Origin: Akkermansiaceae bacterium
GTDB taxonomy: Bacteria > Verrucomicrobiota > Verrucomicrobiia > Verrucomicrobiales > Akkermansiaceae
DNA: 46,592 nucleotides
Assembly (NCBI GenBank): GCA_947491475.1
Contig: CANLKN010000019.1
Coordinates: 1 to 46,592 of the forward strand
Direction: 5' to 3'
The notes beneath the pieces were generated by a model. It searched no databases. It had not been told where the DNA came from and was given only the letters and a program-made list of their open reading frames with translations. The position numbers and the translations under genes were made by a program. Positions 1-46,592 of this stretch are shown here, in pieces (the stretch's first letter is position 1; the number at the start of each line of letters is the position of its first letter).

Positions 1-786
1 ACCGACTATCATGTCGGCACCAGCGGCAATCCCACCGATGTCGTGGCGGAATTCGTCGCCGCGTGCCGCCGCCATGACATTCTGCCGGGTTTGTATTATT
101 GTTCGTGGGACAATCACCACCGCTTCGGCTCGGTGACGCCGAGCGACACCCACACCCTCACCGGCGATCTGTTCGGCGGCGTGACCTACAATGACGGCAT
201 GCCGCACACCATCGGCGGCGAGGTCTGGCGTCAGGCACCCTACACCACCGCGCGCTACCGTGAGTTCGTCCGCTCCCAGATCACGGAGCTGCTGACGCAA
301 TACGGCACCATCGCCGAGTTCTGGCTCGATATTCCCGGCATCCTGCCGCGCGACTTCCGCGAGGACCTGTATGCGGAGATGGCCGCCCTGCAGCCCGGCA
401 TGGTGATCATGGCCAACCATGGAATCGGCGATGGCACGTCCTTCGACGTTTCGTATGCCTGGCCTACAGACCTGATCGCCATCGAACGAGCGCTTCCAAA
501 TGCCAGCGGCCACCAGCCATGGCGCTCGATTTCCGGGAAAAACCATTACCTTCCCGCAGAAGTTTGTGAACCGGCTGGCAAGGACTGGTTCTTCACCGAG
601 AACGATGTGCCGCGATCCGATGCCGATCTGCTGGGTATGGCGTTGATTTGCCGCAGCCGCGGAGCCAATCTGCTGCTCGACATCGGCCCCGACCGCTCCG
701 GGCTCGTGCCGCCCGCCTTCCGCGACGCGCTCGCACGGCTCGGTGAAAACCTTGCCGCCAATCAAGCCCTGCTGGCCGTCCCATAA
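1..786 (+). CDS. GH29 alpha-L-fucosidase, 5'-truncated by the window edge
   Basis: The reading frame is open from base 1, so the N-terminus lies outside the window and export cannot be judged. About 261 residues remain, the C-terminal part of a GH29 catalytic barrel. GH29 enzymes hydrolyse terminal alpha-L-fucose with retention. Visible family features are a strand-and-helix stretch ending GLYYCSWDNHH, the segment IAEFWLDIPG whose Asp (residue 110 of the fragment) sits where GH29 has its nucleophile, and the closing GANLLLDIGPDRSG, a typical GH29 end-of-barrel sequence. The general acid/base is variable in GH29 and I cannot assign it. The gene ends 23 bases before the next start and belongs to the same plus-strand operon. 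The family is fairly secure; exact substrate and linkage are not. Confidence 0.82.
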   Translation, partial: TDYHVGTSGNPTDVVAEFVAACRRHDILPGLYYCSWDNHHRFGSVTPSDTHTLTGDLFGGVTYNDGMPHTIGGEVWRQAPYTTARYREFVRSQITELLTQYGTIAEFWLDIPGILPRDFREDLYAEMAALQPGMVIMANHGIGDGTSFDVSYAWPTDLIAIERALPNASGHQPWRSISGKNHYLPAEVCEPAGKDWFFTENDVPRSDADLLGMALICRSRGANLLLDIGPDRSGLVPPAFRDALARLGENLAANQALLAVP

Positions 787-809
787 GCATTCATCAATCC
801 ATCAAACCC

Positions 810-1859
810 ATGAACTCACGCGAACGCTTCCATGCCACTCTCGAACGCCGCCCCGTGGACCGCCCGGCAAGCTGGCTGGGCATTCCCGCCGGAGCGGCGA
901 TGCCCGCACTCCTGGAACACTTCAACGCGTCCGACCTGTGCGGGCTCAAGGCCGCCATCGGCGATGATGTCTGGCCGGTCGAGCTGCCCTATCACTCGGA
1001 TTTTTCCGATGCCATCTACATGGCGTTCGACTTCGCCAAGACCGGGCATCTCAGCAACGAGGAGCGCACGCTCAACTCGCCGGGCTTCTTCGAGGAAATC
1101 ACCGATCCGGCCGCCGTGGAGGAATTCCCGTGGCCGGACCCCGCCCGCTTCATTGATCCAGCCGAGTGCCGCGCGGTGGTGGATGCCGTGCCCGGCGACT
1201 ACGCGGTGCTGGGCGTGGTCTGGTCCGCGCACTTCCAGGATGCCTGCGCCGCCTTCGGCATGGAGACCGCGCTGATGAACATGGTCGCCGAACCGGAAAT
1301 CTTCCGCGCGGTGATCGACCGGATCACGAAGTTCTATCTGGAAGCCAATGAGATCTTCTATCAGGCGGCCGGCCCGCGGCTCGACGCGGTGCTCATAGGC
1401 AACGATTTCGGCAGCCAGAGCTCGCTGATGCTGTCGCGCGAACTGATCCGCGAGTTCGTATTTCCCGGCACCAAGGCACTCGTCGATCAGGCGAAGGCGC
1501 ACGGGCTGAAAGTCATCCACCATTCCTGCGGAGCCATCCGCGATCTGATCCCCGATCTCATCGGGATCGGAGTGGATGCGATCCATCCGATCCAGGCGCT
1601 CGCCAGCGGCATGGATGCGGAGAGTCTTGCGCGCGAATTCAGCGGCCGGGTTTCCTTCTGCGGCGGCGTGGACGCGCAGAACCTGCTGGTCAGCGGCACG
1701 CCGGAACAAGTGCGGCAGCGGGTCAGGGAACTGCGCGCGCTGTTTCCAACCGGTCTGGTGATTTCGCCGAGCCACGAAGCGATCCTGCCCGACATCGCGC
1801 CGGCCAACATCGGCGCCCTGTTCGAGGCGGCGGCGGAAAACCGATCGGACAAGGCATGA
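810..1859 (+). CDS. URO-D-fold protein, methyltransferase-like (first copy)
   Basis: A 349-residue protein of the uroporphyrinogen decarboxylase superfamily. That superfamily contains the haem enzyme HemE and zinc-dependent methyltransferases of the MtaA/MtbA/CmuA type. The start MNSRERFHATLERRPVDRP is typical of the non-HemE branch. A possible metal site is His238-Ser-Cys240 in IHHSCG plus Cys284 in SFCGGVDAQNLL. This resembles the His-x-Cys...Cys zinc site of corrinoid methyltransferases, but the spacing to the last Cys is 44 residues, shorter than I remember for MtaA/MtbA. No corrinoid protein is encoded in the window. It sits between a fucosidase and a rhamnosidase, and its stop overlaps the next start (ATGA). 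Haem synthesis is unlikely in this context. A role in demethylating O-methyl sugars is only a hypothesis. Confidence 0.72.
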   Translation: MNSRERFHATLERRPVDRPASWLGIPAGAAMPALLEHFNASDLCGLKAAIGDDVWPVELPYHSDFSDAIYMAFDFAKTGHLSNEERTLNSPGFFEEITDPAAVEEFPWPDPARFIDPAECRAVVDAVPGDYAVLGVVWSAHFQDACAAFGMETALMNMVAEPEIFRAVIDRITKFYLEANEIFYQAAGPRLDAVLIGNDFGSQSSLMLSRELIREFVFPGTKALVDQAKAHGLKVIHHSCGAIRDLIPDLIGIGVDAIHPIQALASGMDAESLAREFSGRVSFCGGVDAQNLLVSGTPEQVRQRVRELRALFPTGLVISPSHEAILPDIAPANIGALFEAAAENRSDKA

Positions 1860-4153
1860 TGGCATCGACTCACGCGTCACTGGGAAAAACGGAGCTTCAT
1901 GGTTTTCCATGTCTCTGGCTGCCCGAATACCCGGAGGACCAGAAGGATGTGCGGGTCGGTTTCCGCGGTCAGATCCGCGGTGAAACCGGACTGGCCGAGA
2001 TCCGGATCTCAGGCGCCGGATGGTTCAATCTCTGGGTGGATGGAATATTTCTCGGCGACGGACCGACACGCTATCCTGAAACGGCACCGGAGTATCAGGT
2101 TTTTAAAATCCCGCCGGGCAGCACGACGATCGCCGTGGAAGTGCAGGACATCGGCGAAGGAACCCAGCGCCATCCCGTGAGCAAGCCGTTTCTGGCATGC
2201 ATCGTCACGGAAGATGGAAAACGCCGTGACGTCTCGTGGAAATGTCTGCGGCTTCCCGGTTGGCGCTCCGGCGCGATGCGCATCGGCCCGGGCCATGCCT
2301 ATGCCGACTGGTGCGATCTTCGCGAGGCTCTAACAGGCTGGAACGAGCCGGGCTTTGACGATTCCGCATGGCAGGAACCGGTGGCGGTCGAGAGGTTCAT
2401 GGCAGCCTGGCATCCGCCTGCGGATCTCGGTGTCAGGCAGATTCCCGCCCCGGCCCGTGAGATCGGACGGGGAGTGTTCGCGCACACCTACTGCTGGGGA
2501 GCGGAGGAGCAGCCGTTGCAGTTTTTCCTGCGCGAACTCGAAAACCACCGTCATCCGATCGATGGCGTATGGCGCAGATATGACATCGGCCGCGTGCGGC
2601 TCGGGCGGCCGGACTTCGTGATCGATGCGCCGGCGGGCAGCATCGTCGAGTTCGGCTATGCCGAGCATTTGCGACAGGGCCGAGTGGGCCCCTTCTTCGG
2701 TTATCGCGGCGGCACCACCTGCAACATGGATCACTACGTCGCGCCGGGTGGCCCGCAGCGCTATTTCCCGTCCGTGCCCAAAGGCTGCCGCTTTCTCGAA
2801 GTGCATGTCTTCGGGCAGCCGGATGCGATCCATGTCATCGAAGAAGGTTATCTTGAGCGGGTTTACTTCGGTGTGCCGGAGGGCTCGTTTGCCTGTGACG
2901 ATCCACTGTTGGAAAAGATCTGGGCCACCGGCATCGAAACCCTGCGGGGCTGCGCGGAAGACGCCGTGACCGACTGCCCGACGCGCGAGCGCGGCCAATA
3001 CGTGGGCGACACGCTTTCCGTGGGAATGGAAATCGGGCGCGTGGCGTGGAGCGATCTCGCGCTGTTCCGCCGGGCGCTGGTGCAGGCCGCCGGGTCCGCG
3101 CGGGCTGACGGACTGATCGCCGGATGTTTCCCCGGTTGGCAGTTGTATCTGCCGACCTATTCGCTGCAGTGGATTTCCGCGGCGGTGCGCTTTCATGAGC
3201 TCAGCGGAGATAAGGATCTGCTGGTGGACTTGTTCCCGGCCGCAGAGGCGAACCTGCATGCGTTCGAGCGGTTTTGGACAGCCGGGGGCTTGCAGGGAAG
3301 CCAGGCGATGGATGAGTCCGGCATGGGCTGGATTTTTGTGGACTGGGGTTACGCCATCGGCGCGCCGGATCCGGCACTGAACCTTCACTACCTTCTCGGC
3401 CTGCGTTCGTTTGTCACATGGTCGCAACGCATCGGAAAAGCCGCGCCCCACACCGCAGCCCGGGCGGTCCTGGTGGAATCCGTCTGCCGGAAACTGATCG
3501 ATGGCATGGTGGAAGCGGGCGGTTGGGAACGCGCCGGCTATCACTGCACCGTGCTCGCGCTTGCCGCGAATCTCGTCGAGCCCGCGCGGATCGCGCCGGC
3601 GCTCGGGTTCCTCAAGACCCATATCGGGAATTGTTTTCCCAACAATCCGGATGCTCCGCGCGTCGCGCACATCGAAAGCAAGAGCTCCCAGGTGCTCACC
3701 CCGTATTTCTTCCACTTCGCCGCGCCGGTGCTGATCCGGCACGGGGAATTCGCCTTCGTGCTCGAGCAATACCGCAAGTGCTGGGGCTGGATGCTCGATC
3801 AGGGAGTCACCACCTGGATGGAAGTCTTCGACGACCGCTGGTCGCACTGCCACCATTGGAGCGGCTGTCCGACCTGGCAACTGAGCCACTTCGTCCTCGG
3901 ACTCAACCGCCGCTTCGATCTTGGCGCGGATCACTATGAGTTTTCCTTCGTGGCCGGCCCGCTCACGCGTGCGCAGGGCTGTCTTCCGGAAGGCATCTCG
4001 ATTTCATGGGAGCGCAGTTCTGCCGGCATTCTCTACCGAATCGAAACCGCCGGTCCCATCACGCTGCATCCCGGGCCGCACGCGCCGTTTGAGGGCACGA
4101 TGGAAATTTCCGGCACATGGGAGATTCTCATCCCGGCTGATACAGCACTCTGA
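1856..4153 (+). CDS. GH78 alpha-L-rhamnosidase
   Basis: A 765-residue GH78 enzyme, an inverting hydrolase releasing terminal alpha-L-rhamnose. N-terminal beta-sandwich domains (about residues 1-330) precede an (alpha/alpha)6 barrel. The hallmark motif is DCPTRERGQYVGD at 373-385, where Glu378 matches the general acid. The second hallmark, GVTTWMEVFDD, places the likely general base at Glu656, followed by the conserved HWSGCPTW loop. No signal peptide is visible, so it probably acts in the cytoplasm on imported oligosaccharides. The start overlaps the preceding stop by four bases (ATGA), which suggests translational coupling. The symporter gene starts two bases after this gene ends. Substrate could be rhamnogalacturonan, a rhamnose-bearing algal glycan or rhamnosides. 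Confidence 0.87.
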   Translation: MMASTHASLGKTELHGFPCLWLPEYPEDQKDVRVGFRGQIRGETGLAEIRISGAGWFNLWVDGIFLGDGPTRYPETAPEYQVFKIPPGSTTIAVEVQDIGEGTQRHPVSKPFLACIVTEDGKRRDVSWKCLRLPGWRSGAMRIGPGHAYADWCDLREALTGWNEPGFDDSAWQEPVAVERFMAAWHPPADLGVRQIPAPAREIGRGVFAHTYCWGAEEQPLQFFLRELENHRHPIDGVWRRYDIGRVRLGRPDFVIDAPAGSIVEFGYAEHLRQGRVGPFFGYRGGTTCNMDHYVAPGGPQRYFPSVPKGCRFLEVHVFGQPDAIHVIEEGYLERVYFGVPEGSFACDDPLLEKIWATGIETLRGCAEDAVTDCPTRERGQYVGDTLSVGMEIGRVAWSDLALFRRALVQAAGSARADGLIAGCFPGWQLYLPTYSLQWISAAVRFHELSGDKDLLVDLFPAAEANLHAFERFWTAGGLQGSQAMDESGMGWIFVDWGYAIGAPDPALNLHYLLGLRSFVTWSQRIGKAAPHTAARAVLVESVCRKLIDGMVEAGGWERAGYHCTVLALAANLVEPARIAPALGFLKTHIGNCFPNNPDAPRVAHIESKSSQVLTPYFFHFAAPVLIRHGEFAFVLEQYRKCWGWMLDQGVTTWMEVFDDRWSHCHHWSGCPTWQLSHFVLGLNRRFDLGADHYEFSFVAGPLTRAQGCLPEGISISWERSSAGILYRIETAGPITLHPGPHAPFEGTMEISGTWEILIPADTAL

Positions 4154-4155
4154 AC

Positions 4156-5604
4156 ATGCAACACGACACACCTCACATGCCGCCGGGCAAACTTCCACTC
4201 GCAAAAAAAATCGGCTGGGGAGTCGGCGGACTGGTGGAAAACTTCATGTCCAACGGCATCGTGCTGCTGGCCCTGCCGATCTTCAACATCGGCCTCGGCG
4301 TCAATGCCGTGTGGCTCGGCTGGGCGCTCGCGCTGCCGCGGCTCATCGATGCGTTTCTGGATCCGGTCATCGGCAACATCTCGGACAACACGCGCAGCCG
4401 CTGGGGCCGGCGACGGCCCTATGTGTTCATCGGCGGCATGGCCTGCGCGCTCTTTTTCGCGCTGGTCTGGCTGCCACCGCTCGGCTGGTCGCAGACGGCT
4501 GTCTTCACCTACTTCGCGGTGATGTCGTTTTGTTATTATCTTTCGCTCTCGTTGTTCAGCGTGCCTTACAACGCCCTGGGCATCGAACTGACCGAAGACT
4601 ACACGGAGCGGACCAACGTCCAGGCCTGGCGCTTTTTCTTCATCTCGATCAGCGGCATCGCGGTGGCATGGATTTACAAGCTGAGCTTTCATCCGTTCTT
4701 CACCGGCGGCGCGGAAGGGCCATCGGGGCATCCGGAGGTGATCGGTGTCCGCGGCGTGGCGGTCTGCACGGCGCTGCTGATCATGCTCGCCGCATTGGTG
4801 CCGTTTTTCATGTCGCGCGAGTCCGCCGCCAGCCAAAAGCAGCAGAAGATCACGCTCTGGCCCGCGCTGCGCATGACTTTCACCAACAAGGCGTTCCTGC
4901 TATTGAGCACGCTGATCATCGTCGCGCTTCTCGGCACCTTCATGGTCGAGCCGTTCGCGCTCTACATCGGCATCTATCATGTTTTCGATGGCAACAAGGA
5001 GATGGCCGCCACCATGGCCGGTTGGATCGGAGTGGCAAAAAACGCGGGCAGCATTCTGGCGATCCCCGTCATCTCCTGGATCGCGGCGCGCATCGGCAAG
5101 AAAAACACGCTGTTTGTCGGTCAGGGATTGTTGGCCGTCTCCTTCCTGAGTTCCTGGGTCTGCTTCACCCCCGCCGCGCCGTGGTTGATGGTGGTGCCCT
5201 TCGTGTTTCTCGCGCCGGGGTTGACCTGCTTCATGATCATGGGTGGCTCAATGCTCGGGGATGTCTGCGATCAGGACGAGCTGGAGCACGGCATGCGCCG
5301 GGAGGGCATGTTCGGCGCAGCCGCCGGCTTCGTCGGCAAGTTCGCATTTTCCCTCGTGACGGTGCTCAACGGCTACCTGCTCGCCTTTGCCGGCTTCGAT
5401 CCCCAGCTGCCCGCGCAAAGCGGGGCGACCGTGCTGTCCCTGCGCCTGATGTTCGTGTTCGTGCCCCTGGCGCTGCTCGCGGCAAGCCTCGTTCTCACGC
5501 TTTGGTTCCCCATCGGAAAACGCCGCGCGGCGGAAATCCGGGCGGCCCTGAACGCCCGACCAAAGCCCGCGCTCCATTCATCCACCAACGATCTAACATC
5601 ATGA
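4156..5604 (+). CDS. GPH-family sugar:cation symporter (MFS)
   Basis: A 482-residue integral membrane protein with about 12 hydrophobic segments, of the glycoside-pentoside-hexuronide:cation symporter family (MelB/XylP relatives). The family signature lies near residues 55-95: an Asp-Pro pair in FLDPVIGNISDNTRS followed by RWGRRRPYVF. A second Asp-rich loop, GDVCDQDELEHGMRREG, sits near 370-385, again typical of the family. It probably imports sugars or small oligosaccharides released outside the cell, coupled to Na+ or H+. It lies between a rhamnosidase and a beta-galactosidase; its stop overlaps the GH2 start (ATGA). With no SusC/SusD or ABC importer in the window, this is the only intact sugar transporter seen. 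The exact sugar cannot be read from sequence. Confidence 0.87.
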   Translation: MQHDTPHMPPGKLPLAKKIGWGVGGLVENFMSNGIVLLALPIFNIGLGVNAVWLGWALALPRLIDAFLDPVIGNISDNTRSRWGRRRPYVFIGGMACALFFALVWLPPLGWSQTAVFTYFAVMSFCYYLSLSLFSVPYNALGIELTEDYTERTNVQAWRFFFISISGIAVAWIYKLSFHPFFTGGAEGPSGHPEVIGVRGVAVCTALLIMLAALVPFFMSRESAASQKQQKITLWPALRMTFTNKAFLLLSTLIIVALLGTFMVEPFALYIGIYHVFDGNKEMAATMAGWIGVAKNAGSILAIPVISWIAARIGKKNTLFVGQGLLAVSFLSSWVCFTPAAPWLMVVPFVFLAPGLTCFMIMGGSMLGDVCDQDELEHGMRREGMFGAAAGFVGKFAFSLVTVLNGYLLAFAGFDPQLPAQSGATVLSLRLMFVFVPLALLAASLVLTLWFPIGKRRAAEIRAALNARPKPALHSSTNDLTS

Positions 5605-8600
5605 CCCCGAAATCCCTCGCTACGATAGGCTGGCTGTTCACCTTGCTCCTGCCAGTTGCCTTGGTTGCCGCCGCGCCGGTGCCGCCGGAAATCGAAAACC
5701 CGCTATGCCTCGGCATCAACAAGGAACCCGCCCACGCCACGCTGATGCCTTATGCCAATCTCGACGAGGCACTGAAGGCGCAACGTCACGCGTCGTCGCG
5801 GTGCCGCAGCCTCAACGGACCGTGGAAATTCCACTACGTGGCGACTCCTGAAAATCGGCCGGAGGATTTCTATAAGCCGGAGTTCGATGTGAGTGCGTGG
5901 AAGGAGATCCCGGTGCCGTCGAACTGGCAGGTGCTCGGTTATGGCACGCCCTATTACCGCAACGCGGGCTATATTTTCAAAAACGACTTTCCCAAGGTGA
6001 TGGGCGAACCGCCGCAAGACTGGACCACTTACGCCGAACGCAACCCGGTCGGCAGCTACCGCCGCGAGTTTGATGTTCCGGCCGACTGGAGCGGCCAGCG
6101 GGTGTTCGTCACCTTCGATGGCGTGGACGCGGGCTTCTTCCTTTGGGTCAACGGCCAGCGGGTAGGCTTCAGCACCAACAGCCGCAACGCCGCCGAGTTC
6201 GACCTTACTCGCTTCGTCAAACCGGGCAAAAACCTGATTGCCGCCGAGGTCTATCGGTTTTGTGTCGGCAGCTACCTTGAAGACCAGGACATGTGGCGAC
6301 TCAGTGGGATTTTCCGCAACGTCACGCTCTGGTGCGCGCCGCAAACCCACGTCCGCGATTTCTCCGTGCAGACCGAACTCGACCCGGCCTACCGCAATGC
6401 CACGGTTGTTGTCACCGCCAAGGTGAAAAACTACGGCAACGCCCAAACCCCCGGCAGCCAGCTCAAGGCCCAACTTTACGACCGGGCCGGAGAAGCCGTC
6501 GCAGGAGCGATCGCCGGCATTCAGGTGCCGGCCTTGAAACCCGGCGAGGAAGCCGCGGTCAGCGCGAAGTTTCCCGTCACCAATCCCGCCAAATGGACTG
6601 CGGAAACGCCGACGCTTTACACGGTCGTCCTGTCGTTGATGCCAGCGCCGAACGCGACTCCAGCCACCCCAGAATTCCTCTCCGCCCGCGTCGGCTTCCG
6701 CAAGGTCGAGATCAAGGGCCGCGTCTTCATGGTCAACGGCACGCCGGTCAAACTCAAGGGAGTGAACCGTCACGAGCATTGGTCGGATGTCGGCCACGCG
6801 ATCACCGAGACCCAGATGATCCGCGACCTGGAAGTCATCAAACAAGGCAACTGCAACCACATCCGCACCAGCCACTATTCGAACGATCCGCGCTGGTATG
6901 AACTTTGTGACGAATACGGCATCTGGCTCTGTGCCGAAGCCAATTGTGAAAGTCATGGCAATGACGGCCGCTTCGACAACGAGCCGCGAATGCGCGACGC
7001 CATCATCGACCGCAGCGTCGCCAACACCGAGAATTTCAAGAACCATCCGTCCGTCATCATGTGGTCGCTCGGCAACGAATGCGGCGGCATCGGGGGGAAT
7101 TTCATCGATGCGCTGAATGCGGTCAAAGTGATCGACCCCACCCGTCCGGTGCATTACGAGCGGTTCGGGACGGGCAGCGGCAACCCGGCGGACTTCGATG
7201 GCAGGATGTATGGCACGCCAGAGGATTTCGCCAATGTCGCCATCAACAAGAGTCTAACGAAACCCTTCTATATCTGCGAGTTCGCCCATGCGATGTTCAA
7301 CTCGATGGGTTCGCTCGACCAATACAGCGAGGTGCTTGACCAACATCCCGAAATCACCGGCGGGGCGATCTGGGAATACCAGGACCAGGCACTGTGGAAC
7401 AAGCGCGACCCGCAGCGCCCGATCCTCGCCTACGGCGGCGGTTTCGGTGAGAATCCCAACGATCGTTATTTCATTCACAAAGGCGTGGTGTCCTTCGACC
7501 GCAGCACCGAAGGCAGCGGGGTCAAACCGCACTATCCGGAAATGAAGAAGGCCTATCAGTGGATCGATTTCAAACCGGCCGATCTCGCCAACGGCACCAT
7601 CACGGTCAAAAACAAATATCAGTTCATCACCCTGGCCGGGTTCGCTGCGACTTGGACTCTCACCGAAGATGGACGGCCCATCGCCAATGGGCCGTTTGCG
7701 TTGCCGCCGCTCGCACCGCAGGCCACCACTACCGTCAAGGTGCCCTTCGGTCCCATCACCGCCAAGCCAGGCGCGGAATATTTCCTCCGGATTTCCTGCA
7801 CCACGGCGGGCAAGGAGCTGTGGGCACCCAAGGGTTTCGAACTCGCCACCGCCCAGTTCAAGCTGCCGGTCGGCAACAAGCCAACGGTCGCCGATGTGAA
7901 AACGCTCAAGCCCCTCAAACTGACCACCACGGGCCATGAACACCGGGTCACCGGCGACGGCTTCGCGGTCACCTTCGATGCGTCCGCCGGCACCCTCTCC
8001 AAACTCGAACGCGACGGCGTGAATGTGTTGGCTGCCGCCGGCGGTCCGCAACTGCACCTCTGGCGCGCGCCGCACCGCGACGATGACCTGTGGGCCTATA
8101 ACGATTGGTCGCAGTGCGGCCTGGATGCTCTGACCCGCGAGGTCGTGGGCGTCACCACCGCAGCAGGCCAGGGCCTCGCACGCATCGACGCCACGACCAA
8201 GTTGACAGGCAAAAACGGCTTTGCCGCCACCCACACCGCCACCTACACGGTCTTCGGTGATGGCACCGTCACCGTGGACAATACGGTCACCTTCCAGGGC
8301 GTGCGGATCCCGCTCGCCCGGATCGGCGTGCGCATGCAACTCGACCGCGCGCTCGACACGATGGAATTCCTCGGCCGCGGCCCGATTGAAAACTATGCGG
8401 ATCGTAAGAGCGGCTTCGATGTCGGTCGCTACACGCTCAACGTCAACGATCAATATACTTATGAAAAACCGATGGAGCGGGGCAACCACGAGGACGTCCG
8501 CTGGGCGGCATTGGCCGGCAAGGGCAAGCCGACGTTGTTGATCCAGGGCGATGACGAATTGATGCAAGTGGCCGCCCTGCCGCACACGGACGAGCAGATG

Positions 8601-9461
8601 ATGCCGCACGAATACAAGATCGACCTGCCCGCCAGCACGGTCACGGTGCTGACGCTCGGCCATCGCACCACCGGCGTCGGCTCCAATAGCTGTGGCCCGC
8701 GCCTGCCCGAACCCTTCATCGTTTACACTGCCCCGGCGGCTTGGACTTATACCCTCCGGTTGCTGCCGGTTGGCGAAGCTCCTGAGCTTGCCACCACGCG
8801 CCTTGACGCACCCGCCCGCATCAAGCCGGTCCTGGCTTCGCGTGACAGCAAGGGCATCGTCACGCTCGCCTGCGCGACCGCCGATGCCAAGCTGGTCTAT
8901 CAGATCGACGGTTCCCCGCCCATGCCCTACGCAGGCCCCTTCGAACTGCGGCGGGCCGGCAAAGTCCAATTGCGGGCCACCGGCAACGGCCTGCCCTACG
9001 CCGGCACCGTGGAATTCGCCGCCTTCAGCGACCGCAGCCTGTGGTCGATTGTTTCCTGCGACAGCGTCCAAAAAGGCGAAGGTGAGTCAGCCAATGCGAT
9101 TGATGGCGACGATTCCACCTATTGGCACACCCAGTGGCAGAACGGCGCACCGCCATTTCCTCATCAGCTCGTCGTGGATTTCGGCAAGGATGTGGCCTTC
9201 CAAGGCCTCATCTACGTCGGTCGCGGCGGTCGTGACGGCGCGAGTGGCCGGATCAAGGACTTCGAAATATATATCAGCAAGGACGGCAAGAACTGGGGCA
9301 CGCCGACCAAAGCGGGCATACTCGAAAATCGCGGCGGGGTGCAGCGCCTCCGGTTCGACCTGCCAGTGACCGCCCGCTATCTGAAATTCATCGCCAAGAG
9401 CGATTTCCAAGGCAAGCCCTGGGCCGCTCTCGCAGAACTCGACCTCATCGTCGCGGAGTAG
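5601..9461 (+). CDS. Secreted GH2 beta-galactosidase (LacZ-type) with C-terminal F5/8-type domain
   Basis: A 1286-residue exported enzyme. The reading frame is open far upstream, but the start at 5601 gives a clean signal peptide (MTPKSLATIGWLFTLLLPVA, then Ala-rich cleavage region) and an ATGA overlap with the symporter, so I use it. Domain order is a jelly-roll sugar-binding domain, Ig-like domain, TIM barrel, second Ig-like domain, and a large LacZ-type beta-sandwich (about 780-1050). Key motifs are GVNRHEHW, the acid/base Glu493 in SLGNECGG and the nucleophile Glu560 in ICEFAHAMFNSMG. The last 140 residues look like an F5/8 type C (discoidin/CBM32-like) domain, with DGDDSTYWHTQW and a Gly-Lys-rich tail. 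It probably removes terminal beta-galactose outside the cell or in the periplasm. It is the last gene of this operon. Confidence 0.9.
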   Translation: MTPKSLATIGWLFTLLLPVALVAAAPVPPEIENPLCLGINKEPAHATLMPYANLDEALKAQRHASSRCRSLNGPWKFHYVATPENRPEDFYKPEFDVSAWKEIPVPSNWQVLGYGTPYYRNAGYIFKNDFPKVMGEPPQDWTTYAERNPVGSYRREFDVPADWSGQRVFVTFDGVDAGFFLWVNGQRVGFSTNSRNAAEFDLTRFVKPGKNLIAAEVYRFCVGSYLEDQDMWRLSGIFRNVTLWCAPQTHVRDFSVQTELDPAYRNATVVVTAKVKNYGNAQTPGSQLKAQLYDRAGEAVAGAIAGIQVPALKPGEEAAVSAKFPVTNPAKWTAETPTLYTVVLSLMPAPNATPATPEFLSARVGFRKVEIKGRVFMVNGTPVKLKGVNRHEHWSDVGHAITETQMIRDLEVIKQGNCNHIRTSHYSNDPRWYELCDEYGIWLCAEANCESHGNDGRFDNEPRMRDAIIDRSVANTENFKNHPSVIMWSLGNECGGIGGNFIDALNAVKVIDPTRPVHYERFGTGSGNPADFDGRMYGTPEDFANVAINKSLTKPFYICEFAHAMFNSMGSLDQYSEVLDQHPEITGGAIWEYQDQALWNKRDPQRPILAYGGGFGENPNDRYFIHKGVVSFDRSTEGSGVKPHYPEMKKAYQWIDFKPADLANGTITVKNKYQFITLAGFAATWTLTEDGRPIANGPFALPPLAPQATTTVKVPFGPITAKPGAEYFLRISCTTAGKELWAPKGFELATAQFKLPVGNKPTVADVKTLKPLKLTTTGHEHRVTGDGFAVTFDASAGTLSKLERDGVNVLAAAGGPQLHLWRAPHRDDDLWAYNDWSQCGLDALTREVVGVTTAAGQGLARIDATTKLTGKNGFAATHTATYTVFGDGTVTVDNTVTFQGVRIPLARIGVRMQLDRALDTMEFLGRGPIENYADRKSGFDVGRYTLNVNDQYTYEKPMERGNHEDVRWAALAGKGKPTLLIQGDDELMQVAALPHTDEQMMPHEYKIDLPASTVTVLTLGHRTTGVGSNSCGPRLPEPFIVYTAPAAWTYTLRLLPVGEAPELATTRLDAPARIKPVLASRDSKGIVTLACATADAKLVYQIDGSPPMPYAGPFELRRAGKVQLRATGNGLPYAGTVEFAAFSDRSLWSIVSCDSVQKGEGESANAIDGDDSTYWHTQWQNGAPPFPHQLVVDFGKDVAFQGLIYVGRGGRDGASGRIKDFEIYISKDGKNWGTPTKAGILENRGGVQRLRFDLPVTARYLKFIAKSDFQGKPWAALAELDLIVAE

Positions 9462-9474
9462 GACCGAGGACCGG

Positions 9475-9594
9475 TCACCGCGTCTGGAAGACGGTGAATA
9501 GATGCCGGATTTCGTCGTCGATTTCCTCTTCCTCGACGACGGTTTGCAAAAGGGAATTGATCGGTGAAGCGCTGGCCAGGTCCTTCGTTTCATG
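9475..9594 (-). pseudogene. Possible 3' remnant of a ferritin-like (DUF892/YciE-type) gene
   Basis: Downstream of the AraC gene on the minus strand, about 39 codons read like real protein in a frame with no plausible start, overlapping the AraC stop. The peptide includes LASASPINSLLQTVVEEEE, then IDDEIRHLF, and ends in a stop at 9475-9477. The pattern of Leu-Leu-Gln-Thr followed by a Glu-rich stretch, Asp and Glu resembles the final helix of DUF892/YciE ferritin-like proteins, as I recall that family. No 5' part is present. If correct, it is the tail of a gene lost when the regulator was placed here. A chance frame is possible because the piece is short. Confidence 0.28.
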
Positions 9595-10477
9595 ACTTGC
9601 GACCGGCCCGGGACGACTCCGCCGCGGCATCCGCGAATGGCATGGACTGGCGGAACGCTCTGGGGGATTTGCCGGTGATCTGTTTGAAGCGGCGGGAAAA
9701 GTAAAACTCGTCGCAAAAGCCGAGCATGGTGGCAATCTGACGATCGGTCAGCTTGCCCTCCTGCATGAGTTCGCAGGCGCGGTCAATCCGGCGGGCGTTG
9801 CGGAAGCGGGCCGGCGACTGGCCGGTGAGATGCTTGAAGCGTTTGCGGAAGCTTTCGGAAGAGGCACCGAGTTGTCGCGCGACGGACGACCAGTCGCTTT
9901 CTTCGCCGGGAATGTTTTCGACGAGCCGGCATGCGCGCGCGGCCCACTCCAGATCGCCCTGATGGGTTCCGGAACGTCCCGCTCCGGTGACGATTTGCGC
10001 GAGGAATTCCTGCAGGCGGCAGATCTCCAACAGCGGCGGGGCGAAACCGGAATCGCGCGCCGGCCCCAAAACCGCCTCGAAGCGCCGGTTCCAGAGATCG
10101 ATGGGCGACAGGTGATGAACCGGGGTGTGGGGGTCGAGGATGCCATGTTCCCGCCAGAGGTCGAAAACAGGCCCGTGAAAACACAAGTAGGAAGTCACCC
10201 AGCGGCTGCCGGGGTCCGGGTTGTAAAGATGCTCCAAATCCGGGAACACCAGGATCAGGTCGCCGGCAGTGAGCTTTTGATCGCGGCCGTTCGCGTCGTG
10301 ATAGCTGCCGCGGCCGTCGAGAATATAGACGATGGCGTATTGGCCGAATCGCCGCGGCCGCTCGATCATCCGCCCGTGGCGCAGCCCGAATCCGCTCAGC
10401 GTGATCTTGCCGAGCCGCGATGAGGAGGCATGGCGGAAGTTGAAAGCCGTCGCATCGGGCCGGGTGGATTTGGGCAT
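9590..10477 (-). CDS. AraC-family transcriptional regulator
   Basis: A 295-residue regulator when started at the ATG at 10477 (MPKSTRPDATAFNF); the frame also allows an upstream ATG at 10567, but that 30-residue extension runs through the repeat-bearing promoter and looks unlike protein. The N-terminal half is a cupin-like ligand-binding domain (AIVYILDGRGSYHDANGR, then LTAGDLILVFPDLEHLY). The C-terminal 100 residues hold the two AraC helix-turn-helix motifs, with SSVARQLGASSESFRKRFK and the second one including QIATMLGFCDEFYFSRRFK. Such proteins usually sense a sugar and activate adjacent catabolic genes. It is divergent from the RraA-led operon, and the shared 110-base region has a candidate operator. 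The inducer is unknown; L-rhamnose, L-fucose or a sugar acid would fit the neighbourhood. Confidence 0.88.
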   Translation of the reverse strand: MPKSTRPDATAFNFRHASSSRLGKITLSGFGLRHGRMIERPRRFGQYAIVYILDGRGSYHDANGRDQKLTAGDLILVFPDLEHLYNPDPGSRWVTSYLCFHGPVFDLWREHGILDPHTPVHHLSPIDLWNRRFEAVLGPARDSGFAPPLLEICRLQEFLAQIVTGAGRSGTHQGDLEWAARACRLVENIPGEESDWSSVARQLGASSESFRKRFKHLTGQSPARFRNARRIDRACELMQEGKLTDRQIATMLGFCDEFYFSRRFKQITGKSPRAFRQSMPFADAAAESSRAGRKS

Positions 10478-10530
10478 TGCGCCGACGATTGATTCGATGC
10501 CGGAAAACACAAGAGAATTTCCGTTTCGTG

Positions 10531-10567
10531 CATTCCGCATCCGGGAAAAACGCATAACATTCCGCAT
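10531..10567. promoter_or_regulatory. Direct repeat in the divergent araC/RraA promoter, candidate operator
   Basis: The region between the AraC start (10477) and the RraA-like start (10588) holds a perfect 10-base direct repeat, CATTCCGCAT, at 10531-10540 and 10558-10567. The start-to-start spacing is 27 bases, and each copy is followed by a related CCG or TCG extension. Tandem half-sites about two to three helical turns apart are usual for AraC-type dimers. The second copy ends 20 bases before the RraA start codon. I could not assign -35/-10 boxes with confidence. Confidence 0.5.
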
Positions 10568-10587
10568 TCGAATTTCACGCCCTGCCC

Positions 10588-11298
10588 ATGAGCCAAACCC
10601 GAACGACAGCCCTTCCGGAAAACGACGCGGACCTTTTCACCCTGATGCGGACCAAGCTGTTCACGGCGGTGGTTGGCGACGTGATGGACCTGCTTGGATA
10701 CAAGAACCAGTTTCTCGCCCCGCGGATCCAGCCCTTGCGCGACGACATGGTGGTGGCCGGGCGTGCGATGCCGGTGCTGGAGGCCGATGATGACGGCGGC
10801 GAAATCGAAGGGCGCGCCAATCCGCTGATGGGTCGTCCCTTCGGGTTGATGCTGCGCGCGCTCGATGATCTCAAGCGCGACGAAGTCTATATCTGCTCGG
10901 GCTCAAGCCCGACCTACGCGCTGTGGGGCGAGTTGATGAGCACGTGCGCGATCAACAACGGAGCCGCCGGCGCGGTGGTGGATGGCTATTCGAGGGACAC
11001 CAAGGGGATTCTGGCGCAGAATTTCCCCTGCTTTTCCTACGGCCGCTACGCGCAGGACCAGCGGCCGCGCGGCAAGGTGATCGACTTCCGCTGCACGCTG
11101 CGCATGGGGGCGGTGGAGGTGCGTCCGGGCGACATTGTGTTCGGCGATCTCGACGGTGTATGCATCGTCCCAAAATCCATCGAACGCGAGGTGCTCAGCG
11201 GTGCCATGGAAAAAGCCTACGGCGAGAAGCGGGTCTTTGAGGCGATCAAGGATGGAATGAAGGCCCAGGACGCCTGGGATAAATTCGGCATCATGTGA
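10588..11298 (+). CDS. RraA-like / HMG-aldolase-family protein
   Basis: A 236-residue protein of the RraA/dimethylmenaquinone methyltransferase-like fold, which includes 4-hydroxy-4-methyl-2-oxoglutarate-type class II aldolases and the RNase E inhibitor RraA. The conserved centre reads MSTCAINNGAAGAVVDGYSR, continuing as DTKGI; the Gly-Tyr-Ser-Arg-Asp is the usual GxxRD substrate and metal site. The later VRPGDIVFGDLDGVCIVP is also characteristic. In catabolic clusters with an enolase-type dehydratase and an SDR, such proteins are best read as aldolases or decarboxylases for 2-keto acid products rather than RNase regulators. It is the first gene of the operon controlled from the divergent promoter. 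Its stop overlaps a GTG (GTGA), a possible alternative start of the next gene. The real substrate is unknown. Confidence 0.8.
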   Translation: MSQTRTTALPENDADLFTLMRTKLFTAVVGDVMDLLGYKNQFLAPRIQPLRDDMVVAGRAMPVLEADDDGGEIEGRANPLMGRPFGLMLRALDDLKRDEVYICSGSSPTYALWGELMSTCAINNGAAGAVVDGYSRDTKGILAQNFPCFSYGRYAQDQRPRGKVIDFRCTLRMGAVEVRPGDIVFGDLDGVCIVPKSIEREVLSGAMEKAYGEKRVFEAIKDGMKAQDAWDKFGIM

Positions 11299-11321
11299 TT
11301 CCCACCGAACCAACCAAAGCC

Positions 11322-12380
11322 ATGACCAACCGAGATAACATCCTTCGTGCATTGCGCCGCCAGCAACCTGAAAAGGTCGGCTTCGACTTCGTCTTTTCTC
11401 CAGCACTCCTGGAGGAATTCGAACGCCGGACCGAGCGCACGGATTATGCGGAATTTTATGACTTTCCGATCCGCACCATCGAGCTCGATCCCACCCGGCT
11501 GACCACCGATTACACGGTTTTCTTTGATTCACTGCCGCCGGGAACGCGCCCGCTGGACTGGAATCCCGAATGGGGAATCATGGGAGCGCCGGGTCCGACC
11601 GCACATTTTCAGGAAATGATGCATCCCATGGAGAAATTCGAATCCGTCGGGCAGATCGCGCAATATCCATGGCCGGATTTTCTTGCCGACTACCGGTGGG
11701 AACACATGGCCGGCCGGATCCAGGCGATCAAGGAGCGCGATCTGGTTTGCTCTGCATTCATGGAGATGACCCTCTTCGAGATCGCATGGTATCTTCGCGG
11801 GATGGACCGGTTCATGGAGGAACTCGTCTGCGGCGAGGAAATGGCGGAGGCCCTGCTCGACAAGCTTACCGAGATCCGGATCGGCATGGCCACCCGCTAC
11901 GCTCAAGCCGGCGCGGATATCCTGATGCTTGGCGACGACGTGGCCACACAGGTGGACATGATGATCAGCCCGCAACTCTGGCGCGATGCCCTCAAGCCAC
12001 GCCTGGCGCGGGTGATCGCCGCTGCCAAGGCCGCCAACCCGGATATTCTGATCTTTTACCATGGGGATGGAAACATGGCGCGGATCGTCCCCGAATTGAT
12101 CGAGATCGGCGTGGAGATCCTCAACCCGGTGCAACCGGAGTGCATGGATCCCTTTGAAATGAAAAAACTCTATGGCGACCGTCTCGCATTCTGGGGATGT
12201 GTGGGCACGCAGACGACTCTGCCATTCGGCACGCCAGCAAGCATTCAACAAACCTGCCGCGAACTCATCGCGCGGGTCGGCAGCGGCGGAGGTTTGCTGC
12301 TCGCGCCCACCCACACCATCGAACCCGATGTGCCATGGGAAAACATCGTGGCATTCATCGAGGCGGTGCGTGAACAATGA
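11322..12380 (+). CDS. URO-D-fold protein, methyltransferase-like (second copy)
   Basis: A 352-residue second member of the uroporphyrinogen decarboxylase superfamily. I start it at the ATG at 11322 (MTNRDNILRALRRQ), the usual N-terminus of this branch; a GTG at 11295 overlapping the RraA stop is the alternative. It differs from the copy at 810-1859 at the expected metal site: FYHGDGNM places His247-Gly-Asp249 where the first copy has His-Ser-Cys, while Cys293 in FWGCVGTQTT is retained. So the two proteins are not recent duplicates and probably do different chemistry or bind different metals. No corrinoid protein lies nearby. It sits between the aldolase-like gene and the sugar-acid dehydratase, which suggests a sugar-linked role, but I cannot name the reaction. 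Confidence 0.7.
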   Translation: MTNRDNILRALRRQQPEKVGFDFVFSPALLEEFERRTERTDYAEFYDFPIRTIELDPTRLTTDYTVFFDSLPPGTRPLDWNPEWGIMGAPGPTAHFQEMMHPMEKFESVGQIAQYPWPDFLADYRWEHMAGRIQAIKERDLVCSAFMEMTLFEIAWYLRGMDRFMEELVCGEEMAEALLDKLTEIRIGMATRYAQAGADILMLGDDVATQVDMMISPQLWRDALKPRLARVIAAAKAANPDILIFYHGDGNMARIVPELIEIGVEILNPVQPECMDPFEMKKLYGDRLAFWGCVGTQTTLPFGTPASIQQTCRELIARVGSGGGLLLAPTHTIEPDVPWENIVAFIEAVREQ

Positions 12381-12393
12381 GTATTCCGATCTT

Positions 12394-13560
12394 ATGAAAA
12401 TCACCGAAGTGAAAGTCTGGCTCGTCGAGGGCGTGAAATACAACTGGACGATGATGAAAGTCTTTACCGACACCGGACACACCGGAGTCGGCGAGGCCAC
12501 CAACTGGCCGGGCAGCCCGATTATCGAGGCCGCCGCGCGCCATGTCGGAGAACGCGTGATCGGGCTCGATCCCATGCGCACCGACTTCATCTGGACCAAG
12601 CTCTACCGCGATCTGAACTGGATCGGGCCGTATGGCGCGTCGATGTGCGCGATCAGCGGGCTGGACATGGCATTGCTGGATCTCAAGGGCAAGGTGCTTG
12701 GCGTGCCGTGTTATGAACTTCTCGGCGGTGCTTTCCGGAAGGACATTTTGTTATATGCGAATTACTGGTTCACCGGAGGCGGGCATGATGCGGATTCCTA
12801 TGCCAGCCAGGCCCGGCGGGTCAAGGACCTCGGCTTCACCGGACTGAAGTTCGACCCGTTCGCGCACACGAACTATCTCTATGGCGAGGACCTTCACACC
12901 AACCTCACGCTCACGCCATCCCAACAGGACAGGGCCTTCGAGGTGACCAAGGCGGTGCGTGAAGCGGTAGGCCCGGAATTCGACATGATGATAGAAACCC
13001 ACGCGATGTTGAACTTTGAGGTGGCAGTCAAAATGGCGGAGCGCCTCGCCCCGCTGGGCGTGACGTGGTATGAGGAACCCGCCGGCCCGGAGAGCGCGCA
13101 GACCTTGCGGGCGTTCCGCGAGCGCCTGCCCGCGAAGGTGCCGATCTGCGTTGGAGAGCGCCACTACACACGCCATGGCTTTCGCCCGGTTTTTGAGAAT
13201 CATATCTGCGACGTGGTCATGCCGGACATCACCCGCTGCGGCGGTCCCTCCGAAATGAAACGCATCGCCACGATGGCGGAGGCGTATGGCGTGCTCATCG
13301 CGCCGCACAATCCGAACGGGCCGCTCAGCACGCTGGCCAGCGCCCATGTCTGCGCCAGCATTCCGAATTTCTTCCGCTGCGAGTTCATGGTCAATGACGT
13401 GCCCTGGCGCGACGAGGTGCTTTCCCATCCGCTGGATGTGAGCGGCGGCTTCCTGCATCTGAGCGAGCGGCCAGGCCTGGGCGTGGATCTGATCGAGGAT
13501 GAGCTGGAAAAACATCCGGGCATCCGCGAGTTTGGTGAACGGAATAACTTTTACGTGTGA
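12394..13560 (+). CDS. Enolase-superfamily sugar-acid dehydratase (mandelate racemase group)
   Basis: A 388-residue protein starting at the ATG at 12394 (MKITEVKVWLVEG), 13 bases after the previous stop; the longer upstream frame is the URO-D gene's shadow. It has the enolase-superfamily capping domain and a modified barrel. Metal ligands are readable as Glu201 (MMIETH), Glu227 (WYEEP) and Glu255 (VGERHY). Lys152 in LKFDPF is the likely second-strand residue. The Asp278 (MPDITRCGG) and His305 (APHNPNGP) pair is the catalytic dyad of the mandelate racemase subgroup. Most bacterial members in such clusters dehydrate aldonic acids to 2-keto-3-deoxy acids, for example L-fuconate, L-rhamnonate or galactonate. 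The exact acid cannot be read from sequence. It is followed four bases later by an SDR. Confidence 0.83.
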   Translation: MKITEVKVWLVEGVKYNWTMMKVFTDTGHTGVGEATNWPGSPIIEAAARHVGERVIGLDPMRTDFIWTKLYRDLNWIGPYGASMCAISGLDMALLDLKGKVLGVPCYELLGGAFRKDILLYANYWFTGGGHDADSYASQARRVKDLGFTGLKFDPFAHTNYLYGEDLHTNLTLTPSQQDRAFEVTKAVREAVGPEFDMMIETHAMLNFEVAVKMAERLAPLGVTWYEEPAGPESAQTLRAFRERLPAKVPICVGERHYTRHGFRPVFENHICDVVMPDITRCGGPSEMKRIATMAEAYGVLIAPHNPNGPLSTLASAHVCASIPNFFRCEFMVNDVPWRDEVLSHPLDVSGGFLHLSERPGLGVDLIEDELEKHPGIREFGERNNFYV

Positions 13561-13564
13561 AATC

Positions 13565-14344
13565 ATGGCGCTTTCCATTGATCTGACAGGACGCGTGGCG
13601 CTGGTCACGGGCGTGAGCAACGGCATCGGTGCGGGTGTCGCCCGGATGCTTGCGCGGGCAGGGGCGGATGTCGCCGGATGCGGCCAGTCACCGGCATCGG
13701 AGACTTTTGAAAACACCGTGCGTGCGGAGGGGCGAGACGCTCTCTATGTTGCCACTGATGTGGCAAAACCCGAACAACTCCAGCATCTCGTCGCGGCCAC
13801 AATGGAACGCTTCGGGCGATTGGATATCGTGATCTCAAACGCCGGTCGCAACGTCTTTGAAGGAGCCGCCCAATGCTCCGAAGAACAATGGGAACACAAC
13901 ATCAACCTCAATCTTGCAAGCCACTGGCGACTGGCCGCGCTTTGCAAGCCCCACCTGGAACGGTCGGACGCGCCGGTGATCGAGATCATGACTTCGAACC
14001 ATGCATTCGCGACCATCCCGGGATGTTTCCCATACAATGTCGCCAAGTCGGCGCTCACCGGTCTGGTGCGCAGCCTCGCCCTCGAATGGGGGCCCGGCAT
14101 ACGGGTGGTCGGCATTGCTCCGGGCTTCATTGAAACTCCGGGCAATGACCGCTGGTTCGATTCATTCGCCGATCCATCCGCCGAACGCCAGCGCACGGAG
14201 AAACTCCATCCCGCCGGACGCTTGGGCACTTGCGAGCAGATCGGTGCCTGGTGCGCCTTCCTCGCGAGCAGTCATGCCGCCTTCGCCACGGCAAGCACCT
14301 ATGTCATCGATGGCGGACGTCTCGCTGTATTGCAGGATGCGTAA
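13565..14344 (+). CDS. Short-chain dehydrogenase/reductase
   Basis: A 259-residue classical SDR using NAD(P). The start at 13565 (MALSIDLTGRVALVTG) gives the normal length; the longer frame runs into the dehydratase. Features are the cofactor loop TGVSNGIG, the SNAGRN motif, catalytic Ser144 (MTSNHAF), Tyr157 and Lys161 in PYNVAK, and the C-terminal TSTYVIDGG-like end (ASTYVIDGG). It starts four bases after the dehydratase stop. In the non-phosphorylated L-fucose and L-rhamnose routes an SDR oxidises the 2-keto-3-deoxy acid made by the dehydratase, or oxidises the sugar at the start. Either step fits. A 28-base gap separates it from the secreted GH2 gene. Confidence 0.87.
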   Translation: MALSIDLTGRVALVTGVSNGIGAGVARMLARAGADVAGCGQSPASETFENTVRAEGRDALYVATDVAKPEQLQHLVAATMERFGRLDIVISNAGRNVFEGAAQCSEEQWEHNINLNLASHWRLAALCKPHLERSDAPVIEIMTSNHAFATIPGCFPYNVAKSALTGLVRSLALEWGPGIRVVGIAPGFIETPGNDRWFDSFADPSAERQRTEKLHPAGRLGTCEQIGAWCAFLASSHAAFATASTYVIDGGRLAVLQDA

Positions 14345-14372
14345 TAGCGGATAGAATATCAAACTATTGATC

Positions 14373-17300
14373 ATGAAATACCACATTATCCCCTTGTTCG
14401 GCAGCCTCGGTGCATTCCTGGTTGCCTTGTCCTCCATGTCGCATGGGGCTTCCCCTGCGGATGCGGTGCCTCCAGGATCCAACATCAATCTCTCCGCCGA
14501 TGTGGAGGTTCCCAAGAATTATCACATCATCGCTTACGATGACTGCGGCATTCCCGGTCGCCAGCCACACATGCGCGACTCGCTTGATTTCACTTTCCCG
14601 ACATCCTCGGTGACCGGAAGCGATGCGCAACGGAGTGTCGCCTTTTCCCTATCCGAGATGCGGGCGGTTTATGACAATCTCCCCGGAAACGCCCCGTATT
14701 TTTTGGAAATGACGGTTTCGGCCGATCCGAACATTCCCCGGCTCCAGAGCCTGCGGGCTGGCCCGGTATATCTTTACGAAAAGTGGACGCCGCCAACGGG
14801 AGTGCCGGCAACTTTCATTTTTAAAATTCCGCAGGAGGCGATCACGGACAAGCAGCTTGTTCTGACATTCACCAATCATGGGGGCCACAACTGCGTGGTT
14901 TCGGAGTTGAAGCTGTGGGGGCCTGAGCCTGCTCCGATGCGAATGAGCCTGCAATGGTCACCGGGAATGAGCGGAGAACTCGCCGGCCAGGTCATCAATT
15001 CCAACACCCTGCAGGGCGTTCCAAAAACCGGAGTCGCCGCCTTCGATGGCGAAAAGCTCCTCGCCCGCGCGGAGACCGACAAGGATGGAAAGTTCCTCTT
15101 CGACGGCAAGGCCTGGAGGGACGCGCCGACCCTGAAGCGGATCACCCTGAGGGCCGGTGCTCCCCCCCTCGAGCAGGCCGCGACGGTGGCACTGAGCCGC
15201 CTTTTCACGGGCAACCCCCTGCTTTACGAGATGCCGCAGACGGTCCCCGGCATCGCATCCTCGCCGCTTTCGCTGGACGGGACCTGGGAGGCCATCGTCG
15301 GCGACACCACACTCCTGTCGCCGGAAAAGCTGCCCGCCTCAGGCGGGAAGCCGGTGAAGATCCCCGGCCAGCTCGCCCAGCAAGGGTTCAAGCTGGAGCC
15401 GGACCAGTATGCCTATCTCAAGAAGCGGTTCCAAGTGCCTGCCGACTGGGCCGGGCACCCGGTTTCCCTGCGCTTTGAAGCGGTGCATGGCAACAGCCAA
15501 TACTGGGTGAACGGAAAATTCGCAGGAGCCAGCGAGCGGCTCTTCAACCCGGTTGACCTGAACATCACCGACCTCGTCACACCCGGCAAGGAGGCCGAGT
15601 TGGTGATCGCCATGAAACTGGAATCGGACGCCGAGCGCCTGGCCCATGCCTCCGCCTATGCCTCACACAGCCTGCTGGGAATTCCCCGTTCGGTTTTCGC
15701 CCGATGCCTGCCCGTGACCGCATTCCGAAACCTGGTGGTGAAGACCGTCCTCGATGCGCAGTATCGGGATGCAGTTCTTGAGGTCGGCTTCCAACTGGAA
15801 CCGTTCGGCGAGAAACCGAAGGCATCAGCCGCGCGGATTCGTCTGAAAGACTCTGGCGGCAAGACGGTGGCGGAGGTGACCCGACCGCTTGCGGAGTGGA
15901 AGACCGACGATGGAAGGTATCAGGCATCGCTGCCTGTAGCCGCTCCTGCGCTCTGGACGGCGGAAACTCCGAACCTCTACCGCATGGAAATCGAGGTTCT
16001 CGATGGCAACAAGCCCGTCGCCGCACTGGAGAGAAATGTTGGTTTCCGGGAGATTAAGGTTTCCGGCTCCCAACTCCTTGTCAACGGGCGCCCGGTCAAG
16101 CTTTTCGGAGCGAACCGTCATGAGATCGACCCGCTCGCCGGACGGGCCGATACCGTCCAATGGGCCGAGATTGATGCCAAGCTATTCAAGGAGGCGAATG
16201 TCAACTATGTGCGCACCTCGCATTACCCGCATACCCGAGAGTTTCTTGATGCCTGCGACCGGATCGGGCTCTACGTCGAAGCGGAGGGTCCGTTCTGTTG
16301 GACACGAGGCAAAGGCGAGGACAACCCCGCGCTTTTCCCGGTCTGGCTGGAAGCCACCGCCACCATGCTCGCCACCCAGCGGAACCATCCCTCGGTGATC
16401 ATCTGGTCGATCGCCAATGAATCCAACCCTGTGGAAAAAACCGGGCTGCTGGAAAATTACCGCAAGCTCAACGAGTGGGTGCTCGTCGCCGACCCTACCC
16501 GCCCGACCACGATCAACAACGAATGGAACAACAATGGCGGGCTCACCAGCATCGCCAACATCCACTACCCGCCGAACCTCTGGGAGGCGAACCCGGACCT
16601 CGCCGGCGAGACCCGCCCGGTCCTCATCGACGAGCACATGCACAACCATTGCTACAACGTGCAGGAGCTCGAGGAAGACCCGGGGATCAGCGAGGACTGG
16701 CCGCTCGGACGCCTGAGCTTCTGCCCGGCGAACCCCCAGGACCCGCTCTCGCCGGACTCCACCGTGAACCGCCTCTACAGCAACCCGCTGTTCCTCGGCG
16801 GCGCGATCTGGGCCGGCATCGATGAGGTTTTTCTCCTGCCCGGAGGCGAGGCCACCGGCTACGGCCCGTGGGGATTCGTGGACGTGTGGCGGCGGAAAAA
16901 ACCCGAGCACTGGCACACCCGGATGCTCTACTCGCCGGTCTTCATCCCCGCCCGCGAGGCAGCCTTCGCGACGGGCCAGCGCACGCTCGAAATTCCCGTC
17001 GAAAATCGCTTCGCATTCACCGCCCTCAACGACTGCAAAGTCCATTGGAGGCTCGGGGATGCGAAGGGCACGCTCAGCGGTCCGGAAATCGCGCCGGGCA
17101 AACAGGCTACCTGGAGTTTCCCCCTGCCGGAAAATACCACGCCGGGCTCGATGCTCGAACTCGACTTTGTCGCGCCGGATGGACGCCAATTCGCGGAATG
17201 GGGGCTGCGCCTCGGGAGCACAAACACCGATGTCATGGCCGCGCCATCATGGTCCGGCCCCGCAGCCATCAAGCAAAATGAAGACAGCTACGAAATCTCG

Positions 17301-18077
17301 GGCGCATCGTTTTCCTTCCGCCTGGATGAAAAAACCGGAAACATCGAGAGCCCGTCGTTCCCGCTCGTCGCGCTTCCGATCCTCCATGTCGCCCAGCGCG
17401 AGCTGCGCAGTTGGTTCGCACCCCAGGCACCGCCCTACCTCGAATTCCCGGACTCCTCCACCCGCAAAATCGAAAGCGTCACGGTCTCGGAAACTCCCGG
17501 CTTCACGCAACTCGTCGTCCGCGAAACGTATCAGGATTTTCAGGGCACTCTGACATGGAAACTCGACAAGGCCGGTCGTCAGGAATTCGCTCTAAATTAT
17601 TCATATTCCGGAGTGGCCCCGGTGCAGATATCCAAGCTCGGCTTGCGATGTGATCTGAAGCCTGGGTTTGATCAAATCGAATGGATTGCCCTTGGGCTCT
17701 GGCCGCGCTATCCCGACACTCACATCGGGAGAACCCACGGAACCGCCCAAGCCCGGAGCGGCGCGACCCAGGCGGTCAGCACCTCCGGCAAACACCTCGG
17801 GATTCCGCTCACGACGCCCGCCAATCTATGGGAACTGGATGAAAACGCCGCCGGCACCAAGGACTTCCGGGCCACAAAAAACCGCATCCTGCACGCCAGG
17901 CTCACGGGCTCGGCTGGAGCGTTGGAACTTTTTGCCAACGGCGACCGCGGGATCCGCCCGAAGCTCACCCCCGGGGGCACGCGAGCCTTCCTCACCCTCA
18001 CCCTGCCCGCGACGGACACGCTCAGCCCCGGACAAAAAATCGAAGGCTCCTTCGACGTCAGAATCACCCGCCCATGA
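14373..18077 (+). CDS. Secreted GH2 glycoside hydrolase with N-terminal accessory domains
   Basis: A 1234-residue exported GH2 enzyme, started at ATG 14373 (MKYHIIPLFGSLGAFLVALS, cleavage near SHGAS). The first 280 residues form accessory domains that I do not recognise with certainty; the second resembles a carboxypeptidase-regulatory-like Ig fold (GQVINSNTLQGVPKTG...). GH2 sandwich domains start near 300 (LSLDGTWEAIVG). The barrel shows GANRHEIDP, the acid/base Glu683 in SIANESNP and the nucleophile Glu754 in LIDEHMHNH, 71 residues apart as is normal. A long C-terminal beta-sandwich (about 960-1234) resembles the LacZ domain 5. Beta-galactosidase is the best guess, but other beta-glycosides are possible. 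The stop overlaps the GH106-like start (ATGA). Confidence 0.85.
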   Translation: MKYHIIPLFGSLGAFLVALSSMSHGASPADAVPPGSNINLSADVEVPKNYHIIAYDDCGIPGRQPHMRDSLDFTFPTSSVTGSDAQRSVAFSLSEMRAVYDNLPGNAPYFLEMTVSADPNIPRLQSLRAGPVYLYEKWTPPTGVPATFIFKIPQEAITDKQLVLTFTNHGGHNCVVSELKLWGPEPAPMRMSLQWSPGMSGELAGQVINSNTLQGVPKTGVAAFDGEKLLARAETDKDGKFLFDGKAWRDAPTLKRITLRAGAPPLEQAATVALSRLFTGNPLLYEMPQTVPGIASSPLSLDGTWEAIVGDTTLLSPEKLPASGGKPVKIPGQLAQQGFKLEPDQYAYLKKRFQVPADWAGHPVSLRFEAVHGNSQYWVNGKFAGASERLFNPVDLNITDLVTPGKEAELVIAMKLESDAERLAHASAYASHSLLGIPRSVFARCLPVTAFRNLVVKTVLDAQYRDAVLEVGFQLEPFGEKPKASAARIRLKDSGGKTVAEVTRPLAEWKTDDGRYQASLPVAAPALWTAETPNLYRMEIEVLDGNKPVAALERNVGFREIKVSGSQLLVNGRPVKLFGANRHEIDPLAGRADTVQWAEIDAKLFKEANVNYVRTSHYPHTREFLDACDRIGLYVEAEGPFCWTRGKGEDNPALFPVWLEATATMLATQRNHPSVIIWSIANESNPVEKTGLLENYRKLNEWVLVADPTRPTTINNEWNNNGGLTSIANIHYPPNLWEANPDLAGETRPVLIDEHMHNHCYNVQELEEDPGISEDWPLGRLSFCPANPQDPLSPDSTVNRLYSNPLFLGGAIWAGIDEVFLLPGGEATGYGPWGFVDVWRRKKPEHWHTRMLYSPVFIPAREAAFATGQRTLEIPVENRFAFTALNDCKVHWRLGDAKGTLSGPEIAPGKQATWSFPLPENTTPGSMLELDFVAPDGRQFAEWGLRLGSTNTDVMAAPSWSGPAAIKQNEDSYEISGASFSFRLDEKTGNIESPSFPLVALPILHVAQRELRSWFAPQAPPYLEFPDSSTRKIESVTVSETPGFTQLVVRETYQDFQGTLTWKLDKAGRQEFALNYSYSGVAPVQISKLGLRCDLKPGFDQIEWIALGLWPRYPDTHIGRTHGTAQARSGATQAVSTSGKHLGIPLTTPANLWELDENAAGTKDFRATKNRILHARLTGSAGALELFANGDRGIRPKLTPGGTRAFLTLTLPATDTLSPGQKIEGSFDVRITRP

Positions 18078-19966
18078 AAACGCCAGCTGATGATCTTGCC
18101 GCCGACTTCCGCCCGCTGGTGCGCTGGTGGTGGTTTGAGGATGCTGTCCCGACCGCAGAAGTGGAGGAGCAACTCGACTGGGTGGCGGCTATGGGCTTCG
18201 GCGGCGTGGAAGTGGCATGGCTCAACAGGAACACGGAAAACCACGGCGAGGCACCGGCGTTTCTAACACCCGCCTGGGCGGCGATGATGGCGCACGCGGC
18301 CCGCGCGGCCCGTGCAAGAGGCTTGCGCATGGATTTCACCTTTGGCAGCCAGTGGCCCTTCGGCGGGAATTTCGTGACGGAGGAGGACTCGACGCAGACA
18401 TGGAACGGCCCCTCGCGCTATTATTTGCAGTTCCATTGGAAAATGGAACCTGCCGGGGAACCACCGCGGGTCCTGAACCATCTCGACCGCGGCGCACTCC
18501 ACCGCTATGCGGCCACGATGGCGTCGGGACTCGGACCGGCCATCCGCGAAGCCGCCGCAGGAGCGACCGCGTTGTTTTGTGATTCATGGGAAGTGCCGAC
18601 CAGTCCACCGATGTGGTCGGAAAATTTCGCGGTGCGTTTCGAGAAAGAGTGCGGTTATGACATCACGCATTTGATGAACTATCTCGAATATCACACTCAC
18701 GCCCGCTACGATTACCGCAAGGTGCTCTCCAAGCTGGTGATCGAGGAATTTTACCGGCCCTTCACCGCCGAATGCCACGCGCTCGGGACCTTGTCGCGCT
18801 CGCAGTGCCATGGCGCTCCCTGCGACATCGTGGCTGCCTATGCCGCGACGGATATTCCCGAGACGGAGACGATTCTTTTCGACGCGCATTTCACCTCGTT
18901 CGCGGCCTCCGCCGGCGTATTGGCGGACAGGCAGATCATCTCTGCGGAGAGCTTCACCGCACTTTACGGGTTGGGCTGGCAAGCCGCACCGGGACACGCG
19001 GTGGAAGAGGCCGCCGATGTGAAACTGCTTGCCGACGCGATGTTCGCGCACGGCGTGAACCAGATCATCTGGCACGGCATGCCGCTCGGGAAAAACCGCT
19101 TTGGAGCGACCTGCCATGTCGCGCCGGATGGTGCGCTCGCCCCGCATCTGCCGGAGCTCAACCGTTATCTTGATGGGATGAGCGCCGCACTGCGCGAAGG
19201 TCGTCCCCGCACAGACGTCGCGGTTTATCTGCCGCTGGAAGACCAGTGGATGCGGCACCTGCTGCCGGATGAAATCATGCGTCCGAGCGCGCATTATCAC
19301 TGGGAACTTCAATACGTGCGTTTCCCGGAAGAGTTGCGCGGGTTCCAGCCTTGCTGGATCACCGGGGAATTCCTGCCGCGGTGCCGGGTGACGGATGGCA
19401 GGATCATTCATGACACCGCTTCCTTCGAGGCGCTCTGGCTGGATTGCGAATGGCTCGACCTGGGCAGCCTGCGCGAGCTCATACGCCTGGCAGAAGCAGG
19501 AGGACGGATCATGATGCGCCAATCACCACAGGAGCCGGGGTATGTTCGGCATGAGGAGTTTCCCACATTGATGGATCGTCTTGAGACCGCCGCGCGGGCC
19601 GGGGTGGGGGACTTGATCCCGCTCGTCACCGGCGATGATGTGCCCGAGTTCCGCTGCCGGATCATCGGAGAAACATCGCGCCTCTTTTTCGCCCATCCCG
19701 CGACCCGCCAGGTGACCTACCCGATGCGGCAAGGACAAGCCGCCGCGGCCGGACCCACACAACGTATGATTGTGCTGCACGTTGGCGGGCTCGCGATTCC
19801 CCTGACGCTCGACTTCGGCTGGAACGAATCGTTGCTGGTGGAAATCGACGGGCAAGGCGGGATCTCCATCCAGCCCTGCGCATGCGGCTTGCCGGTTCCG
19901 GACGACAGCGCGCCATTCCCGCGCGATCACCGCTACCCCGGCTACGTCAGACCGGTTCACTCCTGA
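18074..19966 (+). CDS. GH106-like alpha-L-rhamnosidase family protein
   Basis: A 630-residue protein beginning with the family-like FRPLVRWWWFEDAVPTAEVEE, a strong match in style to the Arg-Trp-Trp-Trp start of the GH106 alpha-L-rhamnosidases and their relatives. FCDSWEVP with Glu173, MDFTFGSQWPFGG and QIIWHGMPLG also fit that barrel. It is shorter than the 800-1100 residues I expect for GH106 and has no signal peptide, so it may be a cytoplasmic or reduced member. The last codons overlap the antisense glycosidase remnant ending at 19947, so its 3' end sits at a rearrangement scar and a lost C-terminal domain is possible. It starts inside the previous stop (ATGA). Family confidence is moderate; rhamnose specificity is inferred. 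Confidence 0.65.
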   Translation: MKTPADDLAADFRPLVRWWWFEDAVPTAEVEEQLDWVAAMGFGGVEVAWLNRNTENHGEAPAFLTPAWAAMMAHAARAARARGLRMDFTFGSQWPFGGNFVTEEDSTQTWNGPSRYYLQFHWKMEPAGEPPRVLNHLDRGALHRYAATMASGLGPAIREAAAGATALFCDSWEVPTSPPMWSENFAVRFEKECGYDITHLMNYLEYHTHARYDYRKVLSKLVIEEFYRPFTAECHALGTLSRSQCHGAPCDIVAAYAATDIPETETILFDAHFTSFAASAGVLADRQIISAESFTALYGLGWQAAPGHAVEEAADVKLLADAMFAHGVNQIIWHGMPLGKNRFGATCHVAPDGALAPHLPELNRYLDGMSAALREGRPRTDVAVYLPLEDQWMRHLLPDEIMRPSAHYHWELQYVRFPEELRGFQPCWITGEFLPRCRVTDGRIIHDTASFEALWLDCEWLDLGSLRELIRLAEAGGRIMMRQSPQEPGYVRHEEFPTLMDRLETAARAGVGDLIPLVTGDDVPEFRCRIIGETSRLFFAHPATRQVTYPMRQGQAAAAGPTQRMIVLHVGGLAIPLTLDFGWNESLLVEIDGQGGISIQPCACGLPVPDDSAPFPRDHRYPGYVRPVHS

Positions 19967-20216
19967 AAGCCGCTGGCTTCAACGGCAATGGCAGCCATGC
20001 CAGGCCGATATCGCGGCCCATGTGCGAGGTGCTGCCAGGCTCGGGAGCATCGTAAAAGATCGCCAACCGGTCGCCGACGGGAACGACGCTCGGCATCCCG
20101 ACGCAATCCAAGCCGGTATTCTCATGATCCAGCACGACGGCCTTGTTGGCAGGATCCCATGTTTCGGGATCCGCACTCCAATAAACCCAGACCGCGTCGG
20201 TGTATTCGCCCCGGTG
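19947..20216 (-). pseudogene. 3' remnant of a beta-propeller glycosidase gene
   Basis: The minus strand here encodes the last 85-90 codons of a protein nearly identical to the C-terminus of the glycosidase at 40529-41575. Shared segments are GLDCVGMPSVVPVGDRLAI, EPGSTSHMGRDIGLAW and, beyond GEYTDAVW, WVYWSADPETWDPANKA. By eye the DNA match spans about 19984-20216 against 40587-40819, with about 13 differences (near 95% identity). It stops abruptly at 20216. The final residues (LPLPLKPAAFRSEPV) differ from the intact copy, so this is the end of a paralogue, not a simple copy. It has no start and joins out of frame to a transporter fragment. The stop lies inside the convergent GH106-like gene. 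Confidence 0.8.
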
Positions 20217-20218
20217 GT

Positions 20219-20404
20219 GATATCGCCCAGATCAAGTCCCAAGACGGAATACCCAAAAAACACCGACACCACCTTGGCACTGGAATAGATAACCGAGGCC
20301 GTTGGCACGCCGACAAGGATCACGAGCGTGGCCGCCGCCATCACTGTCCGCGCGAAGACGCCGTAACGGTATTCGAGGAACTCGGGGATGTCCGAACAGC
20401 GAAA
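20219..20404 (-). pseudogene. Internal fragment of a sodium:solute symporter (SSS) gene
   Basis: Upstream (on the minus strand) of the glycosidase remnant the frame reads CSDIPEFLEYRYGVFART, then a hydrophobic span VMAAATLVILVGVPTASVIY and SSAKVVSVFFGYSVLGLDL, ending in GDITTG. The pattern of Pro-Glu-Phe-Leu-Glu-Tyr-Arg-Tyr-Gly followed by a membrane helix is typical of SSS-family transporters. No N- or C-terminus is present; the frame then runs into the glycosidase remnant in the wrong frame. It looks like a deletion junction between two genes. The beginning overlaps the conserved element upstream of the GH36 gene at 20469. Confidence 0.6.
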
Positions 20405-20435
20405 TGTTTTCCATCCCGCGAATACGGGACTATGC
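20389..20435 (+). promoter_or_regulatory. Conserved upstream element A of the first GH36 gene
   Basis: This 47-base block is repeated with few changes at 24844-24889, upstream of the paralogous GH36 gene. Both start TGTCCGAA, share AGCGAAATG, contain an inverted repeat TCCCG-N6-CGGGA (here 20414-20429) and end in CTATGC. The hexamer loop differs between the copies, while the arms are identical, which points to selection on the arms. It lies 34 bases before the GH36 start at 20469. It may be an operator or part of a promoter; no clear -10 box was assigned. Confidence 0.5.
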
Positions 20436-20468
20436 CAATTTCAGGCTCCGTCTTATAAAGTCCGTCTG

Positions 20469-23024
20469 ATGCAAAAATCAAAGGCGGCCTTTATCCAAAG
20501 ATGGGGAACTCGACTGTGTGTGCTTGTCACCATGCTTGCCAGCGGTGTTGCCACAGCCGCGACCGACCCATTCTCCAAGGAAACCGTCGCATTGAATCAA
20601 CAGTGGGGCGAAACGGTTTTTGCGGCACAAAATGCAGCGCCGAAGGTTGATCAACTGGTCCTGCTGCACGAGGATGCTCCCGGTAACACGAAAGTGAACT
20701 CTGCGGCAGTTGGTTCGCCTCTGCGACTCGGCGGCAAAACGTATGCAAGGGGGATCGGGAGCAATTCTCGCTGTGAAATGCGGGTGCGGTTAAGCCGCCC
20801 GGCGGAGAGATTCCTGGCGGACATTGGGCTGGACCGCAATGTAAACGGCACGCCGGGGTCGGTTCAGTTTCAGGTGCTCGCCAATGGCAAGGAGGCTTTT
20901 TGCAGTGATGTGATTCGGCCCAACAGCAAAGCTCTAAGCATTGACGTGCCGCTCAATGGGGCGACCGAATTTGACCTGATCATGAACGATGGCGGCGATG
21001 GCCGGGATTACGACCAGGGTGACTGGTGTGATGCCCGTGTTGTATTGAAAGACGGGAGCACTGTGTGGCTCGACGCCCTTGCTAACGCTGGCGTGGTCGC
21101 TCCCAATTTACCTTTCTCATTTAACTATGGCGGCAAAACGTCCGCTGAGTTACTACCCAAGTGGAAAAGCGAGATCAAGGTGGAGCAACCGGACGCAACG
21201 CGCCAGGTCCGGACCTTGTCGTTTACCGATCCTGAAACCGGTTTGGTGGTCAAGGCGGTGGCCACGATTTACCAGGACACCCCGGGGGTGGACTGGACGC
21301 TTTATTTCACGAACGGCGGGTCTTCCGATACGCCCATCATTGAGAACGTGCAGGTGGTGGACGTCAGCCTGATGCCACTTGGCCAACCGCTTACCCTCCA
21401 TCGCTTGCGCGGCAGCGCGGCCGGGGTAGAGGCGTGGATGCCGTTTGATGAAATCGTCGCTCCCGGCAACCAAGTCGCGTTTGGCGCAGATGGGGGCAAG
21501 CCGGCCCGGACGAACAGCCCGTTTTTCACCCTGGATTGGGGTTCGGGCGGCGTCATCACAGCCGTAGGGTGGTCCGGACAATGGCTCGCAAATGTGGCGC
21601 GCCAAGCCAATGGCGGGGCACGATTGCAGGCGGGCATGCAATTTCTCCGGCTTCGCCTTAAACCTGGCGAAGAAATCCGCAGCCCAAGAATCCTACAGGT
21701 TTACTGGAGCGGCGGGGACCGTGACTTGGCGCATGTGCAGTTCCAGCGCACCATGCTTGCGCACATCGTGCCCCAGCTCGAGGGCAAGCCCATGTTCCCT
21801 CCGATTGCGCATACGACCAGTGCATATTATGAGAATAACAAATCGACCGAAGCAGACATGTTCGCGCACCTGGCGGGCCTGCGCGGTTTAGGGTTTGAGA
21901 CGTTCTGGCTGGACGCCTATTGGATCAAGAATGGTTTTCCAGCTGGCGTTGGCAATTACGGCTTTCCATTGAACCGGGTTCCGGCACCCGATCGTTTCCC
22001 CAACGGCGTGGAACCTTTGGGCAAAGCCGTGCATGAGGCAGGTTTGAAATTCCTGCTTTGGTTCGAACCCGAGCGCGTCAGCCCGGGGACTACCCTCGCC
22101 AGCGAGCATCCGGAATGGATCATCACTACGAACGGTGATCCAATGTCCCAGGGCGGACTCTTCGATCTCGGATCGCCTGCGGCCCGTGAATTCATGACCC
22201 GATATCTCAAAGAGGCGATTCGTGAATATCACATGGATGTCTTGCGCATTGACTTCAATATCGACCCGTTGCCGTTTTGGCAGGTGCGCAACAGCCAGCA
22301 GCCTGACCGTGTGGGGATAGCTGAGATTCGCTATGTTGAGGGACTCTACCAAATGTGGGACGAATTGCGTGCCGAGTTTCCGAACCTCGTGATCGATAAT
22401 TGCGCCAGCGGCGGAACCCGCATTGAGTTGGAAACCAGCGCGCGCTCCGTAGCTCTGTATCGCACGGACGACATCGAAGGACCTATGTTTCGACGCGACT
22501 TGGACCAGGCTGCGCTCCAGCATCAGGTAATGACGGCCGGGCTGAACCGATATGTGCCATTCAGCCTCGGCGGTCAAATGGGGTCCGCTCCTTATCATTT
22601 CCGCAGTGGTTTCAACGGGGGGATCACTTTTGGCGAAGACACGCGACCTTCGGAATATCCCCGCGAGGAGCTGCGGCAGGCAATTCTGGAAGGCAAACGC
22701 CTTCGCAAATATTATGCGGGCGACTTCTATCCGCTTTCGGTAATAAAACCCGATCTCCGCGAATGGTGCGTGACGCAGTATCACCTTGCGGAGACAGATG
22801 AAGGCATGATTGTTGGTTTCCGGCGGCAGCTTTCCCCCTTTACGTCCTACCAATGCGCGCTGCGGGGGATCGATGAGGCGGGCAATTATGAGGTGACGCG
22901 TTCGAGCGGATACACGCCTGAAGCCACGGTCAGGATGTCTGGCCGCGCACTGCAAAAGCTGAAACTCGAAATTGACGATTGCCCCGGATCGGTGGTCGTT
23001 GAATATAAAAAGGTTCCTGAGTAA
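20469..23024 (+). CDS. Exported GH36 alpha-galactosidase with NPCBM domain (first paralogue)
   Basis: An 851-residue protein started at ATG 20469 (MQKSKAAFIQRWGTRLC), which gives a signal peptide cut near ATAATD; the longer upstream frame crosses the promoter element. Residues 60-215 look like an NPCBM carbohydrate-binding domain (KTYARGIGSNSRCEMRV, FLADIGLDRNVNG, NDGGDGRDYDQGDW). The GH36/clan D catalytic part follows. The nucleophile is Asp595 in LRIDFNIDPLPFW; the acid/base is Asp667 or Asp668 in LYRTDDIE. GH36 enzymes release alpha-galactose, but distant members act on alpha-N-acetylgalactosamine or other sugars. The TDDI sequence departs from the common SDDTD, so specificity is open. It heads an operon of secreted enzymes and is paralogous to the gene at 24982. 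Confidence 0.83.
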   Translation: MQKSKAAFIQRWGTRLCVLVTMLASGVATAATDPFSKETVALNQQWGETVFAAQNAAPKVDQLVLLHEDAPGNTKVNSAAVGSPLRLGGKTYARGIGSNSRCEMRVRLSRPAERFLADIGLDRNVNGTPGSVQFQVLANGKEAFCSDVIRPNSKALSIDVPLNGATEFDLIMNDGGDGRDYDQGDWCDARVVLKDGSTVWLDALANAGVVAPNLPFSFNYGGKTSAELLPKWKSEIKVEQPDATRQVRTLSFTDPETGLVVKAVATIYQDTPGVDWTLYFTNGGSSDTPIIENVQVVDVSLMPLGQPLTLHRLRGSAAGVEAWMPFDEIVAPGNQVAFGADGGKPARTNSPFFTLDWGSGGVITAVGWSGQWLANVARQANGGARLQAGMQFLRLRLKPGEEIRSPRILQVYWSGGDRDLAHVQFQRTMLAHIVPQLEGKPMFPPIAHTTSAYYENNKSTEADMFAHLAGLRGLGFETFWLDAYWIKNGFPAGVGNYGFPLNRVPAPDRFPNGVEPLGKAVHEAGLKFLLWFEPERVSPGTTLASEHPEWIITTNGDPMSQGGLFDLGSPAAREFMTRYLKEAIREYHMDVLRIDFNIDPLPFWQVRNSQQPDRVGIAEIRYVEGLYQMWDELRAEFPNLVIDNCASGGTRIELETSARSVALYRTDDIEGPMFRRDLDQAALQHQVMTAGLNRYVPFSLGGQMGSAPYHFRSGFNGGITFGEDTRPSEYPREELRQAILEGKRLRKYYAGDFYPLSVIKPDLREWCVTQYHLAETDEGMIVGFRRQLSPFTSYQCALRGIDEAGNYEVTRSSGYTPEATVRMSGRALQKLKLEIDDCPGSVVVEYKKVPE

Positions 23025-23055
23025 GGGAGGTTGGATACAAGCAAATTGTTACTCC

Positions 23056-24801
23056 GTGATCGACCACCATCGTTTCAGAATATTCCCTAGCCTGCTATGT
23101 GTATGCGCCGGCGCAATTGGCAGCTTTTCTAATGTTGGAGCGGAGACTGCAGGTGCTGGCGCGAATGCGCGGCCAAATATCGTCCTCATCATGTCGGATG
23201 ACATGGGCTATTCCGATTTGGGCTGCTATGGCGGCGAAATCAACACGCCAAATCTGGACAAACTTGCGAACGGAGGATTGCGCTATACGCAGTTTTACAA
23301 TGGAGCTCGATGCTGTCCGACCCGCGCTTCGCTGCTGACCGGTTTGTATCCGCACATGGCTGGGGTTGGGCACATGGGAGATAAGCATGGCCCACAGTTT
23401 CCTGGTTACACGGGTAGTTTGAATCAAGAATGCCGAACTATTGCCGAGGTGTTGCGCGGAGCTGGCTATGGCACCTACATGGTGGGCAAGTGGCATGTGG
23501 CGCATCCGGACACACGGAATTCTCCCAACGACAACTGGCCGATGCAGCGCGGGTTTGATCAGTTTTACGGCACGATTACCGGTGCTGGCAGTTTCTATGA
23601 TCCGGCCAGTTTATGTCGGGGCAACAAGTTCATCACTCCGGAAAACGATCCTGAGTATCGTCCCAAGTCGTTTTATTACACAGATGCGCTGACCGATAAT
23701 GCCATCAACTATCTCCGACGACATCAGGCTGAATCCGCGGGCAGGCCGTTCTTTCTTTATGTCTCCTACACTGCGGCCCATTGGCCATTGCACGCGAAGC
23801 CCGAGGACATCGTGCGTTATCGCGGCAAGTATCACGCAGGATACGATGCAATCCGCCAGGCACGGATCGAGAAAATGACAAAGCTTGGCTTGATTGATCC
23901 GCGCTGGAAACCGTCCGCCACAGTCGGCGATTGGCAGAAGGTCGAGCACCCATCCTGGGAAGAACGGTGCATGGAAGTTTACGCTGCGATGGTGGATTGC
24001 ATGGATCAAAACATCGGCAGACTGATCGACCAGTTGGATTCGCAAGGGCAATTGGACAACACGCTGATATTATTTCTCCAGGATAACGGTGCGTGTGCCG
24101 AGCCGATGGGCCGCAGCGCCTCCATGTTGCCGGACGATCCCCAGCCGATGGGGTCGGATGATTTGCAGACCATGATCTGGCCGCCGATGCAAACGCGGGA
24201 TGGTCGTCCGGTGCGCAGCGGGCCGGAGGTGATGCCCGGACCTGCCGACACTTATGTTGGCTATGGGGAAAGTTGGGCCAATGTCTCGGCGACCCCTTTT
24301 CGTTTATACAAACATTGGGTTCACGAGGGTGGCATCTCCACGCCACTGATCGTTCACTGGCCCCGTGGTGTTGAGTCGCGCCTTCGCAACACTTTGGTAA
24401 AAGATCCCGGCAATCTCGTTGATATCATGGCGACCTGCGTGGATGTGGCGGGCGCGAAATATCCGGTTGTTGCGGATTCGGGGAAGATTCATCCCCTTTC
24501 GGGAATAAGCCTGCGCCCCACGTTCACTGCCATGCCACTGGTTCGGCCAGAGCCAATCTTCTGGGAGCACGAAGGCAACCGCGCGGTGCGCGATGGCAAG
24601 TGGAAACTCGTCTCCAAAAGTCCGACCGGGCCGTGGGAACTTTACGACATGGATGCGGATCGCACCGAAATGTACGACCTCTCCGGGCGCGAATCCGAGC
24701 GTGTTTCCGCCATGACCGCTCAATGGGAAAAGTGGGCACGGACACATCGCGTGTTACCGTGGATCTCGACTCCGCCATATGGGGAGGCCGGGCAAGAATG
24801 A
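23056..24801 (+). CDS. Exported type I (S1) sulfatase
   Basis: A 581-residue sulfatase of the formylglycine-dependent S1 family. The N-terminus has RPNIVLIMSDDMGYSDLGC with paired metal-binding Asp, and the active site is Cys86-Cys-Pro-Thr-Arg90 in GARCCPTRASLLTG, where Cys86 would be converted to formylglycine. VGKWHV and LFLQDNGAC supply further conserved Lys/His and metal residues. The start is uncertain: I use GTG at 23056, which gives the signal peptide MIDHHRFRIFPSLLCVCAGA; the frame is open back to 22972 inside the GH36 gene. A purine-rich AAGGGAGG at 23023-23030 lies 25 bases before this GTG. It sits between two paralogous GH36 genes, suggesting desulfation of a galactose-containing glycan. 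No maturation enzyme is in the window. Confidence 0.88.
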   Translation: MIDHHRFRIFPSLLCVCAGAIGSFSNVGAETAGAGANARPNIVLIMSDDMGYSDLGCYGGEINTPNLDKLANGGLRYTQFYNGARCCPTRASLLTGLYPHMAGVGHMGDKHGPQFPGYTGSLNQECRTIAEVLRGAGYGTYMVGKWHVAHPDTRNSPNDNWPMQRGFDQFYGTITGAGSFYDPASLCRGNKFITPENDPEYRPKSFYYTDALTDNAINYLRRHQAESAGRPFFLYVSYTAAHWPLHAKPEDIVRYRGKYHAGYDAIRQARIEKMTKLGLIDPRWKPSATVGDWQKVEHPSWEERCMEVYAAMVDCMDQNIGRLIDQLDSQGQLDNTLILFLQDNGACAEPMGRSASMLPDDPQPMGSDDLQTMIWPPMQTRDGRPVRSGPEVMPGPADTYVGYGESWANVSATPFRLYKHWVHEGGISTPLIVHWPRGVESRLRNTLVKDPGNLVDIMATCVDVAGAKYPVVADSGKIHPLSGISLRPTFTAMPLVRPEPIFWEHEGNRAVRDGKWKLVSKSPTGPWELYDMDADRTEMYDLSGRESERVSAMTAQWEKWARTHRVLPWISTPPYGEAGQE

Positions 24802-24843
24802 TTCTGTCGGCCATCGGGCATGGACGTCGTTTAGCATGGAAGC

Positions 24844-24889
24844 TGTCCGAAAAGCGAAATGCTCCCATCCCGTATCTTCGGGACTATGC
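24844..24889 (+). promoter_or_regulatory. Conserved upstream element B of the second GH36 gene
   Basis: Second copy of the element at 20389-20435, one base shorter. It keeps TGTCCGAA at the left, AGCGAAATG in the middle, the TCCCG-N6-CGGGA inverted repeat at 24868-24883 and CTATGC at the right. It begins 43 bases after the sulfatase stop and lies 92 bases before the GH36 start at 24982, so the second GH36 gene may have its own promoter within the cluster. The spacing to the gene differs from element A (34 bases), which argues that the block, not the leader, is conserved. Confidence 0.5.
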
Positions 24890-24981
24890 AAAGTTATGGT
24901 TCTGGAAAAGCATTCAGCAGGCCCCTCCCAACGGCTTTTGTGGATCCTCCAGTCAAAGCCAATCCCCATCATTCCATTCTT

Positions 24982-27519
24982 ATGCAGAAAATAAAATCAT
25001 CCTCTATCCATAAATCGGGAATTCGACTGTGTCTGATTGTCACCATGCTCGCCTATGGCGGCCACGTCATGGCCGCGCCCGAAGCCATCGACGCGACCGC
25101 GCGCTGGGCGGAACAGGCATTCTCGGGGAGCCCGGCCAAGGTGCAGGGAAACCAGTTGACCGTGGTCCACAACGACGATCCGGTTCTCTCACAGGTGAAG
25201 CTCAACCAGTCGGCGACCGGCAAGCCGTTGCGGCTGGCGGATAAGACCTACACCCGCGGATTTGGACTGAATGCGAAAGTCGTGCTGCACGTGGTGCTTG
25301 AAAAGCCCGCGCGGCGCTTGTTGGCGGACATCGGTGTGGACCGCAATGCGGACCGACAGGTCGCCTCGGTGCGGTTCCGTGTTTCTGTGGGTGGCAAAGA
25401 GCTGTTTGTCTCCGACGTCTTGCGGCCCGGCAGCCAGCAGAGCATCGACGTGCCTCTGGACGGCGCGAAGACGTTGGATCTCATCGTGGACGACGGTGGC
25501 GACGGGCGTGCTTGGGATCAGGCGAACTGGGGTGATCCGCGCATCGAGCTGGAAGATGGCACGACGCTGGCATTGGACGAACTGGCTGAACAGGGCGGCC
25601 CGGTTCCGGGAATCCCATTTTCATTTGTGTATGGCGGCAAGCCCTCGTCCGAGTTGCTGCCGAAATGGAAACGCGAAACCAAAGAGGACCAAGCGGACGC
25701 GACGCGCACCATCAAGACGCTGAGTTTCACCGATCCGGAAACCGGACTGGTCGTCAAAGCCATCGCCACGATCTACCGCGACACGCCGGGTGTGGATTGG
25801 ACCCTGTATTTTTCCAACAAGGGCTCGAAGCCCACGCCGATTCTCGAAAAAGTGCGCGCCGTGGATATCGCAATCATCCCGCCGCTTGGCACGCAGGTGA
25901 TGCTGAACCGCGTGCGGGGCTGCCACCACGGGGCTGCCTCATGGCAGCCGATCAAGCAGGCGGTCATGCCTGGCACGCCGGTTGCATTCGGCGCGGATGG
26001 GGGCCGCCCGGCAAAAGTTGACAGCCCGTTTTTCACTGTGAACTGGGCCAGTGGCGGTGTCATTACCGCCGTCGGTTGGTCCGGCCAGTGGAACGGCTCG
26101 GTGGTAACTGATCTGAACGCCCTGCGGATCGAGGCCGGCATGGAATTCCTGCACGTAAGTCTCCAGCCCGGAGAAAGCATCCGCAGCCCGCGCATCCTTC
26201 AGGTATTCTGGGAGGGCGGCGATCTCGACTGGGCGCACAACCAATTCCGCCACACGGTGTTCGCTCACATCATTCCGCAGCGCGACGGCAAGCCTGTCTT
26301 ACCGCCCATGGCGCATACGGGCACATCGTTTTATGAAGAGAATGCCACCGATGAAGCCGCCACGCTTTCGCATATCGCGTCGATGGACGGGCTTGGCTTC
26401 GAGGCATTCTGGCTCGATGCCTATTGGCACCGCGGTGGCTTCCCGGCGGGGATCGGCAACTATGGGTTTCCGCTTGATCGGGTGGGCGACCCACTGCGTT
26501 TTCCGCGCGGCTTGAAGCCCGTCACGGACGCTGTTCAGAAAGAGGGCCTCAAATTCATATTGTGGTTCGAACCCGAGCGAGTGGTCGCTGGCACGGCGAT
26601 TGACCGTGAGCACCCGGAATGGGTGCTGAAGCACGTCGCACCAAATGGAGGATTGTATGACGTGGGGAATCCGGACGCGCGGGAATTCATGACCCGCTAC
26701 CTCAAAGCCGCCGTCAAGGAGTATGGCATCGATATTCTGCGCTTCGACTACAACATCGACCCGCTTCCCTACTGGCAGGAAGCCAACCGCAAGAACCCGG
26801 AGCGTGTCGGCATTTCGGAAATCCGCTACGTCGAGGGACTCTATCAAATGTGGGATGAACTCCGCTCAGCATTCCCCAAACTCGACATCGACAACTGCGC
26901 AAGCGGCGGCATGCGCGTGGATCTGGAAACCGTTTCCCGCGCCATCACGTTGTGGCGCACCGATTACACCATCGATCCGCTTCTACGAAAGGACTACGAT
27001 GAGGCTGCGCTCCGCAACCAGGTTATGACCGCCGGACTGAACCGCTACCTGCCATTCAGCGTGAGCGGCCAGATGGGCTACAGCCCCTACCATTTCCGTA
27101 GCGGTTACAATGGCGGCATCGCCTTCTGCGAGGATACCAGGCCCGCTGATTATCCACGGGAGCAGCTCCGCGACGCGATCGCCGAGGGCAAACGCCTGCG
27201 GAAATACTATATGGGTGACTTCTATCCCCTGTCGGATGTCACCACCGATCCGCGCGATTGGACGGTGATGCAATACCATCTTCCCGAGACGAATGAAGGA
27301 GTTGTCATCGGATTCCGCAGGCACAACTCTCCCTTCACCGCCATCCAATGCGAGCTGAAGGGCATCGATCCAGCGGCCAACTACAAAGTCACCCGCTCGC
27401 TGGCGTCCAAGCAGGAGGCACCGTTCGAAATGAAAGGTGCCGATCTCCAGCGGCTGAGCCTGGAAATCCCGCTGATGCCCGGCTCTGTTATTTTGGAATA
27501 CCAGAAGTTCTCGTTATGA
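24982..27519 (+). CDS. Exported GH36 alpha-galactosidase with NPCBM domain (second paralogue)
   Basis: An 845-residue paralogue of the protein at 20469-23024, alike along its whole length including the signal peptide (here MQKIKSSSIHKSGIRLCLIV) and the NPCBM domain (KTYTRGFGLNAKVVLHV, VDDGGDGRAWDQANW). The nucleophile is Asp589 in LRFDYNIDPLPYW. The acid/base region reads LWRTDYTID, with Asp661 the best candidate. The longer frame from 24859 is rejected because it crosses the upstream element. The two GH36 paralogues flank the sulfatase and appear to have arisen by tandem duplication that included the upstream region. Codon use here is more GC-rich at third positions than in the first paralogue, so the duplication is not recent. 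The stop overlaps the next start (ATGA). Confidence 0.84.
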   Translation: MQKIKSSSIHKSGIRLCLIVTMLAYGGHVMAAPEAIDATARWAEQAFSGSPAKVQGNQLTVVHNDDPVLSQVKLNQSATGKPLRLADKTYTRGFGLNAKVVLHVVLEKPARRLLADIGVDRNADRQVASVRFRVSVGGKELFVSDVLRPGSQQSIDVPLDGAKTLDLIVDDGGDGRAWDQANWGDPRIELEDGTTLALDELAEQGGPVPGIPFSFVYGGKPSSELLPKWKRETKEDQADATRTIKTLSFTDPETGLVVKAIATIYRDTPGVDWTLYFSNKGSKPTPILEKVRAVDIAIIPPLGTQVMLNRVRGCHHGAASWQPIKQAVMPGTPVAFGADGGRPAKVDSPFFTVNWASGGVITAVGWSGQWNGSVVTDLNALRIEAGMEFLHVSLQPGESIRSPRILQVFWEGGDLDWAHNQFRHTVFAHIIPQRDGKPVLPPMAHTGTSFYEENATDEAATLSHIASMDGLGFEAFWLDAYWHRGGFPAGIGNYGFPLDRVGDPLRFPRGLKPVTDAVQKEGLKFILWFEPERVVAGTAIDREHPEWVLKHVAPNGGLYDVGNPDAREFMTRYLKAAVKEYGIDILRFDYNIDPLPYWQEANRKNPERVGISEIRYVEGLYQMWDELRSAFPKLDIDNCASGGMRVDLETVSRAITLWRTDYTIDPLLRKDYDEAALRNQVMTAGLNRYLPFSVSGQMGYSPYHFRSGYNGGIAFCEDTRPADYPREQLRDAIAEGKRLRKYYMGDFYPLSDVTTDPRDWTVMQYHLPETNEGVVIGFRRHNSPFTAIQCELKGIDPAANYKVTRSLASKQEAPFEMKGADLQRLSLEIPLMPGSVILEYQKFSL

Positions 27520-29984
27520 AATTCCTGCTCATGATCCTTAGCGCCTCCCTCTACTTGGCTGGAAGCACCGTCAGTAACGCTGATGCCTCTTTGCCCTCCG
27601 ATGCGGCCAATAGCACGCTCCGCGATAATGCCATAGAACGCTTTTTGTCGCGAATCGGTGTGACAACGACCGCAACACCTCACACTCCGGTCGTTCTGCA
27701 GCAGTCGAGCCAGGAGTGGAAACAACTCACCCCCAACAAAAGTTCCCACCTGCTCTCGCAACTGAAAATTGGAGATCAGTCCTATGAAAAGGGACTCGGG
27801 GCACACTCAAAGGGCCTGGCCGTCTTCCGGTTCAACACCCCATTCGTGCGTTTTGTTGCGGATGTTGGCATCGACAACAACATCGAAACGGCGAAGCATC
27901 GCGGCAGTGTCGAGTTCGTGGTCAAAGCGGGCGACCAAGAGGTCGCGAGGTCGCCTGTGATGCGCGGTTCAGACGCGGCCTATCGAATCGACGTGCCGCT
28001 TGACGGGGTTAAGGAATTATCGCTGATCACCACGGACGCGGGGGACGGGATTGATTACGACCAAGCGGATTGGGCAGAGGCACGGGTCATCGATTCGAGC
28101 GGGAATGTTGTCTATCTGGGAGATGTGCTTTCTTCTGACTCGCCGTTCCTGAGCCAGCAGGGAATCCCTGCATCATTCGTATACGATGGACAAGCCTCCC
28201 AAAAACTCCTCACACAGTGGCCCCGTGAAGCGACCCAGCGGACAGAGGAGGACGGACGAACCGTGCATGAACTGACATGGCGCGAACCGGGAGGAGGGCT
28301 GGTGGCAACGTGGCGTGTCGAGGTGCTTCCGCATGCATCGGCAATGGAGTTCCGCTGGATTTTCAGAAATGAAGGTAATCAGCCGACAAAGACATTGTCC
28401 GAAATCCGTGCGATGAATCTCACTTCCCGTGTTACCAGAGGCAACGCCAGGCTTCTAAAAAGTCTGGGCGGGTTGCTGGAAACGGGCTTTACCGTCACCG
28501 AACTCCCTTTAGAAAACGTGATTCTTTCTGCTGAAGGCGGGCGCTCCTCCAATCGCGACCTCCCCTTCTTCCTCCTCAGGGCACAACACGCGAATGAAGG
28601 CATATTGATCGGAGTAGGTTGGTCAGGGCAGTGGCAGGCCGACTTCGGCTACCCATCATCTCCCCACGATCTCGAGCTGAAAATTCATGTGCCCGGGACG
28701 ACACTGGTGCTGCCTCCAGGTGAAACCCTGTTGACCCCTTCAGTGCTCCTCGGCACGTTTTCCGGAAGCTTCGCCGAAGGTGGAAATGCACTGCGACGCA
28801 TTCTATTTGAAAACTACGTTCCAAAGCTAAGTGGAACCAAACCTCTGCCTCCGGTTTCTTGGAATTCCTGGTTTGTGCTGGGGAACACCATTAGTGAGGA
28901 AGTTCTCAAACGCCAAGCCGACGTGGCAGCAGAACTCGGAATAGAATACTTCTGCATCGATGCGGGATGGTTCGGCGATTTCGACCGGGATGTAGGGAAT
29001 TGGCAGCCAGATCCCGCACGCTTTCCCCAAGGCCTGCGCGGGATCGGTGATTACGTCCGGTCAAAAGGCATGAAAGTGGGGATATGGATGGAGCCCGAGA
29101 GAGCCAACCATGGCACTCAGTTTTCCCGCGAGCACCCGGAATGGCTTCAGGACATCCTCGTTCATCTTGCGAATCCGGAGGCGAGCGAATGGCTGTTCCA
29201 TGCAATGACGGAGATAATCAATGGGATAGGAGCCCAGTGGGTGCGCTTCGACTTCAATAGAGACCCGCTCGCCTTATGGGAGCAAATGGATACCCCGGAT
29301 AGCAAAGGATTGGCTCAGGCACGCTACATTGCGGCGTTGTATAATCTCTTGGATCGTTTGAAGGCTAAATATCCCGACCTCGTGATTGAAGGATGCTCCT
29401 CGGGCGGGCGCCGGATCGATTTAGAGACGCTCAAGCGCTCCCACACTCTTTGGAAGAGCGATAAGACTGATGATGTCTCCACCTTTTTGTTCCAGGGAAC
29501 GGGGGCAAACCAGTTTTTGCCCGGCGGGTTGCTCAATGCAAATCTACTCGAAATCGGCAGTGTGAAAGATGTTCAGAGCCTCTTCTGCGGTCCGCTCGGG
29601 TTCGGCGCGGATTGGCTCAATGTCCCACCCGACAAGCTCGCCATGGTAAAGGAACAGATTGCTTACTTTAAGAACATTCGACATCTGCTCAACAAGGACT
29701 TCTACGCTCTTTTGCCACAATCACTCGGTGGGGCAACTTGGACTGGCTGGCAGTTTCACGATCCGTCAACCGATGAGGCACTCTGCGTTTTAGTGCGTCC
29801 CGAAACCTCCCCGTATGGCAGCGCCATCCTTCCCCTGCACGGGTTCCAACCCGATCGGGATTACCTCGTCGCGCCGATGGGCAAGGAAGCTTTTACGCGC
29901 AAAGGCTCGAATTTGATGACTGGTTTGGAGGTCAGCCTGCCAGAGGCAGGCACTTCCACCGTGCTAAGCATCAGGCCCAAGTAA
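27516..29984 (+). CDS. Exported GH36 alpha-galactosidase with NPCBM domain (third, divergent)
   Basis: An 822-residue protein started at ATG 27516, overlapping the previous stop (ATGA); this start gives the signal peptide MKFLLMILSASLYLAGSTVS, while the longer frame upstream is shadow. An NPCBM domain spans about 50-210 (QSYEKGLGAHSKGLAVFRF, TTDAGDGIDYDQADW). The GH36 barrel has nucleophile Asp579 in WVRFDFNRDPLALW and acid/base Asp649 in LWKSDKTDD, closer to the canonical SDxTD than the two paralogues. GIWMEPERANHGT is the family's Trp-Met-Glu-Pro-Glu loop. It is clearly a different lineage from the two genes before it. Its DNA is less GC-biased than the flanking genes, hinting at separate acquisition. 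Confidence 0.85.
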   Translation: MKFLLMILSASLYLAGSTVSNADASLPSDAANSTLRDNAIERFLSRIGVTTTATPHTPVVLQQSSQEWKQLTPNKSSHLLSQLKIGDQSYEKGLGAHSKGLAVFRFNTPFVRFVADVGIDNNIETAKHRGSVEFVVKAGDQEVARSPVMRGSDAAYRIDVPLDGVKELSLITTDAGDGIDYDQADWAEARVIDSSGNVVYLGDVLSSDSPFLSQQGIPASFVYDGQASQKLLTQWPREATQRTEEDGRTVHELTWREPGGGLVATWRVEVLPHASAMEFRWIFRNEGNQPTKTLSEIRAMNLTSRVTRGNARLLKSLGGLLETGFTVTELPLENVILSAEGGRSSNRDLPFFLLRAQHANEGILIGVGWSGQWQADFGYPSSPHDLELKIHVPGTTLVLPPGETLLTPSVLLGTFSGSFAEGGNALRRILFENYVPKLSGTKPLPPVSWNSWFVLGNTISEEVLKRQADVAAELGIEYFCIDAGWFGDFDRDVGNWQPDPARFPQGLRGIGDYVRSKGMKVGIWMEPERANHGTQFSREHPEWLQDILVHLANPEASEWLFHAMTEIINGIGAQWVRFDFNRDPLALWEQMDTPDSKGLAQARYIAALYNLLDRLKAKYPDLVIEGCSSGGRRIDLETLKRSHTLWKSDKTDDVSTFLFQGTGANQFLPGGLLNANLLEIGSVKDVQSLFCGPLGFGADWLNVPPDKLAMVKEQIAYFKNIRHLLNKDFYALLPQSLGGATWTGWQFHDPSTDEALCVLVRPETSPYGSAILPLHGFQPDRDYLVAPMGKEAFTRKGSNLMTGLEVSLPEAGTSTVLSIRPK

Positions 29985-30000
29985 GTCCCAGCCCCTCAAA

Positions 30001-32778
30001 ATGAAAGGACAACAACACATAAAAATTGCCTTAACCAGTCTAGCCCTCCTCGCCACCACGATCTTCGGTGCGGCCATGCCGCCACAGTCGACATCCCTGC
30101 CGGTTCCCGGTGCGATTGACGTGATCGATCTCGCGTCCGATACGGAGTGGACGCTCCGGTTGGACGACGGTGCACCGCGGCCCATCAAGGTGCCGGGTGG
30201 TGGTTGGAATTCGGATCTGCAGAATCCCCCCATTCAGGTCATGCGGGAGGTAAAAGACTTCGTTCGATATGAACGGGAATTCACTCTACCCGAAAGTGCG
30301 GCTGGCAAGGCGGTGAGACTCCGCTTCGGTGCGGTCGCCCATGGTTGCGAGGTGTTTCTTGATGGGCAAAAAGTAGGGGAGCACCATGGGCCGCAGGTGG
30401 CTTTCGAAATGGATCTGACTGCCTTTGCGGCACCCGGTAAAATCCAAGCCTTGCAAGTGAAGGCGTATCACCGGCGGCACTATATTCCTTCAGGCGATAA
30501 GACCGCCGATGTCGCGGTAGGCTGGGACTTCCCGAATGGGGATGACGACGCTAGTGTGGCCGAGGCCAATGCATGGTGTCATGACTGGCACGGTCAATCG
30601 AAGGTTGCTTATGGCATCTGCCGCTCGGTGGATCTGGTCATCCTGCCTGCGGTGCATGTGACGGAAATGTTCGTGCGACCATCGGTGGCCAAGCAGGAGT
30701 TTTCCGCGGATGTCTGGGTTCGCAACACCACAGACACAAGGCGGACTTTCAATGTGGGCGGCGCGTTTTCTTCATGGAACCAGCGCGAGTGGAAATATCC
30801 CACTGTGCCACAGGCAGTGGTTGCGATTCCGCCTCAATCGACGGTGAAGGTGACTCTCGGGCCTGTTCCATGGATCGCCGGACGAGAAAGCTACTGGTGG
30901 CCTAACATTCCATTCCGCGAGGATTACCTAGCGCAGCTACATTTCCTAAATCTCGAAATTAAGGATGGCGAAATCCTGTTGCAACGGTATCCGCAGCGCT
31001 TTGGTTTCGTCGAACATTCAGAAGGAAGTCATTACTACCAAGTCAATGGCGTGAGGGTGAATGGATTCAGCGATGCAAGCGCGGAAGGGCAAGTCAGTCA
31101 TTTTGATTCCTACAGCTCACCCGCGTGGTTGTCGCCGACCGGTCCGGGCACCGGTGCGCCGGAGTCATGGCGGAGATACATGCGGGTCGGCATCAATACG
31201 AATCGCCTTCATTGTTCGCCGCCGACCGAATATATGATGCAGGCGGCGGACGAGGTGGGGTTCCTGCTGATTCCCGAAGCCCCGATCTGGGGCAATAATT
31301 TGAGCCGCTACAGCGTGCGATACACTCCGCAAACCTATCACGATCTCGCCCGCGCCTGCCGGAACCATCCGAGCACCGCACGATACTCGCTCACCAATGA
31401 AGTGCGCGAGCCACGCTCCGAGTTGAAGGAAAAATGGCCGTGGCGCGCCGCCATCGACGACCTGCGTGAGGTGGATGACATTCACCCGCTGGTTTACGAA
31501 CTTCACCTTCAGTCCTCGGGAAAAATCGATGGGATCAAGGGCGGACATGCGTTCATCATGGAACATTACACCGACATCCATGAAAAGATCGGAGCAGACA
31601 AAGGCATCCGCGGGATGGGTGAGCATTTCTGGGGACGCAACAGCATGGGCGAATTCGCCGTGGGTGCCCGGACCTTGCGGGTGAACGGCTGGTGCTATCT
31701 CTCGGGCTGGAGTTGGTTGAACTACTGGCCGAATTTCCTTCAAGGCATGAACCATGACCTTCACGCCTGGAAGCCGCAGAACCATGCTGACCGCCGTGAC
31801 GGAATTGACGGATGGAACTCTCCGATCGTGGAATTCACCCGCCGCAGCCTCGATCCCTATTTGGTCCAGGATCTAGATATTCTCAAACAGAACCCAGGCG
31901 TTCCCATCGAACTCTCCGGCGGTGGCATTCAATGGCCCTATCAGAATCCTGTTTGCATCGCGGGAAGACCGGTGGAACGAAGCATCGCGGTCTTTAATGG
32001 CGGACTCGAAGGCAACCGTCTCACGCTTTCATGGGAACTGCATTGGGATCAACCGGATGGCCCACAGGCCGCAGCGGGAGGGAAGGTCGAGTGCTCGATT
32101 GAGCCTGGGTTCCATGCCACACCGAAGATCACCTTTGCTGCTCCGATGTTGGAAGGTGGCAGGGAAAAGCGGAACCTCTATCTGGTTCTGCAATCCACCA
32201 AGGACGGTCGGGTGGTTTTCCGGGATGACACGCTCTGCTTCAATGTTCTCGCAAAGGAGAGTGCCAGTTCCGCACGCCTGGTCGCCCTTGCCGGACCCGC
32301 CGATGGAAACTGGCGGGGCAAGCTCGGCATGGAAGGACATCTCCTGGTCGGCCGGGAAAACGAAATGCCGGGCTTCGCCAGCTTTACTTGGAAGAGCGGC
32401 AGTGTCTGGGTCTATGAAAAACAGACGAGCGATGTCCGCGCCCTGGAGTTCTTTCAAAACGAAACGCCCCCCACCAACAGGGATCGCATCGCCGCAGCAC
32501 AATATGGCAATGAGGTCTCATACGAAATGGATGCGGGACCCCATCCACGACGGATGACGATCTATCAATTGGATTGGGACCATCAGGACCGCGAGCAGGT
32601 CGTGGAAATTCATGACTCAATCGATGGTCGTCTGTTGGACGAGCAGAAAGTGTCGAACTTTGAGGACGGCAAGTATTTGTGCTGGGATGTGCAGGGAAAT
32701 ATCCGTGTCACCATTCGCAAATCCAAGGGACCCAACGCCGTCTTGTCCGGCCTTTTCCTCGATCCCCACACCCAATGA
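30001..32778 (+). CDS. Exported GH2 glycoside hydrolase
   Basis: A 925-residue exported GH2 protein (MKGQQHIKIALTSLALLATT, cleavage near FGAAM). It has the jelly-roll domain (VRLRFGAVAHGCEVFLDGQK), an Ig-like domain and a TIM barrel. The acid/base is Glu467 in SLTNEVREP and the nucleophile Glu541 in GMGEHFWG, 74 residues apart. The GH2 Asn-Arg-His motif before the barrel is replaced by INTNRLHCSPPTEYMM, so the active-site entry differs from LacZ types and it need not be a beta-galactosidase; beta-mannosidase, beta-glucuronidase or another activity is possible. A C-terminal region of about 280 residues lacks a recognised domain. It starts 17 bases after the GH36 gene and its stop overlaps the next start (ATGA). 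Confidence 0.78.
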   Translation: MKGQQHIKIALTSLALLATTIFGAAMPPQSTSLPVPGAIDVIDLASDTEWTLRLDDGAPRPIKVPGGGWNSDLQNPPIQVMREVKDFVRYEREFTLPESAAGKAVRLRFGAVAHGCEVFLDGQKVGEHHGPQVAFEMDLTAFAAPGKIQALQVKAYHRRHYIPSGDKTADVAVGWDFPNGDDDASVAEANAWCHDWHGQSKVAYGICRSVDLVILPAVHVTEMFVRPSVAKQEFSADVWVRNTTDTRRTFNVGGAFSSWNQREWKYPTVPQAVVAIPPQSTVKVTLGPVPWIAGRESYWWPNIPFREDYLAQLHFLNLEIKDGEILLQRYPQRFGFVEHSEGSHYYQVNGVRVNGFSDASAEGQVSHFDSYSSPAWLSPTGPGTGAPESWRRYMRVGINTNRLHCSPPTEYMMQAADEVGFLLIPEAPIWGNNLSRYSVRYTPQTYHDLARACRNHPSTARYSLTNEVREPRSELKEKWPWRAAIDDLREVDDIHPLVYELHLQSSGKIDGIKGGHAFIMEHYTDIHEKIGADKGIRGMGEHFWGRNSMGEFAVGARTLRVNGWCYLSGWSWLNYWPNFLQGMNHDLHAWKPQNHADRRDGIDGWNSPIVEFTRRSLDPYLVQDLDILKQNPGVPIELSGGGIQWPYQNPVCIAGRPVERSIAVFNGGLEGNRLTLSWELHWDQPDGPQAAAGGKVECSIEPGFHATPKITFAAPMLEGGREKRNLYLVLQSTKDGRVVFRDDTLCFNVLAKESASSARLVALAGPADGNWRGKLGMEGHLLVGRENEMPGFASFTWKSGSVWVYEKQTSDVRALEFFQNETPPTNRDRIAAAQYGNEVSYEMDAGPHPRRMTIYQLDWDHQDREQVVEIHDSIDGRLLDEQKVSNFEDGKYLCWDVQGNIRVTIRKSKGPNAVLSGLFLDPHTQ

Positions 32779-35700
32779 ACTCGTCTGACACCCGTTTCTA
32801 TATTATGATCATAAATTACATTGCACCATTCGTCGGTGTGGCGGCCCTCTTTCTGCCCCTACCGCTCTCCGCCGCGCCTCACGTCGTTTCGGATCCCGCT
32901 ACTTACATCGATGGAAAAAACCCCGAGGAGAGGTTCGCTGGCATTGCGGCGTATTGCGCGGCGCCGATCATCGGACAGGTGATCTCTCTTGACAGCAAGG
33001 ACGCTTGGGTGGTCTCAGCCGATCCTGCGAACGTCGGCAAAACGGAGAAATGGTTCACCTCTCCGAGGCCGGATGCGAAGCCCATCAGGGTTCCGGGGAT
33101 GATGCAGGAGACCCTGGGCGAATATCACGGAGTCGCGTGGTATTGGCGGACGGTCAACATCGCGGAGAACCCTCATCAGAACGGCAGATACATCATCCGT
33201 TTCTGGAGCATCGACTACTACGCCGACATCTACGTCAACGGCCAGTTCGTGGGCAACCATGAGGCCGCCGACACGATGTTCGAGCTGGACATCACCTCAG
33301 CAGTCAAACCGAACGCAGAGAACCTGATAGCGGTGCGGGTGATCAACCCTACGGACAAGGACATCGAGGGTTTTGTGATCGGCCAAACCCCGGGCAGGAA
33401 CCGGATAGCCAACTGGAGTCAAGGCTTTAGCTACAACGCTGGCGGGATTATGGACTCAGCAGAGATCCTCGTCACGGCTCCCGTCCGAGTCGAAGATCTC
33501 TACGTCAAACCGAACGCGAAGAGCGGAGTCATCGAGGTGGAGGTTAACGTGCGCAACGCGCTCGACAAGGCCGTGAAAGGTCATGTCGTCGCTACGGTCT
33601 CTGCAGCCGCGAGCGGCGAGACGGTTCACCTCAAGTCGGTCGCGCAGGACTTCAAGCCGGGAGATACCCTGGTGAAGGTGAGCGTGCCAGTCAATGACTT
33701 CAGGCTTTGGGACGTGAACGACCCCTACCTATACCGAGTGACAGCCAGGGTGGGCCACGGCGGATCGAACTCCGTGGATGAGAAGTCCACCAAGTGCGGA
33801 TTCCGGGATTTCCGCTTTGAGGATGGATACTTCAGGCTCAACGGAAAGCGCATCTTCATCAAGAGCGCCCACTTCGGCGGTGAAGTGCCGGCAACGTCGA
33901 TGGCGCCGTTTGATCCGGGCCTCGTTCGGAAAGACTTCCTCAATCTGAAGCTGATGGGATTCAATACGGCCCGGTGCATCGCGGGACTCGGCCGGAGATC
34001 GATCATGGACCTCGCCGACGAGATCGGGCTGATGGTCTATGATGAAAGTTATGCGTCATGGGGCCTGGTAGCATCGCCGAAGTTGGCCGAGCGGTGGAAG
34101 CAGGCCACGGAGGGGATGATCCGGCGCGACCGCAACCATCCCTGCGTCATTATGTGGGGTTTGCTGAACGAGACGAACTATGGCCCGGTGTTTATGCAGG
34201 CAGTCAACTCGCTCGGCTTTGTGAAAGCCATCGATGACACCAGAGTCGTGATGCTGAACAGCGGACGGTGGGACAACCAGATGGATGAAGGCCAGGCTGA
34301 GGCCGGCAAGATGCTCTTGCCGCAGGCGTGGGCCACCGGTCGGGGCTTCGTGGTCCCGTTTGTTGCGTGCAACCAGAGCGGGTCCCCGATCAATACAGAC
34401 GGCACGCTCTACCCCGCTGGGATGATTGCCATGCACGTCGGTCCCAGCGGCGAACCGGCCGCCCTCAGGTTCACTGCTCCCGCCGATGGTGAATACCAGG
34501 TAAAGGGAGCCTTCAAAGGCATAGCCGGGCCGCCCGCGACAGGTCCCTTCGCGACGGCTGCGATTTACGTCGTCGCCAATGGTGAGAAGGTGTTCTCGGA
34601 CAGGATCAACTGCGGTGGTAAGGGCAACGAGACCGCTTACGAGGGTAAGGTTGCGCTGAAGAAGGGCCAGACCGTTGAGATCCTCTCCGGGTCGGGCGAT
34701 GGAGCCTTCAAAAGCGACACGACGGGGATCGACTTCAAGATGACCGGTCCTGACGGGAAGGTCTATGACGCCGCGTCGAGCTGGTCGGTCGCGAACAAGA
34801 ACCCAAACGGAGTTTGGACTTATGGTTATGTCACGGAGAACAGCCAGGACGTGGGCAAGTTTGCCAAGTTCGATGGCGCATTCGACGGCAAAAGGCAGAG
34901 CATTGGGAGCCTCAGCAACCCAGGGTCCAAGGATTGGGAGGACGTGCTCGCGGACAAGCATCCCTACCAGACAAGTCTTAACGCGGAAGTGATCAACACC
35001 CTGCGGACCATCGGTGGAGGCACGAATCCGCTCTTCATATCGGAATACGGCTTCGGCAGCGCGAACAACCTGTTCCATTTGCTCGGGCACTACGATCAAC
35101 TGGACATCAAATACGTCTTCGACCGTGCCGCGCTCAACAATCTCTATGCCGGCTTCAGCGGCGACTGGAACCGCTGGAATCTCGCCGACACGTTCGGCAA
35201 TATGGAGAACTACTTCAGGCAGTGCATCGCTCTGTCGGCCGAAGGGCGGCTGATCGGAACGAGCGCGATCCGCTCCAACCCCAATGTCGTCGCGCACAGC
35301 CTGACGGCCTGCCACGATACGGTTCTCGCCGCCGAGGGCCTGATCACTTCGTTCCGAGAGCCCAAGCCGGGAATGTCAGACGCAATGACCGACGCCTGGG
35401 CACCACTGCGGTTTTCCGTGTTTGTGGAGCCGGTGCAGGTCTACAAGGGTGGAAGCGTCCATGTCGAAGCGGTGCTTGTGAACGAAGACGTGCTCAAGCC
35501 CGGCAAGTATCCGGTCCGGGTGCAGGTTATCGGACCTGATGGCTACCGGGCGCTCGATACAACGTTCGAGGTTGAGATAACCGCCATAACCAAGAGGCCG
35601 GAGCCTCCGTTCGCGCAGCTCGTATTCAAGCAGGACGTGAAGATCGACGGTCCCGCAGGCGAGTATGCGTTCTACGCTTTCTTCGACAAGGGCGCGGCGG

Positions 35701-36419
35701 CGGAAGGCGGAGAGTATAAGTTCTGGGTCGCTGACCCGGCGGCGATGCCGGCCGTGGCGTCCACCATCACGCTCTGGGGAGACGACAAGAATGTCGCGGC
35801 ATGGCTGGCGTCGAGAGGAATCAAGACGAAGCCGTTTGATGCGAACCAGACCGAGCGCGAAGTTATCCTGGTCGGCTGTGCGGCGGGTGCCGATTTCACC
35901 GAGCTTGCGAAGCATATTGCGAGAGGGTCGGCCGCCGTATTCCTGAGTCCGGAAGTCTTTGGCAAAGGAGGGAACCCCACGGCTATGCTTCCGCTGAAGA
36001 ACAAAGGCGGCATAGTAATTTCGAGCCCCTTTCTCTACCCGAACAACGACTGGGCGAAGAACCATCCCGCCTTCGCCGGTCTGCCGAAAGGCGTGATGGA
36101 CTACCAGTTCTACCGTGAGATACTTGGGAAATCATTCTGGTCCGGTCAGGACATTCCGGACGAGATCGTAAGCGGGATGATGAACACATCGTTAGGCTAC
36201 GTGTCTGGACTCACGGTCTGCGCCTACAGATTCGGTGAGGGCAAGTTCATGCTGAGCTCTCTGCAGCTACGGGACACCCTGTCGGGCACGACGTCTCATC
36301 CCGTTGCTGAGCGGATACTCCGAAACATGCTGGTGTGGGCGGAGTCTGGGACGAGCGCTCCGCTCGCCCCTCTCCCTGCGGATTTCGATGCCCAACTCAA
36401 AGTGATCGGATACGAATGA
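32775..36419 (+). CDS. Exported GH2-type enzyme with a domain inserted between its catalytic residues
   Basis: A 1214-residue protein started at ATG 32775 in the ATGA overlap; an internal ATG at 32805 (MIINYIAPFVGVAALFLPL) would also give a signal peptide. The GH2 jelly-roll (WYWRTVNIAE, SIDYYADIYVNGQFVG) and Ig-like domains are clear. The acid/base is Glu466 in GLLNETNYGP and the nucleophile Glu757 in LFISEYGFGS. They are 291 residues apart, against 67-74 in the other GH2 proteins of this window. The extra 220 residues (about 500-725) hold a beta-sandwich-like segment (LRFTAPADGEYQVKGAFKG) and NPNGVWTYGYV at 676-686. The C-terminal 370 residues hold Ig-like repeats and a region like a GATase-type fold (FMLSSLQLRDTLSG). 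Codons AGG and ATA are used more than in neighbours. Confidence 0.78.
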   Translation: MNSSDTRFYIMIINYIAPFVGVAALFLPLPLSAAPHVVSDPATYIDGKNPEERFAGIAAYCAAPIIGQVISLDSKDAWVVSADPANVGKTEKWFTSPRPDAKPIRVPGMMQETLGEYHGVAWYWRTVNIAENPHQNGRYIIRFWSIDYYADIYVNGQFVGNHEAADTMFELDITSAVKPNAENLIAVRVINPTDKDIEGFVIGQTPGRNRIANWSQGFSYNAGGIMDSAEILVTAPVRVEDLYVKPNAKSGVIEVEVNVRNALDKAVKGHVVATVSAAASGETVHLKSVAQDFKPGDTLVKVSVPVNDFRLWDVNDPYLYRVTARVGHGGSNSVDEKSTKCGFRDFRFEDGYFRLNGKRIFIKSAHFGGEVPATSMAPFDPGLVRKDFLNLKLMGFNTARCIAGLGRRSIMDLADEIGLMVYDESYASWGLVASPKLAERWKQATEGMIRRDRNHPCVIMWGLLNETNYGPVFMQAVNSLGFVKAIDDTRVVMLNSGRWDNQMDEGQAEAGKMLLPQAWATGRGFVVPFVACNQSGSPINTDGTLYPAGMIAMHVGPSGEPAALRFTAPADGEYQVKGAFKGIAGPPATGPFATAAIYVVANGEKVFSDRINCGGKGNETAYEGKVALKKGQTVEILSGSGDGAFKSDTTGIDFKMTGPDGKVYDAASSWSVANKNPNGVWTYGYVTENSQDVGKFAKFDGAFDGKRQSIGSLSNPGSKDWEDVLADKHPYQTSLNAEVINTLRTIGGGTNPLFISEYGFGSANNLFHLLGHYDQLDIKYVFDRAALNNLYAGFSGDWNRWNLADTFGNMENYFRQCIALSAEGRLIGTSAIRSNPNVVAHSLTACHDTVLAAEGLITSFREPKPGMSDAMTDAWAPLRFSVFVEPVQVYKGGSVHVEAVLVNEDVLKPGKYPVRVQVIGPDGYRALDTTFEVEITAITKRPEPPFAQLVFKQDVKIDGPAGEYAFYAFFDKGAAAEGGEYKFWVADPAAMPAVASTITLWGDDKNVAAWLASRGIKTKPFDANQTEREVILVGCAAGADFTELAKHIARGSAAVFLSPEVFGKGGNPTAMLPLKNKGGIVISSPFLYPNNDWAKNHPAFAGLPKGVMDYQFYREILGKSFWSGQDIPDEIVSGMMNTSLGYVSGLTVCAYRFGEGKFMLSSLQLRDTLSGTTSHPVAERILRNMLVWAESGTSAPLAPLPADFDAQLKVIGYE

Positions 36420-36521
36420 GACCGACAATTCTTACCTTTGAAGTTTTGGCACTACGAGCCAGCGTGGATGCCAACGATGAGGTTCCAGGAAATTCCCGCC
36501 CGCTAACGCAGGAATTCGGGC

Positions 36522-39143
36522 TCAAGGTCTGGGTTGCGGCATGTCGGTGGGCAGGCAGATGGGTCCCTCAGGCGTCCATTGCAGGCGGTCGAGGCAGAGC
36601 TGGCGCTTGGTCATGCCGACATCCCATGCGTGGTAGAGGAAGTATGGGGTGCGCTGGTCAGGACCCAAAACGATGGAGTGGTGGCCGGGGCCGCGCACAT
36701 GGCCGGGAATCCCGCTGAGCACCCGGGCATGATCGCCGCCCTCGGAGTAGGGGCCGAGGGGGTGGTCGGCCACCACATAATCCACGCCATAGCGGGGTGT
36801 TTGCCAGTTGGCACCGCTATAGAAGCAGTAATAACGCCCCTCATGCTTGACGACGCAGGGGCCTTCAATGGTGTGCCAGTCGAAGGTTTGTTGATAGACT
36901 TCCATGTGCCGCCGGGCTTCATATAAGGTCCAGTCATGTTTGGCCCGCACGACCACGCGGGCATCCCCGGCGAGTTGGGTCATGTTGACCAAACGATCCA
37001 CCACCAGAGCCGTGCCGGGATGCACGGTGGAGGTATGGTCGGTAAAATTGCGGGCGTAAAAAAGATACCATTGGCCGTCGTCATCCCGGAATGGAAAGGG
37101 GTCAATGGTGAAATGGTTTGTGTCGCTGTCGAGCAGTGATCCGCCGTTGTCCACATACGGGCCTTCCGGGCGGTCGCTCACCGCCACGCGCAGGGCGAAA
37201 TTCTCGGGTTTGATACCCCCTGTGCAATAGTAGAGATAAAATTTCCTGCCATCGGTAGCGAGTTCGGGCGCCCAGTATTCGCGCTGTTTTTCGGGCAGCG
37301 GGGGAATCATCGCCCCGCCGAGAGAATCCCAATCCACCAGGTTGCTGGAGCGCAGCAGGGTGAAAATACGGCCATCCGGCGTTCGACTGGTGCCGGTGGT
37401 GCCGGCGGCGTAATAATACTCGCCAAAGCGTGCCACGCTAGGATCCGGAAAGTTGCCGGAATAAACCGGGTTGGTGTAGGTGGTGGCTTCACCGGTGGTG
37501 GGAGCGGCATCTTCGGGCTGGATGATCAATCTGGAAAAAGCGGCGCTGGTATGAACCACACGCAGCCCGATGGCGCCTTCGGAGTAGGTGCTGTCTTCAA
37601 CAGTGACAACGGTTTGATCTTGGATTTTTACCGTGATTCTGGGCCCGATGGCGGTGACAGTAAGTCGCATCTTTTCGGGAACGGGGAACGGCACGATGCC
37701 TCGGGCGATTTCCTTCCATTGGAAACCATCCATGCGGCCAACAATCACTGCGGATTTTTCCGGCGAATATCCCGCAAAATAACCCCTCTGGGCATCAAAG
37801 CCCAGCGCCGGCTGTTGCACGCGGAAGAGCAGGCCGATGTCGCCACTCGCTTGCAACGCCTGTTGTTCCACGGTTGCGGTGAAATCGGCCCATCGCCCGC
37901 CCGCGATCACAACTTTTTCGCCGGAACGGAAACTGTTGAGCATTTCGCCTGTGGCTTCACCCAGGCGCAATTGTCCATCTTTCAGAGCCATGTATTGATG
38001 ATGCCCGAAATAGCTCCAATCCGCCAACGGCTGGGGATGGCTGAAAGCATAGGTTTTGGCTCCGGTGATTTCGGGCACATGTTCGCCTGCGGGCAGCGCC
38101 AGGGCGACGCCAGGGGCAACCGGGGTGCCCAGTTGGGGGAGTCCGTCAGCGCCCCATTGGAAAGGTTGGGCAAAAACCGCCCGCTGCCAGCCATGCTCGC
38201 GGCTGATTTTGGCGTGATAGACCAGCCAGTCTTCGGTGCCATCGGGGGATTTTAGAAAGCCGTTGTGGCCAACCCCAAACGTGTGCTCGGTGGATTGGAA
38301 TACCGGGGCAGGAAATTTTTTCCAATCTGCGGGGTTCATGGGGTCGCCACCTTGTCGGAGTTCCAACATGCCGAGCTTGTAGGAAGGCTGCCAGGAACCG
38401 CTGCAAGAATAGGTGACAAAGGTGCGGCCATCATGCTGCAAAACCTGGGGGGCTTCATTCAATCCCCTGCCGGAAGGCGTTTCATCCACGCGTTCCCAGA
38501 GGTAATCGTCATTGGCGCACAACCTCACGCGGGGACCGGCCAGCTCGGTGGGGGATTTCATGCGGGCGATGTAAAGATATTGCACATCCCGCTCGTCCGG
38601 CCAGCCGGACCAGATGGCATAGCGCTGGCTGCCATGGTTCAGCACGGTCAGGTCGATGGCCCAGTGATTATCTTTGGCCAAAGCGGGATCATCGCCGGTG
38701 TAGAGCGGGCCATGCAGTTCGCAAGGCCCCAGGGGATCGGCCCCGGCCGAGTCCAGCACCCAGGCCTTATGGTTGCGGTTGTCGCCATCGGAGGCGGCGA
38801 AGTAAACATACCAGCGGCCATCCAGTTTGTGCAGCTCTGGTGCCCAGACTTCCCGCGCTGCCATGCCGCTGGCGGGAGCGGTCCAGATCACCCGTTTTTC
38901 ACCGAGCCGGGTCAGCCGATCCGAGACATGAATGCTAATGGCCCGGTTGCCTTCGGAAAAGCAGGCTATATACCGGTTGCCGTCCTGCGTGAACCAGGGA
39001 TCGGCTTGTTCGCAGATGGGGTTGACAAAAGTGACGGCATCCGGATTGGCGGCCAGGCCGCTCCAGGGAAGATGGAGGACCAGCCCAATCAATACGAAAC
39101 GCAGAACATGGCGAAACGATATTTCACAGGTTCTTACAGGCAT
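36522..39143 (-). CDS. Exported double GH43 protein
   Basis: An 873-residue protein if started at ATG 39143 (MPVRTCEISFRHVLRFVLIG), which gives a good signal peptide; the frame also allows ATG at 39164 or 39209. Two five-bladed GH43 propellers are joined by a concanavalin-like middle domain (GDIGLLFRVQQPALGF). The first propeller has the Asp in CEQADPWF, the Asp in WAIDLTVL and the Glu in GLNEAPQV. The second has the Asp in NFPDPSVA, the Asp in FTIDPFPF and the Glu in TIEGPCVV. Each set is the usual Asp/Asp/Glu triad, so both look catalytically complete. GH43 covers beta-xylosidases, alpha-L-arabinofuranosidases and galactan enzymes. It is the last gene of the minus-strand operon and converges on the GH2 gene. 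Confidence 0.86.
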   Translation of the reverse strand: MPVRTCEISFRHVLRFVLIGLVLHLPWSGLAANPDAVTFVNPICEQADPWFTQDGNRYIACFSEGNRAISIHVSDRLTRLGEKRVIWTAPASGMAAREVWAPELHKLDGRWYVYFAASDGDNRNHKAWVLDSAGADPLGPCELHGPLYTGDDPALAKDNHWAIDLTVLNHGSQRYAIWSGWPDERDVQYLYIARMKSPTELAGPRVRLCANDDYLWERVDETPSGRGLNEAPQVLQHDGRTFVTYSCSGSWQPSYKLGMLELRQGGDPMNPADWKKFPAPVFQSTEHTFGVGHNGFLKSPDGTEDWLVYHAKISREHGWQRAVFAQPFQWGADGLPQLGTPVAPGVALALPAGEHVPEITGAKTYAFSHPQPLADWSYFGHHQYMALKDGQLRLGEATGEMLNSFRSGEKVVIAGGRWADFTATVEQQALQASGDIGLLFRVQQPALGFDAQRGYFAGYSPEKSAVIVGRMDGFQWKEIARGIVPFPVPEKMRLTVTAIGPRITVKIQDQTVVTVEDSTYSEGAIGLRVVHTSAAFSRLIIQPEDAAPTTGEATTYTNPVYSGNFPDPSVARFGEYYYAAGTTGTSRTPDGRIFTLLRSSNLVDWDSLGGAMIPPLPEKQREYWAPELATDGRKFYLYYCTGGIKPENFALRVAVSDRPEGPYVDNGGSLLDSDTNHFTIDPFPFRDDDGQWYLFYARNFTDHTSTVHPGTALVVDRLVNMTQLAGDARVVVRAKHDWTLYEARRHMEVYQQTFDWHTIEGPCVVKHEGRYYCFYSGANWQTPRYGVDYVVADHPLGPYSEGGDHARVLSGIPGHVRGPGHHSIVLGPDQRTPYFLYHAWDVGMTKRQLCLDRLQWTPEGPICLPTDMPQPRP

Positions 39144-39245
39144 ATATTCGCGTTGCGAAACCATCGAGGAGATTGCGGCCGGATTATTTGCTGGCTGGAG
39201 ACGGAACATGACTGACTGCGCGGATGATTCGGGAACGGAGGGACG

Positions 39246-40385
39246 TCATTCGATCGAGAACCTGTGGATCATCATGTGGGAGTAGGTTTCTCCGGGGCGG
39301 AGCACACAGGACGGGAATGCCGGCTTGTTAGGAGCATCCGGGAAACCTTCGGTCTCAAGACACAACGCACTGCGTTTGGCATACTTCACGCCGCCTTTTC
39401 CAGCCACCGTGCCATCAAGGAAATTCCCGCCATAGAACTGGATGGCGGGCTGGTCAGTGAAGATTTCCATCACGCGACCTGATTCAGGATCCCTCAGGTG
39501 TGCGGCGCGGCGCATGCCATCAGCTTTTTCAAGCACCCAGCAATGATCATAACCGCCGGCGAGCTTGAGAGCTTCGAAATTCGCATCCACCCGCTCCCCG
39601 ATGGCAGCGGGCTTGGTGAAATCCATCGGCGTTCCAGCCACCGGCGCGATTTCACCCGTGGGAATGAGTCCCGCGTCGGTGGGCAGATATCCCGGAGCGG
39701 CGAGCGTCAGAACATGATCATTGATCGATGTGGCGGGATCGCCTGATAGATTCCAGTAGCTGTGGTGGACGAGGTTGAGGATCGTCGGGGCGTCCGTGGT
39801 GGCTTCGGCCTCCCACTTGAGTTCGTTGTCATCGTTGAGGGTGTAAGTGACCTTGACGGTGAGGTTTCCGGGATAGCCTTCCTCGCCGTCCTTGGAGAGG
39901 TAGGTGAACTCGACGCCATTCGTGGCGGTGGGCTTGCCGCTCCAGAGCACCTTGTCGAAGCCTTTGATCCCACCGTGCAAATGGCAGGGAATCTCGCCGG
40001 GCTTGTCGTTCTTGGCGAGCGTGTATTCCTTGCCGTCGAGCGTGAATTTTCCGTCCTTGATGCGGTTTCCGAAGCGTCCGACCGTGGAGCCGAAGTATGA
40101 GGTGTTGGTCAGCCAGCCAGCGAGATCGTCATAGCCATGCGTGATGTCGGCGAACTGTCCGGACTTGTCGGGGGTCTCCATGGAGACGAGGATCGCTCCG
40201 TATTCCATCACGCGGGCCTTGAGGCCGTTTTTGTTGGTGAGAGTGAAAATTTTGACTTCTTTTCCGTCGGGCATCTTGCCGAATACTTCTTCTTTCACCG
40301 CGGCATTACTGTTCATCGGAGGGCTCTTCTGACAAGAGGCCAAACCGGGGACCAGCACCAATACGATTAGCCAGAGTTTTTTCAT
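39246..40385 (-). CDS. galM: Aldose 1-epimerase (mutarotase), lipoprotein
   Basis: A 379-residue galactose mutarotase family protein that interconverts alpha and beta anomers. The N-terminus has a lipobox (VPGLASC, Cys18), so it is predicted to be a lipoprotein, which places it outside the cytoplasm, unlike many GalM proteins. Family motifs are VGRFGNRIKDG, the His in HLHGGIKGFDKVLW, the His in LVHHSYWNLSG and the Glu in CLETEGFPDAPNKPAFPS. It follows the propeller glycosidase gene by about 140 bases and precedes the GH43 gene. A mutarotase beside secreted hydrolases fits fast anomer conversion of sugars before uptake. The gene symbol reflects family membership. Confidence 0.88.
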   Translation of the reverse strand: MKKLWLIVLVLVPGLASCQKSPPMNSNAAVKEEVFGKMPDGKEVKIFTLTNKNGLKARVMEYGAILVSMETPDKSGQFADITHGYDDLAGWLTNTSYFGSTVGRFGNRIKDGKFTLDGKEYTLAKNDKPGEIPCHLHGGIKGFDKVLWSGKPTATNGVEFTYLSKDGEEGYPGNLTVKVTYTLNDDNELKWEAEATTDAPTILNLVHHSYWNLSGDPATSINDHVLTLAAPGYLPTDAGLIPTGEIAPVAGTPMDFTKPAAIGERVDANFEALKLAGGYDHCWVLEKADGMRRAAHLRDPESGRVMEIFTDQPAIQFYGGNFLDGTVAGKGGVKYAKRSALCLETEGFPDAPNKPAFPSCVLRPGETYSHMMIHRFSIE

Positions 40386-40431
40386 GTGTTGCTGTATTTT
40401 ACGATTTTTCAGAGCGTGCCAGGCGCTACAA

Positions 40432-40512
40432 TCAAGCCACGATCAGCGAGTGGTCGAGATGGACGGGAGGCTTGGCAAGGGCGGCGATACCGCCAGGATG
40501 GTCGTGGCTCAT
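40432..40512 (-). pseudogene. Possible 5' remnant of a sodium:solute symporter gene
   Basis: A 26-codon frame starts 17 bases after the stop of the propeller glycosidase gene and ends in TGA. It reads MSHDHPGGIAALAK and then PPVHLDHSLIVA. The ending resembles the first residues before and into helix 1 of SSS transporters, which often carry a Leu/His-Asp-hydrophobic stretch. Nothing further of a transporter follows. The idea is supported by the SSS fragment next to the related glycosidase remnant at 20219-20404. The piece is too short for a firm call and may be a small unknown ORF. The rest of the 40386-40528 gap shows nothing else I can name. Confidence 0.35.
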
Positions 40513-40528
40513 AGTCTGTTTTTTGGGG

Positions 40529-41575
40529 CTAAGCGTTCAAGATGCGAACAGGAGATGCACTTGCCCGCAGTGGCGGGGGGCGGAGCGGCAATTGCAGCCA
40601 AGCCAGGCCGATATCGCGGCCCATGTGTGAGGTGCTGCCCGGCTCGGGAGCATCGTAAAAGATCGCCAACCGGTCGCCGACGGGAACGACGCTCGGCATC
40701 CCGACGCAGTCCAAGCCGGTATTTTTATGATCGAGCACGACTGCCTTGTTGGCAGGGTCCCATGTTTCGGGATCCGCGCTCCAATAAACCCAGACCGCAT
40801 CGGTGTATTCGCCCCGGTGATCGAGACCGATGTGGTTGGTGAAGAGAAACCAAAGTTGGTTGGCCGGTTCAAAATAGACCGAACTGTTTTCGATCTGCTC
40901 TTCCGGTGGAAACAAAGGCGACCCGGCAACCGCCCAAGGGCCTTCCGGAGCCGGCGCGGTGGCAAGTCCGAGCGTCCGGCGCAGCGTGCTGGTCTCGTCG
41001 CCAGGATCATCGAAAGCCGCCGCACCGAAAAACATGAGGCAGCGCTCACCATGTCGGAGGACATAACCCGGACATGCGGTATCCGCATGGAAGGTCCCCG
41101 CCATCGGGAGAAACGGCACTCGCTCCGGGTGTTTTGTCCAAGGGCCTGCCAATGCCGGAGCCGTCGCATAATGAGTGGTGTAGGGCGGGATGGGAACCCG
41201 GTCCTGATCCGGAGTGGTGCGGTTGCTGCCAAGGTAAAACATGTGCCACTGGTCTTGGCTTTTCAGAAACCAGGGAGATGTGGTGGTGCCGGAATCGGGC
41301 TCATTCATGGCGCCGAGTTCCAGCATCGGCCCGTGATGTTGCCACTCTTTCAAATCCCGGCTCACCGCCAGACACGCCCGCCATCCATGTCCGGGCTTTG
41401 CCCCATCATAAAAAAGATGAAAAATCCCGTCTTCGATTACGACACTGGCCTCCCGCGCCCCGGAGGCATCGCAGCCGTCCGGCCCGCCACCGTGGCGGAA
41501 AACGATGCCCTGGTTGCTGGCATCCATGCGCAAACTCGCGGCAGGACGCCCGTCGGGGTAGGGAGAAGGATTCAT
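40529..41575 (-). CDS. Five-bladed beta-propeller glycosidase (GH43/GH117/GH130-like)
   Basis: A 348-residue protein with blade-like repeats: EDGIFHLFYDGAKPGHGWRA, SPWFLKSQDQWHMFYLGSNR, NQLWFLFTNHIGLD and DRLAIFYDAP. The layout matches the GH43/GH62/GH117/GH130 clan superfamily rather than a particular family. Candidate acidic residues are in DASGAREAS, HADTACPG and GLDCVGMP; I cannot assign a triad. There is no signal peptide, so it is probably cytoplasmic. It is the first gene of the minus-strand operon, divergent from the sensor kinase. A nearly identical 3' fragment exists at 19947-20216, so a paralogue was once present near the GH36 cluster. Function beyond glycan-related hydrolysis or phosphorolysis is not clear. 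Confidence 0.68.
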   Translation of the reverse strand: MNPSPYPDGRPAASLRMDASNQGIVFRHGGGPDGCDASGAREASVVIEDGIFHLFYDGAKPGHGWRACLAVSRDLKEWQHHGPMLELGAMNEPDSGTTTSPWFLKSQDQWHMFYLGSNRTTPDQDRVPIPPYTTHYATAPALAGPWTKHPERVPFLPMAGTFHADTACPGYVLRHGERCLMFFGAAAFDDPGDETSTLRRTLGLATAPAPEGPWAVAGSPLFPPEEQIENSSVYFEPANQLWFLFTNHIGLDHRGEYTDAVWVYWSADPETWDPANKAVVLDHKNTGLDCVGMPSVVPVGDRLAIFYDAPEPGSTSHMGRDIGLAWLQLPLRPPPLRASASPVRILNA

Positions 41576-41610
41576 GAAAATGACGCTATCAGAACTCCCC
41601 TCCCCGCCGC

Positions 41611-41628
41611 CACTCGCGTATTCGCGTG
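41611..41628. promoter_or_regulatory. Palindromic element in the divergent glycosidase/kinase promoter region
   Basis: The 147-base gap between the divergent starts at 41575 and 41723 contains an imperfect palindrome, CACTCGCGTATTCGCGTG, with CGCG arms at 41615-41618 and 41623-41626. The 10-mer CGTATTCGCG at 41617-41626 also occurs, on the other strand, inside the element upstream of the first GH36 gene (20417-20426). It lies about 36 bases upstream of the glycosidase start and 95 bases upstream of the kinase start. This is a candidate operator; promoter boxes were not assigned. Confidence 0.4.
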
Positions 41629-41722
41629 ATGTGCGGTATTTTCAAGCGTGACGGCTTCATTCCGGGGTATTGAAATTTTCAGCTTTCGCCGCAGGCATGG
41701 AATGTGGGTAGTTTGCGCCTCC

Positions 41723-44659
41723 ATGAACTTTCCCGCCTCACGATGGTTCGCCGTGTTTGCGCTTCTTGCGGCGGCACTGCTGGCGGGGTGGGGCGTGAGT
41801 GCGGAGTCCGTTGAGCCGAAACCCGGAATCGCACGCTTCAGTCTGGAAACCTGGCAGGCGGACAAGGGGCTGCCCGGAAATATTGTTTCCGCCATCGCGC
41901 AGACGCCTGATGGTTATATCTGGTTCGGCACGGACCAGGGGCTGGCCCGCTTCAATGGCACGCGCTTCAAGGTTTTCCTACCCCCCGACAGCCAGCCCGG
42001 GCCTGAACGGCAGATCCTGGCCCTGTGCGTGGACCGCGGGGGACGGCTGTGGTTTGCGAATGCCGCCGGGAAACTGGGCCTGGCCGGGCAGCGCGGCTTG
42101 GAGCCGCTCCCCGCAGGCCTGCCGGATTTTGCCTCGCCGGTGATTGCCCTGGCCGCGGATCCCGCCGGGGGACTTTGGATTCTTGAGGCCGCCGGAAGAG
42201 TCTCGCGTTTCGTGGATGGGGATTTCCGCAGAATGGAGGATTGCCCGGGCGCGACGGGCATGGTCGTGGACGGGGGCGGCGCGGTGTGGATTTCCACCGC
42301 GTCCTCGATGCTCCGCCATCGTGCGGGTCGTTGGGATGAGATGGCCCGGGGCATGCCGATCCCCGTGGTGGCCGGGGCGCGGCGGGCGGGCGGCGTGTGG
42401 CTGGTGGCGGGCTCACGGCTCCAGTCCGTGGATTCCAATGGCCGAATCGGCGATCTCGGGGCCGTCCCCTGGACTGAGGACGGGATCACCGTGCGGCAGG
42501 TGTTTGAGGATGCCTCGGGGGCGCTTTGGATCGGCACCAACCGCAAGGGGCTTTACCGCTTCGCCGATGGAGCGTTCCAGTCGGTGCCAAGCGCCCAAAA
42601 CAATATCTTCTGCATCGCGCAGGATGTGGACGAAAATATGTGGATCGGCTTGCAGGGCGGAGGCGTCAACCGGCTCCACCGTCAGCTTTTCGTGACTCTG
42701 GAGCGGGGCTTGACCAATGAGATTGTCTATTCCGTCGCTCAGGACGCGGCCGGACGGATCTGGGCCTCCACGCTGTTCGGTGGGCTGGGCTTCATCGCGG
42801 ACAACCACTCATGGCGGCCGCTCGCTGCCGAACAGGGATGGCCCGGTGTGGATGCCACCTGCCTGTCTCCGACGCCCGATGGCCGGATGTGGATCGGCAC
42901 TTTGGACCGCGGGCTGTTTTATTGGAAAAACGACCGGATTCTTCCCTACGAACACGGAGGGAAACTGCCACCCAGCGCGATCATGGCCTTGTTCGCGGAT
43001 CGCGGCGGGCGGCTTTGGGCGGGTTTTTCCACCGCCGGTCTGGCCTGTATCGAGTCTGATGGAGTGAAACTTTATGGAAAGGAGCAAGGGTTGCCGGAGG
43101 ATGATGTCCGCGCGGTGGTGGAGGATGTCGGCGGGTCGCTCTGGATCGGCATGGGCGGCAGGGGAAGCCTGGCCTTTCTGCGCGACGGGCGTTTCGAGGC
43201 GCTCCCGCAGCACTTGTGCCCTGGATTCCCAATCCGCACCCTTTGTCCTTCCGGGGATGGCGCGCTCTGGATTGGAACGGTATCGGGCGGACTGTTCCGG
43301 TTGAAGGACGCCAAACTCTCCCGCATCACCGCACGCGAGGGCTTGCCGGGTGATACGGTTTCCCAGTTGCTGCTGGATGGCGACGGCAATCTCTGGGGCG
43401 GCACCGACCAAGGCTTGTTCCGGGCGGCGCTGCGCAATCTCAACGCCGTGGCCGACGGCCGTGCCCGGTTCACACCGTTGGAAATCTTCGACCGCAGCGA
43501 TGGCTTGCAAGCCATGCAATTCATGGGCGGCTTCCAACCCGTGGCATGGAAGGCCCGCGACGGCACTTTCTGGATGGCCAGTGTGAAAGGACTGGTGTTT
43601 TTCCATCCCGCGCGCATCCCACCACTGCGGCAAGCACCCAAAATGGTGATCGAAGAACTCCGCTGCAATGGCCAGCCCGTGGCAATTTCCGACAACATCC
43701 GCCTGGCGGCCGGTGTCGAGGATCTCGAAATTCATTTTGCTTCCCCAGGATTCGGCGCGCCGGGACGCTTGAGATTCCGCCACAAACTGGAGGGGGTGGA
43801 TACCGACTGGAGGGATGGAGGCGGCTCATCTGTAGCCAATTACAGGAATCTTCCGCCCGGCCGGCATCTTTTCCGCGTCGGAATCGCTGATACCACCTCA
43901 GACGGCCATGAGGGAATGGCGAGTCTTGCATTTGCCGTCGCACCGCGCTTTTGGCAAACCACATGGTTTCTCATATTGGCGGGCTCCGTGGCCACTGCTG
44001 GCGTGGCCTCCGCCGTGCGCTACGGCATGGTCCGCCGTCTGCGCCGCAAACTCCAAACCCTCGAACAACGCGAGGCCGTCGAGCGCGAGCGGATGCGCAT
44101 CGCCCGCGACCTGCACGACGACGTCGGCAGCAATCTCAGCAGCATCGTCCTGCTCTCCCAAATCTCCGAGCCCCCATCGCCAGCCGATGTTTCCGACATC
44201 CGCCGCATCGCCTCCGAAACCATCGACTCCCTGCGGGACATCGTTTGGTTCATCAATCCCGCATTCGACAGTCTGTCCGACATGGTCGTGCGTATGGAGG
44301 CGGCCACCAACGATTTGCTTCACGGCATCCCGCATGAGTTCCAGAGCGAGAGGATCCCGCCGGATGTGAAACTCTCCCCTATTTTCCGTCGCAACGTCTT
44401 CCCGGCCTTCAAGGAAACCCTTCACAACGCCGCACACCACGCCCGGGCTTCCGAAGTGGAGGTGGCCATCCGGGTGGCAGGCGGAAATTTTGAGTTCTGC
44501 GTGAGCGACAACGGCATCGGCTTCGTGGAGGCGGGGGTAAAACTCGGTAATGGCTTGCGCAGCCTCCGCCGCCGTGCTGCGGATCTAGGCGGAGAGGTCA
44601 CCATCGAAAGCCGCCCCGGCCATGGCACGCGGGTCACCTTTGCCGCGCCCCTCACGTAA
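41723..44659 (+). CDS. Propeller-type sensor histidine kinase
   Basis: A 978-residue sensor started at ATG 41723 (MNFPASRWFAVFALLAAALL), giving a signal peptide; an ATG at 41702 is the alternative. The periplasmic part is a two-component-regulator propeller of many repeats with GxIWFGTDQGL, GALWIGTNRKGLYRF, GRMWIGTLDRGLF and similar (about 45-600), then a Y_Y_Y Ig-like domain (about 650-735). One membrane helix lies near 746-765. The cytoplasmic part has a HisKA_3 dimerisation domain with phospho-acceptor His798 in IARDLHDDVGSNLSS and an HATPase domain with VSDNGIGF and GNGLRSLRRRA. The architecture resembles the hybrid sensors of Bacteroidetes but lacks fused receiver and DNA-binding domains; these are in the next gene. 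The ligand is probably an oligosaccharide. Confidence 0.92.
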   Translation: MNFPASRWFAVFALLAAALLAGWGVSAESVEPKPGIARFSLETWQADKGLPGNIVSAIAQTPDGYIWFGTDQGLARFNGTRFKVFLPPDSQPGPERQILALCVDRGGRLWFANAAGKLGLAGQRGLEPLPAGLPDFASPVIALAADPAGGLWILEAAGRVSRFVDGDFRRMEDCPGATGMVVDGGGAVWISTASSMLRHRAGRWDEMARGMPIPVVAGARRAGGVWLVAGSRLQSVDSNGRIGDLGAVPWTEDGITVRQVFEDASGALWIGTNRKGLYRFADGAFQSVPSAQNNIFCIAQDVDENMWIGLQGGGVNRLHRQLFVTLERGLTNEIVYSVAQDAAGRIWASTLFGGLGFIADNHSWRPLAAEQGWPGVDATCLSPTPDGRMWIGTLDRGLFYWKNDRILPYEHGGKLPPSAIMALFADRGGRLWAGFSTAGLACIESDGVKLYGKEQGLPEDDVRAVVEDVGGSLWIGMGGRGSLAFLRDGRFEALPQHLCPGFPIRTLCPSGDGALWIGTVSGGLFRLKDAKLSRITAREGLPGDTVSQLLLDGDGNLWGGTDQGLFRAALRNLNAVADGRARFTPLEIFDRSDGLQAMQFMGGFQPVAWKARDGTFWMASVKGLVFFHPARIPPLRQAPKMVIEELRCNGQPVAISDNIRLAAGVEDLEIHFASPGFGAPGRLRFRHKLEGVDTDWRDGGGSSVANYRNLPPGRHLFRVGIADTTSDGHEGMASLAFAVAPRFWQTTWFLILAGSVATAGVASAVRYGMVRRLRRKLQTLEQREAVERERMRIARDLHDDVGSNLSSIVLLSQISEPPSPADVSDIRRIASETIDSLRDIVWFINPAFDSLSDMVVRMEAATNDLLHGIPHEFQSERIPPDVKLSPIFRRNVFPAFKETLHNAAHHARASEVEVAIRVAGGNFEFCVSDNGIGFVEAGVKLGNGLRSLRRRAADLGGEVTIESRPGHGTRVTFAAPLT

Positions 44660-44702
44660 ATTCGGGATACGCGTAGAACCGGAAATACACCACAGTCACA
44701 TC

Positions 44703-45380
44703 ATGAGTCCTTCGGACCGGTCAAAAAAACCCACCCCTCAAAGTGAAACGATCCGTGTCTGGCTCGTCGATGACAACCTCGGCTTCCGCACCGCCGTCGC
44801 CCGTGTGATCAACGGTGTGCCCGGTATTGAATGCAGTGGCTCCTTTACCTCCTCGGAGGACACCATCGACGCCCTACACGCGGGTCAGGTGCCGGACGTG
44901 ATCCTGCTCGACGTCAACCTCCCGGGCCAGAGCGGGCTGGAAGCGCTTCATACCTTGAAAGCCCTTGCCCCCGACGTCCAAGTCGTAATTCTCACCGTAT
45001 TTGACGATGCGGAAAAAATCTACGAGTCCGTGCGCATGGGAGCCTCGGGCTACCTGCTCAAAACCTCCACACCCCAGCAGATCATCGAGGCCATCCACGA
45101 GGTGCGCGCCGGCGGCTCCCCGATGAATCCACGGGTCACACGCACCGTCATGGACCTGTTGGCTAAAATGACCGCCCCGCTCACCCAGAACAAGCTCACC
45201 GAACGCGAACGCGACGTGCTCCGCCTGATGTGCCAGGGCCTCTCCACCAAACAGATCGCGGATACCCTCAAGCTCAGCTATCACACCATCGACACCCACG
45301 TCCGCAACATCTACACCAAGCTCAAAGTTCACTCGCGCTCCGAGGCCGTCGCCCGCGCCCTCAACGAACGGATGTTTTGA
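44703..45380 (+). CDS. NarL/LuxR-type response regulator
   Basis: A 225-residue response regulator started at ATG 44703 (MSPSDRSKKPTPQSE), since the upstream frame runs into the kinase gene. The receiver domain has the acidic pair in WLVDDNLGF, phospho-acceptor Asp70 in ILLDVNLPGQSG, and YLLKTSTP with the conserved Lys. The C-terminal LuxR/GerE-type helix-turn-helix reads LTERERDVLRLMCQGLSTKQ, then IADTLKLSYHTIDTHVRNIY. It lies 43 bases after the kinase gene and is its likely partner. Known relatives activate nearby genes on phosphorylation. Targets might be the glycosidase operons of this window or the surface-protein gene downstream; the sequence does not settle this. Confidence 0.94.
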   Translation: MSPSDRSKKPTPQSETIRVWLVDDNLGFRTAVARVINGVPGIECSGSFTSSEDTIDALHAGQVPDVILLDVNLPGQSGLEALHTLKALAPDVQVVILTVFDDAEKIYESVRMGASGYLLKTSTPQQIIEAIHEVRAGGSPMNPRVTRTVMDLLAKMTAPLTQNKLTERERDVLRLMCQGLSTKQIADTLKLSYHTIDTHVRNIYTKLKVHSRSEAVARALNERMF

Positions 45381-45421
45381 ACCCGCCGCCTCACGGAAAT
45401 CATTTTAACGGAGAAAAAAGC

Positions 45422-45712
45422 GTCCGGAGTTCGCGCTTTAGCGTGAATTCTTCACTTCTGGCGCTCCGCCCTGCGGGATCAAGCTGAAGCTTGAACTCCG
45501 GACGGTCCTGTCCGTGGGGAAAAGACGGTCCGGAGTTCGCGCTTCAGCGTGATTCTTCGTTTCTTTCGCCCCGCCCTGCGGGATCAAGCTGAAGCTTGAA
45601 CTCCGGACGGTCCTGTCCGTGGGAAAAGACGGTCCGGAGTTCGCGCTTTAGCGTGATTCTTCGTTTCTTTCGCCCCGCCCTGCGGGATCAAGCTGAAGCT
45701 TGAACTCCGGAC
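45422..45712. repeat. Three tandem copies of a long palindromic repeat
   Basis: The gap 45381-45864 has no gene before 45865. It holds three copies at about 45422-45503, 45528-45608 and 45632-45712, with periods of 106 and 104 bases. Each begins GTCCGGAGTTCGCGCTT, has a less conserved centre with CCGCCCTGCGGG, and ends GCTTGAACTCCGGAC. The ends are long imperfect inverted repeats, so each unit could form a stem of about 24 bases. Copies 1 and 2 are followed by GGTCCTGTCCGTGGG; copy 3 is not. Copies 2 and 3 are almost identical, copy 1 is more diverged. This looks like REP/BIME-type repetitive DNA. Confidence 0.88.
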
Positions 45713-45743
45713 GGTCGCATGGCGGGACGGATCCGCTCCAATT

Positions 45744-45777
45744 TCGATGTTCGACGTTGGAAGTTCAACGTTCAACG
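45744..45777. repeat. Degenerate short tandem repeat
   Basis: Directly after the palindromic array is a run of related 6-8 base units of the form A-C/T-GTTCGA, ACGTTGGA, AGTTCA and ACGTTCA. It is too short and degenerate to be a coding or CRISPR feature. I recall similar GTTCGACGTT-like runs between genes in this phylum, but could not check. The remaining bases up to 45864 should hold the promoter of the surface-protein gene; I see no box strong enough to assign. Confidence 0.5.
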
Positions 45778-45864
45778 CCCCTCCATCCCGTGTTTACGTG
45801 AATGGACAATCTTTCGGGGAATGACAGCTTGAATCGTCTGAATCTAAAAAATCCACCAACACTG

Positions 45865-46592
45865 ATGAAAAATAAATCCACGTTCCGCCCCTTCGCCGCC
45901 ATTTGCTGCGGCTTCACCGCCACCGCCTTCGCCGTCACCATTCCGCCGGATGTCGCCCTCACCGGCGGCACGGACGCCAACAACTACACCGTCACCGCCG
46001 TCAACGCCGGGGTCAACGGCTGGGGCACCTTCACCGGCACCTTCGACGCCGCCAGCCAGTTCCTCATCTCGCCCAGCACCGCCAGCGGGCCGCTCACCTT
46101 CGACGGCGTGATCTCCGGGGTCAACGGCATCCAGGTCCAGCCCACGAGCAGCAATCCGGTCATCTTTAATGGTGCCAATTCGTTTGCCGGCGCGCTCAAC
46201 CTCAATGGCGCATGGATGCGCATCGGCAACGACTCGGCACTTGGCACAACAGCTGGCGGCACCAACATGGTTACTTGGAACGGAGCAGCCTCCTATCTCG
46301 ACCTCAACGGGCATACCGTCACGGGCGAAACCCTCGGCAATGAGTTCGTAAACAGCCAACTTCTGAATTCCTCGGCCACGACCGCAACATGGACCGGAGC
46401 CATTAACCTCTGGGCACAAACCCGCTTCAGTGCAACCGGAGCCGGAAACCTTGTCGTCTCTGGAAATCTCGCTCAAGGCGGGACCGTTCAGGTGGACGCC
46501 AGCGGCGGCGGACACGTGATACTCTCGGGCAACAACACCAACACCGGATGGATCGTTGTGGCCAATTCGCGTTTGCTCGCAGGCAGTGCCCA
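45865..46592 (+). CDS. Autotransporter-associated beta-strand-repeat surface protein, 3' end outside the window
   Basis: An open frame runs from ATG 45865 to the window end with no stop, 242 codons visible. The start MKNKSTFRPFAAICCGFTAT leads to a signal peptide cleaved near AFAVTIPP. The rest is rich in Gly, Asn, Thr and Ala with short beta-strand-like periods: FNGANSFAGALNLNGAWMRI, YLDLNGHTVTGETLGN, and VILSGNNTNTGWIVVANSRL. The last closely resembles the autotransporter-associated beta-strand repeat (Leu-x-Gly-x-Asn-x-Tyr-x-Gly). Such proteins are often very long, secreted and end in a sorting or beta-barrel domain that would lie outside the window. It follows the two-component genes and may be a target, though repeats separate them. 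Confidence 0.75.
   Translation, partial: MKNKSTFRPFAAICCGFTATAFAVTIPPDVALTGGTDANNYTVTAVNAGVNGWGTFTGTFDAASQFLISPSTASGPLTFDGVISGVNGIQVQPTSSNPVIFNGANSFAGALNLNGAWMRIGNDSALGTTAGGTNMVTWNGAASYLDLNGHTVTGETLGNEFVNSQLLNSSATTATWTGAINLWAQTRFSATGAGNLVVSGNLAQGGTVQVDASGGGHVILSGNNTNTGWIVVANSRLLAGSA

Follow-up and report, generated by a model that had tools for sequence, protein, structure and literature searches.

A putative circularly permuted domain inserted in the catalytic barrel of a GH2 glycosidase from the Akkermansiaceae

A GH2 protein encoded in the genome of an Akkermansiaceae bacterium, here called W, appears to carry an entire additional beta-sandwich in the loop between strands 5 and 6 of its catalytic barrel. 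Judged by its sequence, this insert comprises the whole of an unnamed domain in circularly permuted order; the domain is characterised by the motif NPNGxWxYG and referred to below as the NPNG domain. We give a probability of about 0.7 to the full reading, in which we infer, in addition to a whole permuted unit in the strand 5-6 loop, an out-of-register origin for that unit and a role in carbohydrate recognition.

The GH2 protein and its interrupted barrel

The window, which is the whole stretch of DNA that was analysed, covers 46,592 nucleotides (contig CANLKN010000019.1). The gene encoding W begins within the stop codon of an upstream GH2 gene (30001-32775), which its ATG overlaps, and has the following features.

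32775..36419, + strand: gene of W, a GH2 enzyme of 1214 aa, from the ATG at 32775 and including the stop codon (coding to 36416)
33006..33356, + strand: GH2 N-terminal sugar-binding domain, residues 78-194 (PF02837, E 1.7e-12)
33483..33806, + strand: GH2 Ig-like domain, residues 237-344 (PF00703, E 5.7e-14)
33816..34274, + strand: TIM barrel part 1, residues 348-500 (PF02836 at 348-504; predicted strand at 491-496), ending at NSGRWD after barrel strand 5
34170..34172, + strand: Glu466, expected acid/base, in LLNETNYGP
34275..34904, + strand: insert, residues 501-710, putative permuted NPNG domain (missing in insert-less homologues; prediction of the insert alone; permutation test)
34317..34754, + strand: C-part of the insert, residues 515-660 (C-part profile E 5e-42, W being included in the profile), with the motifs W..P.V..N, HPG..RWTAP and DTTG; second in the normal-order domain
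34755..34895, + strand: N-part of the insert, residues 661-707 (N-part profile E 1e-12, W being included in the profile), with the motif NPNGVWTYG; first in the normal-order domain
34905..35384, + strand: TIM barrel part 2, residues 711 to about 870 (alignment; predicted strands and helices), restarting at GSLSNPGS..W
35043..35045, + strand: Glu757, expected nucleophile, in FISEYGFGS
35385..36416, + strand: C-terminal region, predicted beta domain(s) followed by an alpha/beta domain

Pfam places the N-terminal, Ig-like and barrel domains of W in GH2 order, all above cut-off, with the barrel match stopping at residue 504, and finds no family above cut-off in the C-terminal region. Glu466 and Glu757 each directly follow a predicted strand, as expected of the GH2 acid/base and nucleophile on strands 4 and 7, and in the family alignment described below both columns hold Glu in all 100 rows that have a residue at the position. 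A model of residues 61-1214, built from 36 aligned sequences, reached a mean pLDDT of 89.3 and a pTM of 0.85, and the 50 Foldseek matches listed for it were all GH2-type enzymes. The best of them were structures of exo-glycosidases (beta-galactosidase, beta-glucuronidase and beta-mannosidase, e.g. 8u01, 6byc and 8dhl), whose domain order, barrel and catalytic pair W shares and from which it differs in having an insert after barrel strand 5, ahead of strand 6. On this sequence evidence W belongs to the GH2 glycosidases and has kept both catalytic residues.

An earlier note on this DNA, made from the sequence alone, had drawn attention to the 291 residues between Glu466 and Glu757; its coordinates, residues and spacing all hold, and the distance is this large because some 210 residues (501-710) sit between strands 5 and 6. 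The note compared W with three other GH2 proteins, spaced at 67, 71 and 74. Two of these are recovered by Pfam (14367-18074 and 30001-32775), with spacings of 71 and 74, while a protein with a spacing of 67 was not found among the window ORFs scanned.

The window also encodes GH29-, GH78- and GH106-type proteins, three GH36-type proteins with NPCBM, a sulfatase and a GH43 protein, besides the three GH2 proteins including W, together with an MFS_2 transporter and AraC-type and two-component regulators. From its gene content it reads as a glycan-utilisation cluster, and some of its enzymes could serve deoxy-sugar catabolism.

Predicted fold and possible role of the insert

By strand order in the W model, the insert lies between barrel strand 5 (491-496) and strand 6 (726-728). 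Modelled alone (189 residues, 39 sequences), it is predicted as a compact, all-beta domain with a pLDDT of 93.1 and a pTM of 0.91, in agreement with the earlier proposal of an extra beta-sandwich inside the barrel; the two motifs on which that proposal drew, LRFTAPADGEYQVKGAFKG at residue 564 and NPNGVWTYG at 676, are present as described. Unlike the ordinary GH2 domains of W, the insert searched alone met no Pfam family, at E values up to 10, and no NCBIfam model above cut-off, the sole sub-threshold match in these searches being GW_glycos_SH3 (E 0.13; 12.6 bits, cut-off 50). Sequence searches of the PDB with the insert and with its alignment gave chance-level matches only (best E 0.33 and 1.2, respectively), and Pfam found no PA14 match in W or in the insert.

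Structural comparison of the predicted insert gave middling resemblance to known domains. Foldseek listed Cea1A first (E 3.8e-5, TM 0.34), followed by Cry1Aa and several CBM35 modules, and VIA-align scored a GOLD domain highest (Z 8.4), with CBM51 at 8.0-8.3, CBM36 at 7.0 and CBM61 at 6.6; a Z below 8 can, according to the tool's note, mean merely a common arrangement. The CBM51 structure 2vmg was superposed with Z 8.2 and an rmsd of 2.7 over 109 of the 189 residues. CBM51/NPCBM (PF08305) has no sequence match in the insert (Pfam to E 10), yet NPCBM domains occur in three neighbouring proteins of the window. With fold matches of this quality, the case for carbohydrate binding draws on weak structural resemblance.

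The loop that holds the insert comes after a barrel strand and therefore lies on the catalytic face, and it is from this loop position alone that we infer contact between the insert and the active site. The most likely role, by analogy and from the predicted structure, would be that of a carbohydrate-recognition module at the active-site rim, which may select or orient part of a polysaccharide substrate. PA14 domains inserted in the GH3 beta-glucosidases RmBgl3B, KmBglI and DesR provide the nearest parallel, and that of KmBglI is reported to be involved in substrate interaction (PMC6987092). Both the enzyme family and the domain family differ from those of W, and circular permutation goes unmentioned for PA14 in the part of that source drawn on here (PMC6987092).

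We consider it unlikely, though well short of negligible, that the insert is purely structural, stabilising a loop or an oligomer and taking no part in substrate recognition. No substrate interaction was found for PA14 in the RmBgl3B model or the DesR structure (PMC6987092), and some homologues nested among carriers of the insert do without it. Recognition of substrate is favoured over this explanation by the wide retention of the insert at a loop following a barrel strand, and by the entry of the same domain family into the barrels of two glycosidase families that are unrelated to each other.

Order of the two parts of the domain

The NPNG domain has no curated model and is present in Verrucomicrobiota, Planctomycetota and other phyla. 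Normal-order copies, in which the N-part precedes the C-part, are found at the N termini of W paralogues, in PEP-CTERM proteins and in tandem. A search of the W genome with W retrieved the query, some more distantly related GH2 proteins, a tandem array of genes on one contig (C14) and pieces on two others (C167 and C79). The array and the pieces match at 36-47% identity, and their matches stop near residue 509 and restart near 711. We translated six proteins of the array, the C167 protein and the C79 fragment, and found an in-barrel insert in none of the seven long paralogues. Three array proteins (A1, A3 and A6) have an N-terminal domain with the motifs NPNGPWFYG, HPG, WVAP and DxxGL in that order; a fourth, A5, has a diverged N-terminal domain matched by the C-part profile only and is the one long paralogue that does not carry a LamG-type domain (PF13385) ahead of its GH2 region. 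When the insert was searched against the same genome, these four N-terminal domains matched, with E values from 1.1e-6 to 0.0015, in confirmation of their homology.

We made one profile of the C-part and another of the N-part from the inserts and searched the ORFs of all collected loci with both. Both parts were detected at E < 0.05 in 121 distinct ORFs, in the order C-N in 85, N-C in 28, N-C-N-C in three, N-C-N-C-N-C in one and C-N-C in four. Two of the last group (L261 and L265) prove with a normal-order profile to hold two separate normal copies, giving 34 normal-order ORFs in total, and the other two (L173 and L249) are further permutants. The 85 C-N ORFs comprise 77 rows of the GH2 alignment, four more that Pfam assigns to GH2 (L237, L238 twice and L239), three GH36-type proteins (L137, L235 and L236) and one truncated ORF that has no Pfam match (L240).

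Normal-order copies occur at protein ends, in tandem (two or three copies in L242, L247, L248, L258 and L261), in small proteins, and beside CotH, LamG, RCC1 or GH36-type regions. Among the 33 of the 34 proteins scanned with Pfam (L246 was left out), no normal-order copy lies inside a glycosidase barrel match, although many of these proteins have no Pfam match at all and their host fold may go unrecognised. Pfam detects a PEP-CTERM signal in 5/34, all five small proteins, and NCBIfam, applied to five normal-order proteins and one further insert, returned PEP-CTERM models only, on L178. The planctomycete and PEP-CTERM domain with its NPNG motif in first place, to which the earlier note referred, does exist.

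In W and its relatives this order is reversed. The HPG..TAP motif stands ahead of NPxGxWxYG in all 58 inserts in which both motifs match regular expressions, out of 78 (the remaining 20 rows show one or neither motif under the strict expressions), and since the N-part never came first we class the W insert as a putative circular permutant of the NPNG domain. The W insert holds the full signature, with the NPxGxWxYG, HPG..RWTAP and DxT blocks in one domain, and permuted and normal copies have NPxGxWxYG, P..V..N, HPG, RWTAP, GxG and DxT in common. What distinguishes the permuted copies, apart from part order, is mainly the residues corresponding to E560 and N612 of W, conserved in 93% of 81 permuted copies versus 17% and 21%, respectively, of 29 normal copies.

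A profile of the 29 normal copies, which contains no insert although the insert profiles had found and delimited those copies, was used to score each insert both as found and with its parts returned to normal order. The un-permuted form outscored the native form in 78/78 inserts, with median scores of 167.8 bits un-permuted and 127.0 as found; the best among three random cuts had a median of 122.4. The median profile coverage increased from 142 positions to 189. W itself scored 128.1 bits un-permuted and 94.6 as found. Only one residue separates the C-part from the N-part in 63 of the 85 permuted ORFs, W included, and likewise the C-part match from the next N-part match in the tandem pair of L242, as expected of a unit taken out of register.

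The reversed order had been noticed before, with either a circular permutation or a second, partial copy suggested as its cause. A tandem array trimmed at both ends would yield exactly the C-N order, joining the end of one copy to the start of another in pieces that perhaps do not fold together, and proteins with several normal copies do exist (the five named above). Such a pair of partial copies is nevertheless improbable. The pieces in W, L173 and L249 sum to one unit with no overlap; insert lengths (188-228 aa for the 78 inserts) resemble those of the 29 normal copies as delimited here (174-216 aa); the 189-residue piece is predicted as one rigid domain (pTM 0.91); and the two halves retain their signature residues jointly. 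A full permutation is also favoured by the content of each insert, a single C-part and a single N-part with a total of about one normal length, and by the gain on un-permuting in every insert.

Occurrence, history and possible origin

In searches with W at class and phylum level, five proteins match through the insert and others match but skip it, and alignment bounds the insert by (N)SGRWD and GSLSNPGS..W. A scan of contigs with a six-sequence alignment identified 201 relatives among 239 candidate stretches. The best 80 of the 201, representing 78 distinct loci, bear record titles from Planctomycetota, Verrucomicrobia, Victivallales, Kiritimatiellaeota, Armatimonadetes, Hydrogenedentota, Omnitrophota and Acidobacteria. 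Combining the scan relatives with earlier homologues, and removing five duplicates, gave a family alignment of 102 rows, two of them fragments that end short of the insert site. An insert of at least 180 residues occupies the same site in 78/102 rows, a count that leaves out L173 (other topology) and L170 (cut by a contig end) and is no natural frequency, since the rows were picked by similarity to W. The catalytic spacing is 85-132 in 20 insert-less rows and 270-310 in 79 rows with an insert, L173 included. A local assembly artefact or an ordinary GH2 loop, which one window alone could not dismiss, is refuted as the source of the extra length by the same insert at the same place in independent assemblies of many organisms and by the ordinary spacing of insert-less homologues.

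A phylogeny of the GH2 part with the insert removed (100 rows) was made with FastTree, the least careful of the available tree methods; on it, insert presence requires seven changes, at least six of them on starred branches. Three proteins without the insert (L171, L172 and L174) and the other permutant L173 are nested among carriers, and one carrier (L162) is placed among non-carriers. The nested insert-less proteins indicate that the insert is dispensable, and the pattern indicates repeated loss, replacement and perhaps gain at one site, the count of changes being one that cannot separate gain from loss. The closest relative of W is a protein titled Victivallales (L097, 77% identity), and W matches nothing better than 1.2e-27 in 36 other genomes of the same genus, which together hint at horizontal transfer of W.

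The permuted NPNG domain extends beyond GH2. Immediately upstream of the GH2 gene at locus L137 lies a gene for a melibiase/GH36-type protein (PF02065 split in two, PF16874) whose barrel contains the same permuted unit, and GH36-type proteins from two other genomes (L235 and L236) are alike; the insert breaks the Melibiase match near profile position 150. The three melibiase-type proteins in the window are relatives that have an NPCBM domain and no NPNG insert. A regular pairing of W-type genes with a GH36-type neighbour was considered and set aside, being found at only 9/78 loci, and at 6/46 of those of at least 11 kb, a modest association. In a tree of the domain, all permuted copies of the first type fall on one side of a branch with support 99*. 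The inserts of the three GH36-type proteins group together in a clade (99*) amid the GH2 inserts, joined to three of these by a branch with support 87. A transfer of the permuted domain from GH2 to GH36-type enzymes is thus probable, though short of certain, and the link is based on three proteins.

Two further cut points come from a single genome (G692, titled Planctomycetota UR.bin216), in which the NPNG domain is matched 37 times. In L173 (1872-5462, assigned to GH2 from its match to W and not from Pfam), the domain is opened before the FDLMV strand and inserted slightly further on, after the SNPGS stretch, and in the melibiase-type L249 it is opened before the DYYVIQN strand. In the domain tree both lie with normal-order copies, most of which come from the same genome, and are separated from the other permuted copies by the 99* branch, which suggests that the two arose separately, with one protein per cut point and both from one MAG. 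Taken as sequences, the relatives of the NPNG domain include three reordered forms inside two unrelated glycosidase families.

For W, the preferred reading is that an NPNG beta-sandwich sits in the strand 5-6 loop straight after the conserved SGRWD motif, with the normal C-part first and the N-part following a linker as short as that between tandem normal copies. One unit, either taken out of register from a tandem array or released as a one-unit circle, would have become fused into the barrel loop of a GH2 ancestor. Later it may have passed to GH36-type barrels and been lost or replaced in some GH2 lineages. More speculatively, the NPNG domain might be a plug-in module that has repeatedly entered catalytic barrels as exactly one unit, opened at varying points, through in-frame integration of one-unit DNA circles from tandem arrays, accounting for at least three permutants and at least four insertions in two unrelated glycosidase families.

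Insertion of domains and circular permutation are familiar separately, mainly as rare, single and ancient events. Permuted carbohydrate-binding modules are a precedent for one half of the arrangement in W: CBM60 is a circular permutation of CBM36, a natural reordering of a carbohydrate-binding beta-sandwich like that proposed for the W insert, although these two are ordinary appended modules, not within a catalytic barrel, and show one cut point. A permuted CBM21 is the subject of PMC3511584, and for the other half there is the inserted PA14 of GH3 enzymes (PMC6987092). No description of a circularly permuted domain inside a glycosidase barrel was found in the open-licence literature, as judged by titles and abstract openings, and recurrent permuted insertion into such barrels looks new.

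The NPNG family brings insertion and permutation together in one domain family, with three cut points, two host enzyme families, and presence and absence among close homologues. Since a pool of normal-order and tandem copies exists in the same genomes, the origin of permutants and of inserted recognition domains becomes directly testable. If the plug-in reading were true, both enzymes, whose genes adjoin in some clusters, would gain the same recognition domain beside their active sites. For enzyme design these proteins offer natural cases in which a module has been plugged into a catalytic barrel at one of its loops.

Junction and C-terminal domain of the permuted-domain GH2 enzyme

The ATG that opens the gene for the 1214-residue enzyme shares bases with the stop codon of the GH2 gene just upstream (window 32775-32778), an arrangement in the sequence that suggests translational coupling of the two genes. 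At its other end, structure prediction gives the enzyme a further domain:

35760-36416, forward strand, C-terminal alpha/beta domain (last ~220 residues)

Pfam assigns no family above the cut-off to these residues, and alignments to the enzyme extend through them in most homologues.

The NPNG domain in other genomes

A genome search with the NPNG domain gave 37 matches in a single planctomycete metagenome-assembled genome of 3.8 Mb (G692, which includes loci L106, L110, L153 and L173), where normal, tandem and three permuted forms occur. In another genome, a normal-order copy lies within a 14,725-residue open frame (G694:C246, around 19192-19611; locus L246). Two GH2 proteins with the permuted domain (L238:2-3310 and L239:1083-5111) carry ~150 additional residues N-terminal to the permuted C-part; this stretch, PA14-like in L238 by a weak Pfam match, may be an insertion inside an insertion.

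GH2 paralogues and a second copy of part of the cluster

Elsewhere in the window's own genome (G000), six GH2 paralogues form a tandem array (contig C14:3-29691; loci L031, L032 and L035), and one more lies on contig C167 (1176-5033; L033). Their N-terminal modules are shuffled: a protein may have just the NPNG domain, just LamG, or the two together. Within the array lies a melibiase-type gene (L031:14683-17190), the product of which shares 82% identity with the protein encoded at 24859-27516 in the window by sequence comparison, so that a close copy of part of the window cluster is present elsewhere in the genome.
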